DNA of 64,000 bases from the NCBI GenBank assembly GCA_012862575.1, contig BLSF01000089.1, positions 1 through 64,000 of the forward strand, read 5' to 3'. This document shows positions 1-64,000 of this stretch, one piece after another. The notes beneath the pieces were generated by a model that was given only the letters and a program-made list of their open reading frames with translations, ran no database searches and was not told the origin of the DNA. Made by a program: the position numbers and the translations under genes. Numbering within the stretch: position 1 is the first letter of the stretch; every line of letters starts with the position of its first letter. This stretch comes from Parietichytrium sp. I65-24A. Taxonomy: Eukaryota; Sar; Bigyra; Thraustochytrida; Thraustochytriidae.

Positions 1-611
1 TTAATTCTTGTAAAAACCAAGCAAGACCTATCACGTGGAGTCCTTTTTTAGTCGGCTTTCGCTGAAGTATGTGTAATTGATCCAACTCATCGAAGTCTGT
101 GGCATTGGCGCTCCACCAATGTCGCGTGGCAGTTAGGAGAAGCATTAAGACGTTGTTGAGCACGTCGAGGAGCACTTTTCAGCGGGGAGACTCCAGTCGA
201 ATTATAAACGCATGTTGCGACAATAGCATGGTAAGCGTTATGGACCATCAAAAATGTGGCAGAAGCACTTGTGTCGCTGACGGAGTGTTGCAATGGGCAA
301 GAATAGCCGCAAAAAGACAACAGATCAGCTTGACATCGCGGAGCGCATCCTCAATAGGACGCAAGACCGAAAAAAAAGGAGCAAGGAATCTCCAGAACAA
401 GGAGTGTGAAAACGATTCTGCGAATGGTGGGAATAGCGCACAACTTGTGACGTTCGAGTTCGAGAGCTTTCGAAAGGTGTATTCGAGCATAATTGCCCAG
501 CTTTGGGATTAAGTTAGCATATGAAAGACGAGACTCTTTAATCACAGTCCATACTGATAACAATTGGGCAAAGTAAAAAAAGCAATTATTTGACTATTAG
601 TCCCATAAAGT
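1..611. other. Intergenic; no supported gene
   Basis: No family is recognised here. A 38-codon ATG ORF at 293-409 (+) begins MGKNSRKKTTDQ and is lysine-rich. A different frame continues to 512 with a plausible protein-like end, but joining them would need an intron of about 40 nt, shorter than every other intron in the window. It is left as unexplained sequence. Confidence 0.4.
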
Positions 612-3600
612 TCACATTTGAATTCCATGTGAGAAGAAATTCGAAAACTCCGGTCCTTCGAAGGGTTTAGCATCCTTCATGCGCCGGACGAGCACACGCT
701 CTCGCATGTTTCTATGAGCTATGCAGTAGGGATTGGTATGCGCAACGCCATCACACCAGCTGACTTTGCAACGTCTTCGATACGGACTCATTCGATGCAG
801 ATAGCAAATACTTGATGAGCTCGCGCGAGTCAATTCACAACCTTCTACTTTGCACTTCAAAGGCAAGCCCGAGTGATATTTACATACTGAAGAGTTCGAC
901 TCGGGTGCAAAGGGGCATTCTGGCGTTGAGCAAACTGGGCGATGGATTATGCATAACTTTGCGGACCCGACTTCCTCCGTACAGCCCTCGACGGGGCAAA
1001 CATGTTTCATGCATCTGCCAAGACGAAATGGTCTTCTAAAGCACCCGCTGACATAACATGAATGTTTGAAACAGCACATTCCAGGGCGATGGGATCTTTC
1101 CATGCACCCGTCCACAGCGCAATAATGCATTTTACACAACACGTCGGGAATATCGCTTCTCTGTTTGCAGCCGCGGCACTCGCATACACATTTGTACAAG
1201 TGACTCTTGCAAAACTCGGTCTTGTTGCAAGCGGGAGCAGGGCACATTCTGCACTTGTGCTTGATACAAAACAATGTGCCCCCAGAGCCTGCCCCAAGGC
1301 GTCTCTTGCCAGCACAGCCCGGTCTGATACACCTGTGGTCTGAGCAATATCGTTTCTTACAAACCACTGAGCAGGCCGGATATAAGCACGTGTGCCTATG
1401 CTTGCAGTGTCCTTGCTCAGCAGAACATTTTGCCACCACGCACTTGTGCATTTTACAGAAATCAAAAGATGGCAGAGCGAGTCTCTCACATGCAGGTGCA
1501 ATACAAAAAGCCTGATGGACGTCGCACCCTCCGTTCGCTCTGGCCAATTTCTGACAGCTTGGAAACATACACGAGTGCCTTTTGCAGTACGAACAACCGT
1601 CTTTTGGAGCTTCGGGACAGTCCTCGGCCTCACAAACGTGTCGGATGCAATAGGCCACGTCAGGTGTGAACGTCTCTTCCTTGCAATTTCGAGCCTGGCA
1701 TCTGCCATTCGCGTGCGCTTTGCACAACCCGTCTCTAAGACTCAATTTTTTACAACCTTTCGCAACGCAAAGATGCTTTTTGCAGTATTTGCTGCCTTCG
1801 TCACACATTATGGCGCATTCTTTGACTGCACACTCGTGTAAGCTACAGTACTTTCGTCGCTTGTGCTCGGGCTTCTTGCTGCAAAGGTGTGCATGGCATC
1901 TCCGGTACTCGTGGTGCTTGCAGAATTTAGCCCCAAACCTTACTCGTTGACAAGTCTCGACCATGCAACTATGCTCTTTACACCACTTCTTGCCTTCTGA
2001 ATGACCACCGGAGCAACCGTCCTTTTCACACAAGTGGTCTGGGCAAAACATTTCACTTGGAGACGACCATTTGCCCTTGCATTTAGGTTGGTGACATCTG
2101 TTCGAGTCGTGCTTTTTGCAAAAGCTTCCATGCCTGGGTTCGTCCACGCCAGGTTTTCGACACCCGTCGACAGCACATGTGTGTATTTTGCAGAACCTCC
2201 CATCATCAGCGGGCAGGGAGCAATCTTCAACCTTGCACATGTGATCTGAGCAGACCTCCATGCCGGCCAAAGCTTGTTTTTCGCAAGATGCCACGACGCA
2301 CGAGTGGCCCAAGCAATATTTAGAATGCGCGCGAGCCTCGCAGCCTCTAACCACGCATCGCCGTCGGTAGTGCAGCTTGCAGTAGCCGTTCTGCGAGCCC
2401 AAAGAAACACAACCACGCACATTACACAGGTGGGCTGCACAATATGCCCTTCCCTTCTTTACAGGGTCATCACAGTCCTCCGCATGACATGTATGTTCTA
2501 AACAAAAGAGCCCGCCATCACGCAAATGTTTGCATCCCAGAGCCAAACATTTGTGGTCTGTACAATAGTCACTAAATTCATTAAAAACTGCGTTCATGCA
2601 TCCCTCCACCGGACAGAGGCGATCAGCGTGCTCTGAGCAGGCATTTCCAAGGTCCCGAAAGTTCTCACAACCGTCGATACCGCAGACGTGATTTTCGCAG
2701 AAATCACTGCTACCACGTTGAGGCTCGGGGCAACTCTCCTTGAGACACCTGTGAGCAGGGCAAGCCTTCCCTTCGATGATAGATTCCTTACACCCGGGCT
2801 TGTGGCAAGTGTGGTCTCCGCAATAGTGCATTCCGGGCTCGAAGACGGGCTCCTGACACCCATGAGCGGTGCAGATGGCTGGGGCATGCGTTTCGCAAAA
2901 GTTTCCGACGCAAGCGAGCGAATTGCATCGTATAGAGCGACACGAATGCTCCGTGCAGAATTCTCCGCTTCCCCGCCCGAACAGACAGTCATCCACAGCG
3001 CAAGTGTGTCCGAGACAAAACGATCCAGCACCTCGAGTGCCCTGGCAACCAGGGGATTGGCACCCGTGTTCCTGACAATGAACGGAATCTGGCACTGCTG
3101 GTAGCACGCACCCTTCCGACTTGCAAGCATGGAGGCTACAGGTCTTGGTCCCGGCCATACATCTGTTTCTGCAGCAGTGAGCAAAGCAGGTGTGATCACG
3201 GCAAAAGTGCGAGTCTAGCCCGCGCTGGAAACAGCCCTCAGCTTGGCAAGTATGTTCGATACAAAACAAGCTGCCATCTAGCCTCCCTTGTCCGCAGAGA
3301 TGCACCTCGCAACGATGAGCGCGGCATAGAAGAAAGTGGTTTCCTGTACGCTGATCGCAGCCGGATTTCAGACATTCCTTGCTGTGTAGGTCACAGAACT
3401 TTCCAGAAGTTGCATGCAAGAAGCATCCCTCCACGGCACAGGTATGCTTCTTACAAAAGCCTCCCTCCAGCTCTCTCTTTTCACAGCCATCCTCTGTACA
3501 CCTGTGGATTGCGCAATACTTGTGCCCTGCACATGAATGATCGCATTCTTCCACTTTGCACTCTGTTACTGCCTCGGAATTGCCTGACTTTCGAGCTTTT

Positions 3601-4217
3601 TTAACCTCGCGTCGATCCAGCAAAATGCCGGCCTTTTTCGTTTGGCGGTTCGCAAGAGGCGACGTGGCTTCACTCTCGCTCTCGATATTATCCTCGCTTG
3701 CTACCAACCTTCGTTTATCACTTGTGAAAGAGTTTTCACTAGCAGCAGATGCAGGCGAAGCTGGAAATCGTTCACTCTCCCCATCGCCTCGAGCAGGTGA
3801 TTCGACGCTACGATCGACATCGCGCAGCCCACTGGCGATCATCTTCTCCAGAGCGTCGCTCTCGTAGTCGAGATCTGACAAGGCGTCATTCACAAACACC
3901 TCATCCTCTTCCTCCGCGACATGGCCATCGCTGCGAGTGCCATGAGCCCAACTCTGCCCGTCCGTTCGTTCAGAGTCCTCGCTGTTCGACCTTTTCCTTT
4001 TCTTCCTTGGGCTAGCCGCATTTGCTTCTTCGGAGGGCAGCAAAGCCCTGCTCTTCGCCTCCTCAATCTCTCTCGTTCGTTTTGAGCTTTTGCCATGCTT
4101 CTTCAACTTCTTCAACTTCTTCTTCTCCTTACTCTTCGACTTGTTCTCACTGGAGCGCTTGCCCTCTTTCGCCGGTTTCTCGAGGCTGCCATCATCCTGA
4201 TCACGTCTGCGGCTCAT
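612..4217 (-). CDS. Giant Cys/His zinc-knuckle repeat protein (about 40 repeats)
   Basis: Predicted protein of 1201 residues, intronless. The ORF is open further upstream, but the first ATG is at 4217 (MSRRRDQDDG); the longer reading begins with TTG. Residues 1-210 are charged and low in complexity, with a strong basic stretch (KKKLKKLKKHGK) that looks like a nuclear localisation signal. From about 215 to 1170 the chain is a near-continuous tandem of units of about 22-25 residues with the pattern C-x4-C-x(7-12)-C-x2-H-x-C, each suited to bind one zinc ion. Similar repeats in oomycete and other protist proteins are often annotated as WRKY19-like zinc fingers, but no WRKYGQK motif is present, so a DNA-binding role is not established. 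The 5' flank holds a 65-bp tandem duplication. Function is unknown; nuclear location is inferred from the basic N-terminus. Confidence 0.85.
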   Translation of the reverse strand: MSRRRDQDDGSLEKPAKEGKRSSENKSKSKEKKKLKKLKKHGKSSKRTREIEEAKSRALLPSEEANAASPRKKRKRSNSEDSERTDGQSWAHGTRSDGHVAEEEDEVFVNDALSDLDYESDALEKMIASGLRDVDRSVESPARGDGESERFPASPASAASENSFTSDKRRLVASEDNIESESEATSPLANRQTKKAGILLDRREVKKARKSGNSEAVTECKVEECDHSCAGHKYCAIHRCTEDGCEKRELEGGFCKKHTCAVEGCFLHATSGKFCDLHSKECLKSGCDQRTGNHFLLCRAHRCEVHLCGQGRLDGSLFCIEHTCQAEGCFQRGLDSHFCRDHTCFAHCCRNRCMAGTKTCSLHACKSEGCVLPAVPDSVHCQEHGCQSPGCQGTRGAGSFCLGHTCAVDDCLFGRGSGEFCTEHSCRSIRCNSLACVGNFCETHAPAICTAHGCQEPVFEPGMHYCGDHTCHKPGCKESIIEGKACPAHRCLKESCPEPQRGSSDFCENHVCGIDGCENFRDLGNACSEHADRLCPVEGCMNAVFNEFSDYCTDHKCLALGCKHLRDGGLFCLEHTCHAEDCDDPVKKGRAYCAAHLCNVRGCVSLGSQNGYCKLHYRRRCVVRGCEARAHSKYCLGHSCVVASCEKQALAGMEVCSDHMCKVEDCSLPADDGRFCKIHTCAVDGCRKPGVDEPRHGSFCKKHDSNRCHQPKCKGKWSSPSEMFCPDHLCEKDGCSGGHSEGKKWCKEHSCMVETCQRVRFGAKFCKHHEYRRCHAHLCSKKPEHKRRKYCSLHECAVKECAIMCDEGSKYCKKHLCVAKGCKKLSLRDGLCKAHANGRCQARNCKEETFTPDVAYCIRHVCEAEDCPEAPKDGCSYCKRHSCMFPSCQKLARANGGCDVHQAFCIAPACERLALPSFDFCKMHKCVVAKCSAEQGHCKHRHTCLYPACSVVCKKRYCSDHRCIRPGCAGKRRLGAGSGGTLFCIKHKCRMCPAPACNKTEFCKSHLYKCVCECRGCKQRSDIPDVLCKMHYCAVDGCMERSHRPGMCCFKHSCYVSGCFRRPFRLGRCMKHVCPVEGCTEEVGSAKLCIIHRPVCSTPECPFAPESNSSVCKYHSGLPLKCKVEGCELTRASSSSICYLHRMSPYRRRCKVSWCDGVAHTNPYCIAHRNMRERVLVRRMKDAKPFEGPEFSNFFSHGIQM

Positions 4218-4225
4218 GCTAAACT

Positions 4226-4355
4226 GCCGCAATCTTTGGATCACCTTTGCACAGCTAGCTCTACAATGCGAAACCCTTTCTTGCTTCGCAGCCGCAATCT
4301 TTGGATCACCTTTGCACAATTAGCTCTACAATGCAAAACCCTTTCTTGCTTCGTA
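4226..4355. repeat. 65-bp tandem duplication upstream of the Cys/His-repeat gene
   Basis: Two near-identical copies (4226-4290 and 4291-4355) both start GCCGCAATCTTTGGATCACC and differ at only a few positions. The array ends 9 bp before the ATG at 4217 in gene orientation, so it lies in the 5' UTR or core promoter. A 65-bp unit is not a multiple of three, which argues against it being coding. Confidence 0.9.
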
Positions 4356-6110
4356 GCCGCAGCCGGCGGCCCGCCACGCTCGCCGTCGAGCCCCCCGTTG
4401 GTCCTCGCAAGCGTGGCCAGACGGACAGATGGCTAGATATCTCGGTACGAAATTCCCAGGGATTCTTCTGCCCTGCTCCGAGGTGTGACCTGGGGTCGAG
4501 CCGCGGAGGGCCCCGAGCACTCCGAGCACTCCGAGCACCCAGAGATGCCGAAACCGCAAACGAGATTTCTCGCCCGGGCGCGTAAAAGCTTTTGCTCTTT
4601 TGCCTTTTTGGTCATTTGCAGTGGTTTGTGCGATTGACTGGCGAGTAGAAGTTGCCGGCCGGTAGGAGCTGCTTCCGTAATTTGGTAGGAGTATTTGGAG
4701 AGTGCGCAATTGTGTGCATTGATTGATTGATTGAGAATGACTGTGAATGAATGAATGAATGAATGATGAAATGAGCTTTTGTTCCCGACTTGCAGAGAGG
4801 CAGAGAGTCCAGAAGAATTTACTGTTGAAGCAGAACGGAATCTTGGGATTCGCAGTCAGGAAGAGATGCAGAAAGGACAAAGCTCTCTTCAAAGCTTGTT
4901 GCTTTTCCTTTTCCTGGTCCTTGTCCGGCTTGTGCTTTGCAAATGCAAGCGAAAAACCGTGGAAACTTCACCTCGCACTTGGGTTTCGAGCTCGGAACCT
5001 TTCGGTGCACCCATGACTGATTTTCACAATTTTTAAGAAAAATCAAGGCTGGTGGACCGAGCTCCGGATACCACGGTGTATCCTTCAAGTGGAAACAGTG
5101 GTGGAGAGTTTCCATTTTCCCAGACGCCGATGACGACTTCTGATGCACCAAAACATACAAACCGTCAGAGTGTGCAAACACAGCAAACCAACGAACAAAC
5201 AAAGCAATTCAGCATAATTCGGCACGTTCGCGATAAATTGGAACAGTAAAGCGCCGCAAAGAGGGGTCATTTGATCACTATGATTCCGATTTCGCGGCAA
5301 AAGCACCGTTCAAGGTCGGTGAACTAGTGTTCAAAATTGAAGCCTTGCGAAATGGTTGCCTGGAATTACATGCGTTGTTGGACGGATACACGCAGTAGTA
5401 GCACTGTTTCTCAAGTCCATTTCTGACGAAAGTTTGTCCAAAGTTGAGCCCGAGTTGTGGTTGATGTTCTTGTTGTTGTTCTAACAGTGACTTCAATTTC
5501 CCCACTGCACCACTCCGCGATCGACTGACATTCGAGCTGCGCTGCGCGAGCCTGTGATAAAAGCATCTGCTTTCTGCGCTCGCTCATCTCGCTCATCGCG
5601 ATCAGATTGGACTTTTTGCTTCTTACTGTTGAGGAAGAAATCTCTGCGTGCAGCTCCACGGCGCGGATAGACATGGCAGTAGACCAAGAGAGAGAGAAAG
5701 AATACCTTTCATCGCGTGAAATCGTCTCCTCCCACCCAATACTGTTAACACCGTGGTACTATTTCCAGAATTCAGATGAACTCTGCCTATTGAATTATTG
5801 AAACTATCTAATCGATTTTACTGTTAATCGACAGAAAACTTGTGCTCATGGAAAATCTATGAGGGCTTCGGGAGAGAGAGAGAAAGATTTTGGACAGAAC
5901 AAACTCTCAGGTGCGAGCAGACTCTGAACTGGAAACAGGTTAGCATCGCGGAGACTGTAAGTGAGACCTGCGCTGTGGAGTCAACGATCGCGAAGGGCTT
6001 TGGAACTCGCTCGTTCGCTGACGGTGGTTTGTGTGTGTGTGTGGCGCTCTTGTGTTTATGGTTTGACAGCTTGGATTTGCAAAGGTTTGGACAAGCACAC
6101 AGACGGGAAG
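4356..6110. other. Intergenic region between divergent genes
   Basis: No gene recognised. It holds a 9-mer array (CCGAGCACT, three copies, 4513-4539) and GATT/GAAT tetranucleotide tracts at 4723-4765. Minus-strand ORFs across 4326-4892 run through these simple repeats and resemble no family. The last few hundred bases before 6111 are the presumed promoter of the dehydrogenase gene. Confidence 0.6.
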
Positions 6111-7320
6111 ATGACTCAGCTTCGATTCGATGGTAAGGTGGCAGTGGTCACTGGGGCAGGAAACGGCCTCGGAAAGGCGTACGCTTTGCTCTTTGCTTCC
6201 CGCGGAGCAAAGGTGGTTGTGAACGACCTTGGTGGCAGCACCCATGGCGAGGGCAAGTCCAACAGCGCTGCTGATGCTGTGGTGTCCGAGATCAAGGCTG
6301 CTGGTGGCGAGGCCGTCGCCAACTACGACTCTGTAGTAGATGGTGAGAAGATCATCGAGACCGCTGTCAAGGCCGTAAGTATTCAGGATTTAGCAACTCC
6401 CGTCAAAGCGACCCATGTGGCTTCCATCTGACATTCCTTTTCTTCTGACATGACTCGCCTGTTGTAATGTTATTTGCTTGCTCGCCGTCAAACAGTTTGG
6501 CCGCGTTGACATTGTGGTGAACAATGGTAAGTCTGCACGCCTTCTCCTCATGAAAAGACGACGCACAGGCTGTTGCTAACAGAACCCTGTTTGACGGATA
6601 ATTTCTTCTCGCAGCTGGCATTCTCCGTGATGTGGCATTCCACAAGATGAGCCAGAAGGATTGGGACCTCATCTACTCTGTACACTTGCTCGGAACGTAC
6701 AAGGTGACCAAGGCTGCGTGGGAATACTTTCGCCAGCAAAAGTATGGACGTGTCATCAATGGTAAGTGCCAAACCCGAAAAAAAAAAAGAACGCGAATGC
6801 AGAGGGCATGTTGTGCTGACGCGATTTACAACCAAATGCAGTCGCTTCCGCTGCCGGAATCTACGGTAACTTTGGCCAGGCCAACTACTCTGCGGCCAAG
6901 CTCGGAATCTTGGGATTCACCAAGACCATTGCTCGCGAGGGAGAGTCTAAGAACATCCACGCAAACTGCATCGCTCCACTTGCTGGCAGCCGCATGACCG
7001 CGACTGTGATGCCAGAGGAGATGTTGAACGCTCTTCGCCCAGAGTTTGTGGCACCTGTTGTGGCATACCTCGCACACGAGTCCTGCGAATCCAACGGAGG
7101 CCTCTACGAGCTCGGAGCTGGCTGGGTTGCTTCTCTCAGATGGCAGCGCGCAAAGGGAGGATTCCTCACCACCGACACATCTGTCGAGGCAGTGGAGAAG
7201 ATCTGGGGCAATGTTGAGAACTTTGACGATGAGCCAGAGTTCCCACAGACCACTCAGGACTCTTTCGGCCCCGTGATGGGCAACTTGGAGCGCATCAAGT
7301 CCGAGAGCAGCAAACTCTAG
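6111..7320 (+). CDS. Peroxisomal (3R)-hydroxyacyl-CoA dehydrogenase (MFE-2/HSD17B4 dehydrogenase part), SKL end
   Basis: Four exons: 6111-6374, 6496-6526, 6615-6761 and 6842-7320. They join in frame to 306 residues (921 nt with stop). Introns are 121, 88 and 80 nt with GTAAGT donors. The product is a short-chain dehydrogenase: TGAGNGLG cofactor loop near residue 15, NNAG at 97-100, and catalytic Y163/K167 in YSAAK. It aligns closely with the N-terminal dehydrogenase of the peroxisomal multifunctional enzyme type 2 (motifs [31 protein letters not shown]). In animals that domain is fused to a hydratase and a sterol-carrier domain; here it stands alone. The protein ends in SKL, the canonical peroxisomal targeting signal, so it probably oxidises (3R)-3-hydroxyacyl-CoA to 3-ketoacyl-CoA in peroxisomal beta-oxidation, with the hydratase encoded elsewhere (inference). 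Confidence 0.95.
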
Positions 7321-7707
7321 ACAGATACTCAATTTTTCTTATTTTTCCACAAAATATCTTTATTTCCATAGACTGTTCTGTTCGTCTCTGTCTTTGGCTG
7401 CTTTTGTTTTTGCGATGTCTCTCCTTCACAAAGAAAGAATACAAGGCGTGACTAGCCTGCGCAAACCTCGTTTTTTATGATTTAAAAAAAGAGTAAGGAG
7501 ACCATCAAATGATTTTATGATAGCAGTCCATTTGCACACTGGATAACAAAACAGCAGACATTTATCCGTGGTTGGCAAAAAGAAGAAGAAGAAGAAGAAA
7601 GTAGTAGTTAAATGATGTGTGGGCTCTTGACAACTTTGGTGGTGAAAGGAGCAATTTAGGTTACAGGTGTGGTTTAGAGTACATATCAAACGTATATAAA
7701 TATCATC
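7321..7707. other. Shared 3' region of a convergent gene pair
   Basis: 387 bp between two facing stop codons. It contains an (AAG)n tract at 7579-7600 and A/T-rich sequence expected of 3' UTRs. No gene seen. Confidence 0.6.
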
Positions 7708-8496
7708 TTAGCGGGCGCTGACCTCCAATGGGTCGAGAGGATTACTGGGCCAGATTTCTCGCAGGAAAACTTGGGCATCCCAAATGTAGGATTTCCCCAA
7801 TAATGAGATCTTTCCCCAGTTCTCTGATACGGTGTCCCACACTGAGTCCACAGAGCTCGACCTTTGAACACGCGTATTCGACAGCCCGTCCAACCGCTGC
7901 AGCGTTTCAAGCCACGGTAACGCTTGCGATAAGTCGCCCTCGTCGCTATCGTCACTATTTTTGCGCAGAAATCCCCATTCGAATGGACTGCCCCGTCTAG
8001 GAGCGGCCTTCTCTTCCTCCTCGCTCCGCCGCAAGAGAGAGATGGAGAAGCGTCGCGAGCTCCGTTTCGAAACGGGAGCGTCCTCGTCTTGGCCCTCTGG
8101 ACGATTCTTCATGGCAGACCTCAGCCCAACTTTCTTTTGGTAAGTTTCCGGGCACTCCATGTAGGCTGCAATAAAATCCTTCGGAACGGTGTCAGAGTCG
8201 CTCTTGACGTCAAACTCGCTCCGCCGCGAGTCCTTTGTGAGGCGCTTCCTTGACTTTTGATACAATGTGAAGATACTGGAAGGCAGGACCTTCTTCACCT
8301 TTTGATCTACCTTGAGCCGCTTCAGCTCCGCTTTTGTGAGTTCTCGCGGTCGAAAGTCCTTCAAATCGCCATCCCAGAGCTCGTCATGCTTTGGGGCGCA
8401 CAGCCACGGTCCATGTCTGGCCAGCCAGGCATCTTTCTGCTCGGACTCGGGAAGCATATGTGTCTCCACTGCTTCATCAAATCTCACGTGCTTCAT
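7708..8496 (-). CDS. Hypothetical 262-residue protein with RVxF-like PP1-docking motif
   Basis: Single exon, ATG at 8496, TAA at 7708. I do not recognise the family. The first residues read MKHVRFDEAVETHM; KHVRF fits the [RK]-x-[VI]-x-[FW] docking pattern used by protein phosphatase 1 regulators, although this short motif also arises by chance. The rest is hydrophilic and probably largely disordered, with basophilic kinase-type sites (RRFS, RRGS), an acidic patch (DDSDEGD) and a Trp-containing C-terminal third (PWLETL, SENWGK, REIWPS). No signal peptide or membrane segment. A regulatory phosphoprotein binding PP1 would fit, but this is inference. An unseen 5' exon cannot be excluded because a CAG lies just before the ATG. 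Confidence 0.65.
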   Translation of the reverse strand: MKHVRFDEAVETHMLPESEQKDAWLARHGPWLCAPKHDELWDGDLKDFRPRELTKAELKRLKVDQKVKKVLPSSIFTLYQKSRKRLTKDSRRSEFDVKSDSDTVPKDFIAAYMECPETYQKKVGLRSAMKNRPEGQDEDAPVSKRSSRRFSISLLRRSEEEEKAAPRRGSPFEWGFLRKNSDDSDEGDLSQALPWLETLQRLDGLSNTRVQRSSSVDSVWDTVSENWGKISLLGKSYIWDAQVFLREIWPSNPLDPLEVSAR

Positions 8497-8723
8497 GCTG
8501 CCAAAAGTCTGCCGCGGTACCGCTCACCTTTCGGATACAACGGCGGCAGATCCTGAAGCACGTGTCCAAATGGTAAAAAAACACCAACGATTCGGCCAAA
8601 CGAATCAGCCACAGGCTCTTGTGAAGCCGCGGTCCCTGCCACAGTAGCTTCACAATTGCTGGCTCGCAAACGGAATCGGAGTGCTCGATGTGACTGCGAA
8701 CGTGCGTGAACTCTCTCCGATGC

Positions 8724-8744
8724 AAGCACCAAGCACCAAGCACC
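8724..8744. repeat. 7-bp tandem repeat, AAGCACC x3
   Basis: Three perfect copies in the 5' flank of the minus-strand gene that starts at 8496. Confidence 0.9.
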
Positions 8745-8968
8745 AAACTCGCCCCAATGATTAATGATTAATGATTCGCCCACTGCGTTCTCTCCTTTCG
8801 CAAAGTACGCCAACAGTGACAACCAACACACGAGTGCGTGCTCAGCGTGCTCCTCTATCCAATCTTGTGTGTTCCACGTTCCACGTTTCAAGTTTCAAAG
8901 TCCAATACAATTGAGACGAGCGCAGATGATAGCTCTCAATCGACGTGACTTGCGTTTCTGCTTTGGCT

Positions 8969-9115
8969 CTGTCTCTGTCTCTCTCTCTCTTTCTCTCTTT
9001 CACTCTTTCTCTTCTTCTTCTTCTTCTTCTCTCTCTTTCTCTCTCTTTCTCTCTTTCGACGCTTGGCTTCCAATGTCTTCCTGTCTTTCTCTCTCTCTAT
9101 CTCTCTCTCTCTTGT
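8969..9115. repeat. Pyrimidine-rich low-complexity tract
   Basis: Mixed CT and CTT/TTC runs over about 150 bp, interrupted around 9058-9080. ORFs crossing it encode only Ser/Leu/Phe runs and are not credible proteins. Confidence 0.85.
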
Positions 9116-9735
9116 TCGAAAACAACAAAGGAAATAATGTTGCCTCTCTCTCTCACAAGCTCGGTAGTACTCCCTACGCTTCCGGTGTAGTCTTTCGAAA
9201 GACCTCGGCCTCTCGGGTAGGAGGTGCTAGTCGATTCTGTAGCGTGAGCGTGGGTGTGGTAGCGGGAGGGTAGGTGAGACTATAGGGAGGGTTGAGAGGG
9301 AGGTGTGGATTGTGGTTGGCTTTTGGTGAGAGGAGAAAGGACACACGTACAGCGATGGCGTAGTGGCTGGTAGTCCTCGGGTAGACATTGTCGGAGGTAC
9401 GTAGGCTTTACACAGGTGTTATTGTTGTGGGTAGGGAAGGCTAAGGGACTCCCGGAGCAGTGAACCAAGCCCCCTTCCCTTTCCCGACATCCTCGTACCA
9501 CTCCTTCGGTAAGTGTTTGATAACTGATACTTTAATGGTTTCGTGTGGCACAACGTGCTTGACAGTGGAACGAATTAAGGTCAGATCTATGTAACTCGCT
9601 AATACTTGAGAAGCTAGGATCGCCTAGTGTATACGGTAAAATGTCAGCGTAGGAATGAGTGAGCGCGAGACCCCGCCGTTCTTTATTAATGCAATCAGTA
9701 TAAAGACTAGTTATGGATACTAAAATGCAAACCAC

Positions 9736-11225
9736 GGGTGCTATTAACGAATAGTCAAGTATTAAGCATCGTGGAAGCGAGAGATCTTGCAGGACGTTTT
9801 CGCCAGCTTTGTACTCTTGCTTCCATCTCCCTTTTTATGAACTCTTTTGTGAAATCTTTTTCAAATTGAATGACAATGAATGAAAACGTCAATGAGGAGC
9901 GAACCCGAATGCAACTCACTCACAGTCAATTGAAAAATTTCAGCACTGACTGTGAGGACTCCAAAAGCCCGTCGACGTTTGGCCGTGTTTGTGTACTTAC
10001 TAATAGATGATCGAACTCATAGACCAGTGCATAGATCTCACTAATCGGGAAAAAGATCCTCACAGATGGAAGTGGCGTAGGAGAGAGAGGAGAAAGGTGA
10101 AGTAGGGAAAAGGCCAGGTAGGGGTACCATCACTCAATGCTTTCCGCTAGGACCTTTTAAGCCCGATAAAGGCGGTGCCGAATTCTGGCGATCCGAGACT
10201 GGTATAAACTACTAATAGAATGTTAGTCGGCCACACCCTGGCGGAACTGGCCAGCGGTGGTGCTACTGCAGTTAGTAAATATTTGCTAGGAATGCCGGCT
10301 GGAACTTGCTGAAGAGCTCTATTTCTACCTGGGTGGAACTGGAGGCTTGTGCCATAGGATTTGACTCGCCTGAAGTCTAGGACTCCGTGACTATTCCCTT
10401 CGTTAGTGACTATTATAGTCAGGCTCAGGGTGGATCTAACTGGTTCTCAGGATCGTAGCGCTTCGCGTAGGTATGTAGTAGGCGGCAAGATTTGGAGTGA
10501 GTAAGGGCTGTATAGGAGATACGCTAGGCATGGGTTTTGCACCGGGTAAGTCGTCTCCTGTGAGTCATCATCACTTTTCTAATTAGAAGAGATCTGAAGA
10601 GAGTTGATTGCTTTCTCCCTCTATCCAACTTCCTTGTATTTTATACTCTCTCGCTCTCAGTAATAAAGTACCAGTTCAAGTGTTTTGCGCATTTTTTTAA
10701 TTAAATTATAACGAGTCTTTCGAAAAAGAAGTTGACTGAAAACTAGAAAAACACGAAGAGAGTGAAACAAAAACATTTTACTTTGTACTCACTGTCAGTA
10801 CTAGTACTGACCGTGTGAGAGTACTAGTGCACTAAGACGCAACATTATTTTGGTTCTTTTAGTCATCAATGGATGGTGGGATCCTGGTTCTTTCGTCGAG
10901 AACCGACCAGCGCAAGAGTGGGTGTGCACGAGTGTTTTTGTGTTCGACTTTCTCTCATTGTTCAATCAATTGAAATTGATTTGAACAATTGAAATGAACA
11001 TTAGATCTTGAAAAAGAACGAAAGGTCGAGAGGCATTTGGGTGGTGCTGCTGATTCTCGACAGAAAGTCAATGCAGCAACTTACTGCAACGCACGCACAC
11101 AACGATAGAACGTGAGCACTGTGCTGTGCAGCCACTCAAACTTTCCAAGTCACCAGACGTGTGCGCTCTCGGCATCTCTCGGCAGAGGCGATGATGCTGT
11201 TCTTCTACAGCGATGAGTACATACC
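9736..11225. other. About 1.5 kb with no substantial ORF
   Basis: No ORF of 60 codons or more is present on either strand, which is unusual for this window, and I recognise no RNA gene. The first part (to about 10550) is of balanced composition; the second is A/T-richer and contains a perfect 18-bp palindrome at 10794-10811. It could be a decayed element or a regulatory spacer. Confidence 0.5.
10794..10811. repeat. Perfect 18-bp palindrome
   Basis: GTCAGTACTAGTACTGAC equals its own reverse complement. It lies in an ORF-free region, and a related CTAGTAC motif recurs just downstream (about 10821-10829). Confidence 0.9.
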
Positions 11226-11723
11226 GTGACTCACTGGCGAGTGCCAGTACCGCCAGACAATACTAAGGATTGTCGTGTTGTTGTTGTTGTTGTCAATGAC
11301 ATGGTGGCATGGAGCTCTGAGCGTCTGGATGACTCTGGGCTTCTCTTCTGGGAGGGGGGAAAGAAATTACTTTGCTCTGATGGCACAGTCAATCCTTTGC
11401 AGGAGCGCTGGTGTGCGCCGACTCCGAGTGGATGCAGGAAACGAAAACTCCCTCACGACGCGCCTTTTGGACTCGTCATCTTGTGCTTTTCGATTCGTAC
11501 TACAAAACGCACACCCCTCAAGGCATGGCGATGGCAGTGAGAAGCAGTGAGTAAAGAAAGATAAAGAAAGTATGGTCTCTTCCTGTGCCAGTCTGCAGTC
11601 TGCAGTACTACCGTTGGAGCGGTATCCCCGGCGGGCTTTGTGCCCGTGCGAAAACAGTGCGGTACCAAAAAAAAAAAGAAGAAATCAACCGTCGTTTTAA
11701 AAAATTCTGGTCTACGCGTCGGT
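11226..11723. other. Intergenic 3' flank of the aminopropyltransferase gene
   Basis: Contains a short (GTT)n tract near 11276-11292 and no supported gene. ORFs here are low-complexity or lack any family resemblance. Confidence 0.55.
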
Positions 11724-12918
11724 CTAATACATGAAAACCGGGTTGGCTTCGGTGATCGTTCGCTGCTCGGCTTCAAGTCCTTGGCGGATCGGCTTTGGCA
11801 AAGCAAAGATGCTGCGGTGTGTCTCGCCATCGTAAAACCTGAGCGGATCTTTTCCTTGGAAACGCTCTGAAATAAGCTTGTCCAGATGCGCTGAGTCCCA
11901 GAGGCGAAAGTTCTCGCGCCCGGTTGCAGAGTCCACATCGTCGCTGTTCTTGTTGAATGCCAAGTTATACCCCCAGCATCCAGCAAATGACGGAATCTCT
12001 ACACGGTACGGCATGACATGGTCAAAAGAAGAACGCAGAGTTTTGTTGATTGCAGTAAAGCACTCCTCGAAATTATACATTGAGCAAGAACCGCTCTGAG
12101 TTACAAAGACTCCGTTCTTCTCCAGCTTTCCGAGACAATAATTGTAAAACTCATGCGTGTAAAGCACAATGCCAGGTCCACTAAACACGGAACCCAGTTC
12201 ATTTCCACAGGAGCCCGGCGCGGCGCGAAAGTTATTCTGGTTAGAGGCCACAGACATACTCTGGTTTCAAGGAACAAGGACACGACTTACGCTTCTATTG
12301 GATCCGCAATATCCATGATGATCACATCAAACTTCTCATCAGGGTTTCTCTTCAAGTATGCATGGGCATCGTCATAGACAACCTCCAGGCGAGGGTCGTC
12401 CAGGCACCCGCCGTTCCATTCAGGAAGATGCTTTTTGCAAACCTCAACCACGCTGTGCGCACCCACGGTAGGTACGATTATTCGTCAGACAAACAACGCC
12501 TCGCACGGTTTCGAAACCGATGAAAAAGGTTTCTCTAGCAAAAATTTGCAACTTACGCTTCGTCCAGATCCACCATCACACAGCGCTCCACGGTAGGGTG
12601 CCGAAGCACCTCCCTGGCTGTTGCGAGCTCGCCACCCCCGCCGATATACACCGTTTTCGGGCATGGGTGAAGCATGAGAGCCGGATGCACGAGGCACTCG
12701 TGGTACATGTATTCGTCGTACAAAGCGCTCTGCGTTTTACCATCGAGAACAAGAGTCTTCCCAAACTGCTCCGTCTCAATAACTTGCACATTCTGGAACT
12801 TGGTCTCCCCCTCGTAGCTCACCCTCTTCAGCGACAGCTGCACCACGTAGTCATCACTGTTCGCCTCTGCATACCACATGCGGGAGGTTTCCCTCGGCTT
12901 CTGCTGCTGCCCCGACAT
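11724..12918 (-). CDS. Thermospermine/spermine synthase (ACL5-like aminopropyltransferase)
   Basis: Three exons on the minus strand: 12557-12918, 12291-12452 and 11724-12180, with introns of 104 and 110 nt. They join in frame to 326 residues. The start MSGQQQKPRETS at 12918 is the first ATG that places the conserved N-terminal domain correctly. The protein shows the spermidine-synthase fold: tetramerisation beta-strands followed by the SAM-binding loop (YIGGGGELATAREVLRH), an acidic VDLDEAV motif, YDDAHAYL, and the catalytic MDIADPIEAGPG segment. The C-terminal half (VPxFAxxWG-like IPSFAGCWGYNLAF, and YDGETH) resembles the plant ACAULIS5/thermospermine synthase branch more than spermidine synthase. 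It should transfer an aminopropyl group from decarboxylated SAM to spermidine in the cytosol; thermospermine versus spermine as product cannot be decided from sequence. Confidence 0.92.
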
Positions 12919-14257
12919 CTTCTTTTCTTCCAAGCCGCCTCTCTGACACCACACAACCCGCAACCCACGCACTCACTCCTGTCAGCCAAGCATCCTCACG
13001 CCAATCACCAAACAACGACGTCCCTGTCAAACGCTCAAACGCACAGCAACAACAGCAACTCACCACGACTTGTCTATCTATATCCCTTTCTGCACCTTGG
13101 CCGCGTCGCGATAGTCGCAATAGTCGCGTGGCTATGAACGAGACCTCCAAAAGATCACAAACACCACTCCAGTCACAGTCGCTCGCTTCTTTCAATGACC
13201 GTTTGCCAATTGCGGATGGTACGTTGCGCGGGCACCTTGCCTCTGGACCACTGATGGTGACTCTTGTCTCTGTATTCATTCATTAATTCATTCATTCATT
13301 CATTCATTCATTTGTCTATGAAGTAACTTATTCTGTATCTCTCGCTGCTATCTCCTCTCTCTACCCAGCACCTCATGGCCGCACGAGTAGCTCCCGCTAG
13401 CCGTCGCTTCGCTCGCAGATAGCGCGCCGGGTAGGCAGTGAAAATAGAGTCACGAGAAGCAGAGAAGCTCGTTTTTTGGAGGTGAGAAATTCGGACTTCA
13501 CTGATTTGACAACTTAGGCTGCAAGGTTTCTTCATTGGGCAATCATTGAAGAACGTGTGGTGCGGGCCTCGATTGAAATCCATATTTGCGCGATGATCGC
13601 GATGGTTCCTGGGCTTTGGTGGTTGGGAATTGGGAAGACAGGCTGTGAATGAAAAGATTTGGAAAAGATTTGGAATTCGTGGATTGTGAACAAAACACAG
13701 CGGGGGGAAATGGGTTGAGTGGTTGCGACTTGCGACACCATTTCCGTCGCACAATCGTCTCGAAGCCTGATTTCTACTTTTTACATTATTTCAAACTCTA
13801 AAGCTCAACCTTGCTCACCGCAAAATACATTCCAGAGTTATCCTATGATATTTTACACCTCTTGAACATAATATTACCTAGTGCCTCAGGAGTACTACTG
13901 ATTAGACATAAATTTATCTATGCAAAATTTGGTGAGGACCAGAGAGGAATGCCAAACAGTTCTATTATACGGTTATTTACTACTACATTATGATGGTATC
14001 GCACTGGTCAGAGTTAGCTGAGATAGGTGCGTTCTACCAACGGCTAAGTTAAAAGTTTACATTCTCTCACAGTCAGTCAATTTTAACAACTTGACCTCAA
14101 TCTTCGAAGGTTGGAAGACTTTGAATGGAGTCGTCTTGCGCGTCGAAAGGGCGCGCAGATTTGCTTGGCAACCCCTTTTATCTTCCTGCCATCCACCGAT
14201 CCAACAATCCGTCGGCTGTTGAGAGCAAAGCCCCCCCAAAGCCAGGTTTCAGATTGC
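12919..14257. other. Divergent intergenic region
   Basis: No gene recognised. It contains an ATTC tetranucleotide tract (about 13274-13312) and presumably the promoters of the two divergent neighbours. The reading frame of the downstream gene is open from 14111 but has no ATG before 14258. Confidence 0.55.
13274..13312. repeat. ATTC/ATTCATT tetranucleotide microsatellite
   Basis: About nine ATTC-type units with one interruption. The complementary GAAT repeat occurs at 4741-4765, so the same simple repeat seeds two intergenic sites. Confidence 0.85.
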
Positions 14258-16387
14258 ATGGATGTGTCTCTTCGAAAGCTTGCCAAATGTGTCACAGCTG
14301 CTGCGCAAGCCCGGGGCGATATTCCGCGGGAGCAAGCCCAGGAGCTTGCAGGGTTGATTGCCGGCGCCGCCCGCAAGCTAGCTACTGCCTTGCCCGTTGA
14401 CCAGGAGAACGCGAAGATACTTGGCACGTGCATCCATGCTCTCTTGGAGAATGGGGGATTACGCGACAGGTGCGAGGGGTCCGATCAGGTTGAGGATGCG
14501 CTATGCTCGTATTGCTCAATTCTGTGTGCATTGGGGAAATCTGCAAAGGCGATAGCTATGCTCACACGCCAAGCTCGACGCGCAGAGTCCGTCAAAGTGC
14601 TTCTCAACCTTGCCGCACTATTGTCAGAGAGAAAGGCTTATGGCGAAGCTCTACCGATCGCGAGCAAAGCTGTCAAACTTTGCCGCCAGAGAAGGGCGTA
14701 CCGAGATTTATTGGGCCCAGCTCTCTTTAATTATGCTGTGATTCTTGAGGGGAACAGGTGCTATGAGAAGGCAATTCGAGCTTACAAAAAGGCGGTGGCA
14801 ACTGCAGAGGCGAGCGCCCCGAGTCTGGTTCCAGGCTTTCGAGATGCAATGCACAGTGCTATGGAAGCTCACAGAAATCGCACCGCTATTCTACTTGGTG
14901 ACACGCGCTCGAGGTCGAAAAGTGCTGGGAGACCGAGGCCGCATCGTAACTTTACCGATTCACGAGTGGAGGAGGCTCCGTTACGAATCGATTCGCCGCT
15001 GGGTCAAAATACTCGCTGGGGGCGCAGACCCCAAATTGGCGCCCTTCTCGCGGATTTGAAAAACGATGCCAGAGGTTGGGAGCTTGAATCTGATTGGGAT
15101 GAAGACTCCAATGGTGATGTGGATCATGTTGCCGGTGAGGATCTTGAAGGCTACCAACTTCCCGATAACGATACACTATCACCAGTCGACTCAATGCACG
15201 GCTTCGCTCCGAAAAAGTACATTAAAGCAACCTCCCTTGGTGTTGTGGCGAGGAGACCATATGATCTTGACGAAGAGCAACAGCGCTCACCAGCCCAAAT
15301 TCCCTCCGTGAGAACAAGACGGCTGTATGCCTCCAGCGATCGGCATCAGCCGCCGGACGTTGTCCACCAACCCCCCGCGTCCTTTACCTTTCCATATAGA
15401 TATGAAGAAGCTGGCCCGGAACTACATGGTCCATACGGTTCGGGAGCGATTCACCGCCAGCCAACGCCTCCGTTGGTGATGAAGAATATGCCGAACCAGT
15501 TGGAGAAACAGGCTCTCTTTCATGGAATGGAGCGTAGTGTAAACCGGACCAGAACAAATCACTTTATAAATCAGAGTATGGAGACCTCAATCAATAATCA
15601 GATCCAAGCGACGTTGCCGTCAATAGCGGGCCAAAACAATGAGCAGTGTAGCTTGGTGCTCAAGCAGCAAAGAGAAATGGAAGGCACAATGGTAACTCTA
15701 TCTCTGGAAGAACTGAAGAGCCTCATCGGTGCGAACCAAAGCTCAAAGCAAACAAGCTGTATTAGGCCCCAGGTTTCGGAAAACTATATCATGGTGCATC
15801 CAGGCAACGTTGGTGAGAATTGCGTCGAGAGACCACCCGGCTCGCGCCTTCCGATTGGAGACTTGACTGGCCTTCTGGCCTCTTTAGCAAGCATCCGAGC
15901 TTACGAAGACGACGAAGCAAACCGGAATCCGGAGGCTAAGCCACACAAGCAACTGACCAAAGTAGATTGTGCCACTTCCGCGTCAAGCTTCGAGTTGACT
16001 CCACTAATGTCCACACCGAGCACCTCTTCCTTGGATTTTGCCAGTTCCAGGTCAGGATGTTGCAACTGCCTTGTCGGTCCGTCTGTTGAAACTGAGGGAA
16101 CGCTTGCGACCGTCACTTCAGCAACTTCTTCAAGCTCATCCTCGTCATCTTCCTCGTCTTCGTCATCTTCCTCTTCGTCATCTTCCTCTTCGTCATCGTC
16201 ATCGTCGTCATCTTCATCTTCATCTTCATCGTCATCATCGTCGTCATCTTCATCGTCATCTTCATCCTCGTCGTCTTCGTCTTCGTCTTCGTCATCATCT
16301 TCGTCATCATCCTCGTCATCATCATTATCATCTTCGTCATCATCCTCGTCGTCATCATCATCATCCTCGTCGTCTTCGTCAACGTAG
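14258..16387 (+). CDS. TPR-like protein with long poly-serine tail
   Basis: 709 residues if translation starts at the first ATG (14258, MDVSLRKLAKC); the frame is open back to 14111, but only via a TTG. Roughly residues 1-210 are helical and contain TPR-like pairs (for example ALFNYAVILEGNRCYEKAIRAYKKAVATAEA), suggesting a protein-protein interaction module. The middle is polar and probably disordered. The end is a run of about 85 serines broken by one leucine (about 16126-16384). The serines use TCA, TCC, TCG, TCT and some AGC codons rather than one repeated triplet, so the run is maintained as protein, or is an old, diverged repeat. The opposite strand of this tail reads as Asp/Glu but has no ATG. 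Family and function are unknown. Confidence 0.7.
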   Translation: MDVSLRKLAKCVTAAAQARGDIPREQAQELAGLIAGAARKLATALPVDQENAKILGTCIHALLENGGLRDRCEGSDQVEDALCSYCSILCALGKSAKAIAMLTRQARRAESVKVLLNLAALLSERKAYGEALPIASKAVKLCRQRRAYRDLLGPALFNYAVILEGNRCYEKAIRAYKKAVATAEASAPSLVPGFRDAMHSAMEAHRNRTAILLGDTRSRSKSAGRPRPHRNFTDSRVEEAPLRIDSPLGQNTRWGRRPQIGALLADLKNDARGWELESDWDEDSNGDVDHVAGEDLEGYQLPDNDTLSPVDSMHGFAPKKYIKATSLGVVARRPYDLDEEQQRSPAQIPSVRTRRLYASSDRHQPPDVVHQPPASFTFPYRYEEAGPELHGPYGSGAIHRQPTPPLVMKNMPNQLEKQALFHGMERSVNRTRTNHFINQSMETSINNQIQATLPSIAGQNNEQCSLVLKQQREMEGTMVTLSLEELKSLIGANQSSKQTSCIRPQVSENYIMVHPGNVGENCVERPPGSRLPIGDLTGLLASLASIRAYEDDEANRNPEAKPHKQLTKVDCATSASSFELTPLMSTPSTSSLDFASSRSGCCNCLVGPSVETEGTLATVTSATSSSSSSSSSSSSSSSSSSSSSSSSSSSSSSSSSSSSSSSSSSSSSSSSSSSSSSSSSSSSSSSSSSLSSSSSSSSSSSSSSSSSST

Positions 16388-17644
16388 TCTTCCACATTCT
16401 TGCAAATCGTCGTCGTGACGGGAATCTTGCAGATTTTCAAACTTCACTTTCCTCCAAACCTAAGCCTTCAACAGGTCAACTGAACTCTATTTCTCTTTTT
16501 TCAAAGCGCTCCAAAATTTGTACCCATTTACGTACGCAGGTCGGAAGAAAGCCATACGTTGCGGCAAAACTCGTCTTTCAAGATACGTTGGAACCAAATG
16601 AGAGGAAAGGCCCACAATCGGATATTTGAAGGTGTCTGCGCGGAAGGAGAAGAACATACGGTACCGGAAATCCCCGAAACTGCTCCAAGCTAAAGAACCC
16701 AGGCAGCAATCCGATACAAAGCGTGGAAAAGTCAGAACCCAATCGCTCATAAAATTGAAGCCAATCCACATCTCTGTTCCGATCTAACGATTCAATTGAC
16801 CAAGTACTATTCAATAATCCGGACTTAAGCTTTTTCTTTCAAAGCAGCTTTACTCTCGAATTACAAGCACCGCCACAGGCAACATTGCCCCACAGTCAAA
16901 TCTAAACAATGTGGCCAACAACGTCTCACACACTTCCATTTGCTTTCACTTGGTTGTGCTTCGTTGCTGTTGCTGTTACACGTCTCGCTATTCAGCAGCT
17001 ACTGCCTTCCGTAGAGTCCGCGCCTTGTTCCGCTGAACAGTCCAGGGTGACCTCTCTCTCTCGCGATCTCAGACTTGGGACCTAAATTTTGAATTTTTGG
17101 AGCCTCAATTTTATTCCCAATCAAACCATCATCCACGCGACAACTCTGATGATCGCCATTCATTCCTCCAAACGAACTCTTTCCAAGTGCCACAGTTTCA
17201 CGTTTCACAGATGATTGAACAGCATCTCTCTCAACGAACACAATAAGACGTGCTCATGTGTTCATAGCATAGATAGATGGATAGATTTGAGATAGATTTG
17301 ATAGAATAGATAGATGGAAAAGATAGTGAGTCGAGTTCAGTTCAGTCAGTTCAGAAAGAATTTGGAAGTCTGGTTCAGAAATGAGTGCTCAGAGGTTGAA
17401 CGTTCCAGTGCAGAGCGAGGACGCCAAGTGCCGTACTTTGACGCATTTCCAGTCTCGAAAGTCTGGCGCAGCGGGGCGGCTCGGATTTGGCCGCGGAGTG
17501 TAAGCTGTCAGCTGGCAGCGACCAGCTTTGAGTTGAGTTGAGTTGAGTTGAAAGGGTGCCGATATATATAACTCGGAAAGTGCCCGCGCAGCTAGTTGTC
17601 GAGATTGCTCTTGCTGGGATCCGAAAACAGAAAACGCCGGCAAG
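16388..17644. other. Intergenic region
   Basis: No gene recognised; minus-strand ORFs at 16487-16814 resemble nothing. A GATA/AGATAGAT-like tract lies near 17268-17315. Four AGTTG pentamers occur at 17531-17550, 95 bp before the next ATG, in the likely promoter or 5' UTR. Confidence 0.55.
17531..17550. repeat. 5-bp tandem repeat, AGTTG x4
   Basis: Four perfect units just upstream of the SYLF-domain gene. A TATATATA stretch follows at about 17563-17570. Confidence 0.9.
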
Positions 17645-19228
17645 ATGGGCAGGTTCTCGCTGGATGGGTACACCGACAAGTGTGTGCGCATGCTGAATGA
17701 TATGGTGAGTTGCTGGGAAGAGGGGCGCGCACGTAGATGACTCTGGAGTGCTAACGGAAGGTGCTGGACGGGAAACGGATATTATCTGCAGATCAACCCG
17801 AAATATGTCAAAGCCGACAAGCAGGTGCCGGCAACTTTGCTGAGACATTGCGAGGGCATTGCGTAAGTTTGCTCAGGCTGGTTTCTCTGACCGAGGCGAG
17901 AAAGCTGACTAATCGATGTGTCTTTCCGCGGGCCAGCTTCATTACGATCTGGAAGGCGGGATTGTTCTTCCTTGGAGGAAATGCAGGCGCTGGCTGTGTG
18001 ATTTGCAAGGTCAAGGACGAAAGCGACCCAAGGGGCTGGCGTTGGTCTGGTCCCGCCGCCGTTGTGTGCGGTGGACTTGGCGGCGGATTTATTTTCGGCG
18101 CAGAAAAAATTGACTCCATGATCATTTTAAACACCAAAAGTGCCGTTCGCGCTTTCATGGGCGACGGCCAGGTAACTTTTGGAGGAAACTTGAGCTGTAA
18201 GTGAACAAACACGAGTAGGGCATTGAAAAATGGTGAATTGCAACGACAACAAATGTCTCACACCGATGATTTACTCTTTCACCAGTGGCTGCCGGTCCCG
18301 TTGGTCGCGACATGGAGGGCCATGTCGGCGTCAGCAAGAACAAGGAAGTTGTCGCTGCCTACAGCTACTCCAAGGCGATGGGTGCTTACATTGGCGCGAC
18401 ACTAGAGGGTGCCTTTTTGGTGTCGCGGAACGACGACAACAAAAAGTTCTACAATGATCCAAGTGTTACACCCGAGAGAATTTTGAGCGGACAGATCCGG
18501 CCGCCGCTCAAGGTGGACACACTACACCGCGAGCTATACGCCATCCATGACAGGAAAGGAGCGTACTCGGGATTGGAGTCGTCGCACCATGCCTCGTCAT
18601 CTCAAGAGCCGTCTCAGTTCGCCAGCGCCGTTGCGCCTCCCCCTCAGCAAGAATACGGTGGTGGCGAGAGCCTTCAACCAAACTGGCGTAAAGTCTTCAC
18701 GGCCGAAGGAAAGCCTTACTACCACAACACAGTGACCAATGGTAAGTTGCCTCTTTGTAGTGTGTTCTCGAAAGGTGCGAAGGAAGAATGGCTCACATAT
18801 TTATGACCCCGACCCGCGCCGCACTTGGCTGCACAGAGACACGATGGGATGCGCCGCTTGCGCAGCCTGCGCAAAGTGCTGCCCCGATGCCAGCAAAGGC
18901 ATCACCTTTCGAGAACGACTATTCCTCAGGTGGAAATATTCCCGTTGCAGCCCCCGCGTCAAGAGCCATGCCAGTTGCGAGCGAATCAAATCCATTTTCT
19001 AGCACGCAATCAAATTTGCCCCAGCGTCCAGTGCCTCCTGCAAGGCCGTCTCCGCCGACGCGCCCAAGCGCCCTTGCATTGTACGACTTTGTTGGATCCA
19101 GTGCCGAGGAGCTCACATTCAAGGCAAACGATAAAATGATCGTGCTTGACAAGAGCGATCCGAATTGGTTCCGGTGCTCGCTAAACGGCAAAGTTGGTCT
19201 CGCACCATCAAATTACTTGCAGTTGTAG
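17645..19228 (+). CDS. SYLF (Ysc84/SH3YL1)-WW-SH3 actin/membrane adaptor
   Basis: Five exons: 17645-17704, 17792-17862, 17937-18196, 18286-18741 and 18837-19228. They join to 412 residues; introns are 74-95 nt. Residues about 1-205 form a SYLF domain as in yeast Ysc84 and animal SH3YL1: ATLLRHCEGIAFI, then FFLGGNAGAGCVICK, WSGPAAVVCGGLGGGFIFG, GNLSLAAGPVGRDMEG and KKFYND. A WW domain follows (LQPNWRKVFTAEGKPYYHN through ETRWDAP); it is split by the last intron, and the splice restores its second Trp. A proline-rich linker (QRPVPPARPSPPTRPS) precedes a C-terminal SH3 domain (ALALYDFVGSSAEELTF ... PSNYLQL). SYLF domains bind phosphoinositides and actin; Ysc84-type proteins act at endocytic actin patches. 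SYLF plus SH3 is standard, and the inserted WW domain is less common. Confidence 0.93.
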
Positions 19229-19566
19229 TTTTGAGAAGTCGACACGCAAGCCAGAGAACCAATCAATTCGTACGATCTGAATCTTCGTTTTTTGGTCTTG
19301 ACAGCCCGGAAAAGCGAAACCCGACGGCTTCACAGTGTATGCGACAACGAGCGAGCGCGATGATTCACCAACGATCTTCAATCAGAAATTTGCTCGTGGA
19401 AATATGAATAAAAATAAATTGCTTTCAAACTCTTCAAGTGATTGATATGCAATTTAATTGCGAAGCAACCTTTAGCATCTGCAACGCGCTTATTTTATCG
19501 GAAGTCTAAAAGTAGGATACAAACGAACAAACAAACACATTGTTCTTCTTTCGAGGAGGAACATAC
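19229..19566. other. Shared 3' region of a convergent gene pair
   Basis: 338 bp between facing stop codons, with an AATAAAAATAAA stretch near 19407 that may serve as a polyadenylation signal for the plus-strand gene. No gene seen. Confidence 0.6.
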
Positions 19567-21193
19567 TTAAATGTACGAAGCCCGGGAGAACAAGTTTCCA
19601 AGTGAGGCTGTGTAAACAAGGAGGCCAAGCCCGGAGATGAGAGCTACCCGTTGAGAGTCCCCCTCTTGATCAAGGCGTGGTGCCCCTTTCACACTATACC
19701 ATTCCGACGCTGGGCCGTCCTCACTCGCGGACACGAGAGCTCTGCCCCTTGCATCTTTTTGACCATCTTCGCTTGACTGCACCAATCTGTAGTCGTCTTT
19801 GGAGTATCCGGTCGGATTAGTTCCGTGAATGTGTTCCTCTCGTTTATATCCCATAATGTCCTTGACGACTTTGCTCTTGCCGTATCGTTGATGGCAGCCG
19901 GTTGAAACATGCTTCTCGGCGTTGGTTTGACGGCTGAGATAGACGAGCATGCCGAAAAACCCGCCAACCACTCCCAAAAGCTTCTGGTTTGCTTGAACGG
20001 TCGCTCTTAGCTTTGGCAGCTGCAGTGCGCCAGAGCGATGGGCTCTCAAAAACCCGTTCGCAGTCAAGCCCAGGTAGACGGCCACAATGAGGCGGTATGT
20101 CCGTTTGCCTGGCACTCCGATTTTATCGAGAGAGAGGATCTGAAACACGCCCATCAGACTCATAAACATTGGCTGCGGGGAAACATTTGATTCGTGAGTC
20201 TAGGTTTCACCTTCCATAGGATGCAAGATTTTGTTGAAGCGCGACACACTTACCGTGCAGACGAGCCCGGACCATGCAATGCGGACCGCCCAAGGGGCTT
20301 TGTTCAAAAGAAGCTGGAGAACCTCGAGTTTGTCCAAGGCAGTACGAACCTTCAATTTGTCTGCCAAAGTCGTTGCGAACTTTGGGAGTTTCTGGAGCAC
20401 CACTTCAAGCACTCTCGTGAGCTGCCGTTTGACGCCAGTGTCAACTGAGGGAAACTCGCAAAATCGCAGCAATAGCTGATGAAGCGAAATGTAGGTGAGA
20501 ATCCAAATTGAGGATCCGTACGGAGCGTTGTAATGGCGCTCAGATATGCATGGGTCTCCGTCGTGCCAGGTCCACCAGAGGTTAGGAGGCCCGAGCTGGC
20601 AAGTGGAAAAGTCGGATCCAAAACGGGTACGTCAGAGGCGTGAATTGTCTGATCCATGTCAACAGTGTGGCTGAAAACTTACAACGTCGTAAGGATGATA
20701 TGTCAGGTGAGCAATCAACCCGGTGAGCGCTGCCTCGCTCAGGTAAGGAAGATTGAATTGCCTCGCTGCTGTACTCGAAAGATAGATGACTGTCGCATAC
20801 ATCTCGACGATGTAGAGTGGCAGTCGAGGAGTGATCATGACACTTGCCTGAGCCTGCCAAAAGTTGTCACAAAAGGGCAAGAACATGAAGAATATGTCTG
20901 CGAAGAGAACGCCAGAGTCAGTATTGCTCTCATTCACAGTCAAGTAGCGCTTGTGCAATTAACGTACCATTCGCGGTCCCGCAGAGCCACGAGGAGAACC
21001 AAAGAGGCAGGCCATTGGTCTTCGAGGCGTGCCACAGACAGCTCCACGCAGCAAGTCTGTACGTCCACTCAATTGCTGCAAAGGTAGGCATCACTTTCAC
21101 CTGCTCCTGCACCGGCGTGAAGTGCCTCCATGGCATATGCTTCCAGCTCGGGTCCCCGATCACATCGTAAAACTTGGAGTACACCGACCCCAT
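19567..21193 (-). CDS. Conserved multipass membrane protein, function unknown
   Basis: Four exons on the minus strand: 20968-21193, 20683-20897, 20254-20595 and 19567-20172. They join in frame to 462 residues; introns are 70, 87 and 81 nt. The exons read into one another at recognisable conserved blocks: LPLWFSSWLCGTAN, DIFFMFLPFCDNFWQAQ, MITPRLPLYI, and LGPPNLWWTWHDGDP. The last is a striking Trp-rich motif I associate with a widespread uncharacterised eukaryotic membrane family, possibly the one catalogued as DUF7802, though I am not sure of the name. About seven hydrophobic segments are present. The start MGSVYSKF matches the N-myristoylation pattern (Gly2, Ser6). The hydrophilic C-terminal tail has one final hydrophobic stretch. 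No enzymatic motif is evident. Confidence 0.82.
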
Positions 21194-21260
21194 CTCGACA
21201 GCCTCGCAGCTCGCACGTCCAGCCCGGTGCCGACCAACACTTCGACTCGCACGAGCCCAG

Positions 21261-21285
21261 NNNNNNNNNNNNNNNNNNNNNNNNN
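21261..21285. other. Assembly gap (25 N)
   Basis: Run of 25 undetermined bases. It lies upstream of the minus-strand membrane-protein gene that starts at 21193, so part of that gene's promoter may be missing. Confidence 1.
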
Positions 21286-22002
21286 CTGCTCTCTCAATTA
21301 GGAGGTAGTCCTAGGCCAACCTACTCACTTGTAATTAGCAGAAACACTAATTCTTGATAGTAGATAGGACAATCTCCACTTGGTTGAGGAACAATAGTGT
21401 CCATTATGGGAACATAAGAGTTCATGCACTAACGAAGCCTGACTTAAGGCTAATTGTAGTCTCGATAGCAAACCACTACACGACTTCGATAGAGCAACCT
21501 TGACATGACTCTTAGTCGCACTACCCATATATACACTATCGCCTCGCTACCAGAACCCATACAGTCAGCGATCAATACCATCCTTGCCAATGAATCGTTT
21601 CATGAACGCCTTAAATCTCTCCACCACAAACAATACATCCAGTTACCGACAATTAAGCCGCGGGGGCCGGTCCCATGCCAATCTTCCCCCTTACTTCCCA
21701 TGCTTCCTATGCTGCTATTTGTGCTAGTTGTTTGTAGTATCCATGTCCTACGCATCTACGCTAAGTGGTACTATTTTATACTATGTGATGCTATGTGATA
21801 TTATGTGATATTATGCGATGCTATTTGTGCAGTGCGAAAGGCGGACTGGTATCCGTGGCAAAAGAGAGAGAGAGAGAGAAAAAGAGAGAGACGCTCTAAG
21901 GTCTTCCGAGGGAAAGAGCGCAGAACTTGGCGGTGTCCAGACAAGCTTCAATTCAATCTTCAATCTCCAAAAGCTATTTTCAAGCTTTGCAAGGTTGAGC
22001 TC

Positions 22003-22030
22003 AAGTTGAAAGTTGAAAGTTGGAAGTTGT
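22003..22030. repeat. 7-bp tandem repeat, AAGTTGN x4
   Basis: Four consecutive 7-mers (AAGTTGA, AAGTTGA, AAGTTGG, AAGTTGT), ending 52 bp before the ATG of the mutase gene. Confidence 0.9.
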
Positions 22031-22082
22031 TTGTGTAAGTTGAAGAGCCGCAGGATCATATCCTTATCGACGTAGGTGGAAG

Positions 22083-24677
22083 ATGCTCAGACGAGGCTGG
22101 AAATCTCTCGCTGCGAGAAATGCAGTGGAGCTGCAAACTCGAACGCTGTCCAGCAGGGCGGAGAAATGGAGCGAGTGGAAGAAGCTGGCTGCCAAAGAAG
22201 CGGGCGGTGATCCCATGGAGAAGCTCGTGTGGAACACGCCGGAAGGCATCCCCGTCAAGCCGCTGTATACCGCGGAGGACGCTGAAAAGCTGGAGGAACC
22301 GTCGCCACCGGGCGTGTACCCTTTCTCGCGAGGACCGCGAGCGACTATGTACACACACAGGCCGTGGACTGTGCGCCAGTATGCTGGGTTTAGTACTGCT
22401 GAGGAGTCGAATGGTGAGTTTCGCACGAAGGAGCGGGTTGCTTATGTTTTGGTGGTTCGCTGACTCTGCTTTGCTGATGATGTGGCGTGCCTTGTGCGAT
22501 GCAGCTTTGTAAGTTTGAATTGCAGGCCCTTTGACGTGTTGCTGGAAGGCGTCCACGGCGTGCTTTGCCCACGTTCGATGAGGCGATACTGACTCTTTAT
22601 GTTATGTGTTGCGTTTCCCTAGCTACCGCAAAAACGTCGCTGCCGGACAGCAAGGTTTGAGTGTGGCATTTGATTTGGCAACTCACCGCGGGTATGACAG
22701 TGACCACCCCCGCGTCATTGGTGATGTCGGTATGGCTGGTGTCGCCGTGGACTCTGTTGAGGACATGAAAATTCTATTTGACGGCATTCCGCTCGACAAG
22801 ATGAGTGTGTCCATGACCATGAACGGTGCAGTCCTGGTACGTTGATCTATGTCTATTCCAAGCAGCACAAGACCAGAACCAGGTTCTGCAAAGTTGCTTG
22901 ACGTGCTTTGCTTGCTTGCTAACTTGGGACTCTTCTTCTTCCCTACGTGTGTATGTGTATGTGTGTTTGGTTTGTGCTACAGCCTATCCTGTCCTTTTAC
23001 ATTGTCGCCGCGGAAGAGCAAGGCGTGGATCAAAGCAAATTGACTGGGACGATTCAGAACGATATTCTCAAAGAATTTGCTGTCCGCAACACATTCATCT
23101 ACCCCCCAGAACCGTCGATGCGCGCTATCGCTGATATCTTTGGATACACTGCACACTTCATGCCAAAGTTTAACTCGATCTCCATTTCGGGCTACCACAT
23201 GCAGGAGGCCGGCGCCGACAGCAAGCTCGAGCTCGCGTTCACCATCGCGGACGGAATCGAGTACGTCAAGACCGCCTCCGCTGCTGGGCTGGACGTGGAC
23301 AAGATCGCTCCGCGACTCAGTTTCTTCTTTGCCATCGGAATGAACTTTTACATGGAGGTGGCCAAGTTGCGCGCTGCCAGAAAGCTGTGGGGAAAACTGC
23401 TTCGCGAGCGCATTGGCGCAAAGAACCCCAAGAGCTGGCTCCTACGCACCCATTGCCAGACCTCTGGATATTCGCTAACGGAGCAAGATCCTTACAACAA
23501 TGTGATCCGCACCACCATCGAGGCAATGGCAGCTGTTTTCGGCGGCACTCAGTCCCTGCACACCAACGCCTTGGATGAGGCGCTTGGTCTGCCAACCGAA
23601 TTTTCTGCCCGTATTGCGAGGAACACCCAGCTCATTGTGCAGGAGGAGACCGGGATCACCAAGGTCGCCGATCCATGGGGTGGCTCTTACATGATGGAGA
23701 AGCTGACCGATGATCTTTACAACGAGGCTCTCAAGATCATTAACGAGATTGACGAGCTCGGCGGTATGGCGAAGGCTATTGCCAGCGGAATGCCAAAGTC
23801 TCGCATTGAAGAGTCTGCTGCGCGCAAGCAGGCTCGCATCGACAGCAAGGTGGACACTATCGTTGGAGTCAACAAGTACCGCCTCGCAAACCCAGAGCCT
23901 ATTGACGTTTTGTCTATTGATAACACTCAGGTCCGCAACTCGCAGATTGCAAGACTCGAGCGCATCCGCGCTGAGCGTGACGAAGCTGCCTGTCAGGAGG
24001 CTCTCAAGAAGCTCGCAGAGTCTGCTTCGATGACCGAGTCCACCTCCTCCGGCGAACACCCTATGAACCTTCTCAAGCTCTGCGTTGACTGTGCCCGCTT
24101 GCGCTGCACCTTGGGCGAAATTTCTTCCGCGCTTGAGTCCAAGTGGGGACGTCATGTGCCTCATTCCTCAGTTGTACAGGGCGCATACCGTAGCGAGTAT
24201 GGCGGCGATGCCGAGAATACCACATTTGAGGATGCCGTCAAGCGCGTCGAGGCGTTTGCGGAGGAGAACGGTCGCCGCCCTCGTATTCTTGTCGCCAAGA
24301 TGGGTCAGGATGGCCATGACCGCGGTGCCAAAGTTATCTCCGCTGGCTTCAGTGACATCGGCTGGGACGTGGATGTCTCCAGCTTGTTTTCTACCCCTGA
24401 AGAGATCGCCCAGCAGGCCATTGATGCGGATGTTCACTGCGTTGGCTTGAGCTCCCAAGCTGCTGGCCATAAAACTCTTGCCCCAGCACTCGTGCAATGC
24501 CTCAAGGAGAAGGGCGGCGAGGGCATTTTGGTGGTCGCTGGAGGCGTCATTCCGCCTAAAGACTACCAATTTCTCTATGACAAAGGTGTGGCAGCAATCT
24601 TCGGACCTGGAACCCCAGTTGTCGATGCAAGCAACCGGGTCCTCGATGCTGTTGAGAAAACTTTGACCAAAGAATAA
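22083..24677 (+). CDS. MUT: Methylmalonyl-CoA mutase, mitochondrial
   Basis: Exons 22083-22413, a 4-nt micro-exon 22505-22508, 22623-22836 and 22983-24677, giving 747 residues (human enzyme about 750). Without the micro-exon, exons 1 and 3 are out of frame; with it the junction reads EESNAFYRKN, the family consensus. The N-terminus ([18 protein letters not shown]) looks like a mitochondrial presequence. The substrate-binding barrel follows ([65 protein letters not shown]). The C-terminal B12 domain contains DGHDRGAKV with cobalt-ligating His at about 628. The enzyme converts (R)-methylmalonyl-CoA to succinyl-CoA with adenosylcobalamin, finishing propionyl-CoA breakdown from odd-chain and branched substrates. 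Confidence 0.97.
22505..22508 (+). other. 4-nt micro-exon (CTTT) of methylmalonyl-CoA mutase
   Basis: CTTT is flanked by GCAG on the left and GTAAGT on the right. Exon 1 ends one base into a codon (..AAT G), and the following exon starts C TAC CGC. Only G+CTTT+C yields GCT TTC, Ala-Phe, the residues expected between EESN and Y in this family. Flanking introns are 22414-22504 (91 nt) and 22509-22622 (114 nt). Confidence 0.85.
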
Positions 24678-24850
24678 ATCATTTTTACATTTTGCGCACA
24701 CACAAGTACCGTAAGCCTCATATTATGAATGTCTGGTGTATCGTTCTTTCTTTCTCTCTTTCTGCCTCCCTCCCTTCTCTCTCTCTCTCTCTCTCTGACA
24801 GCCTGTTGGAGACTCAGAGACGTTAAACAAAGAAAGAGCCGTCAAATTTG

Positions 24851-25324
24851 TCATGTGAACCTCTTCGCCATCCCAATCATGTATCGATCAAGCTGCTTAG
24901 CAAACGCCGGGTTGGTGATAGAAGCGCCGGGCTTGTACAAGGGGTTTTTGACCACAATGTTCACGTACAGCTCAGAGTACACATGACGGAGTGCAACTTC
25001 AATGTCCTTGAGAATCTCCTCCTTGCACTTGGCCGTGTTGAGCACCAGCCGCAGCCCCGAAGCGGATTCAAACTGGTGCAAAGTATAGCTGCTCGTCGAG
25101 AAAGAGAGCACATTTCCCCCGCTCGAGCTCTCCAACCCATCCGAAGTGGGCTCGCTCACCTTTGCGGGGTTGAGCTTTTGTGCGAGCTGCTTGAGCGAGA
25201 ACAGGAGCCCGAAAACCAGCTTGGGGTCACCTTCCGGGTCCGGGTTGTGCTCGCGCTGCCACTCGTGGTAGAACATGCACGACCCTCTTCGATCGAAGAT
25301 GTAAAAGTTGTAGATTGCAAGCAT
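24851..25324 (-). CDS. TRAPPC1: TRAPPC1/Bet5, TRAPP vesicle-tethering complex subunit
   Basis: Single exon of 157 residues starting MLAIYNFYIFDRRG. The longin-like core is clear: an initial beta-strand AIYNFYIFDR, SCMFYHEW, LVFGLLFSLKQLAQKLNP, TSSYTLHQFESASGLRLVLNT, and the C-terminal helix region LRHVYSELYVNIVVKNPLY. Length and motif order match the small TRAPP core subunit Bet5, which helps tether ER-to-Golgi vesicles and activates the Rab Ypt1/Rab1 as part of the complex. A Ser/Gly-rich insertion (about residues 58-72) sits in a loop. It converges with the mutase gene, 173 bp between stops. Confidence 0.93.
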   Translation of the reverse strand: MLAIYNFYIFDRRGSCMFYHEWQREHNPDPEGDPKLVFGLLFSLKQLAQKLNPAKVSEPTSDGLESSSGGNVLSFSTSSYTLHQFESASGLRLVLNTAKCKEEILKDIEVALRHVYSELYVNIVVKNPLYKPGASITNPAFAKQLDRYMIGMAKRFT

Positions 25325-26133
25325 TCTCCGCCGCTCTTTCGCTGTCTGTCTACTCTAGCTGGTTAGCTATCACTCTCCACTTCACTTCCTTTCGCACCGT
25401 CCGACTTAAACTTTCCACTCCTCTGCAGAAACAGAAACAACACTGCACTGCGCGTACGTTCGTACATGTATATGCTATACAAGGAATACACAATATGCTA
25501 CATCAAGTACATGAAAACGATCTCGTACGGCAGCTGTGCTCGGGGACACTCAGCGTACTCTACTGCGGACGGGTAGAAGTCAGGCTAACTACGCTATCCG
25601 CAGGTATCTTATCTTTCACCTTTGTTTGTAATCACTACTGCACTTCGGAGCGCCCGAGTTTAGAGTTTAGTAAAGCTCGGACGAGCGACTTGTGGCGCCT
25701 ATATTAAGTTTTAATAAGGGTTTGAGTAGTAAACGGTAGGCGTAGCTAAGGGACGGTGCCTGCGTGGCCAGTAATTTGTGGGCCGCTCTTGTCGCTCTGT
25801 ATTCTCTGTATGCTCTGTACTCACGAGTTGGAAAGAGAAGAAGACAACTTGAGGGGACTTGTGAGGACGAGGACCCTCTGCCGAGGCTCTGAGGGGCGCG
25901 TAGTGTGGGGTGTACTGTGTTGTTAAATAGTCGCAAGGAGCAGACCTTAAGGGAGCCATATATAACCTAGTTTGGATAAGGAAGTGCACAGGTCGAGCTG
26001 TCTGGGCGTGTTGTCGAAGATAAGATAATAGTGTGCGGGTATCGGGACTCGTACGGGAAGCTTTCACTGTGAATTCTGGTCGCTGGTGCGGCGGACACCT
26101 TGCCAAAGCCAAAGAGCTGGTGCTGCTTGAAGA
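25325..26133. other. Divergent intergenic region
   Basis: About 0.8 kb between the starts of TRAPPC1 (-) and the CNNM gene (+). No gene recognised. A TATATAAC stretch lies near 25960-25967. Confidence 0.55.
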
Positions 26134-27770
26134 ATGGCAGGCAGCGAAGATGACCCTTGCGGGGACGACACCTGGCTTCCCCGCGATGATCCAGACTTTA
26201 TTCCGTACGTATTAACATGTGCTCTTCTGGTATGCCTTGGTGGCGTCATGAGTGGGCTGCAACAGGGACTGATGCAGCTGGATCGGCCAGCCATTAGTAC
26301 GCTGAAAGAGGAGGCGTCTCCGTTTTTCAAGGGGTTGATTCATCTGGTGGAGCCTCTCACGAAGAGGCGGCACTTGACGCTAGTGACACTGCTCATCTCG
26401 AACGCAGTTGCCATGGAGGCGCTGCCAATCTTTATGGATGTCCTTGTGCCCAAGTACATCGCGATTCTGTTTTCGGTGAGCATGGTCGTGCTCTTCGGAG
26501 AGATCATCCCGCAGGCAGTTTGCCTCAAGTGGCCGGGCGAGCTGGCCTGCTTGTTTTCGCCCATAGTCTGGTTCCTTCTGGTTTTGTTCTATCCGCTCTC
26601 GTACCCCATCGCTCGGCTCCTCGACTGGATGCTTGGGAGCGAACATAGACAGTAAGTTGCTGTTGCCGTCGACAACTCTCTCCTCTCTGTCTCTCTCTTT
26701 CTCTGATCAACCGTTTTCTTACCTTCTTCGACTGCGTTTACAGCTCTTATAGCCGGGCTGGCTTGGGCGAGCTTGCTCGGGAGCAGGCAAAGGACGGCGG
26801 GCATGGGCCATTGACAATCGACGAGCTCGATGTCATTACTGGAGCCTTAGAGCTACACGCCAAGGTCGCCAAGGACATATGTATACCCCTGCACACAGTT
26901 TTTAAGCTCTCGTATGACGCAGTATTAACTGACAAGGTGCTGCGACAGATCCTCGATCACGGGCACAGCCGAGTTCCGGTATATTACGAGTCGGAGGAGA
27001 ACATAGTTGGTTTGCTCCTCGTGAAACATCTCATTCGCATAGACCCGAAGAATGAGATCTATGTGAGGGATTTGCAAATCATGCCAATTTTCGAGGTGGA
27101 AGAAAACGTATCGCTCTTCGCTTTGCTCCGGCGATTTCGCACCGGCACTAGCCATATGGCTGCCGTTACTGCTCTGAGCGACGAAGTGTCCAGGACACCG
27201 CCCTCAGTCTCGTCTCGAATCCGCTCCAACACAGATGTAAGCGATATCATCCGCATAAGCAACGTGAATCAGGACCCCATTGTTGCAGTCGGTATTCTTA
27301 CACTCGAAGATGTGATCGAGCAGCTTATCAAACACTCGATCGAGGATGAGACGGACGTGTGGAAGCCTGTGAACGACCGCTTGGATGATCGCATGCAGAC
27401 TGTTCGAAATCTCAGACAAGATCTGCTGAGTGTGCTCGAGCGGGGTCGCCAACCCAGCTCGGGGCCCGGAAGAGGAAGCAGGAGAAACTTTGATGAGCCT
27501 GCCGTTTATGAGCAAGAGCCACTGATTCTGAAAGGTGCGAGGACACCGTCACCAAGCTCTGCTGGCCGGGAGAACGGCTACACAAGTCATTCCAGAAGAT
27601 CCACGTATGGGAGTCTGAACGAGTTTTCATTGGCAGGAGAAAGTGGGAAAGGGGGGCAGCAACGTAGTTCGCAGCATAACAGAGGATCGTCTGATGCTTC
27701 TGACAGCGCGGTTTTAAAAATAATGGAAGGCTTGGCACAAAGCAGGGGCTCTCCGGGTCAGAACAAGTGA
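26134..27770 (+). CDS. CNNM/DUF21-CBS domain membrane transporter (Mam3-like)
   Basis: Two exons, 26134-26651 and 26744-27770; the 92-nt intron restores GSEHRHSYSRAGLG and gives 514 residues. Residues about 22-170 are a DUF21 transmembrane domain with three to four hydrophobic helices; small-residue-rich GGVMSGLQQGLMQLD and LFGEIIPQAVCLKWPGE are the signature motifs. A cytosolic linker leads to paired CBS domains (about 215-390), including ILDHGHSRVPVYYE, NIVGLLLVKHLI and GILTLEDVIEQLI. The rest is a Ser/Arg-rich tail. The family includes yeast Mam3, plant DUF21-CBS proteins and animal CNNM Mg2+ transporters, so divalent-cation (probably Mg2+) transport or homeostasis at a membrane is the best guess. 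No cyclic-nucleotide-binding-like domain is seen. Confidence 0.93.
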
Positions 27771-28140
27771 TCAAGCGCCGTGTGCATCTTGATATGAATC
27801 CTCTTGAATAAATTTTGGTTGATTCCTCAAGGCATTTAAGACTAATGCATGAAATGTACTCTCTTCTATCCTTCAGGCAAAAATTTTGCCCATCTCACTC
27901 CTATTCAAAACTTATGTGCGTCTCCAGAAGTGGATCTAGCCTTGAAAGGTTGTCGCAGTGCTCCGCAAGCGTTCAAATTTCAATTTGTGTGTCTATACAG
28001 CTTGAGAGTTGAAAAGCAAAGCGGCGAATTGTACTAGGGGCCGCCCGGAAGCCTTTGCATGTCACGTGAGCTTGAAACCGGTAGGGCATTGGCCCATGAA
28101 AAACCAAAAACGCACCGTCATTCTAACACTAAAACCCGTC
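27771..28140. other. Shared 3' region of a convergent gene pair
   Basis: 370 bp between facing stops. An AATAAA at about 27807 is a plausible polyadenylation signal for the plus-strand gene. No gene seen. Confidence 0.6.
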
Positions 28141-31100
28141 TCAGTTAGCGACGGAACTCGACGGCATGTACCTTGACCGCATCCGACTCGTCGCGGAGAG
28201 GCGCTTCGAGCGAGACCACTGCTTGTCCTTCACCTCCACTTCGGCTTCGGCTGCGCCGTCATACTCCTGTGCTTGTGGGGCGTTTAAGAAGACCATTCCT
28301 AATTTTGTTAGATGCGCAGGGGGGGGTTCAATCTCTTCATAGACCGGCTTTGGCTTCTGGCGATTGCTCCTGTACCGCAGGTTCGCCAGGGACCATCGCA
28401 TCGTGGAGACTCGGTCGTGCATGAGAACCAGGATGGAGATCTCCGTCATAATTTCATTGAAGTCCACCCTTTGAGTGATGCCATAGCGATCAAAGTGCTC
28501 ATCGATCCTCACGAGCTTGTCGTGAATAGGATCTTGATAGTCATAGCAGAGATAATCTGGAAGAGAAGACTCCGCAGACGCCTGCCCGCGAAGTGTCTCG
28601 GCCTTCCTCTCTTTGTCAATAGCGTATATCTTCTCCAAGTACAATCCCAGCGGGCGCGGGGGCTCAAAAATTATGTCGGCAAGCTCATCAGCCATCTCGG
28701 TGAAGTTCGACACGCCGCCTCTCTCCGGCTTATGCAAGCCGAATCGCAACAACAGAAAGTGAAGCCTTGTTTGCGGATTGAAATCGAGATTGGAAAACTT
28801 GTCCACCACAAGATTGCGACTGTTTCCGCGCTTCATGGTGCCAGCGGAAAACATATCCGCTGTAGAATCTGCATTTGGGTTTCGCTGCATACTTCGCTTA
28901 AAACGCAGTACCTGAAGCAGCATGCCCTGCTCGTACTCTTTCGCCACTGCGCGAATCAAATCTGCTTGAGAAGATATTGCTCCGATTCTGAATTTGCCAC
29001 CAGCGCCTTCCAAGACCCTCTCGATCGGAAGAGTCAGATCAGACTTCATCCCGACGGTCACGTTTAGCATCGTGGACCGGTGCTTATTAACCACGTCAAA
29101 GTTCCGCTCCACCCAGTCAAGCTGCTTGCGGAATATTTTTCCGCTTGAGTACTTGCCATCATCATCGTCCCGGAGCGAGTCTGTAGAGCCAGCAAGATTG
29201 AGCGCTGATCGGCCTCGCACACCAGAAGGAATGCCGCTGCCCTCCGAATGTATAAGGCCTTCAAGAGCGACTGACAAAGGATTGTAAGGTTCGGCGATGT
29301 GCATCAGACCAACCTTCAGGAGCTCGGCACGATTCTTTAGATCAATTCGCATCTCGCGCTTGGTTTCCTCCGTTTTTCCGACAGCCATGATTCTTTCCGC
29401 ACAAAAGGCGCTGATCGTGGAAATCAGTCCAATGCCCATCAACATGAGAAAGATGGTCACCATCCAGGTTCCAAACTTTTTCACTTGGTAATCACCATAG
29501 CCGACTGTGGTGACGGTTACAATAGAAAACCAAAGCACGTTGTAAAAATCCCGGAATTCCTCCTGCTCCTCTTGCTCGATGATTTTAATGCACACCGAAG
29601 AGCTGATGATAATCAGTGACACAAATGAAGCAAGGTACAACATCGGTTTGCGCACCATCATGGAAACAAAAATTGCTTGCTGGGTGAACCTCCTGTAGAG
29701 CCGAATGATTCGGAACCCTTTGAATAGACCTAATAGGTCTGGAAACTGAAAGTAGGTGAGCGGAATATCTGTGATGAGCGCAGGAACGTCGTACCAATTA
29801 TCGCGCATGAACGCCCTCAGTGATGGGAACTCCTTCGTATTCCGCGTAAAGTAACGGCCCACCAAATCGAGGAGGAACAGACTAAAGCTGAAAAAGTCTG
29901 CCCAAATACACATGCGCTGCATTTTGGGCTGAACACCGCCGTACGGGAAGGAGGGATATACCGCCAGCACGAGCGAGGTGACGGTAAGCATGGTGAGCAC
30001 AACCTCCGAGAGAGTGTGCAGAAACTCGAGCTGCTTGATGCGAATGTCGTAAATGGTTTGCCGGGAAAGGTCCCTTAGCCCAGTTTCTTCGTTCTGAAAG
30101 CTGCCTTTTCCGCCGCCTCCTCCCTTGTTCGGAAACGAAGCGAGCTTGTTGCTGTCGTATTTTCCTTTGGCACCACTAGCCAATGCAGTTGCTGCGGCCT
30201 GATTGATCCCCGCGGGAACTATTTTGCCCCCCTTCATCTTGCGGGAGCGATTCTTGTCGCTCGCGTTCAAATCAAGGTCGCTCAAATCACTGTGCTTTTT
30301 CTTGTTCATAAAGAAAAAGGAGCCAAGTGTGAGATTAGACTTGTTCTTCTCCTCTTCGCTATCTTCCTCCTGGTCCTCCTCTTGTAGCTGCTGCAGATAC
30401 TCTTGGCGCTTCAAAAGCAAGTACTGATAATATTTATATGCTCCAAAAGTCAAAGGCACGACAAGGGCGTAGAATATACTGAATATCAAATACATGATGT
30501 AGTCGTCCGGAATCTCTGCATAATATATGAAGTCCATTTCATTGGCGACACCATCTTGGTCTGCATCATTCCGAAAGTTGTAGTTGAATGGAAATTGATC
30601 AACTATATCCAAAACGTCATCATTGTCTTTATCGAGGTCCAGGAGTTCAAGGACGTGGGCATCCGACCCGTTGAACTCTGCAATCCAAACGATCGTATCA
30701 GTCAAAACGGCCGCATCGAGGATGCGTTTGGAATTCTTTTCGTCCTCACTCTCTCCATCGTTAATGTAACCCCGCAATTCCTTTGACTCCACTACGCAGT
30801 GCGTGTCACGCACCCAAACGTCCCCGCTGCTATCGGTGTCTTCCTTGTATTGAATAAGCCTCAGCTGATCATCGCTTCCGTCCGAAGCCTCACCTCGCTT
30901 GGTGTAGAGAATTATTGAGTTGGACGAGCTGGAGCGAAATTTTAGCTCTGTGGTGGAAGTCGAGTTCTCCACGTCTACGAAAGAAACTGCCCCGGACAGT
31001 CCCACCGTGCCGCTGTCCACGTCAGTATAGCGGATCTTGTATAGCTCTTCAGTTGGGGAGTACAGAATCACATACAGATGGTCCCCGGTGAGGGCCACGT

Positions 31101-32190
31101 CAAAAAGTTCCACGAAAGTGTTGTCGGACCACTCTTCGTAGGTCACCAATCTAGTTTCCCTCCGCGGCATCTGGAAAATGGTAATGTTGTGCGATTCGTT
31201 CTCAACCCACGCTGCCGTGCAAACGTACATGTCCCCGTATTTCTCTGTCAAGTCATCCGAAACGCTCGCCGCAATGGGGTAAAAGGATTTAGTACCCACT
31301 GTCTCCACAGTCATGGATGTGGAATTCAAATTACGCAAGACAATTGCGGAGGAATTGTCCTTGGACACTTCATAGAATAAGTAGTGTTCGCCGCAGAAGG
31401 CTGGCTGACTTCTTTGAACGTGAAAGCTCTTTGGGCCAAACTCTTCCTCCGTCGGGGCACTTGAACCTGTCCGATCAATAACCTCGTAACTGTTCAAGGC
31501 GTCATCGGAGAGATGGTATTTGCGCTCCAGGTCAAACACGCGAAGAGCAGATACGCTGCCAATCTGCTCAATCCACGCCAGGTATCTTGAGTTGGTGCTC
31601 GCCACGAGCTGGGAGGGAGTGCGCGAGTCGAACGTGACAAGGCTTTTCCTTTCCGTGTACTGCATCTGGAAGATCCTGAAAAGATAGCACTGCTCGTCAG
31701 CAATGTCCCCACCGACGCTCGGCGCGGAAGACATGTCTAGCTCGCAGGTGGCAGGCCCTTCCTTACTATAGGAAGTGCGGAAGAGTGCCTCCGACTCCTC
31801 CTCAATATCTAACTGGTAAACTTTTTGATTCTCGTTCTGATACCATTCCTCGCAGATCGTGCCGTTCCACACCTTGCACGAGTCAAAAAAGTATATGGCT
31901 TCGCTCATGAACGCAAGCCCGCTGCTCCGCGTGAGCTTCTTCCACGTCTTTGTCTCGCTTGTCGACACCGCATGCATCGGCGTCGAGTAGGTTTTCTGCG
32001 CAAGTGGCGTGGAAACCGTTTTCTTAGTCGACATTTGCTCCTCCTTGAAGCTCACTTTCCTCAAATTGCACGCCTTCAACCCGTCAAACAGCTCTTCCGC
32101 GTCCCATTCTGACCTCTTCACGAATGCCACAAGAGACCCCAGCTCGCACAGCACTAGCAGCGCCGTCAGCAGGCGAGTCCACGGCCGCAT
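28141..32190 (-). CDS. Voltage-gated K+ channel with large N-terminal ectodomain and TSP3-like Ca2+-binding loops
   Basis: Intronless, 1349 residues from the first ATG (32190). The N-terminus MRPWTRLLTALLVLCELGSLVAF is a signal peptide or anchor. Residues about 25-530 look extracellular: several NxS/T sites and beta-rich repeats reminiscent of propeller or WD40-like blades. At about 533-555 an Asp-rich segment (DKDNDDVLDIVDQFPFN, then DADQDG) matches thrombospondin type-3/EF-hand calcium loops. A membrane helix follows (about 562-583), then an acidic cytosolic coiled segment. From about 700 comes a classic six-helix channel: S4 FRIIRLYRR near 827, and pore signature TVTTVGYGD near 893. About 430 cytosolic residues follow. 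An extra helix before S1 puts the N-terminus outside, a BK-like topology. The channel core is certain; the ectodomain ligand and fold are not known. Confidence 0.9.
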   Translation of the reverse strand: MRPWTRLLTALLVLCELGSLVAFVKRSEWDAEELFDGLKACNLRKVSFKEEQMSTKKTVSTPLAQKTYSTPMHAVSTSETKTWKKLTRSSGLAFMSEAIYFFDSCKVWNGTICEEWYQNENQKVYQLDIEEESEALFRTSYSKEGPATCELDMSSAPSVGGDIADEQCYLFRIFQMQYTERKSLVTFDSRTPSQLVASTNSRYLAWIEQIGSVSALRVFDLERKYHLSDDALNSYEVIDRTGSSAPTEEEFGPKSFHVQRSQPAFCGEHYLFYEVSKDNSSAIVLRNLNSTSMTVETVGTKSFYPIAASVSDDLTEKYGDMYVCTAAWVENESHNITIFQMPRRETRLVTYEEWSDNTFVELFDVALTGDHLYVILYSPTEELYKIRYTDVDSGTVGLSGAVSFVDVENSTSTTELKFRSSSSNSIILYTKRGEASDGSDDQLRLIQYKEDTDSSGDVWVRDTHCVVESKELRGYINDGESEDEKNSKRILDAAVLTDTIVWIAEFNGSDAHVLELLDLDKDNDDVLDIVDQFPFNYNFRNDADQDGVANEMDFIYYAEIPDDYIMYLIFSIFYALVVPLTFGAYKYYQYLLLKRQEYLQQLQEEDQEEDSEEEKNKSNLTLGSFFFMNKKKHSDLSDLDLNASDKNRSRKMKGGKIVPAGINQAAATALASGAKGKYDSNKLASFPNKGGGGGKGSFQNEETGLRDLSRQTIYDIRIKQLEFLHTLSEVVLTMLTVTSLVLAVYPSFPYGGVQPKMQRMCIWADFFSFSLFLLDLVGRYFTRNTKEFPSLRAFMRDNWYDVPALITDIPLTYFQFPDLLGLFKGFRIIRLYRRFTQQAIFVSMMVRKPMLYLASFVSLIIISSSVCIKIIEQEEQEEFRDFYNVLWFSIVTVTTVGYGDYQVKKFGTWMVTIFLMLMGIGLISTISAFCAERIMAVGKTEETKREMRIDLKNRAELLKVGLMHIAEPYNPLSVALEGLIHSEGSGIPSGVRGRSALNLAGSTDSLRDDDDGKYSSGKIFRKQLDWVERNFDVVNKHRSTMLNVTVGMKSDLTLPIERVLEGAGGKFRIGAISSQADLIRAVAKEYEQGMLLQVLRFKRSMQRNPNADSTADMFSAGTMKRGNSRNLVVDKFSNLDFNPQTRLHFLLLRFGLHKPERGGVSNFTEMADELADIIFEPPRPLGLYLEKIYAIDKERKAETLRGQASAESSLPDYLCYDYQDPIHDKLVRIDEHFDRYGITQRVDFNEIMTEISILVLMHDRVSTMRWSLANLRYRSNRQKPKPVYEEIEPPPAHLTKLGMVFLNAPQAQEYDGAAEAEVEVKDKQWSRSKRLSATSRMRSRYMPSSSVAN

Positions 32191-32982
32191 TCTGCCGCTC
32201 TCTCTCTGCGCGCAACACAACCTCAAGACCGGCTGCCTTGCATGTTCCAACTCGGCCTCGACGACGCGCTTGCGGCGGTGGCAACCTGCAAGGATGGGAG
32301 ACTGGCGGAATTTGTTGGATGGATTGATCGATTGATCGATTAACGTAAGAGACCTTGTCAGGCAGTGAGTCCAAGGCCACCCGGTGCGTGTGCCAAATTT
32401 GCCAAATACATCGGAGAAGCGCTGAAGGACTCGCGCTACAGTACTCGAAAAATAACAGTGCTACTGACACTCTCATTCCATTTCCCATTCCTGTTGCTAT
32501 TGTTGGTAGTCGAGAATGGCGGGAATAACAGCAACCCTTTTGGGAAAAATATTACGGCGTCTAAAAGACGGCTATTCGGGGCCATTATGGCGGCTGCCGT
32601 GCTCGGCTGGGTTTCCAGATTCCCCAATCGAATGAACAACAGCAAGGAAGGAGAAGAAGAAACGGGGCTAGCCCATTCAAGCACGCTGCTTTTGTTCGCT
32701 CAAATAAGCACCAAACATTACAAAATGACCGTTACGTAAGGTGTTTTATACCCGAAGCTAGAACTGGCAACAAGAAGATACGTTTCGCAAAGCACTGCGT
32801 CTGCCCCCTGTAAAACGTATGGGGTTCTGACATAAGACCCGATTTCTGGGTCTGAATTTCGACCCTTGATTTTAAGACCCTGCAATGGCTCTTGAAAGGG
32901 ATCCGCAAATCCTGGGGGCGGGAACTCCTACCGCTTTGCTGTAGCATGAAGTGGAACGTTCTTGGAACATATTTGAATCGAA

Positions 32983-33092
32983 ATCAGGCGTTCTTCGAGG
33001 GTAAGCTACGGCAACTCTGAAATGCGACAGCTCGCGTCTCGCTCTGCGACCAAGATCAGGCGTCTTTCGAGGGTGAACCTCGGCAACTCGGC
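32983..33092. repeat. Imperfect direct repeat, period 72 bp
   Basis: ATCAGGCGTTCTTCGAGGGT at 32983 and a close variant at 33055 (ATCAGGCGTCTTTCGAGGGT), each followed by a similar GCAACTC-containing stretch, extending about 38 bp. Confidence 0.8.
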
Positions 33093-33274
33093 ATAACCTA
33101 ACCATCAAAGAAAGATTTAAATGGTGGAAGTTCTTTCTGTTCATTATTGTTACCTGTAAGTAATCAAATAGGACTCGGTTCTTTGCAACGTGAAATTTGC
33201 AATTTTGGAAAGTTCCAAGATGTTGCAATGCGGTCAGACAGCACTGGGAGTTGGTCCACTCCCCTGCGAACGCG

Positions 33275-33363
33275 TCTCCACTTCGCAGACAGCTCGAGCG
33301 CGCGGACAGCTTGACAAAGATTCTCCACCTTCGCAGAAAGCTCGAGCGCGTGGACAGCTCGAG
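33275..33363. repeat. Imperfect direct repeat, period about 47 bp
   Basis: TCTCCACTTCGCAGACAGCT at 33275 and a variant at 33322, each followed by CGAGCGCG-type sequence and a GGACAGCT block. Confidence 0.8.
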
Positions 33364-34843
33364 CGCGCGCAACCCGCAGCGGCGGGCAGCATCAGCGCAA
33401 CTACGTCGCGGACCATCACCGCATGTAGCGCCGCCAGCCGCCTCTCAGGCCAGCCCAACGGCGCCTCCTCCTTTCACTGCTGTGTGCGTTGTCAGCCAAA
33501 AAAATGTTCTCGGCGCGGATTGCGTGCCCCGCGCGGAAGAGCAGGAGCTTGCAGCATCCTAACTTGCGGCCCAATGCGCGTCCGCTCGCACTGTGTGTAC
33601 GCTGAGAGCATCTGCGGGGGGTTGCCCTCACTCCCTGGACCCGCTCACCCTCGCCTCACCCGCCCCCGAGCATGGCGAGTTGCGGATTTTTCCTATTGCG
33701 GAAGGGCGAATTGAGTACGCAAATTTACGGCGGGTAAGTGCGTGGATGCTCGGGTGTGTGTGACAGGGGGGAGGCAAACATTGAAGGCCGCGAGTTCCGA
33801 GTCAAATAACAGCAATCTGTGACAGAAATTCAGGAGCGCGACGGCAATTCAGATGGCTCTTCTTTGCTCAACTTCAAGTGCAAAAGTAGACTCAAAGTCT
33901 CGTAAGTTGGCAAACTGACCCAGTGGCCTTGCTTTGCTGTTCCTCATTTGACAAGACGTCTTCGAAACGTGATTCCAGATACGCCGACAGAGTTTGGGCT
34001 CCGACCTCAGCGTGAATTGGCAGCAAAGGAGTTCATCCCATAGTTTCATCTTGGAGTTTCGAGCAACATAGGACTTGGAGGCTTTTCTCAAATCGCGACT
34101 TAGTGAGCCCGGATGTGAATGACTATGAGTGCGTGACACGTGTGACGGAGAATTGTTCCACTGTGCGATCTCGGAAGCATCAGACGATGAAGAGCATTGC
34201 CTTTAAATCGCTTGACTGACGTTGTTATGAACTCTCGCGCTCGTGGAACCCAAGATGGAAATGTGAAAACTCTTGAATGTCACCAAATTAGTTATGCCGC
34301 AATTTGGACTAGGCGCCTAAGGGCCTCTCCGGTGAGTTATATGAATTTGAAGTGCTGTCTCACTTTGCTTTTTATTTGATCGGAGCTTAGCGACGAAGAA
34401 CACCGATCGTTGTTTCTGCTCGGTTAAATATGCGGCTGTAGACGCGCTTTTCCCCTCCTCTGAACGGTTCCAGTAAGCGCGAGGCCCTGGCGGAGTTGTA
34501 CAAAAGGCAAGTGCGAATAGAGAGGCGAATTTTGCTCGACCTGGTTAGCTAAACGACGCGCCACTCGAAGCAAGAACGTACTCTTGGGTTGATGTGCACC
34601 CCAGAAATTTCTATTGTTCAAGGCGACCGTGACGCAGCAGCCTCTGCAAAAGGAAAGTGGTTTTGATGAACTGGAAGAGGGCGACAACTCCGCATAAGTA
34701 CGATTGAGTTCAGCTCGAGCGCCAGGCAGCAATGTATATATAATATTATAAAAAGAATAAACAAATTCTGTGCCTGTCAGAGGGTCTTAAATAAATGGTC
34801 TGAAAATTTGGAGCTGGGACAGATTTTTGATCATGATGTTGGA

Positions 34844-34862
34844 TGACGTCAGCATGACGTCA
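34844..34862. promoter_or_regulatory. Two TGACGTCA palindromes, 11 bp apart
   Basis: Perfect CRE-type octamers at 34844-34851 and 34855-34862, one helical turn apart, about 230 bp upstream of the 5S rRNA gene. Such sites bind bZIP factors in many eukaryotes; a role here is only inferred. Confidence 0.4.
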
Positions 34863-35093
34863 CTATTTTGCCCCCGGATTCAGACCCGATTAGCCTCTTA
34901 TTCAAAAAATCTGACACTCTCATTCAAGCGGAGATTTCCCTCCTATTTTCACAGATTTTCGCGGGAGCAGACGTGGTCTGAGCCAGGTCGCAACTAGTAT
35001 TTTTGAGGGGCTCTTATTACGTTATTACTGTTTATACTAGAACTTTTTCAAAGTAGCTAACTATATATGGTCACTGGGATAGGCCCGAAGGAT

Positions 35094-35210
35094 ATGTCCG
35101 GTCAAACAATTGGGTCTCACCGGAACTCATCCGAACTCCGAAGTTAAGCCCAATCTGGCCAGGTCAGTACTACCGTAGGGGACTAGGTGGGAAGCCCTGG
35201 TGCCGAACAT
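35094..35210 (+). rRNA. 5S ribosomal RNA
   Basis: A 117-nt segment matching the 5S rRNA plan. The ends pair as helix I (ATGTCCGG with CCGAACAT, one mismatch). TTGGG pairs with CCCAA as helix II. The nearly universal CATCCGAACTCCGAAGTTAA block, which includes the box A internal promoter region, lies in the middle, and the 3' part (GGTGGGAAGCCCTGGTGCC) forms helices IV/V. T runs follow immediately, as expected for RNA polymerase III. Only one copy is seen, not a tandem array and not linked to other rRNA genes in this window. Exact ends are inferred from helix I. Confidence 0.93.
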
Positions 35211-35238
35211 TTTTTGCAATTTTTTCTGTTCATTTTTT
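35210..35238 (+). terminator. RNA polymerase III T-run terminators
   Basis: T6 at 35210-35215, T6 at 35220-35225 and a longer T run near 35231-35238 directly after the 5S gene. Confidence 0.75.
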
Positions 35239-35312
35239 TTTGTTTATACAAGCCAAAGTGCGCACTCGGCGGTCTTCTTCGTGCACTTGAGAGTTGCGCC
35301 TGCCTCCGCAGC

Positions 35313-35363
35313 CAATGACCAATGAGCACTGAGCAATGAGCAATGAGCAATGAGCAATGAGCA
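35313..35363. repeat. 7-bp tandem repeat, CAATGAG x7, running into a gap
   Basis: Seven consecutive heptamers (CAATGAC, CAATGAG, CACTGAG, then four CAATGAG) plus two bases before the N run, so the true array is probably longer. Confidence 0.9.
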
Positions 35364-35469
35364 NNNNNNNNNNNNNNNNNNNNNNNNNNNNNNNNNNNNN
35401 NNNNNNNNNNNNNNNNNNNNNNNNNNNNNNNNNNNNNNNNNNNNNNNNNNNNNNNNNNNNNNNNNNNNN
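35364..35469. other. Assembly gap (106 N)
   Basis: Undetermined bases between the heptamer array and an A run (from 35470). The assembly probably broke in simple sequence. Confidence 1.
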
Positions 35470-35593
35470 AAAAAAAAAAAACGAACAGAAAAGATTTTCA
35501 TCTTTAAATTCAGTTGTTCGTTTTGGTACTCGAGTATCACAACTTTTCGTTCGAGTATGCTGCACGGAGAAAAGGGACAATTTAAAAAGGGCG

Positions 35594-38094
35594 TCATAAT
35601 CGCGCTGCGTTTTGGCGATCGCGCAGTTCGAGCTTGGCAATCGTCTCGCGATGCACTTCGTCTGGGCCATCCATGAAGCGCACTGTCCTCGTTCGAGCAA
35701 ACCAGGAGGCGAGCGGAAAGGCTTCGTGCAATCCGGTGGCTCCGTGGACTTGAATGGCCATGTCCATCACCTGCATGGCGACATTCGGGACGATTACCTT
35801 CAACATGGAAACGTACTTTCGCGACTCGTTCGAGCTCATGGTGTCCATAGAATGCGCAGTAGCCAAAGTCAAGAGCCGGGCTTGGTCAATCAGGATCCTG
35901 CAATCTGCAATGTCCTTCCGAATCGTTCCCATAGCTGACAAGGTGCTCCCAAAAGCTTTGCGGGTCAGCGCCCGATCCATCATGAGCTCAAGCGACCGCT
36001 CCGCTAAGCCAACTGTGCGCATGCAATGATGGACTCGGCCTGGACCAAGTCTTATCTGCGCAATTTGGAAGCCCATGCCTTCTTCGGCGACGAGATTAGA
36101 AGCTGGAATCTCAACGTTCTCAAATTCCACCTCAAAGTGGCCATGTGGAGCGTCGTCGTAGCCGTATATACTCATGGGTCTAATTATTTTTACGCCAGGC
36201 GCATCTTTCGGGACAATGACTACCGAATGTCTCTTGTGACGTGGAAGAGAGTCTGGGTCCGCGCTATTCATACCAGTGTTTCCGAGCACCAATAGGAGTT
36301 TCAAACGCGGATCTCCGGCGTTGCTGATCCAGTGCTTTTTCCCGTTAATCACATACTTCGTGCCGTCTGCGGTCTTGGCGATTTCGGTTGAAATATTCAC
36401 TGCGTCGGAAGATGCAACTTGCGGCTCGGTCATCACAAATGCGCTCCGAATTTCGCCTTGCTTGAGAGGCTCAAGCCATTCCTCCTTTTGTTTCGCGGTG
36501 AAGAAATGGTAGCCAACATCCATGTTGCCGGTATCAGGAAACTGGCAATTAAATACTTCAGCACACCATAGGTTCCTTTTTACATAATCGCGTCGTTCGA
36601 GAATAACAAGAATTTGAGTCAACCACCTCCTTTTCAAATCGGCCACCAACGTATTTGACGAATCACTTACCGTCCCATCTGCTCTGCAAAGGCAGCATAC
36701 TCGCAATGCGTAATCCCGGACCACTCCGGGCGAAATAAATTCCACAGCCCTTGCTCTTTGGCCTTCCTTTTCAACTCTTCCACAATTGGAGGAATTTGCC
36801 AAGGGTTGCCGCTTTCGCGAAATTGAGCTAGCTGCCGCTCGTACGTTGCCTCGTTTGGATAGATGTGCTCGTCCATAAAAGCGCAAAGTTTAAAGAAAAG
36901 GCTTCGTGCAGGGCCTGACATTTCAGGAATCGCGGTGATTGTTTGAGATGCCGCGTTTGGGGTTTGGGAATGGTGCATCGGAAGCTTTCTTAGGGCATGA
37001 TTCCCTGGGTCTGCCTTTAGAGCGATGTCCGCGGCGGTGCGTCCGAATGCAAAGATGACTGGGGTGGTGAAGGTTTTGGCAATGTGCGCAGAAGAAGCGT
37101 TACCGGATTTGTACCTGGCATACACGCCTCGGAGAATGCAGGCAGTGCGAAATTGGGCATATACATTATAGGCGGGCAGCAGGGGGTACGCAGAGCCAGT
37201 CAGCATCCCATAGTAATAGCAAACTGCCTCCAGGGGGGGGATTCCTGGCGCGAGAGTCCCGTCAGGCAAGTATGGGGCTCCCGTTAAACTAGGTATACTT
37301 GTGTCGCTCTTTCTCAAGTACCCCATGAAACAGTACGCAAGGTCTGCAAGAGGGTCTCCGATGGTGGCGATTTCCCAGTCCAACACCGCAACAACGCGCG
37401 GCTCCGTAGGGTGGAAGATCATATTGTCCATTTTGAAGTCCCCGTGCACAATTGTAAGCTTGTGCTTTTGAGGTGCGTTCTGGTCTAGCCAATTCTTCAC
37501 CCCTTCCATCACCACGTCAGTTGCGTTCCCAGGTGGGTCCACTGCACTCAGTTTGTAATTCTTGTACCACGCATTGATTTGCCTCCGGAGGTAAGGAACC
37601 TTTCGCTTCTCGAGGGGTGCAAGCTCACCAAGGCCGACTTCGTCCGGGTCGAGGGAATGCAGCTTGGCGAGCACGTCGACAATGGACTTGTACACCATTC
37701 CTCGGTCTTCAATGGACAGCTTTGGCAGCGCATTGTCAGAGAAGACGCGACCCTCCACAAATTTCATCAAATAAAACTCCGTGCCCATCACCTCAGAATC
37801 CGTGCAGTAGGCTATGGGTTCAGGGACCGGGTACCCTTGCTTGGCGAGAGCGCTCATGACCTTGAACTCGCGATCAATTTGATGCGCTCCCGGCAGCAGC
37901 TTGCCCGCGGGCTTCCTTCGAAGCACGAAAGAGCCTCGCTGGCTTTCGATCTTATAAGTCGGATTTGACTGCCCCGCCTTCAACCTGAACACCTGGCCGT
38001 TCTCCAAAGACGTCTTCACATTCTCCAAACCTTTGGACTGCAGCCACTTGGCCAGCCTATCGGCGGCAAAGTCCTCGGGCTGCACAAGCTCCAT
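35594..38094 (-). CDS. ACAD10/11-type protein: APH-like kinase fused to acyl-CoA dehydrogenase
   Basis: Two exons, 36671-38094 and 35594-36575, intron 95 nt, giving 801 residues. The acceptor was chosen because it leaves five residues between MGR and EVFNC, as in the family. Residues about 1-350 are an aminoglycoside-phosphotransferase-like kinase (IVHGDFKMDNMIFHP and VLDWEIATIGDPLADLAY hold the catalytic and metal-binding Asp). Residues about 400-801 are an acyl-CoA dehydrogenase (EVFNCQFPDTGNMD, MTEPQVASSDA, INGKKHWISNAGD, RLGPGRVHHCMR, and DGPDEVHRETIAKLEL near the end). In mammals the pair phosphorylates 4-hydroxyacyl-CoAs and converts them to 2-enoyl-CoA for beta-oxidation. The C-terminus ARL fits the PTS1 consensus, so a peroxisomal site is likely. 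The acceptor has a weak pyrimidine tract. Confidence 0.93.
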
Positions 38095-39033
38095 TTCCTC
38101 CGCGCAAGAGCCAACAGCACAACCTCACAGCCTTCAGCTTTCCCAGTGAATCTTCCTCGCGGCGCACTCGCGAGCCGTCGAAGCAGCTCTGCAGCTCAAT
38201 CAAGGCAATCAAGACGAAGACAAAGATCAAGATCAACTTTGCAAACGATTGATTACTGGCACACATACACATCGTCGTAACAACGCTGTCGGACTGAGTA
38301 CTCGTAACACGTAACACAAGCAATCCATCACAGCCCAAGTCTCCACGAGAGCACACTCGACTGGCGGACATCGACACTCTCTTATCTTGATCACATTCTT
38401 GATCAATCAATTGACTGTGAGTTTCTCTTGTCCTAGTACAGCACGTTCGCAAGTTGGAGGCAGGAACGAGAAGATACGTGGTCGCTGCGAAGGCCGAAAA
38501 CCTTGAACTTTCAAGCTCGAAGCAGTGACGGAGCCGGACAGCTATTTGTAAAGTGGTATCAGCTGCGATGGAAATGTTTGGAGATGTGCTTGATTAATGA
38601 AGGACGCGTCTGCGAGATTTGGCTGCACTTCGATTTTTCAATGAAGAGAGATGGGGAAGATGTGGAAGGATAGCAAATGATTTTTTGAAAACTTTGATCA
38701 CGGCCTTAGGTAGAGTTTCTCGGGGAAAGATACGCTAGCATTGCTGTTAACTCTTGGTCAATCAACACCGTTTCACCGTGATTGAGCGGCTCCGGTGTTT
38801 CCCCGAGCTGAAAGCCTTCGCTGATTCCGACTTTTGGCAATGTCTGTACTAGGCAACATTTCAATTTTTGAAGGAACTGATACCATCCGTCAGTGGACGT
38901 AGATACCTCCTGCCGAGAAAGGCTCAGAACTTCCCTCCAATCCGATTGGCAAACAGGTTTGACTCAGTCTTTGGAGTGATGAGAAAGCTTGCCGAGTTCC
39001 CGCGCTTATCATCAGTAAAGTATGATGCGACTC
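38095..39033. other. Intergenic region
   Basis: About 0.94 kb between the start of the ACAD10/11-like gene and the stop of the next minus-strand gene. No gene or clear repeat seen; it should hold the promoter of the former. Confidence 0.55.
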
Positions 39034-42000
39034 TCACGGCGTACCAAACCCCCTGAAAGCTGCCTCAAGCCTCTGTATCTCGGAAATGGCCTTTGGGGTT
39101 TCGCGAGATTTCGATGCTGGGATTAGCTTGAAGAAACAGAGAACCGGGACCCTTCGATTCTCCGACACATTGTCGATGAGGTCCTCCCAAGACAGTCGCG
39201 GAAGTCGATCGACCTGGTCGTGTGGAGGAGCGAGGTGAAACCAGCTGCTGCTCAACATGTCCCCACCTTTCAAATAGCGAGTGAAGACCTCGTATTGCGC
39301 GTCTTCTCCCAAGTGAGCGCAATCAATCCTTTTCCTGGATGTTAGTATCATACAAAGCTCGTAACGCCGGCATCGTGACTCCAAGATTTCTTTGTGAAAA
39401 TCGATCTCCAATTGAAGGTGCGCAACTGCTTCCCTAAGCAGCGGAGCCCACTCCGAGTCCGTCGCAAACATTTCGAGAGTCTCTTCCAGTGAAGATTCTA
39501 TACTGGCCCTCATGGTCTTAGATACTGGAGGGAGGTGCAGGACGTTGGAAGACACTAACTGCGTAGTCTTCATCACCGCTTCAAAGAACTGTGCCGGCTC
39601 ACTCGCACTCTTGAACAGATCATTAGCCATCGTCCAGAATTCTAGGTTCTGACGCCCGGCTTCTTCTCTCATAATCTCGTGCGACTCCTCCTTGTCGTAG
39701 ACTGCCTCCAAATCAAGAATTCGGCTTAATTTTCCCATAAGATGCCGAATTTCCAAACTGGACTGGACTCGAATTCTGCTTCCCATATCGTTGGACGGAC
39801 TTTCCGTCATCTGTTGGCTATCGCTTCGTGCAGATCTACTCCAATCGAAATGAACTGCAAAGATTAGAGGCCGCCGAACGAGACCGTACTTTGGTTGCGG
39901 TGTGGAGAAAAAGGAATTCCCACCGCTTAAACTTCGCAGATTGTTGTCATCAAAGCAATTCATCACGTTCTCAGCTGGCTGAAGCCTGATTACCTTGGCA
40001 ACGCTTTGAACAAAGTTTTCAAGTTCACACCGCCAAGCACCAAGCTCTACTTCGTGACGTATTGTTTGCTCCGATTCATCCCCGCGCCCACCCGAAACGA
40101 TACTGTCAATTGATGGCGGGCTTGACCGGCAAATGTCGCAATGCTGAAAGTGTAGGTGATCAAGGATAGCTGCTTCTCTCTGGTTGCTTGGAGGACCAAC
40201 AAAATCTTGTTCCTGGTATTGATCCGATGCAGTCGAGTGCGCAGGCGGTCGGCGCTTCGGCTTAGCGTCAACCATGAGCATAGCTGGCATGCGCTGCCTC
40301 CTTGAATCGCACTTTGTGAAGTCTGCGACAGCTGCCAATACTTTTCTCCTAGCGTTGCTCATCAAATCAAACAGCTGATCTCGAAACGCTGAATAGAGAT
40401 CATTTACTTGATCGGCGTAAAATTGGTTCCCCTGAGCGGCTTGAAGCAACACGAGCATCCAGGATATTGCCAAGTGGCGGAGCGGTTCGACATGTACGTA
40501 ACACTGAAAATCACGAAAGTTTAGCAATGAAGCGAGGCCACGTGGTAACAAAGAGCCAAGCAAACCGCTCAAAGATGCTTTTGAGGCATTCACGTGGATT
40601 TTGCGCCTTGTGCCGTCCGTCATATTCACGCTTGACTTGCTGCGCAGCATGAAAAACGCAGGATAAGCGGAAGGGACTCGTCTGCGCACATCGCAAATTG
40701 GCATCCAATGTTCCCATGCCATGATTGAAGCATCAATGGCCTCTTGAACAAGATCATTGCCACTTCTCGAGACACTCTCTTCAGATTCATCGTCAAAGCT
40801 CTTCGGGAGTGTCGGAATTAGTGACGTCCGATCCGAGAAGGATTTGGAATAATTGTGTGCCGTCTGAAGGAAAGCATTGAGCGACTTTTCCATGCTCCCG
40901 TCCTGGCCAACCGAAAGAAAAGCATAGGCCGGAATGGAGTGGACGTAGTTGTCCATGTATATCGAGTGCCCACTGACCGGGTCCCTTGTGGTGGTTTCAT
41001 ATGAGAATATATCTGTCAGGCAGGAATGGGTGGCCTTGACCTCCCGACTCAGGTGAAGCCGAGCCAAATCGACTTGCAAATGCAGAACTTCTCGAAGCAG
41101 GGAATCAAATACAAGACCGATATCGTTTGTTTGGAATCCGCGCGGGGAAACGCTTTCCATGGCCCTGGCCAGTGACTGCAAAGAATATCTCATCGCATCC
41201 ACACTGACCCTCTGCTCCATTCCAAACAAAGTAGTCCGGAGAGCGCCCGTTATACTAGCTGGGCGGTCGAGTTGCCTGGAGCCTAGAATCTGGGCTCTAG
41301 TTGGAGCGAGGCACCAGAACGCGTCCGCGATGGCTTTCACGAGAGAGAAGTCAAATGATGATGACCGACACGAGATCGTACAACGAATCATTTTTGAGCC
41401 CGCCTTGATTTGGTTCCATCCTCGGTTCAAGAGCCAGCTGTCCCATATTTCGTCGCTTGCAATCTTGCTCCGCACTCTGCTCTGCTCTACGGGAGTCGAA
41501 TCCCAAAATTCGTCGTTTTGGGAGATGGTGGATGTGGGTGATCCCAGTTTTGGAGACCCAAGCAGGCGCTCGCCTCCAAGTACTCCAAAGCGCAAACTTT
41601 CATTGCCAAACGTTGGCGATGGCATGGCTTCGGATTGTTTTGGCGACCAGTGATCTACTGTGAATAATGGCGAGGTCGGAGACCCCGGCTCCCAAGATCG
41701 GGCTCTCTTTAAGCGGAAGATCTGGAAGCGAAGAAGGTTTGCGTTTGAGTTTTCAATCCATTTCGCAACATCAGGCCGCGTGCTGTAAACTGGCGGAAAA
41801 ATTCGGTTAAGAACACCGAGGAGGGCAGCTTGTGAATCGAAGGACATAAAGGCAGCTGTGGAATGCTCGAATCCGCGATCATGCCGCATAGCGGGGTCAA
41901 AGAGAATGTGCGGGGCCTCCTTCTCGTGCCCAAACACTAGGACTGTCTCGAGCCCGCAGTTGAACAGTGCGCAGACCCCTTCGGACCCGAGATCCGGAAC

Positions 42001-42705
42001 GGCAATGGTTTTCATGGTCGTCAAGACTTTGGCAAGGCTGCTATCATACTTGCTTTGCGATGCAGATAAAAACTCTTCGCATCTTGCCAGTGGAACGGAC
42101 TCAAGATTTTCAATGCTCTCAAATGACATGCAGTTGAGCGGATCGAATGCCCAAGGGTTCGCATTGATGGTGTACGCTTGCCTCCGCGAGGCGTTGTGGC
42201 ACTTGGCCATGACATCGTCCACAGTTTCTTGCGTGATAAAGGTTTCTCTGCCAGATAACAGGTGGCTCGCTGCGTACAAGCAAGCCATTGCACTCACATT
42301 CGACTCAAGCGGCGCGGAAGACCTTTTATTCCTCCCAGCAACCATGCTCTTGTAACATCTGAAGTCCAGATTTGTTCTGAAAGGGAGCGTTTGCTCCTCG
42401 GCCGGCTGAAATTTGATCGTCATGCGCCTTTCCGCTCGTCTACAATTTTGCGTCGGCGACGAGAATGGCGAGTTGTCCAAGTGCACGACATCCCTGTCCA
42501 GCGCGATCTCCTCGAACACGCGCGTGTGATGCGCCTGCATGTGAAGCTCCAGCGCCCTCGCGTCTTCCATCTCTTTCCTGCACACTTCGCACGCCACTGC
42601 AGACTGCTTCCACCGCCCGGCGTCCGCTGCAAATCCTTCCCCCGGGCGCCCTCGCGCTTCCGCTTCCGCTTCCGCCTCCGCCTCCACTTTCATTTCCACA
42701 TCCAT
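39034..42705 (-). CDS. Large protein with N-terminal C2H2 zinc finger and C-terminal RGS-like domain
   Basis: Intronless, 1223 residues, ATG at 42705. The N-terminus has an EAEAEAEAEA run from a GCGGAA-type hexamer repeat. A classical C2H2 finger, CEVCRKEMEDARALELHMQAHH, follows at about 38-59 (C-x2-C-x12-H-x3-H). Residues about 135-310 form a globular region with MACLYAASHLL and a later HILFDP segment; Cys and His at these places recall papain-like proteases, but I cannot assign a family. The large middle is unrecognised. Residues about 975-1105 match an RGS domain: GRQNLEFWTMANDLF, then a helical block and SEWAPLLREAVAHLQLEIDFHKEI. RGS domains bind G-alpha subunits and speed GTP hydrolysis. 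Zinc finger plus RGS in one chain is not an arrangement I know. G-protein signalling is inferred from the RGS domain alone. Confidence 0.8.
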   Translation of the reverse strand: MDVEMKVEAEAEAEAEARGRPGEGFAADAGRWKQSAVACEVCRKEMEDARALELHMQAHHTRVFEEIALDRDVVHLDNSPFSSPTQNCRRAERRMTIKFQPAEEQTLPFRTNLDFRCYKSMVAGRNKRSSAPLESNVSAMACLYAASHLLSGRETFITQETVDDVMAKCHNASRRQAYTINANPWAFDPLNCMSFESIENLESVPLARCEEFLSASQSKYDSSLAKVLTTMKTIAVPDLGSEGVCALFNCGLETVLVFGHEKEAPHILFDPAMRHDRGFEHSTAAFMSFDSQAALLGVLNRIFPPVYSTRPDVAKWIENSNANLLRFQIFRLKRARSWEPGSPTSPLFTVDHWSPKQSEAMPSPTFGNESLRFGVLGGERLLGSPKLGSPTSTISQNDEFWDSTPVEQSRVRSKIASDEIWDSWLLNRGWNQIKAGSKMIRCTISCRSSSFDFSLVKAIADAFWCLAPTRAQILGSRQLDRPASITGALRTTLFGMEQRVSVDAMRYSLQSLARAMESVSPRGFQTNDIGLVFDSLLREVLHLQVDLARLHLSREVKATHSCLTDIFSYETTTRDPVSGHSIYMDNYVHSIPAYAFLSVGQDGSMEKSLNAFLQTAHNYSKSFSDRTSLIPTLPKSFDDESEESVSRSGNDLVQEAIDASIMAWEHWMPICDVRRRVPSAYPAFFMLRSKSSVNMTDGTRRKIHVNASKASLSGLLGSLLPRGLASLLNFRDFQCYVHVEPLRHLAISWMLVLLQAAQGNQFYADQVNDLYSAFRDQLFDLMSNARRKVLAAVADFTKCDSRRQRMPAMLMVDAKPKRRPPAHSTASDQYQEQDFVGPPSNQREAAILDHLHFQHCDICRSSPPSIDSIVSGGRGDESEQTIRHEVELGAWRCELENFVQSVAKVIRLQPAENVMNCFDDNNLRSLSGGNSFFSTPQPKYGLVRRPLIFAVHFDWSRSARSDSQQMTESPSNDMGSRIRVQSSLEIRHLMGKLSRILDLEAVYDKEESHEIMREEAGRQNLEFWTMANDLFKSASEPAQFFEAVMKTTQLVSSNVLHLPPVSKTMRASIESSLEETLEMFATDSEWAPLLREAVAHLQLEIDFHKEILESRCRRYELCMILTSRKRIDCAHLGEDAQYEVFTRYLKGGDMLSSSWFHLAPPHDQVDRLPRLSWEDLIDNVSENRRVPVLCFFKLIPASKSRETPKAISEIQRLEAAFRGFGTP

Positions 42706-43163
42706 CCCTCCTCACGTTGCGACTCGAGAGACACCAGTCAGTCACGCACTCCCCAGTACCAGCTCGCGTCTCGCACTTGCATGCACAAACCGCTTCAACA
42801 CGTAGCTTATTCCGCGCCGCTTAACCTAACCTAACCCTTCCTTCATACTTGTCCGCTCTAACTTTGGCGGCCTTCGCGCTCGCCCGTGCTCCAGCTTCGC
42901 ACCATGCAAAGGACTTGCCCGCCGCACTTTGTTCGCCCCTTCGCCGCTTGGACCCCTGAACCGTTGGACCGTTGGACCGTTGGAAACTTGGATCCCTGCG
43001 CGCTGGTGTCCCCGCGTACTCAAAGTGTCCTCGCTACAAGTACTCCAAGTACTCGCAAGTCGGAGTGCAACGTTTGCCAATGCTGTAACAGTCGAGGGCG
43101 CACGCTGTGTCTTGTAAGTTATGCACGCCACGCACCGCGCCGGTTCTTGTTTCTCAAAGGTTT

Positions 43164-43496
43164 GGTTGGGTCGAAATTTAGAGCCCTTTACAACCTTTAC
43201 AGTGCCCTTTTAGGCCCTTTTCCTTTTTCCTTTTACACATTTTTACACACACTTTCACGAGAATCAGTTGCTCTCATTTTGGCACCGAAGTAGCAGAAGA
43301 AAGAGAGAAAGAGAGAGAGAGATGAGAGAGAGAGTGAGAGAGTGAGAGAGTGAGGCATAGGACTTAGGTCCGCAACCACGGTTGGGTCGAAATTGAGAGC
43401 CCTTTTACAATCTTTTACACACACTTTTATGAGTGTCAGTTGCTCTCATTCTGGCACAGACACTGCAGCTAAAGTAGAACAAAAGTAGCAGAAGAA

Positions 43497-43536
<40 letters not shown>

Positions 43537-43540
43537 GCGA
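43164..43540. repeat. Imperfect tandem duplication, period 216 bp
   Basis: Both copies start GGTTGGGTCGAAAT (43164 and 43380) and proceed through GAGCCCTTTTACA-like, TTTTACACACACTTT, CAGTTGCTCTCATT(T/C)TGGCAC and AGTAGCAGAAGAAAGAGAGA blocks, ending in GA microsatellites. The second copy abuts the CLN5-like start codon. Confidence 0.85.
43506..43533. repeat. GA dinucleotide microsatellite
   Basis: Uninterrupted (GA)n about 55 bp upstream of the ATG at 43588; a shorter, impure GA tract ends the first copy of the 216-bp duplication. Confidence 0.9.
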
Positions 43541-43587
43541 AGAAAAGGAAGCGCGAGACAGAGTGAGGCATTGAGCTCTAGAATACT

Positions 43588-44907
43588 ATGGGCGACGCGA
43601 AAGGCGCGAAGAGGAAGGATAAGAAGACTGTTGGCGAGGACAAGGCAGCGGAGCGTGGGAGAAGGCCGACGAGCGCGGCGCGCTGGGTGCGCTGGGTGCG
43701 ATGGACGACCGGCGCGATGATCGCCGGGCTCCTGGCCGCGGGGCCTTGCATGGAGTGGCACATGGCCAGGACGATGGAGATGCTGGTGGACCAGAAGCGG
43801 ATGGCGCAGGGCGAAGTGGCTGATACGCTCCAGGAGTGGCAGCAAGAGAGGAGTAAGATCCCTGTCATGGAGGAGGGCGAGAAGGTTAAGGTGTTTTATG
43901 GAGAACATCTTCTGGACTCGTGGGTGCTGGATTCGAGCCCTTGGAACGCTTACCACTCTGGGATCATCTTCAGAGCTGGCGAAGGGGAGAGAGCGAAGAG
44001 CTACACCATTGACTACTCACCCATGTTCACGGACAGTGTGTCCTACGTCATGTACCCATTGATCGACCCACTTTACCCGGAATGGATGCCTGAAATTCTC
44101 GGACTCATGTACGCACGGTTCACCACCTCGTACAACATCACATGGCAGAATTTTGGCGGAACTCGTTACAAGAACTACATTCCGACAAGGTTTCAAAACT
44201 TGACGTACATCGGCGACATCAATGGCAAGATGTTCAACGAGTTTATGGTGTGGCTGGATGAGTACAGCTCGCAGCACTCCACCTTTGAACCGGTAGAAAT
44301 TGTCATTGAAGGCTCCAAGGAGGGCGGCATTGGCTCACGCATGTGCCATGACCTATTTTACTACGCTCTAGACGAACTGATGAGACTCGGGCTCCGACCG
44401 ACTCCGGCGGATATGATCTTTCGGGATCACATCATGGTGTTTGCGAAAAGCTACAAGGAGGTGGACGTCAATGATAAGGCGGTGCGCAAAGACGTCGTGC
44501 GGTATTTCAGATTGTTTGTGAGCTTTATGGCGCTGATCAACTCGGAGTTTACCCATATTCGCAATCTCTTAGTGAGCGCAGATTCGGTATCTATCTCGCC
44601 GTACCTGTACCTCCGAGAAAAGTATTACAATGTGGAGTTGGCACCGCCCTATGTCAACTACTGCTATCTGCAGGTGCAGATGCCCCCTGCAAGGTCATCG
44701 GTATGGGACTCAGAACACTTGTGCGCGCTCGAGCAAAGTATTGCGCAGAATCACACCAACACCACCTCGGTAGAGTACATTATCAACTTGTTCTCCTGGC
44801 ACAATGTCTTCTACGCGCTGGATGGCATGATCGACGACGGCAGAGTCTGGGCTACGCTGATAGCAGCGTATGTTTCATTCTACATTCTGGAAAAGGCTAG
44901 AAAATAA
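43588..44907 (+). CDS. CLN5-like protein (lysosomal BMP synthase family)
   Basis: Intronless, 439 residues. A basic cytosolic N-terminus is followed by one membrane helix (about 40-55), giving type II topology, then a lumenal domain with NxT sites. Similarity to CLN5 runs along the chain: KIPVMEEGEKVKVFY, the WNAYHSGIIF block with candidate catalytic His123, SYTIDYSPMF (Asp142 where human CLN5 has an acidic residue), YNITWQNF, INGKMFNEFMVWLDEY, EGSKEGGIGSRMCHDLFYYALDELMRLG with candidate catalytic Cys253, and a final FYLF-like NVFYALDG. CLN5 has an NlpC/P60-like fold and makes bis(monoacylglycero)phosphate by transacylation in lysosomes. A second hydrophobic segment near the C-terminus (VWATLIAAYVSFYIL) is unlike the human protein. 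Its stop lies 11 bp from that of the next gene. Confidence 0.82.
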   Translation: MGDAKGAKRKDKKTVGEDKAAERGRRPTSAARWVRWVRWTTGAMIAGLLAAGPCMEWHMARTMEMLVDQKRMAQGEVADTLQEWQQERSKIPVMEEGEKVKVFYGEHLLDSWVLDSSPWNAYHSGIIFRAGEGERAKSYTIDYSPMFTDSVSYVMYPLIDPLYPEWMPEILGLMYARFTTSYNITWQNFGGTRYKNYIPTRFQNLTYIGDINGKMFNEFMVWLDEYSSQHSTFEPVEIVIEGSKEGGIGSRMCHDLFYYALDELMRLGLRPTPADMIFRDHIMVFAKSYKEVDVNDKAVRKDVVRYFRLFVSFMALINSEFTHIRNLLVSADSVSISPYLYLREKYYNVELAPPYVNYCYLQVQMPPARSSVWDSEHLCALEQSIAQNHTNTTSVEYIINLFSWHNVFYALDGMIDDGRVWATLIAAYVSFYILEKARK

Positions 44908-44918
44908 TTTTCACTCTG

Positions 44919-45892
44919 TTATGGTAAACTTCCATTGTTCTGAGGCCAATGCCGAACATTGTGAAAGACCGACACTGTGGAGGAGGAGTCAGCAGAGTTC
45001 GGACAAATACCTGCATGTCACAGCGCTTTTCACACTTACCATTCGCCTCGTCAAAATAGTTTATGTTGATATTTTTTGCCAGTTTTTGACCGAGCCTGTC
45101 GATATACGTATGATAGAAGAAATCGCGTTAGTGGACCTACAATTGCTGCCTGCGTTTCGTGTATCGTGTATCATGCGCGCAACATTTACATACCTTCGTA
45201 GAGTCTTCATGTCTCGCGAGCTCTTCTTCGTCAGCGTCACTCTATCGATTTTAACGCCGTCGAGAACAAGGTGGTAACCAGGCACTGAATTTGGTGTTTC
45301 GGGCCGGCCAACTACCTTTTCCTTGCTCAAGCGAATGTAGATGTTGTGGTACGCGCCAGTGCTACTTCTCGGCCCGACCACGAACGAATACGTCGTTGTG
45401 CCCTCATCCAGGATATATATCCGCTCGTTCCTGTAGTTTATTATCACTGCACAGCTGTAGCAAAAGATCATCACCAAATATACAAACAAACCCGTCTCGC
45501 GCTGTGAATTCGTCACGAGAAATAAAAAGATGATCAGACCAGTGATGAAGCAAACGAGCTCGCCCCAAAACTTTTGTTTGTACGGCACTCGAAGCGTGAA
45601 CACTGCGCAAGGAAAACGAGTCAGCTCCTCACCCCCGTCCACATTCTCACTCCCCTGCCGCCCCAACCAGTCAGTCTTTCTTACCTCGCGACCGATCCTC
45701 GTAGGTCAACCCAAGCTGGAAGGGGTAGAACGGATTCTTTGCAATCTCCGCTTGCAGACTAGCCACACCAGAAAAGTTCTTCTTCGACACCAGCTTCTTG
45801 AGTCTATGCGCACCGTTCCGGCGTCCGTCAGTTCACCGTGCTCGCCAATTCGCCTAGCGCGTCTGCGACAACGGCACTTACCTGTTCCACAT
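44919..45892 (-). CDS. TMEM249-like protein (CatSper channel auxiliary subunit family), with an apparent 1-nt frameshift
   Basis: Five exons inferred on the minus strand: 45882-45892, 45685-45803, 45194-45602, 45040-45096 and 44919-44974; introns 78, 82, 97 and 65 nt. Motifs along the chain: NPFYPFQLGLTYEDRSR, then VFTLRVPYKQKFWGELVCF and a hydrophobic pair, HNIYIRLSK, GYHLVLDGVKIDRVTL, KTLRRLGQKLAKNIN, and RHWPQNNG. This order recalls TMEM249, a small two-helix subunit of the sperm CatSper Ca2+ channel. In the fourth exon a run of four T (plus strand 45060-45063) shifts the frame, so the literal reading stops at 45051-45053. With one base fewer, the exon reads NYFDEAN, the splice is in frame and the total is 651 nt (216 residues). 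Either a sequence error or a real truncation. The first exon (11 coding nt) is the least certain. Confidence 0.72.
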
Positions 45893-47358
45893 CCTGCCTT
45901 GACTTCCGCTGTCGCCCGGGCAGCCTTCCAAGACCGAGTCCCGCCACGAGAGAATGTGCAGACCGAGCGAGGCAGCTTGCGCCGGTCGGGAGACTGTGAA
46001 TGACTGCGAGCTCTGCGCTGTGGAGCGCCCAAATGGGTTTCGAGGTGGCTTTTACAATACGGTACTGCCTGCGGGTACACCCACTTTCATCATCGAGCAG
46101 CTTGGGGGTCGGGACTAATGAGGAGGTAATACGAGGAAGCAAGCAAGCAAAGGGCAGCACAGGTGCCGGTAAGTTACGGACACTCTGGTTCATCCAACTC
46201 GAAGACCGTTCTGCCGATACGAGCAAAGTCAATTTCACTTGCAACCAACCTGGAAGTTGAAGTTTGAACGCGTAAACGAGTGATTCGCTTGGCTCGATTC
46301 GGCTGTTTACATCCTTAGACTGTCAAAAGAGTCAACGTCTTACATTTTATGTTTTCTAAGCGGGAGCCTTTTGAACTTGGTCTTGTTGAGTGAATGTTGA
46401 CTGTAAAAGTTGGTCTTGTTGAGCGACTTGAGCGAATGCTGACTGTAAAAGTTGAAGTTGGTCACAGTCGAACTTCGTTCACGTCACTCACAGCCACTGT
46501 CAACACTCTGTCAACAACAAAAAAACGGTCTTTTTCTGCAAAGTCTCAACTGAAAAGTGTAGTGCAATTAACCCGCCGCTTCTACTCAATAAAATAAGTG
46601 CTCCATAGGAGACGGGTTCGCTCGCGAAACTAAATTGTACCATCGAAAAACATAGAACCTAATTATGGAAATAGAGTTAAATCAACGAATGTCTATTGGT
46701 TATTTGCGTTCCACAAGCCTAAGTTTTTTCCGAGTCCCTTCACCCCCTCCCCGATAAACCCTCTGACACCCATCCTTAAAAACTACTGAATTCAGGTAAC
46801 AGTGCCACGTAGGGCGTCACAGGGACGCATATGTGACTCCGCGCTTCCAGTCTAGAGTAACACCTCCGTCTTCGTGACGCGAATCTACAAGTAAATCCCA
46901 CCCAACCCCTCTTCTAGCGGCTATCTATAGCGTCTCATATAACCCCCCTACTGTGCACGAGTGGTCATGGGGAACGCAAAGTGGTGGCACTCTGCCTTCA
47001 TCCATCTGGCACAGCGTACTTCGAGGTATCCCTCGACTTGGCGAAAAAAACAAAAACAAGAATGAATGACACTCGATTGAAAGAGTGAAAGAGAGTCACT
47101 TCCATACGTTTTACGTTTACGTACATTGCGTGTCGGCAAGTGTACGCGCTGGACATCGCAGAAGGTTGGGTTAGGTTACAAGTGCGCAAGAGCCAAGCGG
47201 GACGGGCGCAGTGGGGCATCAAGAATCAAGAAGCAAGAAGCAAGAAGCAAGAATTTAGAGGCAAGAGTGCAAAGAATTTAGAGGCAAGAGTGCAAAGAAT
47301 CAAGAAGCAAGAATTTAGAGGCAAGAGTGCAAAGAATCAAGAAGCAAGGTGGAAAACG
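45893..47358. other. Intergenic region
   Basis: No gene recognised. It carries a roughly 40-bp direct repeat (TTGGTCTTGTTGAG ... GACTGTAAAAG, about 46378-46451) and, just before the helicase start, heptamer and 23-bp repeats. The helicase frame stays open upstream to about 47140 but contains no ATG. Confidence 0.55.
47221..47347. repeat. Composite minisatellite in the Has1 5' flank (7-mer AAGAAGC plus 23-mer)
   Basis: 7-mers AAGAATC, AAGAAGC x3 and AAGAATT run from 47221, followed by a 23-bp unit beginning GAATTTAGAGGCAAGAGTGC at 47251, 47274 and 47311, with more 7-mers between. Confidence 0.9.
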
Positions 47359-49041
47359 ATGGCTGCTGACAAGGTTTCAAAGAAGAGGCGCAAGCAGGAG
47401 GACGACGGTTTGGATGAAGAGGCAGCGGCGCAGCAGAATGTAGTCGACTCCTCGAAGAAGAAGAGCAAGCCGAAGAAGGCCAAGGTTGCTCAAGATGATG
47501 GCGCGAAGGACGACGGGGAGAAGGAGCAAGGCGAGGAAGTAGATGATGGCGCGAAGAAGGGATTCTTCTCGGACATGAGATTTAGCCAGCTGGAGCTCTC
47601 AGAGAAGACGCAGAAAGCGCTCAAGGAGGGAGGATTCGACAAGCTCACACAGATCCAGTCCAAGGCGATCCCGCCGTTGTTGCAAGGGTGTGATTTGATC
47701 GGAGCTGCCAAGACTGGGTCGGGAAAGACGCTAGCGTTTTTGATTCCGGCGATCGAGCTGCTCGCCAAGGTGCAGTTCAAGCCGCGGAATGGTACAGGCG
47801 TGGTGGTGATCAGCCCCACTAGGGAGCTTGCATTGCAAATCTACGGAGTGGTGCTGGAGATCTGCAAATATCACTCTCAGACTCACGGAATCGTTATCGG
47901 AGGAGCGAACCGCCGCAGCGAAGCGGAGCGTCTCCAGAATGGTGTCAACCTTTTGGTCTCCACACCGGGAAGGCTTCTCGATCATCTTCGCAACACAAAG
48001 GGGTTTCATTACAAGAACTTGCAGTGCTTGGTCATTGATGAGGCGGACCGCATCTTGGAAATTGGTTTCGAGGAGGACATGAAACAGATTATTAAGCTTT
48101 TGCCGACCGAGCGCCAAACTCTTCTTTTTTCCGCAACGCAAACAAAGAACGTCGAGGACCTTGCTAGGTTGTCCATCAGGAACAAGCCCGTCTACGTCAG
48201 TGTCCACGAACAGGAAACGGAGGCCACCGCAGAGGGCCTGGAGCAAGGATACGTGGTCTGCCCAAGTGAGATGCGGTTTTTGCTACTATACACGTTTTTG
48301 CGCAAGAACAAGAAGAAGAAGGTCATGGTCTTCTTCTCCTCTTGCAAGTCGGTTAAATACCACTCCGAGCTTCTCCAATTCGTAGACGTCCCAGTGAAGG
48401 AGATCCACGGCCAACAGAAACAGCAAAAGAGAACTACAACTTTCTTTGAGTTTTGCAACGCAGAGTCGGGAACCTTGCTCTGCACGGACGTCGCTGCTCG
48501 TGGGTTAGATATTCCGAATGTGGACTGGATTATTCAGTTCGACCCTCCAGATGATCCAAAGGAGTACATCCACCGCGTCGGACGAGCAGCCCGCGGCGCA
48601 AACGGAAAGGGCCGTGCGCTCCTGTTCCTCATCCCTTCTGAACTCAAATTTTTGCAATACCTTCGCAAGGCGCGGGTCACTGTAAATGAGTTTGAATTCC
48701 CGGCAAACAAGGTTGCCAATGTACAGACCCAGCTGGAAGATCTGGTGAGCAAGAACTATTACCTGATGCGCTCTGGCAAAGACGCTTATAGGTCTTACTT
48801 GATGGCGTACTCTTCGCATTCACACAAAGACATCTTTGACATCCACAATCTCGACCTCCAGGCAGCTGCCAAGTCGTTCGGCTTTACAGTGCCCCCACCG
48901 GTCAACTTGAACCTCAAGACTTCGGGCCGAACGGGCCGAAACCGCGACAAGAAGAGCCAGTCATCGACGGGCCATGGCTTCAGCGCAAACAATCCGTATG
49001 GAAAACGGAGTAAAGACGACAAGCGCCAATTTGTTTACTGA
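47359..49041 (+). CDS. HAS1: DEAD-box RNA helicase Has1/DDX18
   Basis: 560 residues from the first ATG (47359, [12 protein letters not shown]), intronless. A lysine-rich acidic/basic N-terminus suggests nucleolar targeting. Helicase motifs appear in order: Q motif region ([14 protein letters not shown] ... LTQIQ), motif [10 protein letters not shown], Ia PTRELALQ, Ib TPGR, II DEAD, III SAT, IV region [25 protein letters not shown]. The C-terminal part ([30 protein letters not shown], then [22 protein letters not shown]) is diagnostic of the Has1/DDX18 group. In yeast Has1 is required for both 40S and 60S ribosome biogenesis. The tail [11 protein letters not shown] ... [12 protein letters not shown] is basic, as usual. 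Unlike its neighbours it has a 5' flank of tandem repeats. Confidence 0.96.
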
Positions 49042-50141
49042 GATACCTCGAGTTCCTGTCAAAAGTAATTTTTTTTTTCAAAAATCCAGAAATCAGACGT
49101 TTTTCATGTGTTGCGCGTGAGCTCGAGCGATTCTTTTATTCACTAAATATACACAAGTGATAGATTCCCTGTGCTGGAGAATAGGTGTTCCTTCCATGTG
49201 TATCAACGAGCAACCTCTCTTGTAGAGTGGCGAAACTATCTCATTCACAAAAGAGCGAGTATCGGTAAACTCCGCAACAAAAACAGCGAGCAGCCTACAG
49301 CACCAGCATTTTGTTTTGATGGATGAAGTGTGCAAGGAATGCAGAGCTAGCACTCTTCCATATACAAATAAAATATTGTGCCAACGCAAAACGGAAGGAG
49401 GAGATGAAATGAAATGCTGGAACACCGTGGTCCTGGACCGCATTTGAAAGACAAATTGACACCAGCCGACCCGATTGTTGACCAACTCATGGCGCGCACG
49501 AACAGTCGTAATAAAGACCGGCAGGTTTTAGTGGATGGAGCTAAGCGAGTGTGAGGCTCCCATTTTCATTCTGACCTTCCTCCATCCGAGAGCCCCATGT
49601 GAGGGCAGCTGGCACAAAGGGCAACATGTTGTAGCTACTTGAACGTTGGCTGGCAGCCACTCGCACTGTGGCACGGAGGACATTGACTCAACCTCTCAAG
49701 CAATCACAGTCAAGCCATGCAGCTGCAGCTGCGAGTCCAAAGTCGTCCGCCATTTGCGCCCCTCAGGGATGAAGGATGAGGGATGCAATGAGTACAAAGT
49801 CTTCGCCGCATTTTCTTACTCTCGAAATCACAGCCAATGCAATGCAACGCAACGCAACGCAAAAGGTAATGCAATTCGGCAAGAAGGCACAGAGCTTGCG
49901 ACTGCAGGGGCAGTGTCAATCCATCCACATTCATTGCCGCAATACCTTTACCATGCGCAGTAACAGCAGTGTAAACGTTGGAAACGCGAAACGTTGGGAT
50001 TAGTACCATTGGTACCGGTACTACACCTGTGCACTTGTATCGACAATAAGGTATTTCTCTTTTCTCTCTCTCTGTCTTGTTTGCTGTCTGTGTATGTTCA
50101 ACTTGGACTTGAACTTGGATCCTTCTTCTGTGCCTCTTGTC

Positions 50142-50171
50142 ATTGTGCCATATTGTGCCATATTGTGCCAT
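50142..50171. repeat. 10-bp tandem repeat, ATTGTGCCAT x3
   Basis: Three perfect consecutive copies about 0.5 kb upstream of the carotene synthase ATG. Confidence 0.9.
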
Positions 50172-50227
50172 TGCCTCATAGTCTGCTGTGCCTCGTGAAA
50201 GCCTGAGACTCTTGTTCGCAGCGAACG

Positions 50228-50266
50228 GGCCAACGGAGAAGGCCAACGGAGAAGGCCAACGGAGAA
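50228..50266. repeat. 13-bp tandem repeat, GGCCAACGGAGAA x3
   Basis: Three perfect consecutive copies, then a truncated GGCC copy, in the carotene synthase 5' flank. Confidence 0.9.
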
Positions 50267-50682
50267 GGCCAGCGCGACGACCAGGACCAAAGGATCACAG
50301 CTTCAAAGGTTTTAAGGTTCAAAGAACAGAAAGCCGCCCACAGCGTCGTTGGGAAGTCAGGCGGAGCCCATGCAATAGCACGTGTCACGAGCTGGGAGCT
50401 GCGAGAGGCGCTATTTTGGTCGTCTTTGTTGTTGTTGTTGTTGTTGTTGTCGTAGTTTATGCTCTGAGTCACAGAGTTGTAGAGAGAGAGGAGAAGGCGT
50501 CTGGCTTTCACGGCGAATCTACGCGGTGGCTCTCGGCAGTCGGTTTGCGAGGTTGGCTCTCTCACCTCGCTTGATTTGAGGTTGAGAAACAATCTCGACG
50601 TCTCATCGCAGAGCTCGCGATGCGCAGTGCTGAAGTGGCATTGTAGGAGTAGAGAAAACGTGTGCCGGAGCGGCTGGTCACA

Positions 50683-53600
50683 ATGCTTCAGGCGAAAGTG
50701 TTGTGCCTGTGGGCACTGTCGCTGCTCGCTGTGCCCTTGAGAGCTGGCGCTAGTATTGGCAGTGCGCTGGAGCAAAGCGCGCCTGGAGAGAAGCACATTG
50801 TAGTCATTGGTGCGGGGTATTCGGGCCTTGCAGCTGCATGCGAATTACGGAGGATTGGGTATCGTGTGACAATCGTGGAAAGGAATGAGAATGTTGGAGG
50901 TCGGGCGTACCTGGTGCAGACCGAGGGCGGGTTCACATTCGACGCGGGCCCGAGCTGGTATTGGATGCCAGAGGTTTTTGAACAGTTCTTCAAAAGATAC
51001 GGGAAACAAGTGTCTGATTATTACTCGCTGACCAGGTTGGATCCGGCGTACAGAATCATCACTTCCAATGAGCCCTCGTCAAATCTTGATGTTCCCGGCA
51101 CTTGGGATGGCTTTCTCGACTGGGCCAGTGGTAATTTTCAAGAATCTCGTGCGGCGCTCAATATCGTGTTTCAAGAAGCTAAAGAAAAGTACGAGAAAGG
51201 GGTCTTTGACTGGATCTGGAAACCGATGCTCACTTTAGCAGATATGCTTGACGTGGACCTAGCCTGCGCGGCGCTCAAATACGACATGTTTGGAAGATTT
51301 GTGGAACATTTGGGAAAGTACATAGCAGACAGCACCCTCCTCACCGTCTTGAAGTGGCCAGTCATATTCATTGGAAGCTCCCCAGAGGAGGCGCCCGCTC
51401 TGTATTCGCTAATGACCTTCGCAGGACACGCTCTTGGGACTTGGTACCCGTCGGGTGGCATGGCAGCCCCCGCTCGGGCCATGGGACAGCTAGCTACAGA
51501 GCTTGGGGTAGACATTAGGCTCAATGCGCAAGTGACCCAACTGGAGTTCGGCGGTGGGGCTGGCGACCAAGTCACTCGAGTATGTCTCGAGGACAAGTCT
51601 TGCGTGGAGGCTGACGGCGTCGTGGCAACTGGCGACTATCATCACATTGAGCAGGACTTGCTTCCCCCGCACTTGCGTCGATACGGAGAAGAGTACTGGG
51701 ACCGTCAAGTTTTGTCTCCTTCGTGCCTGCTATTTTACCTGGGATTTGATCGCAAGATCGATGGTCTTTTGCATCATACATTCTTCTTTGACGAAAGCCT
51801 TGACGATCACTTGCATGCTGCGTTTGTCGACCATCGCCACACCGACAAACCGGTCTTTTACGTTTCCGCCACCTCAAAAACAGATCCCCAGGTCACACCA
51901 GGTGGTCAAGGGGAGGCTCTCTTCGTACTCGTTCCAGTCTCTTACCAGCTTAATGGAACCGATACTAGCGCGTTGCGAGAGGCCACATTGGACATCATTC
52001 TAACAAGGATGGAAGTCGTGCTCAAACAGAATTTACGCGCGTCTCTTGTGTACAAAAAATCCTACGGGTCGTCAGACTTTGCAAGCGAGTTTAACGCGTT
52101 CCGGGGGAACGCATTTGGACATGCGAACCTTCTCTCACAGTCTCTCATTCTCAAACCTACCATGGATTCTGTGGTGAACAACATGGTTTTTGCGGGCCAT
52201 TTGACAAACCCGGGGCCTGGAGTTCCTCCAGCGATCGTTTCTGGAACGGTTGCCGCCCAGCTTTTGCACGGGAAGCTTTCTCCGGACCAAGGCTTGCTGG
52301 GCCTGTCGCCTCTAATGCTTCTTTTTCTTGCCATTGGCGTGATTCACGCTGTTGGCTTCCTATACCTGTACGTCTCGAAACGACGATGGTCTTACGTTCT
52401 CTGCACGCGCTTGCTTTTCCAGCACGGGCGCACGTATTTTGCTGCGGCAACACTAATGAACACGCAGCGCTTTCTCGACACTGCCGCCATGTATGGTCTC
52501 TTCCGAGTCACCGATGATCTCGTGGACAACGAAGACTCGAGCGAAGACCGAAAGAGAAACTTGGACGCGTTTATTTCCGGTTTCTGGAGGTGCTGGCAAA
52601 GCGGAGTTGGGGACTACACAATTCACCCTACACTCCCTGCGATCATTGAAAGCGCTCACCGTCACAAGTACCCACGCGCGCTTTTCGACAAGTTTTTCCG
52701 CTCCATGCGTATGGACGTGGAGCACATGCAGTGCATTACCCTGGACGACACGATGGAGTACATGGAGGGAAGTGCCGCAGTCATTGGCGAGTTTATGCTG
52801 CCAATTCTGATGCCGTCCGCAACAGAGACAGAACGGTCAGCTGCAATGCCTCACGCTAGAGATCTCGGCAATGCGTTCCAGCTGACGAATATGATCCGTG
52901 ACATTGGAGAAGATCTGGATCTCGACCGCCAGTACATCCCCGTGAGAGCTTGCCAAAAGCACCACGTGAACATCCGAACCCGAGATTGCTCGCAACCGGG
53001 CTTTGCACGACTGATCGAGGACATGTTCCAGGTTGCGGATCAACATTATGCGTCTGCAGAGATTGGGGTGGAGATGCTTCCATTAGATGTCCGCGATGTA
53101 ATCAAGGTCGCGATGCTTGCATACCATCGCATCCATGAAAAAATCCGCAAAGTGGACTATGACATCTTTGCCGCACGAGTGAGGGTGCCATTTAAAGAAA
53201 AACTTGCCCTTCTCGTCCGTACCGTGCCTAGAACAAAGCTTGCGAGGATATTCTTTACGGAGGTATATGCCCGAGCGCTTTACCTTGCGACCCTCCCAAC
53301 AACCTTGGCGCTGGCTGCTACACTGGCGTTCACCACGCTGGTTCGTGTGCAGACCTGTACTTATCTCTACTTTCACGCAATTTTTACCTTACCGGCCTTG
53401 ATGATTCTGCTGTGGGTAGCATTTCGGATTGTGTTGGATGGCACTCCACAGCAAATGTTTCATTTGCGAGACACGGCCGCGTGGACCGCGTTGCTTTGCG
53501 TTGTTGCAACTGTGTACACCACGCCATGGGACAATTTCTTGGTCTACAAGCATATTTGGGGCTACTTTCCTAACAGAGTTTGGTTCACGCTGGGCTACGT

Positions 53601-54861
53601 TCCCGTCGAAGAGTATGCCTTCTTCAGTCTCGAGACGATGATATGCGGAACTCTCTGGCTGTGCGTCTTTAATAATTCGCAAACCTTGCATTTGAAAAGC
53701 CAGGCTCGAGCGAGTTTACCCATGAGACTGCGATATCTTGGCGCCGCAGGCTTTGGCGCCATGTTTCTGTGTGGGGTGTACTTGGCGACACAAACAAACG
53801 AAGGCTTTTACCTGGGGCTAATAATATCTTGGGCTGCGCCGGTGTTGGGGATTCAGTGGATCTTTGGAGCGTCCATTCTCTTGCAACACGCGGGGTCAAT
53901 CTTTACGTGCATATTCACGAGCACGGGGCTACTTTGCATGGCAGACCGCTGGGCAATTCGGCATAGGATTTGGTGGATAAATTCGTCTTTTACCCTCCCG
54001 CAGGTGTTTTTCAAAGATCTTCCACTTGAGGAGGCCACGTTCTTCTTACTGACTTCGACCATGTGTACGTTTGGGCTCACGCTTGCAATGGTTGTTACAA
54101 AGTACCATCGGAGCCAGAAGGTTCCCTGGCTGCAAGCTGTCCAGCGCGTGCTAGAGTGGGAGTACAGGGCAAGCCCAGCCACCTGTTCGGCAGAAAAACG
54201 ACGGTTTTCTCGATTTGATCAGCAAGAACTTCTTCACAGGCGCTCTCGGAATTACAGAAAATGGTTTCTTTTGAGCTCCGCTCTAGTTGGGACTTTGGGT
54301 GTGGTCTCTCGCGGAAGCATTGTTTTTACTTGGAGCGCTGTTCTTTTAATTGCGCTAGGTAGTTTTGTGAGGATCCTCGTAGCCCGCGCAGAACCTTTTC
54401 AGATTTTCGGTCTCTTGGTCTCAAGTCTGGGGTTCCTATCGCTCGCCCACTATTGGGGTTTGACGATGGCTTCGGTTGCCAGTGTGGTTATCTTGGCCTT
54501 GCTTTTGGGAGATGTTGTGAGTGATGCGCATGTCACAGGTTTCCAGGTCCTCTGTATTTTCACGATTCTGACCCTCCAACCTCGCCATGTTATTGACGCC
54601 GCATCGTTGATTGGCGGCGAGCAATATCTCCCTGGCGTGTTTGCGCTATCGGAGGTAGCGAGAGCCATGCTGCTTGGCTTTTCATGGACATCTCACAGAG
54701 ATACGATTGAGTTGCTCCGTGTCGCCAGCTGTTCAATCACGGCGAGCGTGTTCCCTCTCTGGATATGCCTGGCGCTGCTATGGGCAAGCAATTTTGTACA
54801 TCCTGGAGCCAAGCGAAGAAGTGGCATTCTGCCACATCATTCACAAGGCAAGCGAAAGTGA
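50683..54861 (+). CDS. crtIBY: Trifunctional carotene synthase CrtI-CrtB-CrtY fusion
   Basis: Intronless, 1392 residues from ATG 50683. The N-terminus (MLQAKVLCLWALSLLAVPLRAGA) is a signal sequence or anchor. Residues about 40-530 are phytoene desaturase: dinucleotide loop VVIGAGYSGLAAACELRR, VGGRAY, FDAGPSWYWMPE, and signature FAGHLTNPGPGVPPAIVSG near 505. Residues about 575-865 are phytoene synthase, with Asp-rich motifs RVTDDLVDNE (about 609) and RDIGEDLDLDRQYIP (about 740). Residues about 880-1160 are a CarR-type lycopene cyclase, a duplicated membrane domain with PVEEYAFF (about 974) and PLEEATFF (about 1114). It should take geranylgeranyl-PP to beta-carotene in one chain. A further 190 residues or so (about 1195-1382) form several extra hydrophobic helices of unknown role. 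This fusion order is the hallmark of thraustochytrids; fungi use a separate CrtI with a CrtYB. Confidence 0.97.
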   Translation: MLQAKVLCLWALSLLAVPLRAGASIGSALEQSAPGEKHIVVIGAGYSGLAAACELRRIGYRVTIVERNENVGGRAYLVQTEGGFTFDAGPSWYWMPEVFEQFFKRYGKQVSDYYSLTRLDPAYRIITSNEPSSNLDVPGTWDGFLDWASGNFQESRAALNIVFQEAKEKYEKGVFDWIWKPMLTLADMLDVDLACAALKYDMFGRFVEHLGKYIADSTLLTVLKWPVIFIGSSPEEAPALYSLMTFAGHALGTWYPSGGMAAPARAMGQLATELGVDIRLNAQVTQLEFGGGAGDQVTRVCLEDKSCVEADGVVATGDYHHIEQDLLPPHLRRYGEEYWDRQVLSPSCLLFYLGFDRKIDGLLHHTFFFDESLDDHLHAAFVDHRHTDKPVFYVSATSKTDPQVTPGGQGEALFVLVPVSYQLNGTDTSALREATLDIILTRMEVVLKQNLRASLVYKKSYGSSDFASEFNAFRGNAFGHANLLSQSLILKPTMDSVVNNMVFAGHLTNPGPGVPPAIVSGTVAAQLLHGKLSPDQGLLGLSPLMLLFLAIGVIHAVGFLYLYVSKRRWSYVLCTRLLFQHGRTYFAAATLMNTQRFLDTAAMYGLFRVTDDLVDNEDSSEDRKRNLDAFISGFWRCWQSGVGDYTIHPTLPAIIESAHRHKYPRALFDKFFRSMRMDVEHMQCITLDDTMEYMEGSAAVIGEFMLPILMPSATETERSAAMPHARDLGNAFQLTNMIRDIGEDLDLDRQYIPVRACQKHHVNIRTRDCSQPGFARLIEDMFQVADQHYASAEIGVEMLPLDVRDVIKVAMLAYHRIHEKIRKVDYDIFAARVRVPFKEKLALLVRTVPRTKLARIFFTEVYARALYLATLPTTLALAATLAFTTLVRVQTCTYLYFHAIFTLPALMILLWVAFRIVLDGTPQQMFHLRDTAAWTALLCVVATVYTTPWDNFLVYKHIWGYFPNRVWFTLGYVPVEEYAFFSLETMICGTLWLCVFNNSQTLHLKSQARASLPMRLRYLGAAGFGAMFLCGVYLATQTNEGFYLGLIISWAAPVLGIQWIFGASILLQHAGSIFTCIFTSTGLLCMADRWAIRHRIWWINSSFTLPQVFFKDLPLEEATFFLLTSTMCTFGLTLAMVVTKYHRSQKVPWLQAVQRVLEWEYRASPATCSAEKRRFSRFDQQELLHRRSRNYRKWFLLSSALVGTLGVVSRGSIVFTWSAVLLIALGSFVRILVARAEPFQIFGLLVSSLGFLSLAHYWGLTMASVASVVILALLLGDVVSDAHVTGFQVLCIFTILTLQPRHVIDAASLIGGEQYLPGVFALSEVARAMLLGFSWTSHRDTIELLRVASCSITASVFPLWICLALLWASNFVHPGAKRRSGILPHHSQGKRK

Positions 54862-55184
54862 ACAAGCGGAGATCTTTTCTGCGAGTTTAAAAGCAAAGCA
54901 CCAGAGAGACCCTGTTAGTTGACAAGAATTGTAGGCGAGCGATTCTGGAGGAGTGATGTAGTAATAATAGCACACACAAAGGATGCCAGGAGATACCTGC
55001 CTTCAAGCAGAGTCATTTGAGACTGCGACGCTTATGTCACGTATCGAACGGAGTCTGTTTTGCTTGCGTTTTTAGTAGAAATAGAAGAAGAAAAGATATA
55101 TGTACATGTACTGTAATTCTTACTTGCGAAAGAAGGAGAGCTGTGCCCTTGCGTAGATGCCGGTGCCAAAGCGGGACCCGGACG
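54862..55184. other. Shared 3' region of a convergent gene pair
   Basis: 323 bp between facing stops; no gene or notable repeat seen. Confidence 0.6.
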
Positions 55185-57839
55185 TCAGCACCGGGGCGCC
55201 AAGACGGAGGTTGGAGTTAAAGTATGCGGTTTCTCAAGCAAAGACCCGACATCCGCATCTTTTTCAGACTCGTACTCAAAATCGTCGTGAAAATCAGAGT
55301 CGGAATCTTCGTCAGAATCCGAATCATCATCATCGCTCATTTCCTCAAAGGCGCGCTCCCTGTCGTCATCATCTGTGAAGCTATCGCTCGCTTCGCCCGA
55401 TGATGGCCTATTGCTCTTTGGACCTGCAAATTGCTCGGCAAGAATTTTGGCCGAATAGGGGCTTAGAGACATACATTCAATAGGAACATTGCCGCTCATG
55501 CGTTGCCAGTTGGTGCGCTCAATGATTTTGGCGAGCCCAGCTACCTCCTCGGCTTTATTGCTAAAGCTGCCAACTGCACAGAGCTCCTGCCAGTCCCCTC
55601 CGCTGTGAGACCGAGCATTAAGTCCTAGTCTGGGTATGATTGAGTTGGCATTGGCGATGCCGTCGAAAGAAGAAGACCTGCTATTGGTCTCTGAGCCGCC
55701 AGAGCTAAATGTCTTGAGCCGGCCAGGGTGGATGAATGAAGCGGGACTAACATATGGTACCGCTTGAAAACCGATCTTTTGAGGGGACGAGTTGAAGGTC
55801 GTAAAAAGCGGGTGCTTCTCGGCAAAGGCTGGGAGGCTACACTCCTTGTGCTCATCCTGCTGAATATCTGAAATATCGTCGTCACCAAAGTCCTGTTCGG
55901 GAACGTAGTGATCTAAAGTGTCTGTCGTCGAGGACGTGTTCTTTCGCAGAGACCGGCGGCTCGGTCCAGCATCCTTCTCCGGCTCAAGAGCAACATTTCC
56001 GTCAGTACCTCGCAACGACCTGTCACTGTGGTGAGAGCCTGAGCTCGAGTAATTGTTGGATGAAGAACCCTCGCTAGAATCTCGCTTGTGTCTAGGGTCC
56101 AAGGGCTGAGTGTTGATTACCTCGTGAAAATCGCGGAGCCAGTCTTGAACTGTTTTCTCTGAATAATCGCAAGGGTAGAGGTAGATCGACTTCTTCTTTC
56201 GAAGCTTAATCACCAAGACTTTCTGTAACGTCAACTCTTTCAGAGTAACATTTTCCGTCACAAGTTTGCTCAGGTCGACAACTCCTTGCTTGCTTCCATC
56301 CATGTTGTCCTTATAAAAAACAAGCTCGTTGCTTGACAGGAGGACGCAATATCGTCTCTTCCAAACGGAGAAGACCTTGGCGTGGCGTCTCATCATCCAG
56401 CACTTGGCGACCACTTTGGCTGTTTCCGTGCGAATCTTGCGTTCCCTGGCCTCTGCGGCGTGACACAAATTAACGTACTCATGGATACGGCTACAGCAGC
56501 TCCGCCGCTGGTCGTCGCTCAGGGCACCGACCGTCACTGAACTTGAAAATACCACTTTGCGCCAAAAGAACGAAAAGTAGCCAGTCGTCTTTTCGTATGG
56601 AAATGTGGGCACGTCCTTCACCTTCTCCCCCGAGACGGTGAACGGAAAGAACCTCTGCTCACTAAAGCTTTTCGAAGAAAGTCTTGCCCGATTCTGCGAC
56701 CCACCGGCCTCAACAAGTTTCTTAGAGAGGAAGGACCCAAAGTCCTGTTTTCTCGATTGAAAGGTGCTCGAGCTATCGTCACTAGTTGTGTCGCAATACG
56801 TAGTTGTGTCTACGAAATCCAGATCATCGGCATTGTCGCTCTTCTTGTCGGCTGCCGACTCGGCTAGATCATTTAGATCCATCTGGACAGCTTGAGGAGA
56901 CTCAGCTTGATTCAAGTGTCTTTGCTGGCTTTCAGAGACGTACCTCGAGGCAATGTCCACGCCAAGCGAGCGCGGCGAACCGCGCGCCATGAGAAACGAG
57001 GCAGGAGCCTCGTCCACCACGATCTGAGCATTTATGCGTTTGAGAGATATGCATGCTACCATGGCGACATTGTAGCACTCTAGTGTGCCCAAGCACGTCA
57101 ATTCAAAGTACCTCCTTTTCCATTGCCGCCGCTCTACCGCTTCTGCGGCGTGCGCGTATTGCGTTCGATGATTTTTCCCGTTTACTGTTACAGCCGTAGA
57201 GCAAAGAAGAATGCCCTTGCGCAATATCCGTTTCGACCTGACCGCGTCCTTCAGACAGCACGCATCGTCTGCCTGCACGCCAGACGCTAAGCTGGCGGCA
57301 GCAGAAGATGCCGAAGAGGAGGACGATGAAGACGACGATGAAGACGAGCGCTTCCCTTGCTTTGCACTGCCCTGCTTCTCTTCCTCATCGGCCGACTCTG
57401 CGGAGAGGTTGGAGGACGTGGAATGGTCTCCTCCGACATGCACCCTTGAGCGCGGCAAGAAGGCGCTGAGCTGCTCCAACCATTGTTTGCGGTCGTCTTG
57501 TGAAGTGCAAATTACGTAGAAGCACCTCTTGGCAAACACATCCTCCTCTTCAAGGCTCACGTCACACTGACTAGTACCGCTGGCGCTGCTCTTGCTTGGC
57601 TTCCCTACTCGCTGCGCAAACCGAAGTGCCAGATCTTCCGAAGCTGCCTTTGTCAATCCTGTGTCCGCCGAGAGGTAGGTGCCATCGCGGATGTCGATGG
57701 AACACACCTTGTTGAGAATTTTGTACAATTGAAACGTGCCGTGCTGCAGAGACGCGAACACAGGGCCGTTCCACTTTGGCGCAAAGCCCCAGAAGCTGGA
57801 CTCCTGCATCACCAAAGACGTGGCAAGCCCGCCAGGCAT
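55185..57839 (-). CDS. Multi-PH-domain protein with acidic tail
   Basis: 884 residues from the first ATG (57839, MPGGLATSLV); the frame is open 20 codons further but only via TTG. Three pleckstrin-homology-like modules are visible. The first (about 1-150) ends CFYVICTSQDDRKQWLEQLSAFL. The second starts near 210 (RRQWKRRYFELTCLGTLECYN) and its last helix seems to come only after a long polar insertion (DDQRRSCCSRIHEYVNLC, about 435). The third (about 473-573) is the clearest: VWKRRYCVLLSSNELVFYKDN through KTVQDWLRDFHEVINTQ. A poly-Ser run precedes the second domain, and the C-terminus is strongly acidic (DDDDSDSDEDSDSDFHDD). PH domains bind phosphoinositides or proteins, so a membrane-associated signalling adaptor is likely. 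No kinase or GEF domain is seen, and the specific role is unknown. Confidence 0.8.
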   Translation of the reverse strand: MPGGLATSLVMQESSFWGFAPKWNGPVFASLQHGTFQLYKILNKVCSIDIRDGTYLSADTGLTKAASEDLALRFAQRVGKPSKSSASGTSQCDVSLEEEDVFAKRCFYVICTSQDDRKQWLEQLSAFLPRSRVHVGGDHSTSSNLSAESADEEEKQGSAKQGKRSSSSSSSSSSSSASSAAASLASGVQADDACCLKDAVRSKRILRKGILLCSTAVTVNGKNHRTQYAHAAEAVERRQWKRRYFELTCLGTLECYNVAMVACISLKRINAQIVVDEAPASFLMARGSPRSLGVDIASRYVSESQQRHLNQAESPQAVQMDLNDLAESAADKKSDNADDLDFVDTTTYCDTTSDDSSSTFQSRKQDFGSFLSKKLVEAGGSQNRARLSSKSFSEQRFFPFTVSGEKVKDVPTFPYEKTTGYFSFFWRKVVFSSSVTVGALSDDQRRSCCSRIHEYVNLCHAAEARERKIRTETAKVVAKCWMMRRHAKVFSVWKRRYCVLLSSNELVFYKDNMDGSKQGVVDLSKLVTENVTLKELTLQKVLVIKLRKKKSIYLYPCDYSEKTVQDWLRDFHEVINTQPLDPRHKRDSSEGSSSNNYSSSGSHHSDRSLRGTDGNVALEPEKDAGPSRRSLRKNTSSTTDTLDHYVPEQDFGDDDISDIQQDEHKECSLPAFAEKHPLFTTFNSSPQKIGFQAVPYVSPASFIHPGRLKTFSSGGSETNSRSSSFDGIANANSIIPRLGLNARSHSGGDWQELCAVGSFSNKAEEVAGLAKIIERTNWQRMSGNVPIECMSLSPYSAKILAEQFAGPKSNRPSSGEASDSFTDDDDRERAFEEMSDDDDSDSDEDSDSDFHDDFEYESEKDADVGSLLEKPHTLTPTSVLAPRC

Positions 57840-58210
57840 CTTGGCCGGGCGGCCCAACACCGTCAAACGCCCAGTCCTGCACGAATCCTCGCTTTCCAAG
57901 CTCTCACTTGCACACCAAATCGACGATCACTGCGGTGCCAAACCGGGCATCTATCCAGGCTTCCACGCTCCAAATCAGCCAGCGCGTGGCGAATCGAGGT
58001 TGAAACAACCAGTGCAACAACAAACCCAACAAGCAATCAGCGCTTCAACGACTGTGTTACTAATTGACTGCGATTGTAGCAGTTCAGCAATCCCAAATGC
58101 GCCAAATTGAGTAGAATGCAGCTCCAAAAACAAACACAGATTGGTGGACAAACAGAAACACAGCAACAGAGCAGCAAAGCAGCAGAACACAAACAAGAAC
58201 ACCAAATTGA

Positions 58211-58329
58211 AAATGGCAAATTGCAATTGGCAAATTGCAAATGGCAAATTGCAGATTGCAAATTGCAAATTGCAAATGGCGGATGGAAAATGGCAAATGG
58301 CAAATTGCAAATTGCAAATGACAATTGAC
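58211..58329. repeat. 7-bp tandem repeat, AAATTGC-type x17
   Basis: 119 bp that divide exactly into 17 heptamers: mainly AAATTGC and AAATGGC, with AATTGGC, AGATTGC, GGATGGA, AAATGAC and AATTGAC variants. It lies 370 bp upstream of the PH-domain gene start (minus strand). Confidence 0.95.
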
Positions 58330-59676
58330 AATCACCTTTTTCTGCACTCCAACTTCTTCATCAACCTCTTCAATTCGCACTTTCTCCTCTTCGTCCGTCC
58401 AACGTCCCCGCGACTCGACCTTTTCCCCCGCACGTAAAATTACTATACCCACAGCACCACAGCACCGCGCCACTGTCCCCAGCGCGTACCCCTCTCCTCC
58501 TTCTTTCTCCTCTCTTTCCTCTTTCCTCTGCACCGACCCGAGAAGGAGGAAGGAGAACCAAATTTTATATAGGAAAGAATCAGTTGCGAAAAACACCGCG
58601 CGAGCCCTGTTCCGGTAATGCGTAAACCACCCCCGGCGCTGCGCGTACAGCAGATATGAGATGTGCAAGAGGGACCTTCCCGCTGTCCTCGCGTACCCTC
58701 CAGCACTAGGCAAAAGAGCTAGCAGCGCCTACCAGTCTCCCAGACTCTTCTTTCTTCTTGCGCGCTCTTACCAGACTAAAAAGGTTTGCACAGATTGCAG
58801 TCCATCGGTGACTAGCGCTGGCTATGGTTTACTGTAGGCGTCTCTTACACGCGCGACTCACAAGTTTGTGTATTAGGGTTTGCGGTAGAGGGGAGATACT
58901 GGGAACTTTACCTCTCGTACAATATTCGTACCGCAGGGTGTATAGTTGCGTTTAGGTAGAACTGTAATGCATTTCCATCGGCTACGATGCGGCCAGTTTA
59001 TTTCTTAATTCAGACGAGCTTTACTAATGGTTTATGAAAAAGTGTAGGACCACGATGAACAGTAACGATGCTTATCGGGTACACGTAGCCCCTGACTTCT
59101 CCCGCCGCATGCCGACAGAGACTACTCGTAATAGTAAGTGGCCTGCTATGGGCCAGCTTTAGCGTCTAGGTAGTAGCATTTGTAGTAGGTGGTCTCGAAC
59201 AGACCTTGGGGTAGCACGGATTACGTAAGTATTATGAGTATCAATGAGATAGATTAGCTCGTGACGTCATACTCACGACCCGCAACACAGATGGAGACGA
59301 TTGAAATCGACAATCGACTTTTCTTTTTGGTTTGTTCCAAAAATGAAAACGAATGAAAACTAGAAACAAAATCCAAAAACTAAAATTTAAAATGAATGAA
59401 TTATCCTTTGATTTTTACATTAGCTTTTGACAGCCAGTCTTCTTTCGTTGTTTATCTGCGAGAAAGAAAGAGAGAGAGCAAAGCTCACATTAAAAAGACA
59501 AAGACAAAGAAAGAAAATGAGTCTCAGTCTCCCGACCTTCGCGTGCCAGTCAGGTCAGTTCACAATGTGCGGCTGACGTCACCCCGTGAGGTCCTCTCTT
59601 CCAGACACGCGAATTAATAGAGAGGACATGCGATGTGGCGTCATCACATAGAAGGTAGGACCACAAATTCTGTGCT

Positions 59677-59695
59677 ACTAGCACTCAGTGCTAGT
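59677..59695. repeat. 19-bp near-palindrome
   Basis: ACTAGCACT-C-AGTGCTAGT: two 9-bp arms around one base. CAGTACTGTAC-like words recur at about 59692-59702 and 59732-59742. Confidence 0.85.
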
Positions 59696-60616
59696 ACTGT
59701 ACAAGAGTGGCGAATGGGCTTAGTAACAGCCAGTACTGTACTTAGAGTACATTCTTACAGGTCCAAAAGTCCTTTGTGTAAGGTTACAATATCAATATTA
59801 CCTATCTGGAGAGATGGAGTAATCAATGTAACTGACTGTACCGGTAATGCATTATGTTTTGCAATGTTTTTTGCAACTTTGCAAATTATGGCTGTGGGTT
59901 TTGCAAAAGGCAAAGCAAAAGCAAAAGCAATCATCTTCACAGTCGGTTCAAGAATGTCGATTCACTGTCAATCAAGATGTTAAACTGCAGCCAACTTGCA
60001 AAGAGAAGAAGCTTGCATGCGCGGCTCGAGTGTTTCGGGTGTCTGCCTTTTGGAAGAGCGCTTTTGCTGACGTAGTGAAAGAGGAGATGGCTGGCGATTC
60101 TCGGCACTCTCGGCAGTCCGTTGTGTGGCTCGTGTGGCGCGCGATTCATGGCAAACTATGAATGTGCAAGCACCGTCGCACGAAAACACCAATTCGCCAC
60201 GTGCTGTTTGACTAGCGGGCTAAGTTCGCTTATAGGCGGCTCGCTTTTCGCTAGCAAGAGCTTCTCCGCAAGTGTCCGGAAGTAAGCTCGCAGGGTGAAA
60301 GTTCCAAATTAGTTCCCACCTTTGTGTGCCGCAGTAAATTCGGAAATTGTTGAATTTGATTGTGCTTATCAAAGTTAGCCAAAGGTAATGAGGAGGCTTG
60401 CCTGGTGTAGTATGGTCTTGTGATCAAGTGGAAGCCCGACGAGTAATGCGGGAAGGTCGGCGAATAGCCAGAAGCCGGCTAAGGAGCAAGTTACGTCTCT
60501 CCCGTCTCCCGTCGCCGAACAGCGAGAGTATGGGAGGAAGAAAAAGTCTCTGGCAAACTTTTTCAGCCGTCATTGTTGATTTGCGAAAGTCAGTGAGAAC
60601 TGAGAGGACCGGTTCC

Positions 60617-61582
60617 TCACTCCTCGATCTTCTCCATACTGTCCATCTTCTCCAGCTTGGAGACGATATCTTGCTCGAATTTGTTGCCCGCCAGTGTAAA
60701 TCGCCGAAGAGCAGAGCTCTTCTGCACAAGGCTCTCTGGAAGCGCAGAGAGCTCGTTGTTGGCCAAGAGCAGATGGCGCAGCTTGGGAAGGTCTGCAATT
60801 CGCTTTGCAACACCTGAAAGGCTGTTGTTCTCTACATTTATGATCTCCAGCTTTTCGCAACGGCCGATGCATGAGTGCAGCTTTTCCAGTTGATTGTCCT
60901 GCAGATAAAGGCGTTTGAGGGACAAGAGTCCAGACAATGTTTTTGGCAGTTTCGTGAGTTGGTTTCCTTCGCAATGAAACACCTCCAGCTTGGTCAGGTT
61001 GCCAAACGACTTGGGTAGAGCAGTTATCTTATTGTTGGCCACGCCAAACACGCGCAAATTTTCCAAGGCGCCGATCGTCTCGGGAAGTGACTCCAACATA
61101 TTATCGTCAAAATAAAGTTCTTCCAAAGCGGTAAGCTGGAGTAGTACCGGAGGGAATTCGCGAATGGAATTCCGGTGAAGTGGCAAACCTTTTAGCAGAG
61201 TCAAAGCGCTGAGCTCCTCCGGAAATCCTTCCGTTGTAAGTTGATTGTCCTCCAGGTAGATTGTGTCCAACACCTTGCAGTCTTGGATGGCGGGGGGCAG
61301 TGCAGTCAGTTTGTTTCGTCTCAAATAAAGTTCCGTCAAATTGCTCAGCTGGCCGATCTCCTCTGGTAAAGATGCGATTTCGTTGTCCTCCAAGTACAGT
61401 CCTTCCAGATCCTCCAGCTCAAACACCATCAACGGCACTTCGGTGAGCTCCTTGTCCGACATGTCCAGCTCGGTCACTTCAGGCTCGTCTTCGTCCACGT
61501 CCACATCGAATCTCTCCACGAGCTCGGCAATAATCTCCTCTTTGGACCTGCTCGCCCCGTCATCCTTGCCCTCCTTGGCCAT
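60617..61582 (-). CDS. Leucine-rich-repeat protein, SHOC2/PIRL-like
   Basis: 321 residues from the first ATG (61582, MAKEGKDDGASRSKEE). After a short acidic N-terminus (VDVDEDEPEVTELDMS) there are about twelve tandem LRRs of 23 residues with the typical consensus LxxLYLxxNxLxxLPxxIxxLxx (for example GLYLEDNEIASLPEEIGQL). They fill nearly the entire protein. There is no signal peptide, membrane helix, kinase or other domain, so it is an intracellular scaffold of the Ras-group LRR type (animal SHOC2, plant PIRLs). The binding partner cannot be read from the sequence. The C-terminus SKLEKMDSMEKIEE is charged and helical. Confidence 0.88.
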   Translation of the reverse strand: MAKEGKDDGASRSKEEIIAELVERFDVDVDEDEPEVTELDMSDKELTEVPLMVFELEDLEGLYLEDNEIASLPEEIGQLSNLTELYLRRNKLTALPPAIQDCKVLDTIYLEDNQLTTEGFPEELSALTLLKGLPLHRNSIREFPPVLLQLTALEELYFDDNMLESLPETIGALENLRVFGVANNKITALPKSFGNLTKLEVFHCEGNQLTKLPKTLSGLLSLKRLYLQDNQLEKLHSCIGRCEKLEIINVENNSLSGVAKRIADLPKLRHLLLANNELSALPESLVQKSSALRRFTLAGNKFEQDIVSKLEKMDSMEKIEE

Positions 61583-62663
61583 TTTTTGGAGAGATGTATA
61601 GCGCTGCTTCTTACTCGAAATCACCCAAATCAACCGGTCGAGACACCGCAGTCAAACAGGCGGACCGGCCCCTTGGCTCGCGACGGCTCGCGCAAGCAAA
61701 CGCCAGCCGGTGGCGAGCGACCTTCCGAGTCAAATCGGCCCCTCTGACAGTTGCAGTTGGCCACCGACAAAGTTGCACGGACCGATTTGCTCATGCACGA
61801 GACGCTCTCTGAATCAACTTTCGTTCAGAAAGCCCGTTCCCGTTCCTGCTCCTTTTCCTTGCTACCAGTCTGCCGTCGACAACGCCCCGCTCTCCAGCTG
61901 TTCAAAGCAGCGCAAGTGCAAAAGCCAGCAAAGGCAGGTGAAGTATCAAGGATCAAGTGTCAAGTGTCAAGTATCAAGTATCAAGTTTGGCTGCGAGATC
62001 GATCACTCACTCGCACTCACACTCCTCTCGCGATTGCTCGCACAACAGCGTGTGCTTTGTCGCTCTTGCTCTGCTCTCTTTGTCTCTTTGTCTCTTTCCA
62101 ACAAAGTATAAACTATGTTTTCCAAATCAAAGTTCATTCATTGTTCAACTCAAGAAGTGAATGAAGAATGAATGAATCAATGAGTGAATCAATTAGTCAT
62201 TACATAGGAACACCTACGCTGAATTACCGGAAACTACTTTGCGCTTGCACTTCAGGACAGCCTCTGGTTATTTTTTATGGTGAGCGACGGCTAATAATGG
62301 AGACGTGGATGTGACTGGAGAGAGGAGCAGAGGACTATGGCAAAGAGTGGAAGAGTAACGAAGGAGTGGGTGTTGTGATGGGATACCTGTACCGGTAAAG
62401 TTGCCGCGATCATCATCATAATCATCATGGTGAAATGACAATGATAATTTGGAGGATTTGGAGGTGTGAGAATGCGTGGGATGTGCAGGTTGTGCAGGTG
62501 TGGAGTTTGGCAAAATGAAAACTTGTTTTTGACGTTGAAATAAATGAAGATTAGAACAAATAAGATTTTTTCTTTTCAGGGGCAATCATGGAATTTAAAA
62601 TGGATCAGGGCAGTGAGCAGTGTTTAGGTATCGCAGCAGCGCAACGGGCGGGCCCGAGGTCTG
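61583..62663. other. Intergenic region with heptamer array
   Basis: No gene recognised. A 7-mer array lies at 61941-61989; GAATGAATGAATCAA-type tetranucleotide repeats near 62155-62190; CATCAT-type repeats near 62410-62430. Confidence 0.55.
61941..61989. repeat. 7-bp tandem repeat, AAGTATC/AAGTGTC x7
   Basis: Seven consecutive heptamers: AAGTATC, AAGGATC, AAGTGTC x2, AAGTATC x2, AAGTTTG. It lies about 360 bp upstream of the LRR gene start. Confidence 0.92.
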
Positions 62664-64000
62664 TCAAAAGTGCCGATGATGCGACTGAACGTAGTGCGCT
62701 GGGACCTGGACGATTTCAAAGGCAAGGGAAGGGTTTCCTTGCGTGCCATGTTGCTGCGGCATATACTTGATATGCTTGGGAAGATGGATCTGGTCGGCGA
62801 CGTCGATATTTCGCACTCTAGAAAGAGCTGGATCCACGAACTTGAAGGCCGACCAAATCTTGTTGAGCGTTCGCGAGTCCAGCTCGTTGTCTCCGATCTG
62901 AAGGGTCTCGAGGCTTCGGTTGTGTGAAAGGCCGATTGAGAGGGGCACGTCGATCTTGCTCGTAATTCCAATCTGCTTGATGTCCAGTGATACCAAAGAG
63001 TTGTTTTTCGCAAGCATCGATGCGATTGCAAGACCCACTCCGTCCCCAAGTGAATGATTGTTGGCCACGCACAGATGCTTCAGGTTGTTCCTGTTAAGCT
63101 CCAAGGACTGGCACAGTGCCGCGACGAACTCCTGGCTCACCTGCGCCCCACAGCAGTGCATTCGCTCCCAGTCGTCCAGCTCCGGGTCCAGATCCAGCGT
63201 TTCAAGGTTGGAGCACTCAATGGCGTCAATGATGACCTGCTCGTTGAGAGCAAAGTCCACAGAGCACAACTTCAAGTAGGTGAGGTTGTGGTTTCGTCTA
63301 AGAGCCTCGGCCAGCTGGACGCATTCTTCCCATCCCAGCGTCATATTCCACAACTCTAAACGTTCTATATTTACATATCCCTGTGCGATGCACGTCGCGA
63401 TGCCCAAAAGCGGCCCAGAGCAGGGGACCGGGGCCACGTTAGGCACATGGCTCAGGTTGTCGTATGAGGATGGGCGCCGCTCTTGAGTGAGCCTTACCTC
63501 CCTGAGACTTGGTAGCGCCTTCATCAGGTTTTCGTACCTGAAAGTCGACTGATGCCTGCCCGCAGGCACATTCCAGTGGCTTAGCTCCAACCGCCCGAGG
63601 TGAAAGCCAGGGTGCGTATTCGCAAACTGCTGAAAGTCGAGCAAACCTTGAAGGTCGTAATCTTCGATAAGAACGTTCTCGGCAGGCAGAGGCACCCGAT
63701 GCACAAAGCGCTTGAACCAATCAAAGTCGCGCAGTTCGCTGTACTTTTCGCACGGCCAGCGGAACGCGCCAAGATCCGGCCTCGGCGCGTCCAGAAAGCT
63801 CGCAATGTGACGAATCAACCCGAGACTGAGCTTCTCGAATCGCGTCTTCTTCACTTTCAGCTCCTTCCTACGGCGCTTGTATCCTCGGCTGGAGGACTCG
63901 TCCTCCACCGCCACGCCCGTGGCGCACTCGAGGCAGCTGGAGAGATGCTTAAACTCGGCCGGAAAACGTGCCTTGAGTGAGCACAGCAGCTCGCAGCAGG
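62664..64000 (-). CDS. F-box-like protein with ribonuclease-inhibitor-type LRRs (5' end off the window)
   Basis: Partial gene: the frame is open to the right edge with no in-frame ATG near 63914 (that codon is GTG), and upstream codons read ELLCSLKARFPAEFKHLSSC, which looks like genuine protein. The visible 445 residues start with a basic segment (GYKRRRKELKVKK). An F-box-like helix set follows (FEKLSLGLIRHIASFLDAP then LGAFRWPCEKYSELR). Then come irregular LRRs of the 28-residue RI type (IERLELWNMTLGWEECVQLAEAL, LKHLCVANNHSLGDGVGLAIASML, VSLDIKQIGITSK, LETLQIGDNELD). F-box plus LRR suggests an SCF ubiquitin-ligase substrate adaptor, but the F-box match is only moderate. Stop TGA is at 62664. 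Confidence 0.75.
   Translation of the reverse strand, partial: CCELLCSLKARFPAEFKHLSSCLECATGVAVEDESSSRGYKRRRKELKVKKTRFEKLSLGLIRHIASFLDAPRPDLGAFRWPCEKYSELRDFDWFKRFVHRVPLPAENVLIEDYDLQGLLDFQQFANTHPGFHLGRLELSHWNVPAGRHQSTFRYENLMKALPSLREVRLTQERRPSSYDNLSHVPNVAPVPCSGPLLGIATCIAQGYVNIERLELWNMTLGWEECVQLAEALRRNHNLTYLKLCSVDFALNEQVIIDAIECSNLETLDLDPELDDWERMHCCGAQVSQEFVAALCQSLELNRNNLKHLCVANNHSLGDGVGLAIASMLAKNNSLVSLDIKQIGITSKIDVPLSIGLSHNRSLETLQIGDNELDSRTLNKIWSAFKFVDPALSRVRNIDVADQIHLPKHIKYMPQQHGTQGNPSLAFEIVQVPAHYVQSHHRHF

Follow-up and report, generated by a model that had tools for sequence, protein, structure and literature searches.

A putative 4-nt micro-exon in a methylmalonyl-CoA mutase gene of an apparent thraustochytrid

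Positions 22083-24677 of the 64,000-nt window (the whole stretch of DNA analysed) very probably form an intact nuclear methylmalonyl-CoA mutase (MCM) gene with four coding exons, the second of which would be the 4-nt CTTT, with the introns on its two sides spliced separately. This reading is supported by sequence, family conservation, route enumeration, splice-site scores from the same genome and shuffles taken together, and the use of the CTTT exon in the transcript, as far as the genomic letters can indicate, is very likely real.

Gene model and identity of the mutase

The initial annotation had placed CTTT at 22505-22508 between GCAG and GTAAGT, and all of these bases were found at those positions. 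The parts of the predicted gene are as follows.

22083-22413, + strand: exon 1, from the start codon to a phase-1 G (last bases ..TCG AAT G); from sequence and the spliced CDS
22414-22504, + strand: predicted intron 1, 91 nt, GTGAGT..TGCAG (end ..GATGCAG); donor 10.2 bits, acceptor 5.9 bits
22505-22508, + strand: putative micro-exon CTTT, 4 nt; from sequence, frame, routes and shuffles
22509-22622, + strand: predicted intron 2, 114 nt, GTAAGT..CCTAG (end ..TTTCCCTAG); donor 11.7 bits, acceptor 0.7 bits
22623-22836, + strand: exon 3, first bases CTACCGC; from sequence and the spliced CDS
22837-22982, + strand: intron 3, 146 nt, GTACGT..ACAG; from the spliced CDS and the splice-site set
22983-24677, + strand: exon 4, with the remaining mutase domain, the B12-binding domain and the stop codon; from homology and Pfam

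Bordered by AG and GT (CAG-CTTT-GTAAGT), CTTT lies within the micro-exon size range for internal exons, up to 15 nt, and it finishes an Ala codon and supplies the first two bases of a Phe codon. With CTTT included, the spliced CDS comprises 2244 nt, i.e. 747 aa plus stop, with no internal stops and with N-A-F-Y as the junction residues; when 22413 is joined directly to 22623, the frame is shifted and a stop follows after 122 residues. Inclusion of CTTT would accordingly be needed for the frame, for a conserved protein segment and for a working enzyme.

On its domains and homology, the product is assigned as a methylmalonyl-CoA mutase. It covers positions 2-512 of the 512 in Pfam MM_CoA_mutase PF01642 (E 1.8e-233) and matches the C-terminal B12-binding domain PF02310 (E 8.9e-18), and the exon 4 frame matches human MUT with E 2.6e-238, the human MUT alignment starting at residue 17. 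GQDGHDRG, read directly in the product, is taken here to be the DxHxxG motif of the C-terminal B12-binding domain. Searching the 42.5-Mb genome (G000) at the protein level gave three matches, all of them exons of one mutase gene, which is the sole copy matched. Three partner genes were also found in the genome. One is a carboxyltransferase gene at 48590-50400 (-) of contig C37, apparently coding for propionyl-CoA carboxylase beta (PCCB), with four introns of 77-100 nt that all begin with GTAAGT and each have the profile-predicted length. Contig C45 carries a MeaB/MMAA-type gene, and C3 a gene for cobalamin adenosyltransferase.

Conservation at the junction was assessed against 80 bacterial mutases, the best 80 of at least 592 relatives, whose longest matching frames were aligned with the window protein. 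One of them (L007) has no letters at the junction, and counts are therefore given over 79. The second residue encoded through the micro-exon is F in 79/79 of these proteins and the first is A in 74/79 (K in 2, R in 2, N in 1), in agreement with the earlier claim that CTTT supplies the missing bases and gives the N-AF-Y family consensus, with the reservation that the set was found with a query itself containing A-F and does not sample the family neutrally. Residues 105-125 occupy neighbouring alignment columns, free of insertions, and gaps within residues 100-125 occur in L007 only, so that length is constant across the family at this point. The conserved F follows the RQY tyrosine, presumably active-site Tyr89 in the Propionibacterium enzyme, at a distance of 12 residues. 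Among solved structures, K-F stands at the junction in human mutase and A-F in the 1req and 6oxc chains. The match to the human and bacterial enzymes (PDB 8gju, 2xij, 1req, 6oxc) runs through the junction and over exon 4, whereas human mutase carries K-F against A-F in the present gene, and the bacterial mutases come from single open frames, unlike the four-exon gene. A scan of viral contigs gave no relative, and the homologues found were bacterial only.

Several other features of the window were recorded. A single 1402-residue frame at 50653-54858 (+) joins an amine-oxidase/phytoene-desaturase-like (Amino_oxidase) part to a squalene/phytoene synthase, a fusion that resembles the trifunctional carotene synthase (CrtIBY) of thraustochytrids; the apparent assignment of the organism to this group is based on the fusion and on a guess in the initial annotation. 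A gene starting at about 17690 (+), with at least three short GTRAGT introns, encodes at 18270-18803 (+) a Ysc84 domain and, after it in the same frame, a weak match to WW that at 26.3 bits falls short of the 26.9 cut-off. At 35597-38124 (-), an ACAD10/11-like gene has APH kinase-like and acyl-CoA dehydrogenase parts across a 95-nt intron with the acceptor AAG, and 45064-45705 (-) matches TMEM249, a CatSper auxiliary subunit (E 8.4e-11).

Splice sites and probable order of intron removal

The yardstick for splice-site strength was a set of 18 introns of the same genome placed by homology, of which eight lie in the window (two in spermidine synthase, one in CNNM, three in Ysc84, one in the ACAD10-like gene, and mutase intron 3) and ten elsewhere in the genome, in the propionyl-CoA carboxylase beta gene and chaperonin-family genes. 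The eight window introns were placed with their donors in view, a bias of the curated set. Among the ten introns from elsewhere, seven junctions fall at exactly the profile-predicted intron length, and all seven begin with GTAAGT (including PCCB intron 3, 98 nt); the other three (C68, the first intron of C16, and C25) needed a 3-nt shift with the donor in view, C25 being the least certain. In this sampling of the genome, 6 junctions were analysed among 20 matches. Other means of finding introns were tried and dropped: a gene finder based on codon usage, which trained its own splice sites, gave implausible introns, an improved codon model was weak (about 0.12 nats per codon), and EM bridging of adjacent ORFs yielded 14 pairs, many of them implausible, and was replaced by the homology-placed introns. 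Three of the 14 pairs entered the curated set, namely the two in spermidine synthase and mutase intron 3.

Curated introns start with GTAAGT (15), GTACGT (2) or GTGAGT (1), all fitting GT[A/G][A/C]GT, and 17 of the 18 end in YAG; they range from 71 to 217 nt (median 95.5 nt), with 17/18 no longer than 146 nt. The introns of 91 and 114 nt on either side of CTTT therefore resemble others of the genome in length, as had been proposed. Their donors score 10.2 and 11.7 bits, values reached by 0.40% and 0.24% of window GTs, and the acceptor before CTTT scores 5.9 bits; the exon 3 acceptor at 22622 is mediocre, its 0.7 bits being reached by 52% of window AGs. Judged against the 18 curated introns, the flanking splice sites follow the species consensus, with the exon 3 acceptor as the weak member. 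Candidate branch sites were located in intron 1 (CTGAC at 22460-22464 and CTGAT at 22474-22478) and in intron 2 (CTGAC at 22589-22593); CTRAY-like motifs occur within 60 nt of the 3' end in both introns flanking CTTT and in 4/7 curated window introns checked.

The two introns would be removed as separate units. Micro-exons, according to passages of PMC8831610, are of a size that keeps the spliceosome from acting on both flanking introns together, so that the introns compete and one waits. With only 4 nt between them, the two splice sites of CTTT could not be occupied simultaneously, which implies that the introns would be removed one after the other. Intron 1, with its stronger 3' site (5.9 against 0.7 bits), would probably be the first to be excised, creating an exon of normal size that could then use the GTAAGT at 22509. 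Use of CTTT is envisaged as constitutive.

A variant of the micro-exon reading holds that CTTT is skipped frequently or under regulation, with inclusion giving the enzyme and skipping giving a 122-residue product and probably transcript decay. The good donor of intron 1 (10.2 bits) could be joined to 22622 over 209 nt, within the range seen (longest 217 nt), at the cost of the frame; however, since 17/18 curated introns do not exceed 146 nt, the short introns should win, and frequent or regulated skipping is considered quite unlikely. At the splice junction, AATG-CTTT-CTACCGC corresponds to inclusion of CTTT and AATG-CTACCGC to its skipping.

Alternative routes, chance expectation and rival readings

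Routes from exon 1 to exon 3 were enumerated with GT-AG, GC-AG or AT-AC ends, introns of at least 40 nt, donors at 22381-22600, acceptors at 22440-22680 and, for two-intron routes, a middle exon of 1-40 nt, which gave 20 single-intron open-frame routes and 448 two-intron routes. The initial annotation's assertion that the two exons cannot be joined in frame consequently holds for the exact boundaries 22413 and 22623 and fails as a general statement, as 20 single-intron routes stay open. Family length is restored by 2/20 single-intron and 17/448 two-intron routes, and N-x-F-Y together with family length is obtained by the CTTT route only. Both length-keeping single-intron routes lack F at position 112: one uses donor 22418 and gives N-GD-Y, and the other combines donor 22446 with acceptor 22650, replacing everything between N110 and the QG of exon 3. 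One two-intron route with F at position 112 was rejected, as it combines AT-AC and GC-AG introns around a middle exon of 36 nt and loses the family residues next to the F. Twelve products were scored against a profile built from the 80 bacterial mutases, with 1237.0 bits for the CTTT route, 1229.1 bits for donor 22418 and at most 1221.0 bits for the other ten.

The most serious reading without a micro-exon is a single 205-nt intron from the unusual donor at 22418 (GTTTCG) to 22622, with N-G-D-Y instead of N-A-F-Y. This route is in frame, open and of exact family length, and its product scores only about 8 bits below that of the CTTT route, but its donor scores -12.0 bits, a value at least equalled by 91% of window GTs and without parallel among the 18 curated introns (0/18), and it lies 4 nt inside the strong GTGAGT donor; moreover, the product loses the F found in all 79 homologues, and TGCAG-CTTT-GTAAGT is left to chance. 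It is accordingly regarded as very improbable. The earlier claim that a micro-exon is required had overlooked this in-frame alternative with its atypical donor and lost F; what stands of that claim is that the micro-exon is the best solution by routes, sites and residues. A junction bearing AATGCTTTCTAC would contradict the donor-22418 reading, and a junction AATGGTGA-CTACCGC would contradict the CTTT exon.

The extent to which chance could produce such a solution was estimated from dinucleotide-preserving shuffles of the intron interior only, with the outer ends fixed. A route of one or two introns, with a middle exon of at most 40 nt, that used consensus sites and restored both family length and N-x-F-Y arose in 11/20,000 shuffles; when any GT and AG were allowed, such a route arose in 61/1,000, a rate of loose-site rescue that places the weight on consensus sites combined with the residue match. 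In a narrower shuffle test, AG-N4-GT restoring F was found in 1,204/20,000 shuffles, and in 412 of them with the family residue before F as well; with consensus sites the corresponding counts were 5/20,000 for F and 2/20,000 for F plus the family residue. The pattern YAG-N4-GTRAGT occurs four times in 448,000 strand-bases, the CTTT site included, which corresponds to about 0.001 in the 109 permitted positions. Among its three other occurrences, one is a spermidine synthase donor; the four also include TAG-TTTT-GTAAGT at position 6783 of L083 (about 56783 of contig C1 of the genome, +).

Across 224 kb, YAG-N(1-6)-GTAAGT spacings are not in excess (0.15 per GTAAGT against 0.18 in 10 shuffles), and there is thus no clear independent sign that tiny exons are in general use; no general habit is claimed here. 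For YAG-to-GTAAGT spacings of 7-12 nt, the raw figures show a small surplus (0.22 per GTAAGT against 0.16 shuffled).

Least probable is that the sequence or its assembly is wrong, or that the gene is decaying, with one long intron at 22414-22622 and a stretch lost near the junction. An indel would also appear as a frame problem there, but a one-base fix yields N-A-Y and leaves the protein one residue short of the 79 homologues, whereas four bases are missing. The remainder of the 747-aa product has an uninterrupted frame and follows the family along its full length, the genome search matched no second gene, and partner genes exist.

Known micro-exons and significance

CTTT belongs to a rare but already known kind of exon, micro-exons of 1-5 nt being documented elsewhere. 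Passages of PMC8831610 describe an RT-PCR-validated 4-nt micro-exon in a rice gene, within a wider set of plant micro-exons of 1-15 nt; it shares with CTTT its size, its coding nature and the fact that the annotated protein is truncated without it, whereas the plant cases are many and have RNA evidence and the present one is a single case, apparently in a protist, known from genomic sequence. The 1-nt exon of Arabidopsis APC11, as presented in sections of PMC4674806, is a constitutive ultra-small exon, as CTTT would be, that annotation had overlooked; it was tested by reporter constructs, in contrast to the 4-nt exon predicted here from sequence. The reasoning closest to ours is that for the 1-nt exon of the Fusarium P450 CYP621A, where, in portions of PMC12940212, out-of-phase exons in a conserved motif pointed to a tiny AG/GT-bounded exon, although 20-24 genes and SRA reads stand behind that exon and a single genome behind CTTT. 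The same portions note that exons of 2-5 bp are known in Arabidopsis, Drosophila and humans, and the parts of PMC8831610 and PMC12940212 drawn on here agree that micro-exons are commonly missed in annotation, which fits the initial annotation's expectation that gene predictors would overlook CTTT. Among open-licence PMC papers, none paired 'micro-exon' or 'microexon' with 'thraustochytrid', and the pairing with 'stramenopile' occurred only in two papers, whose titles concern homo-repeats and fungal receptors; the main text of PMC10101102 contains neither 'intron' nor 'exon'.

If the reading is true, an ultra-small coding exon is present in an apparent thraustochytrid, and the mutase gene is misread unless a 4-nt exon is allowed for. 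Its correct reading matters because odd-chain fatty acids were favoured when a thraustochytrid was given medium without vitamin B12, an effect which, in the passages of PMC12734794 that treat it, the authors linked to propionyl-CoA and discussed together with methylmalonyl-CoA mutase. A regulated CTTT switch of the B12-dependent mutase, in which skipping would leave propionyl-CoA for odd-chain fatty acids and so tune this thraustochytrid lipid trait, is an unlikely proposal. Beyond the enzyme itself, the locus would offer a compact test of spliceosome behaviour at two splice sites separated by four bases.
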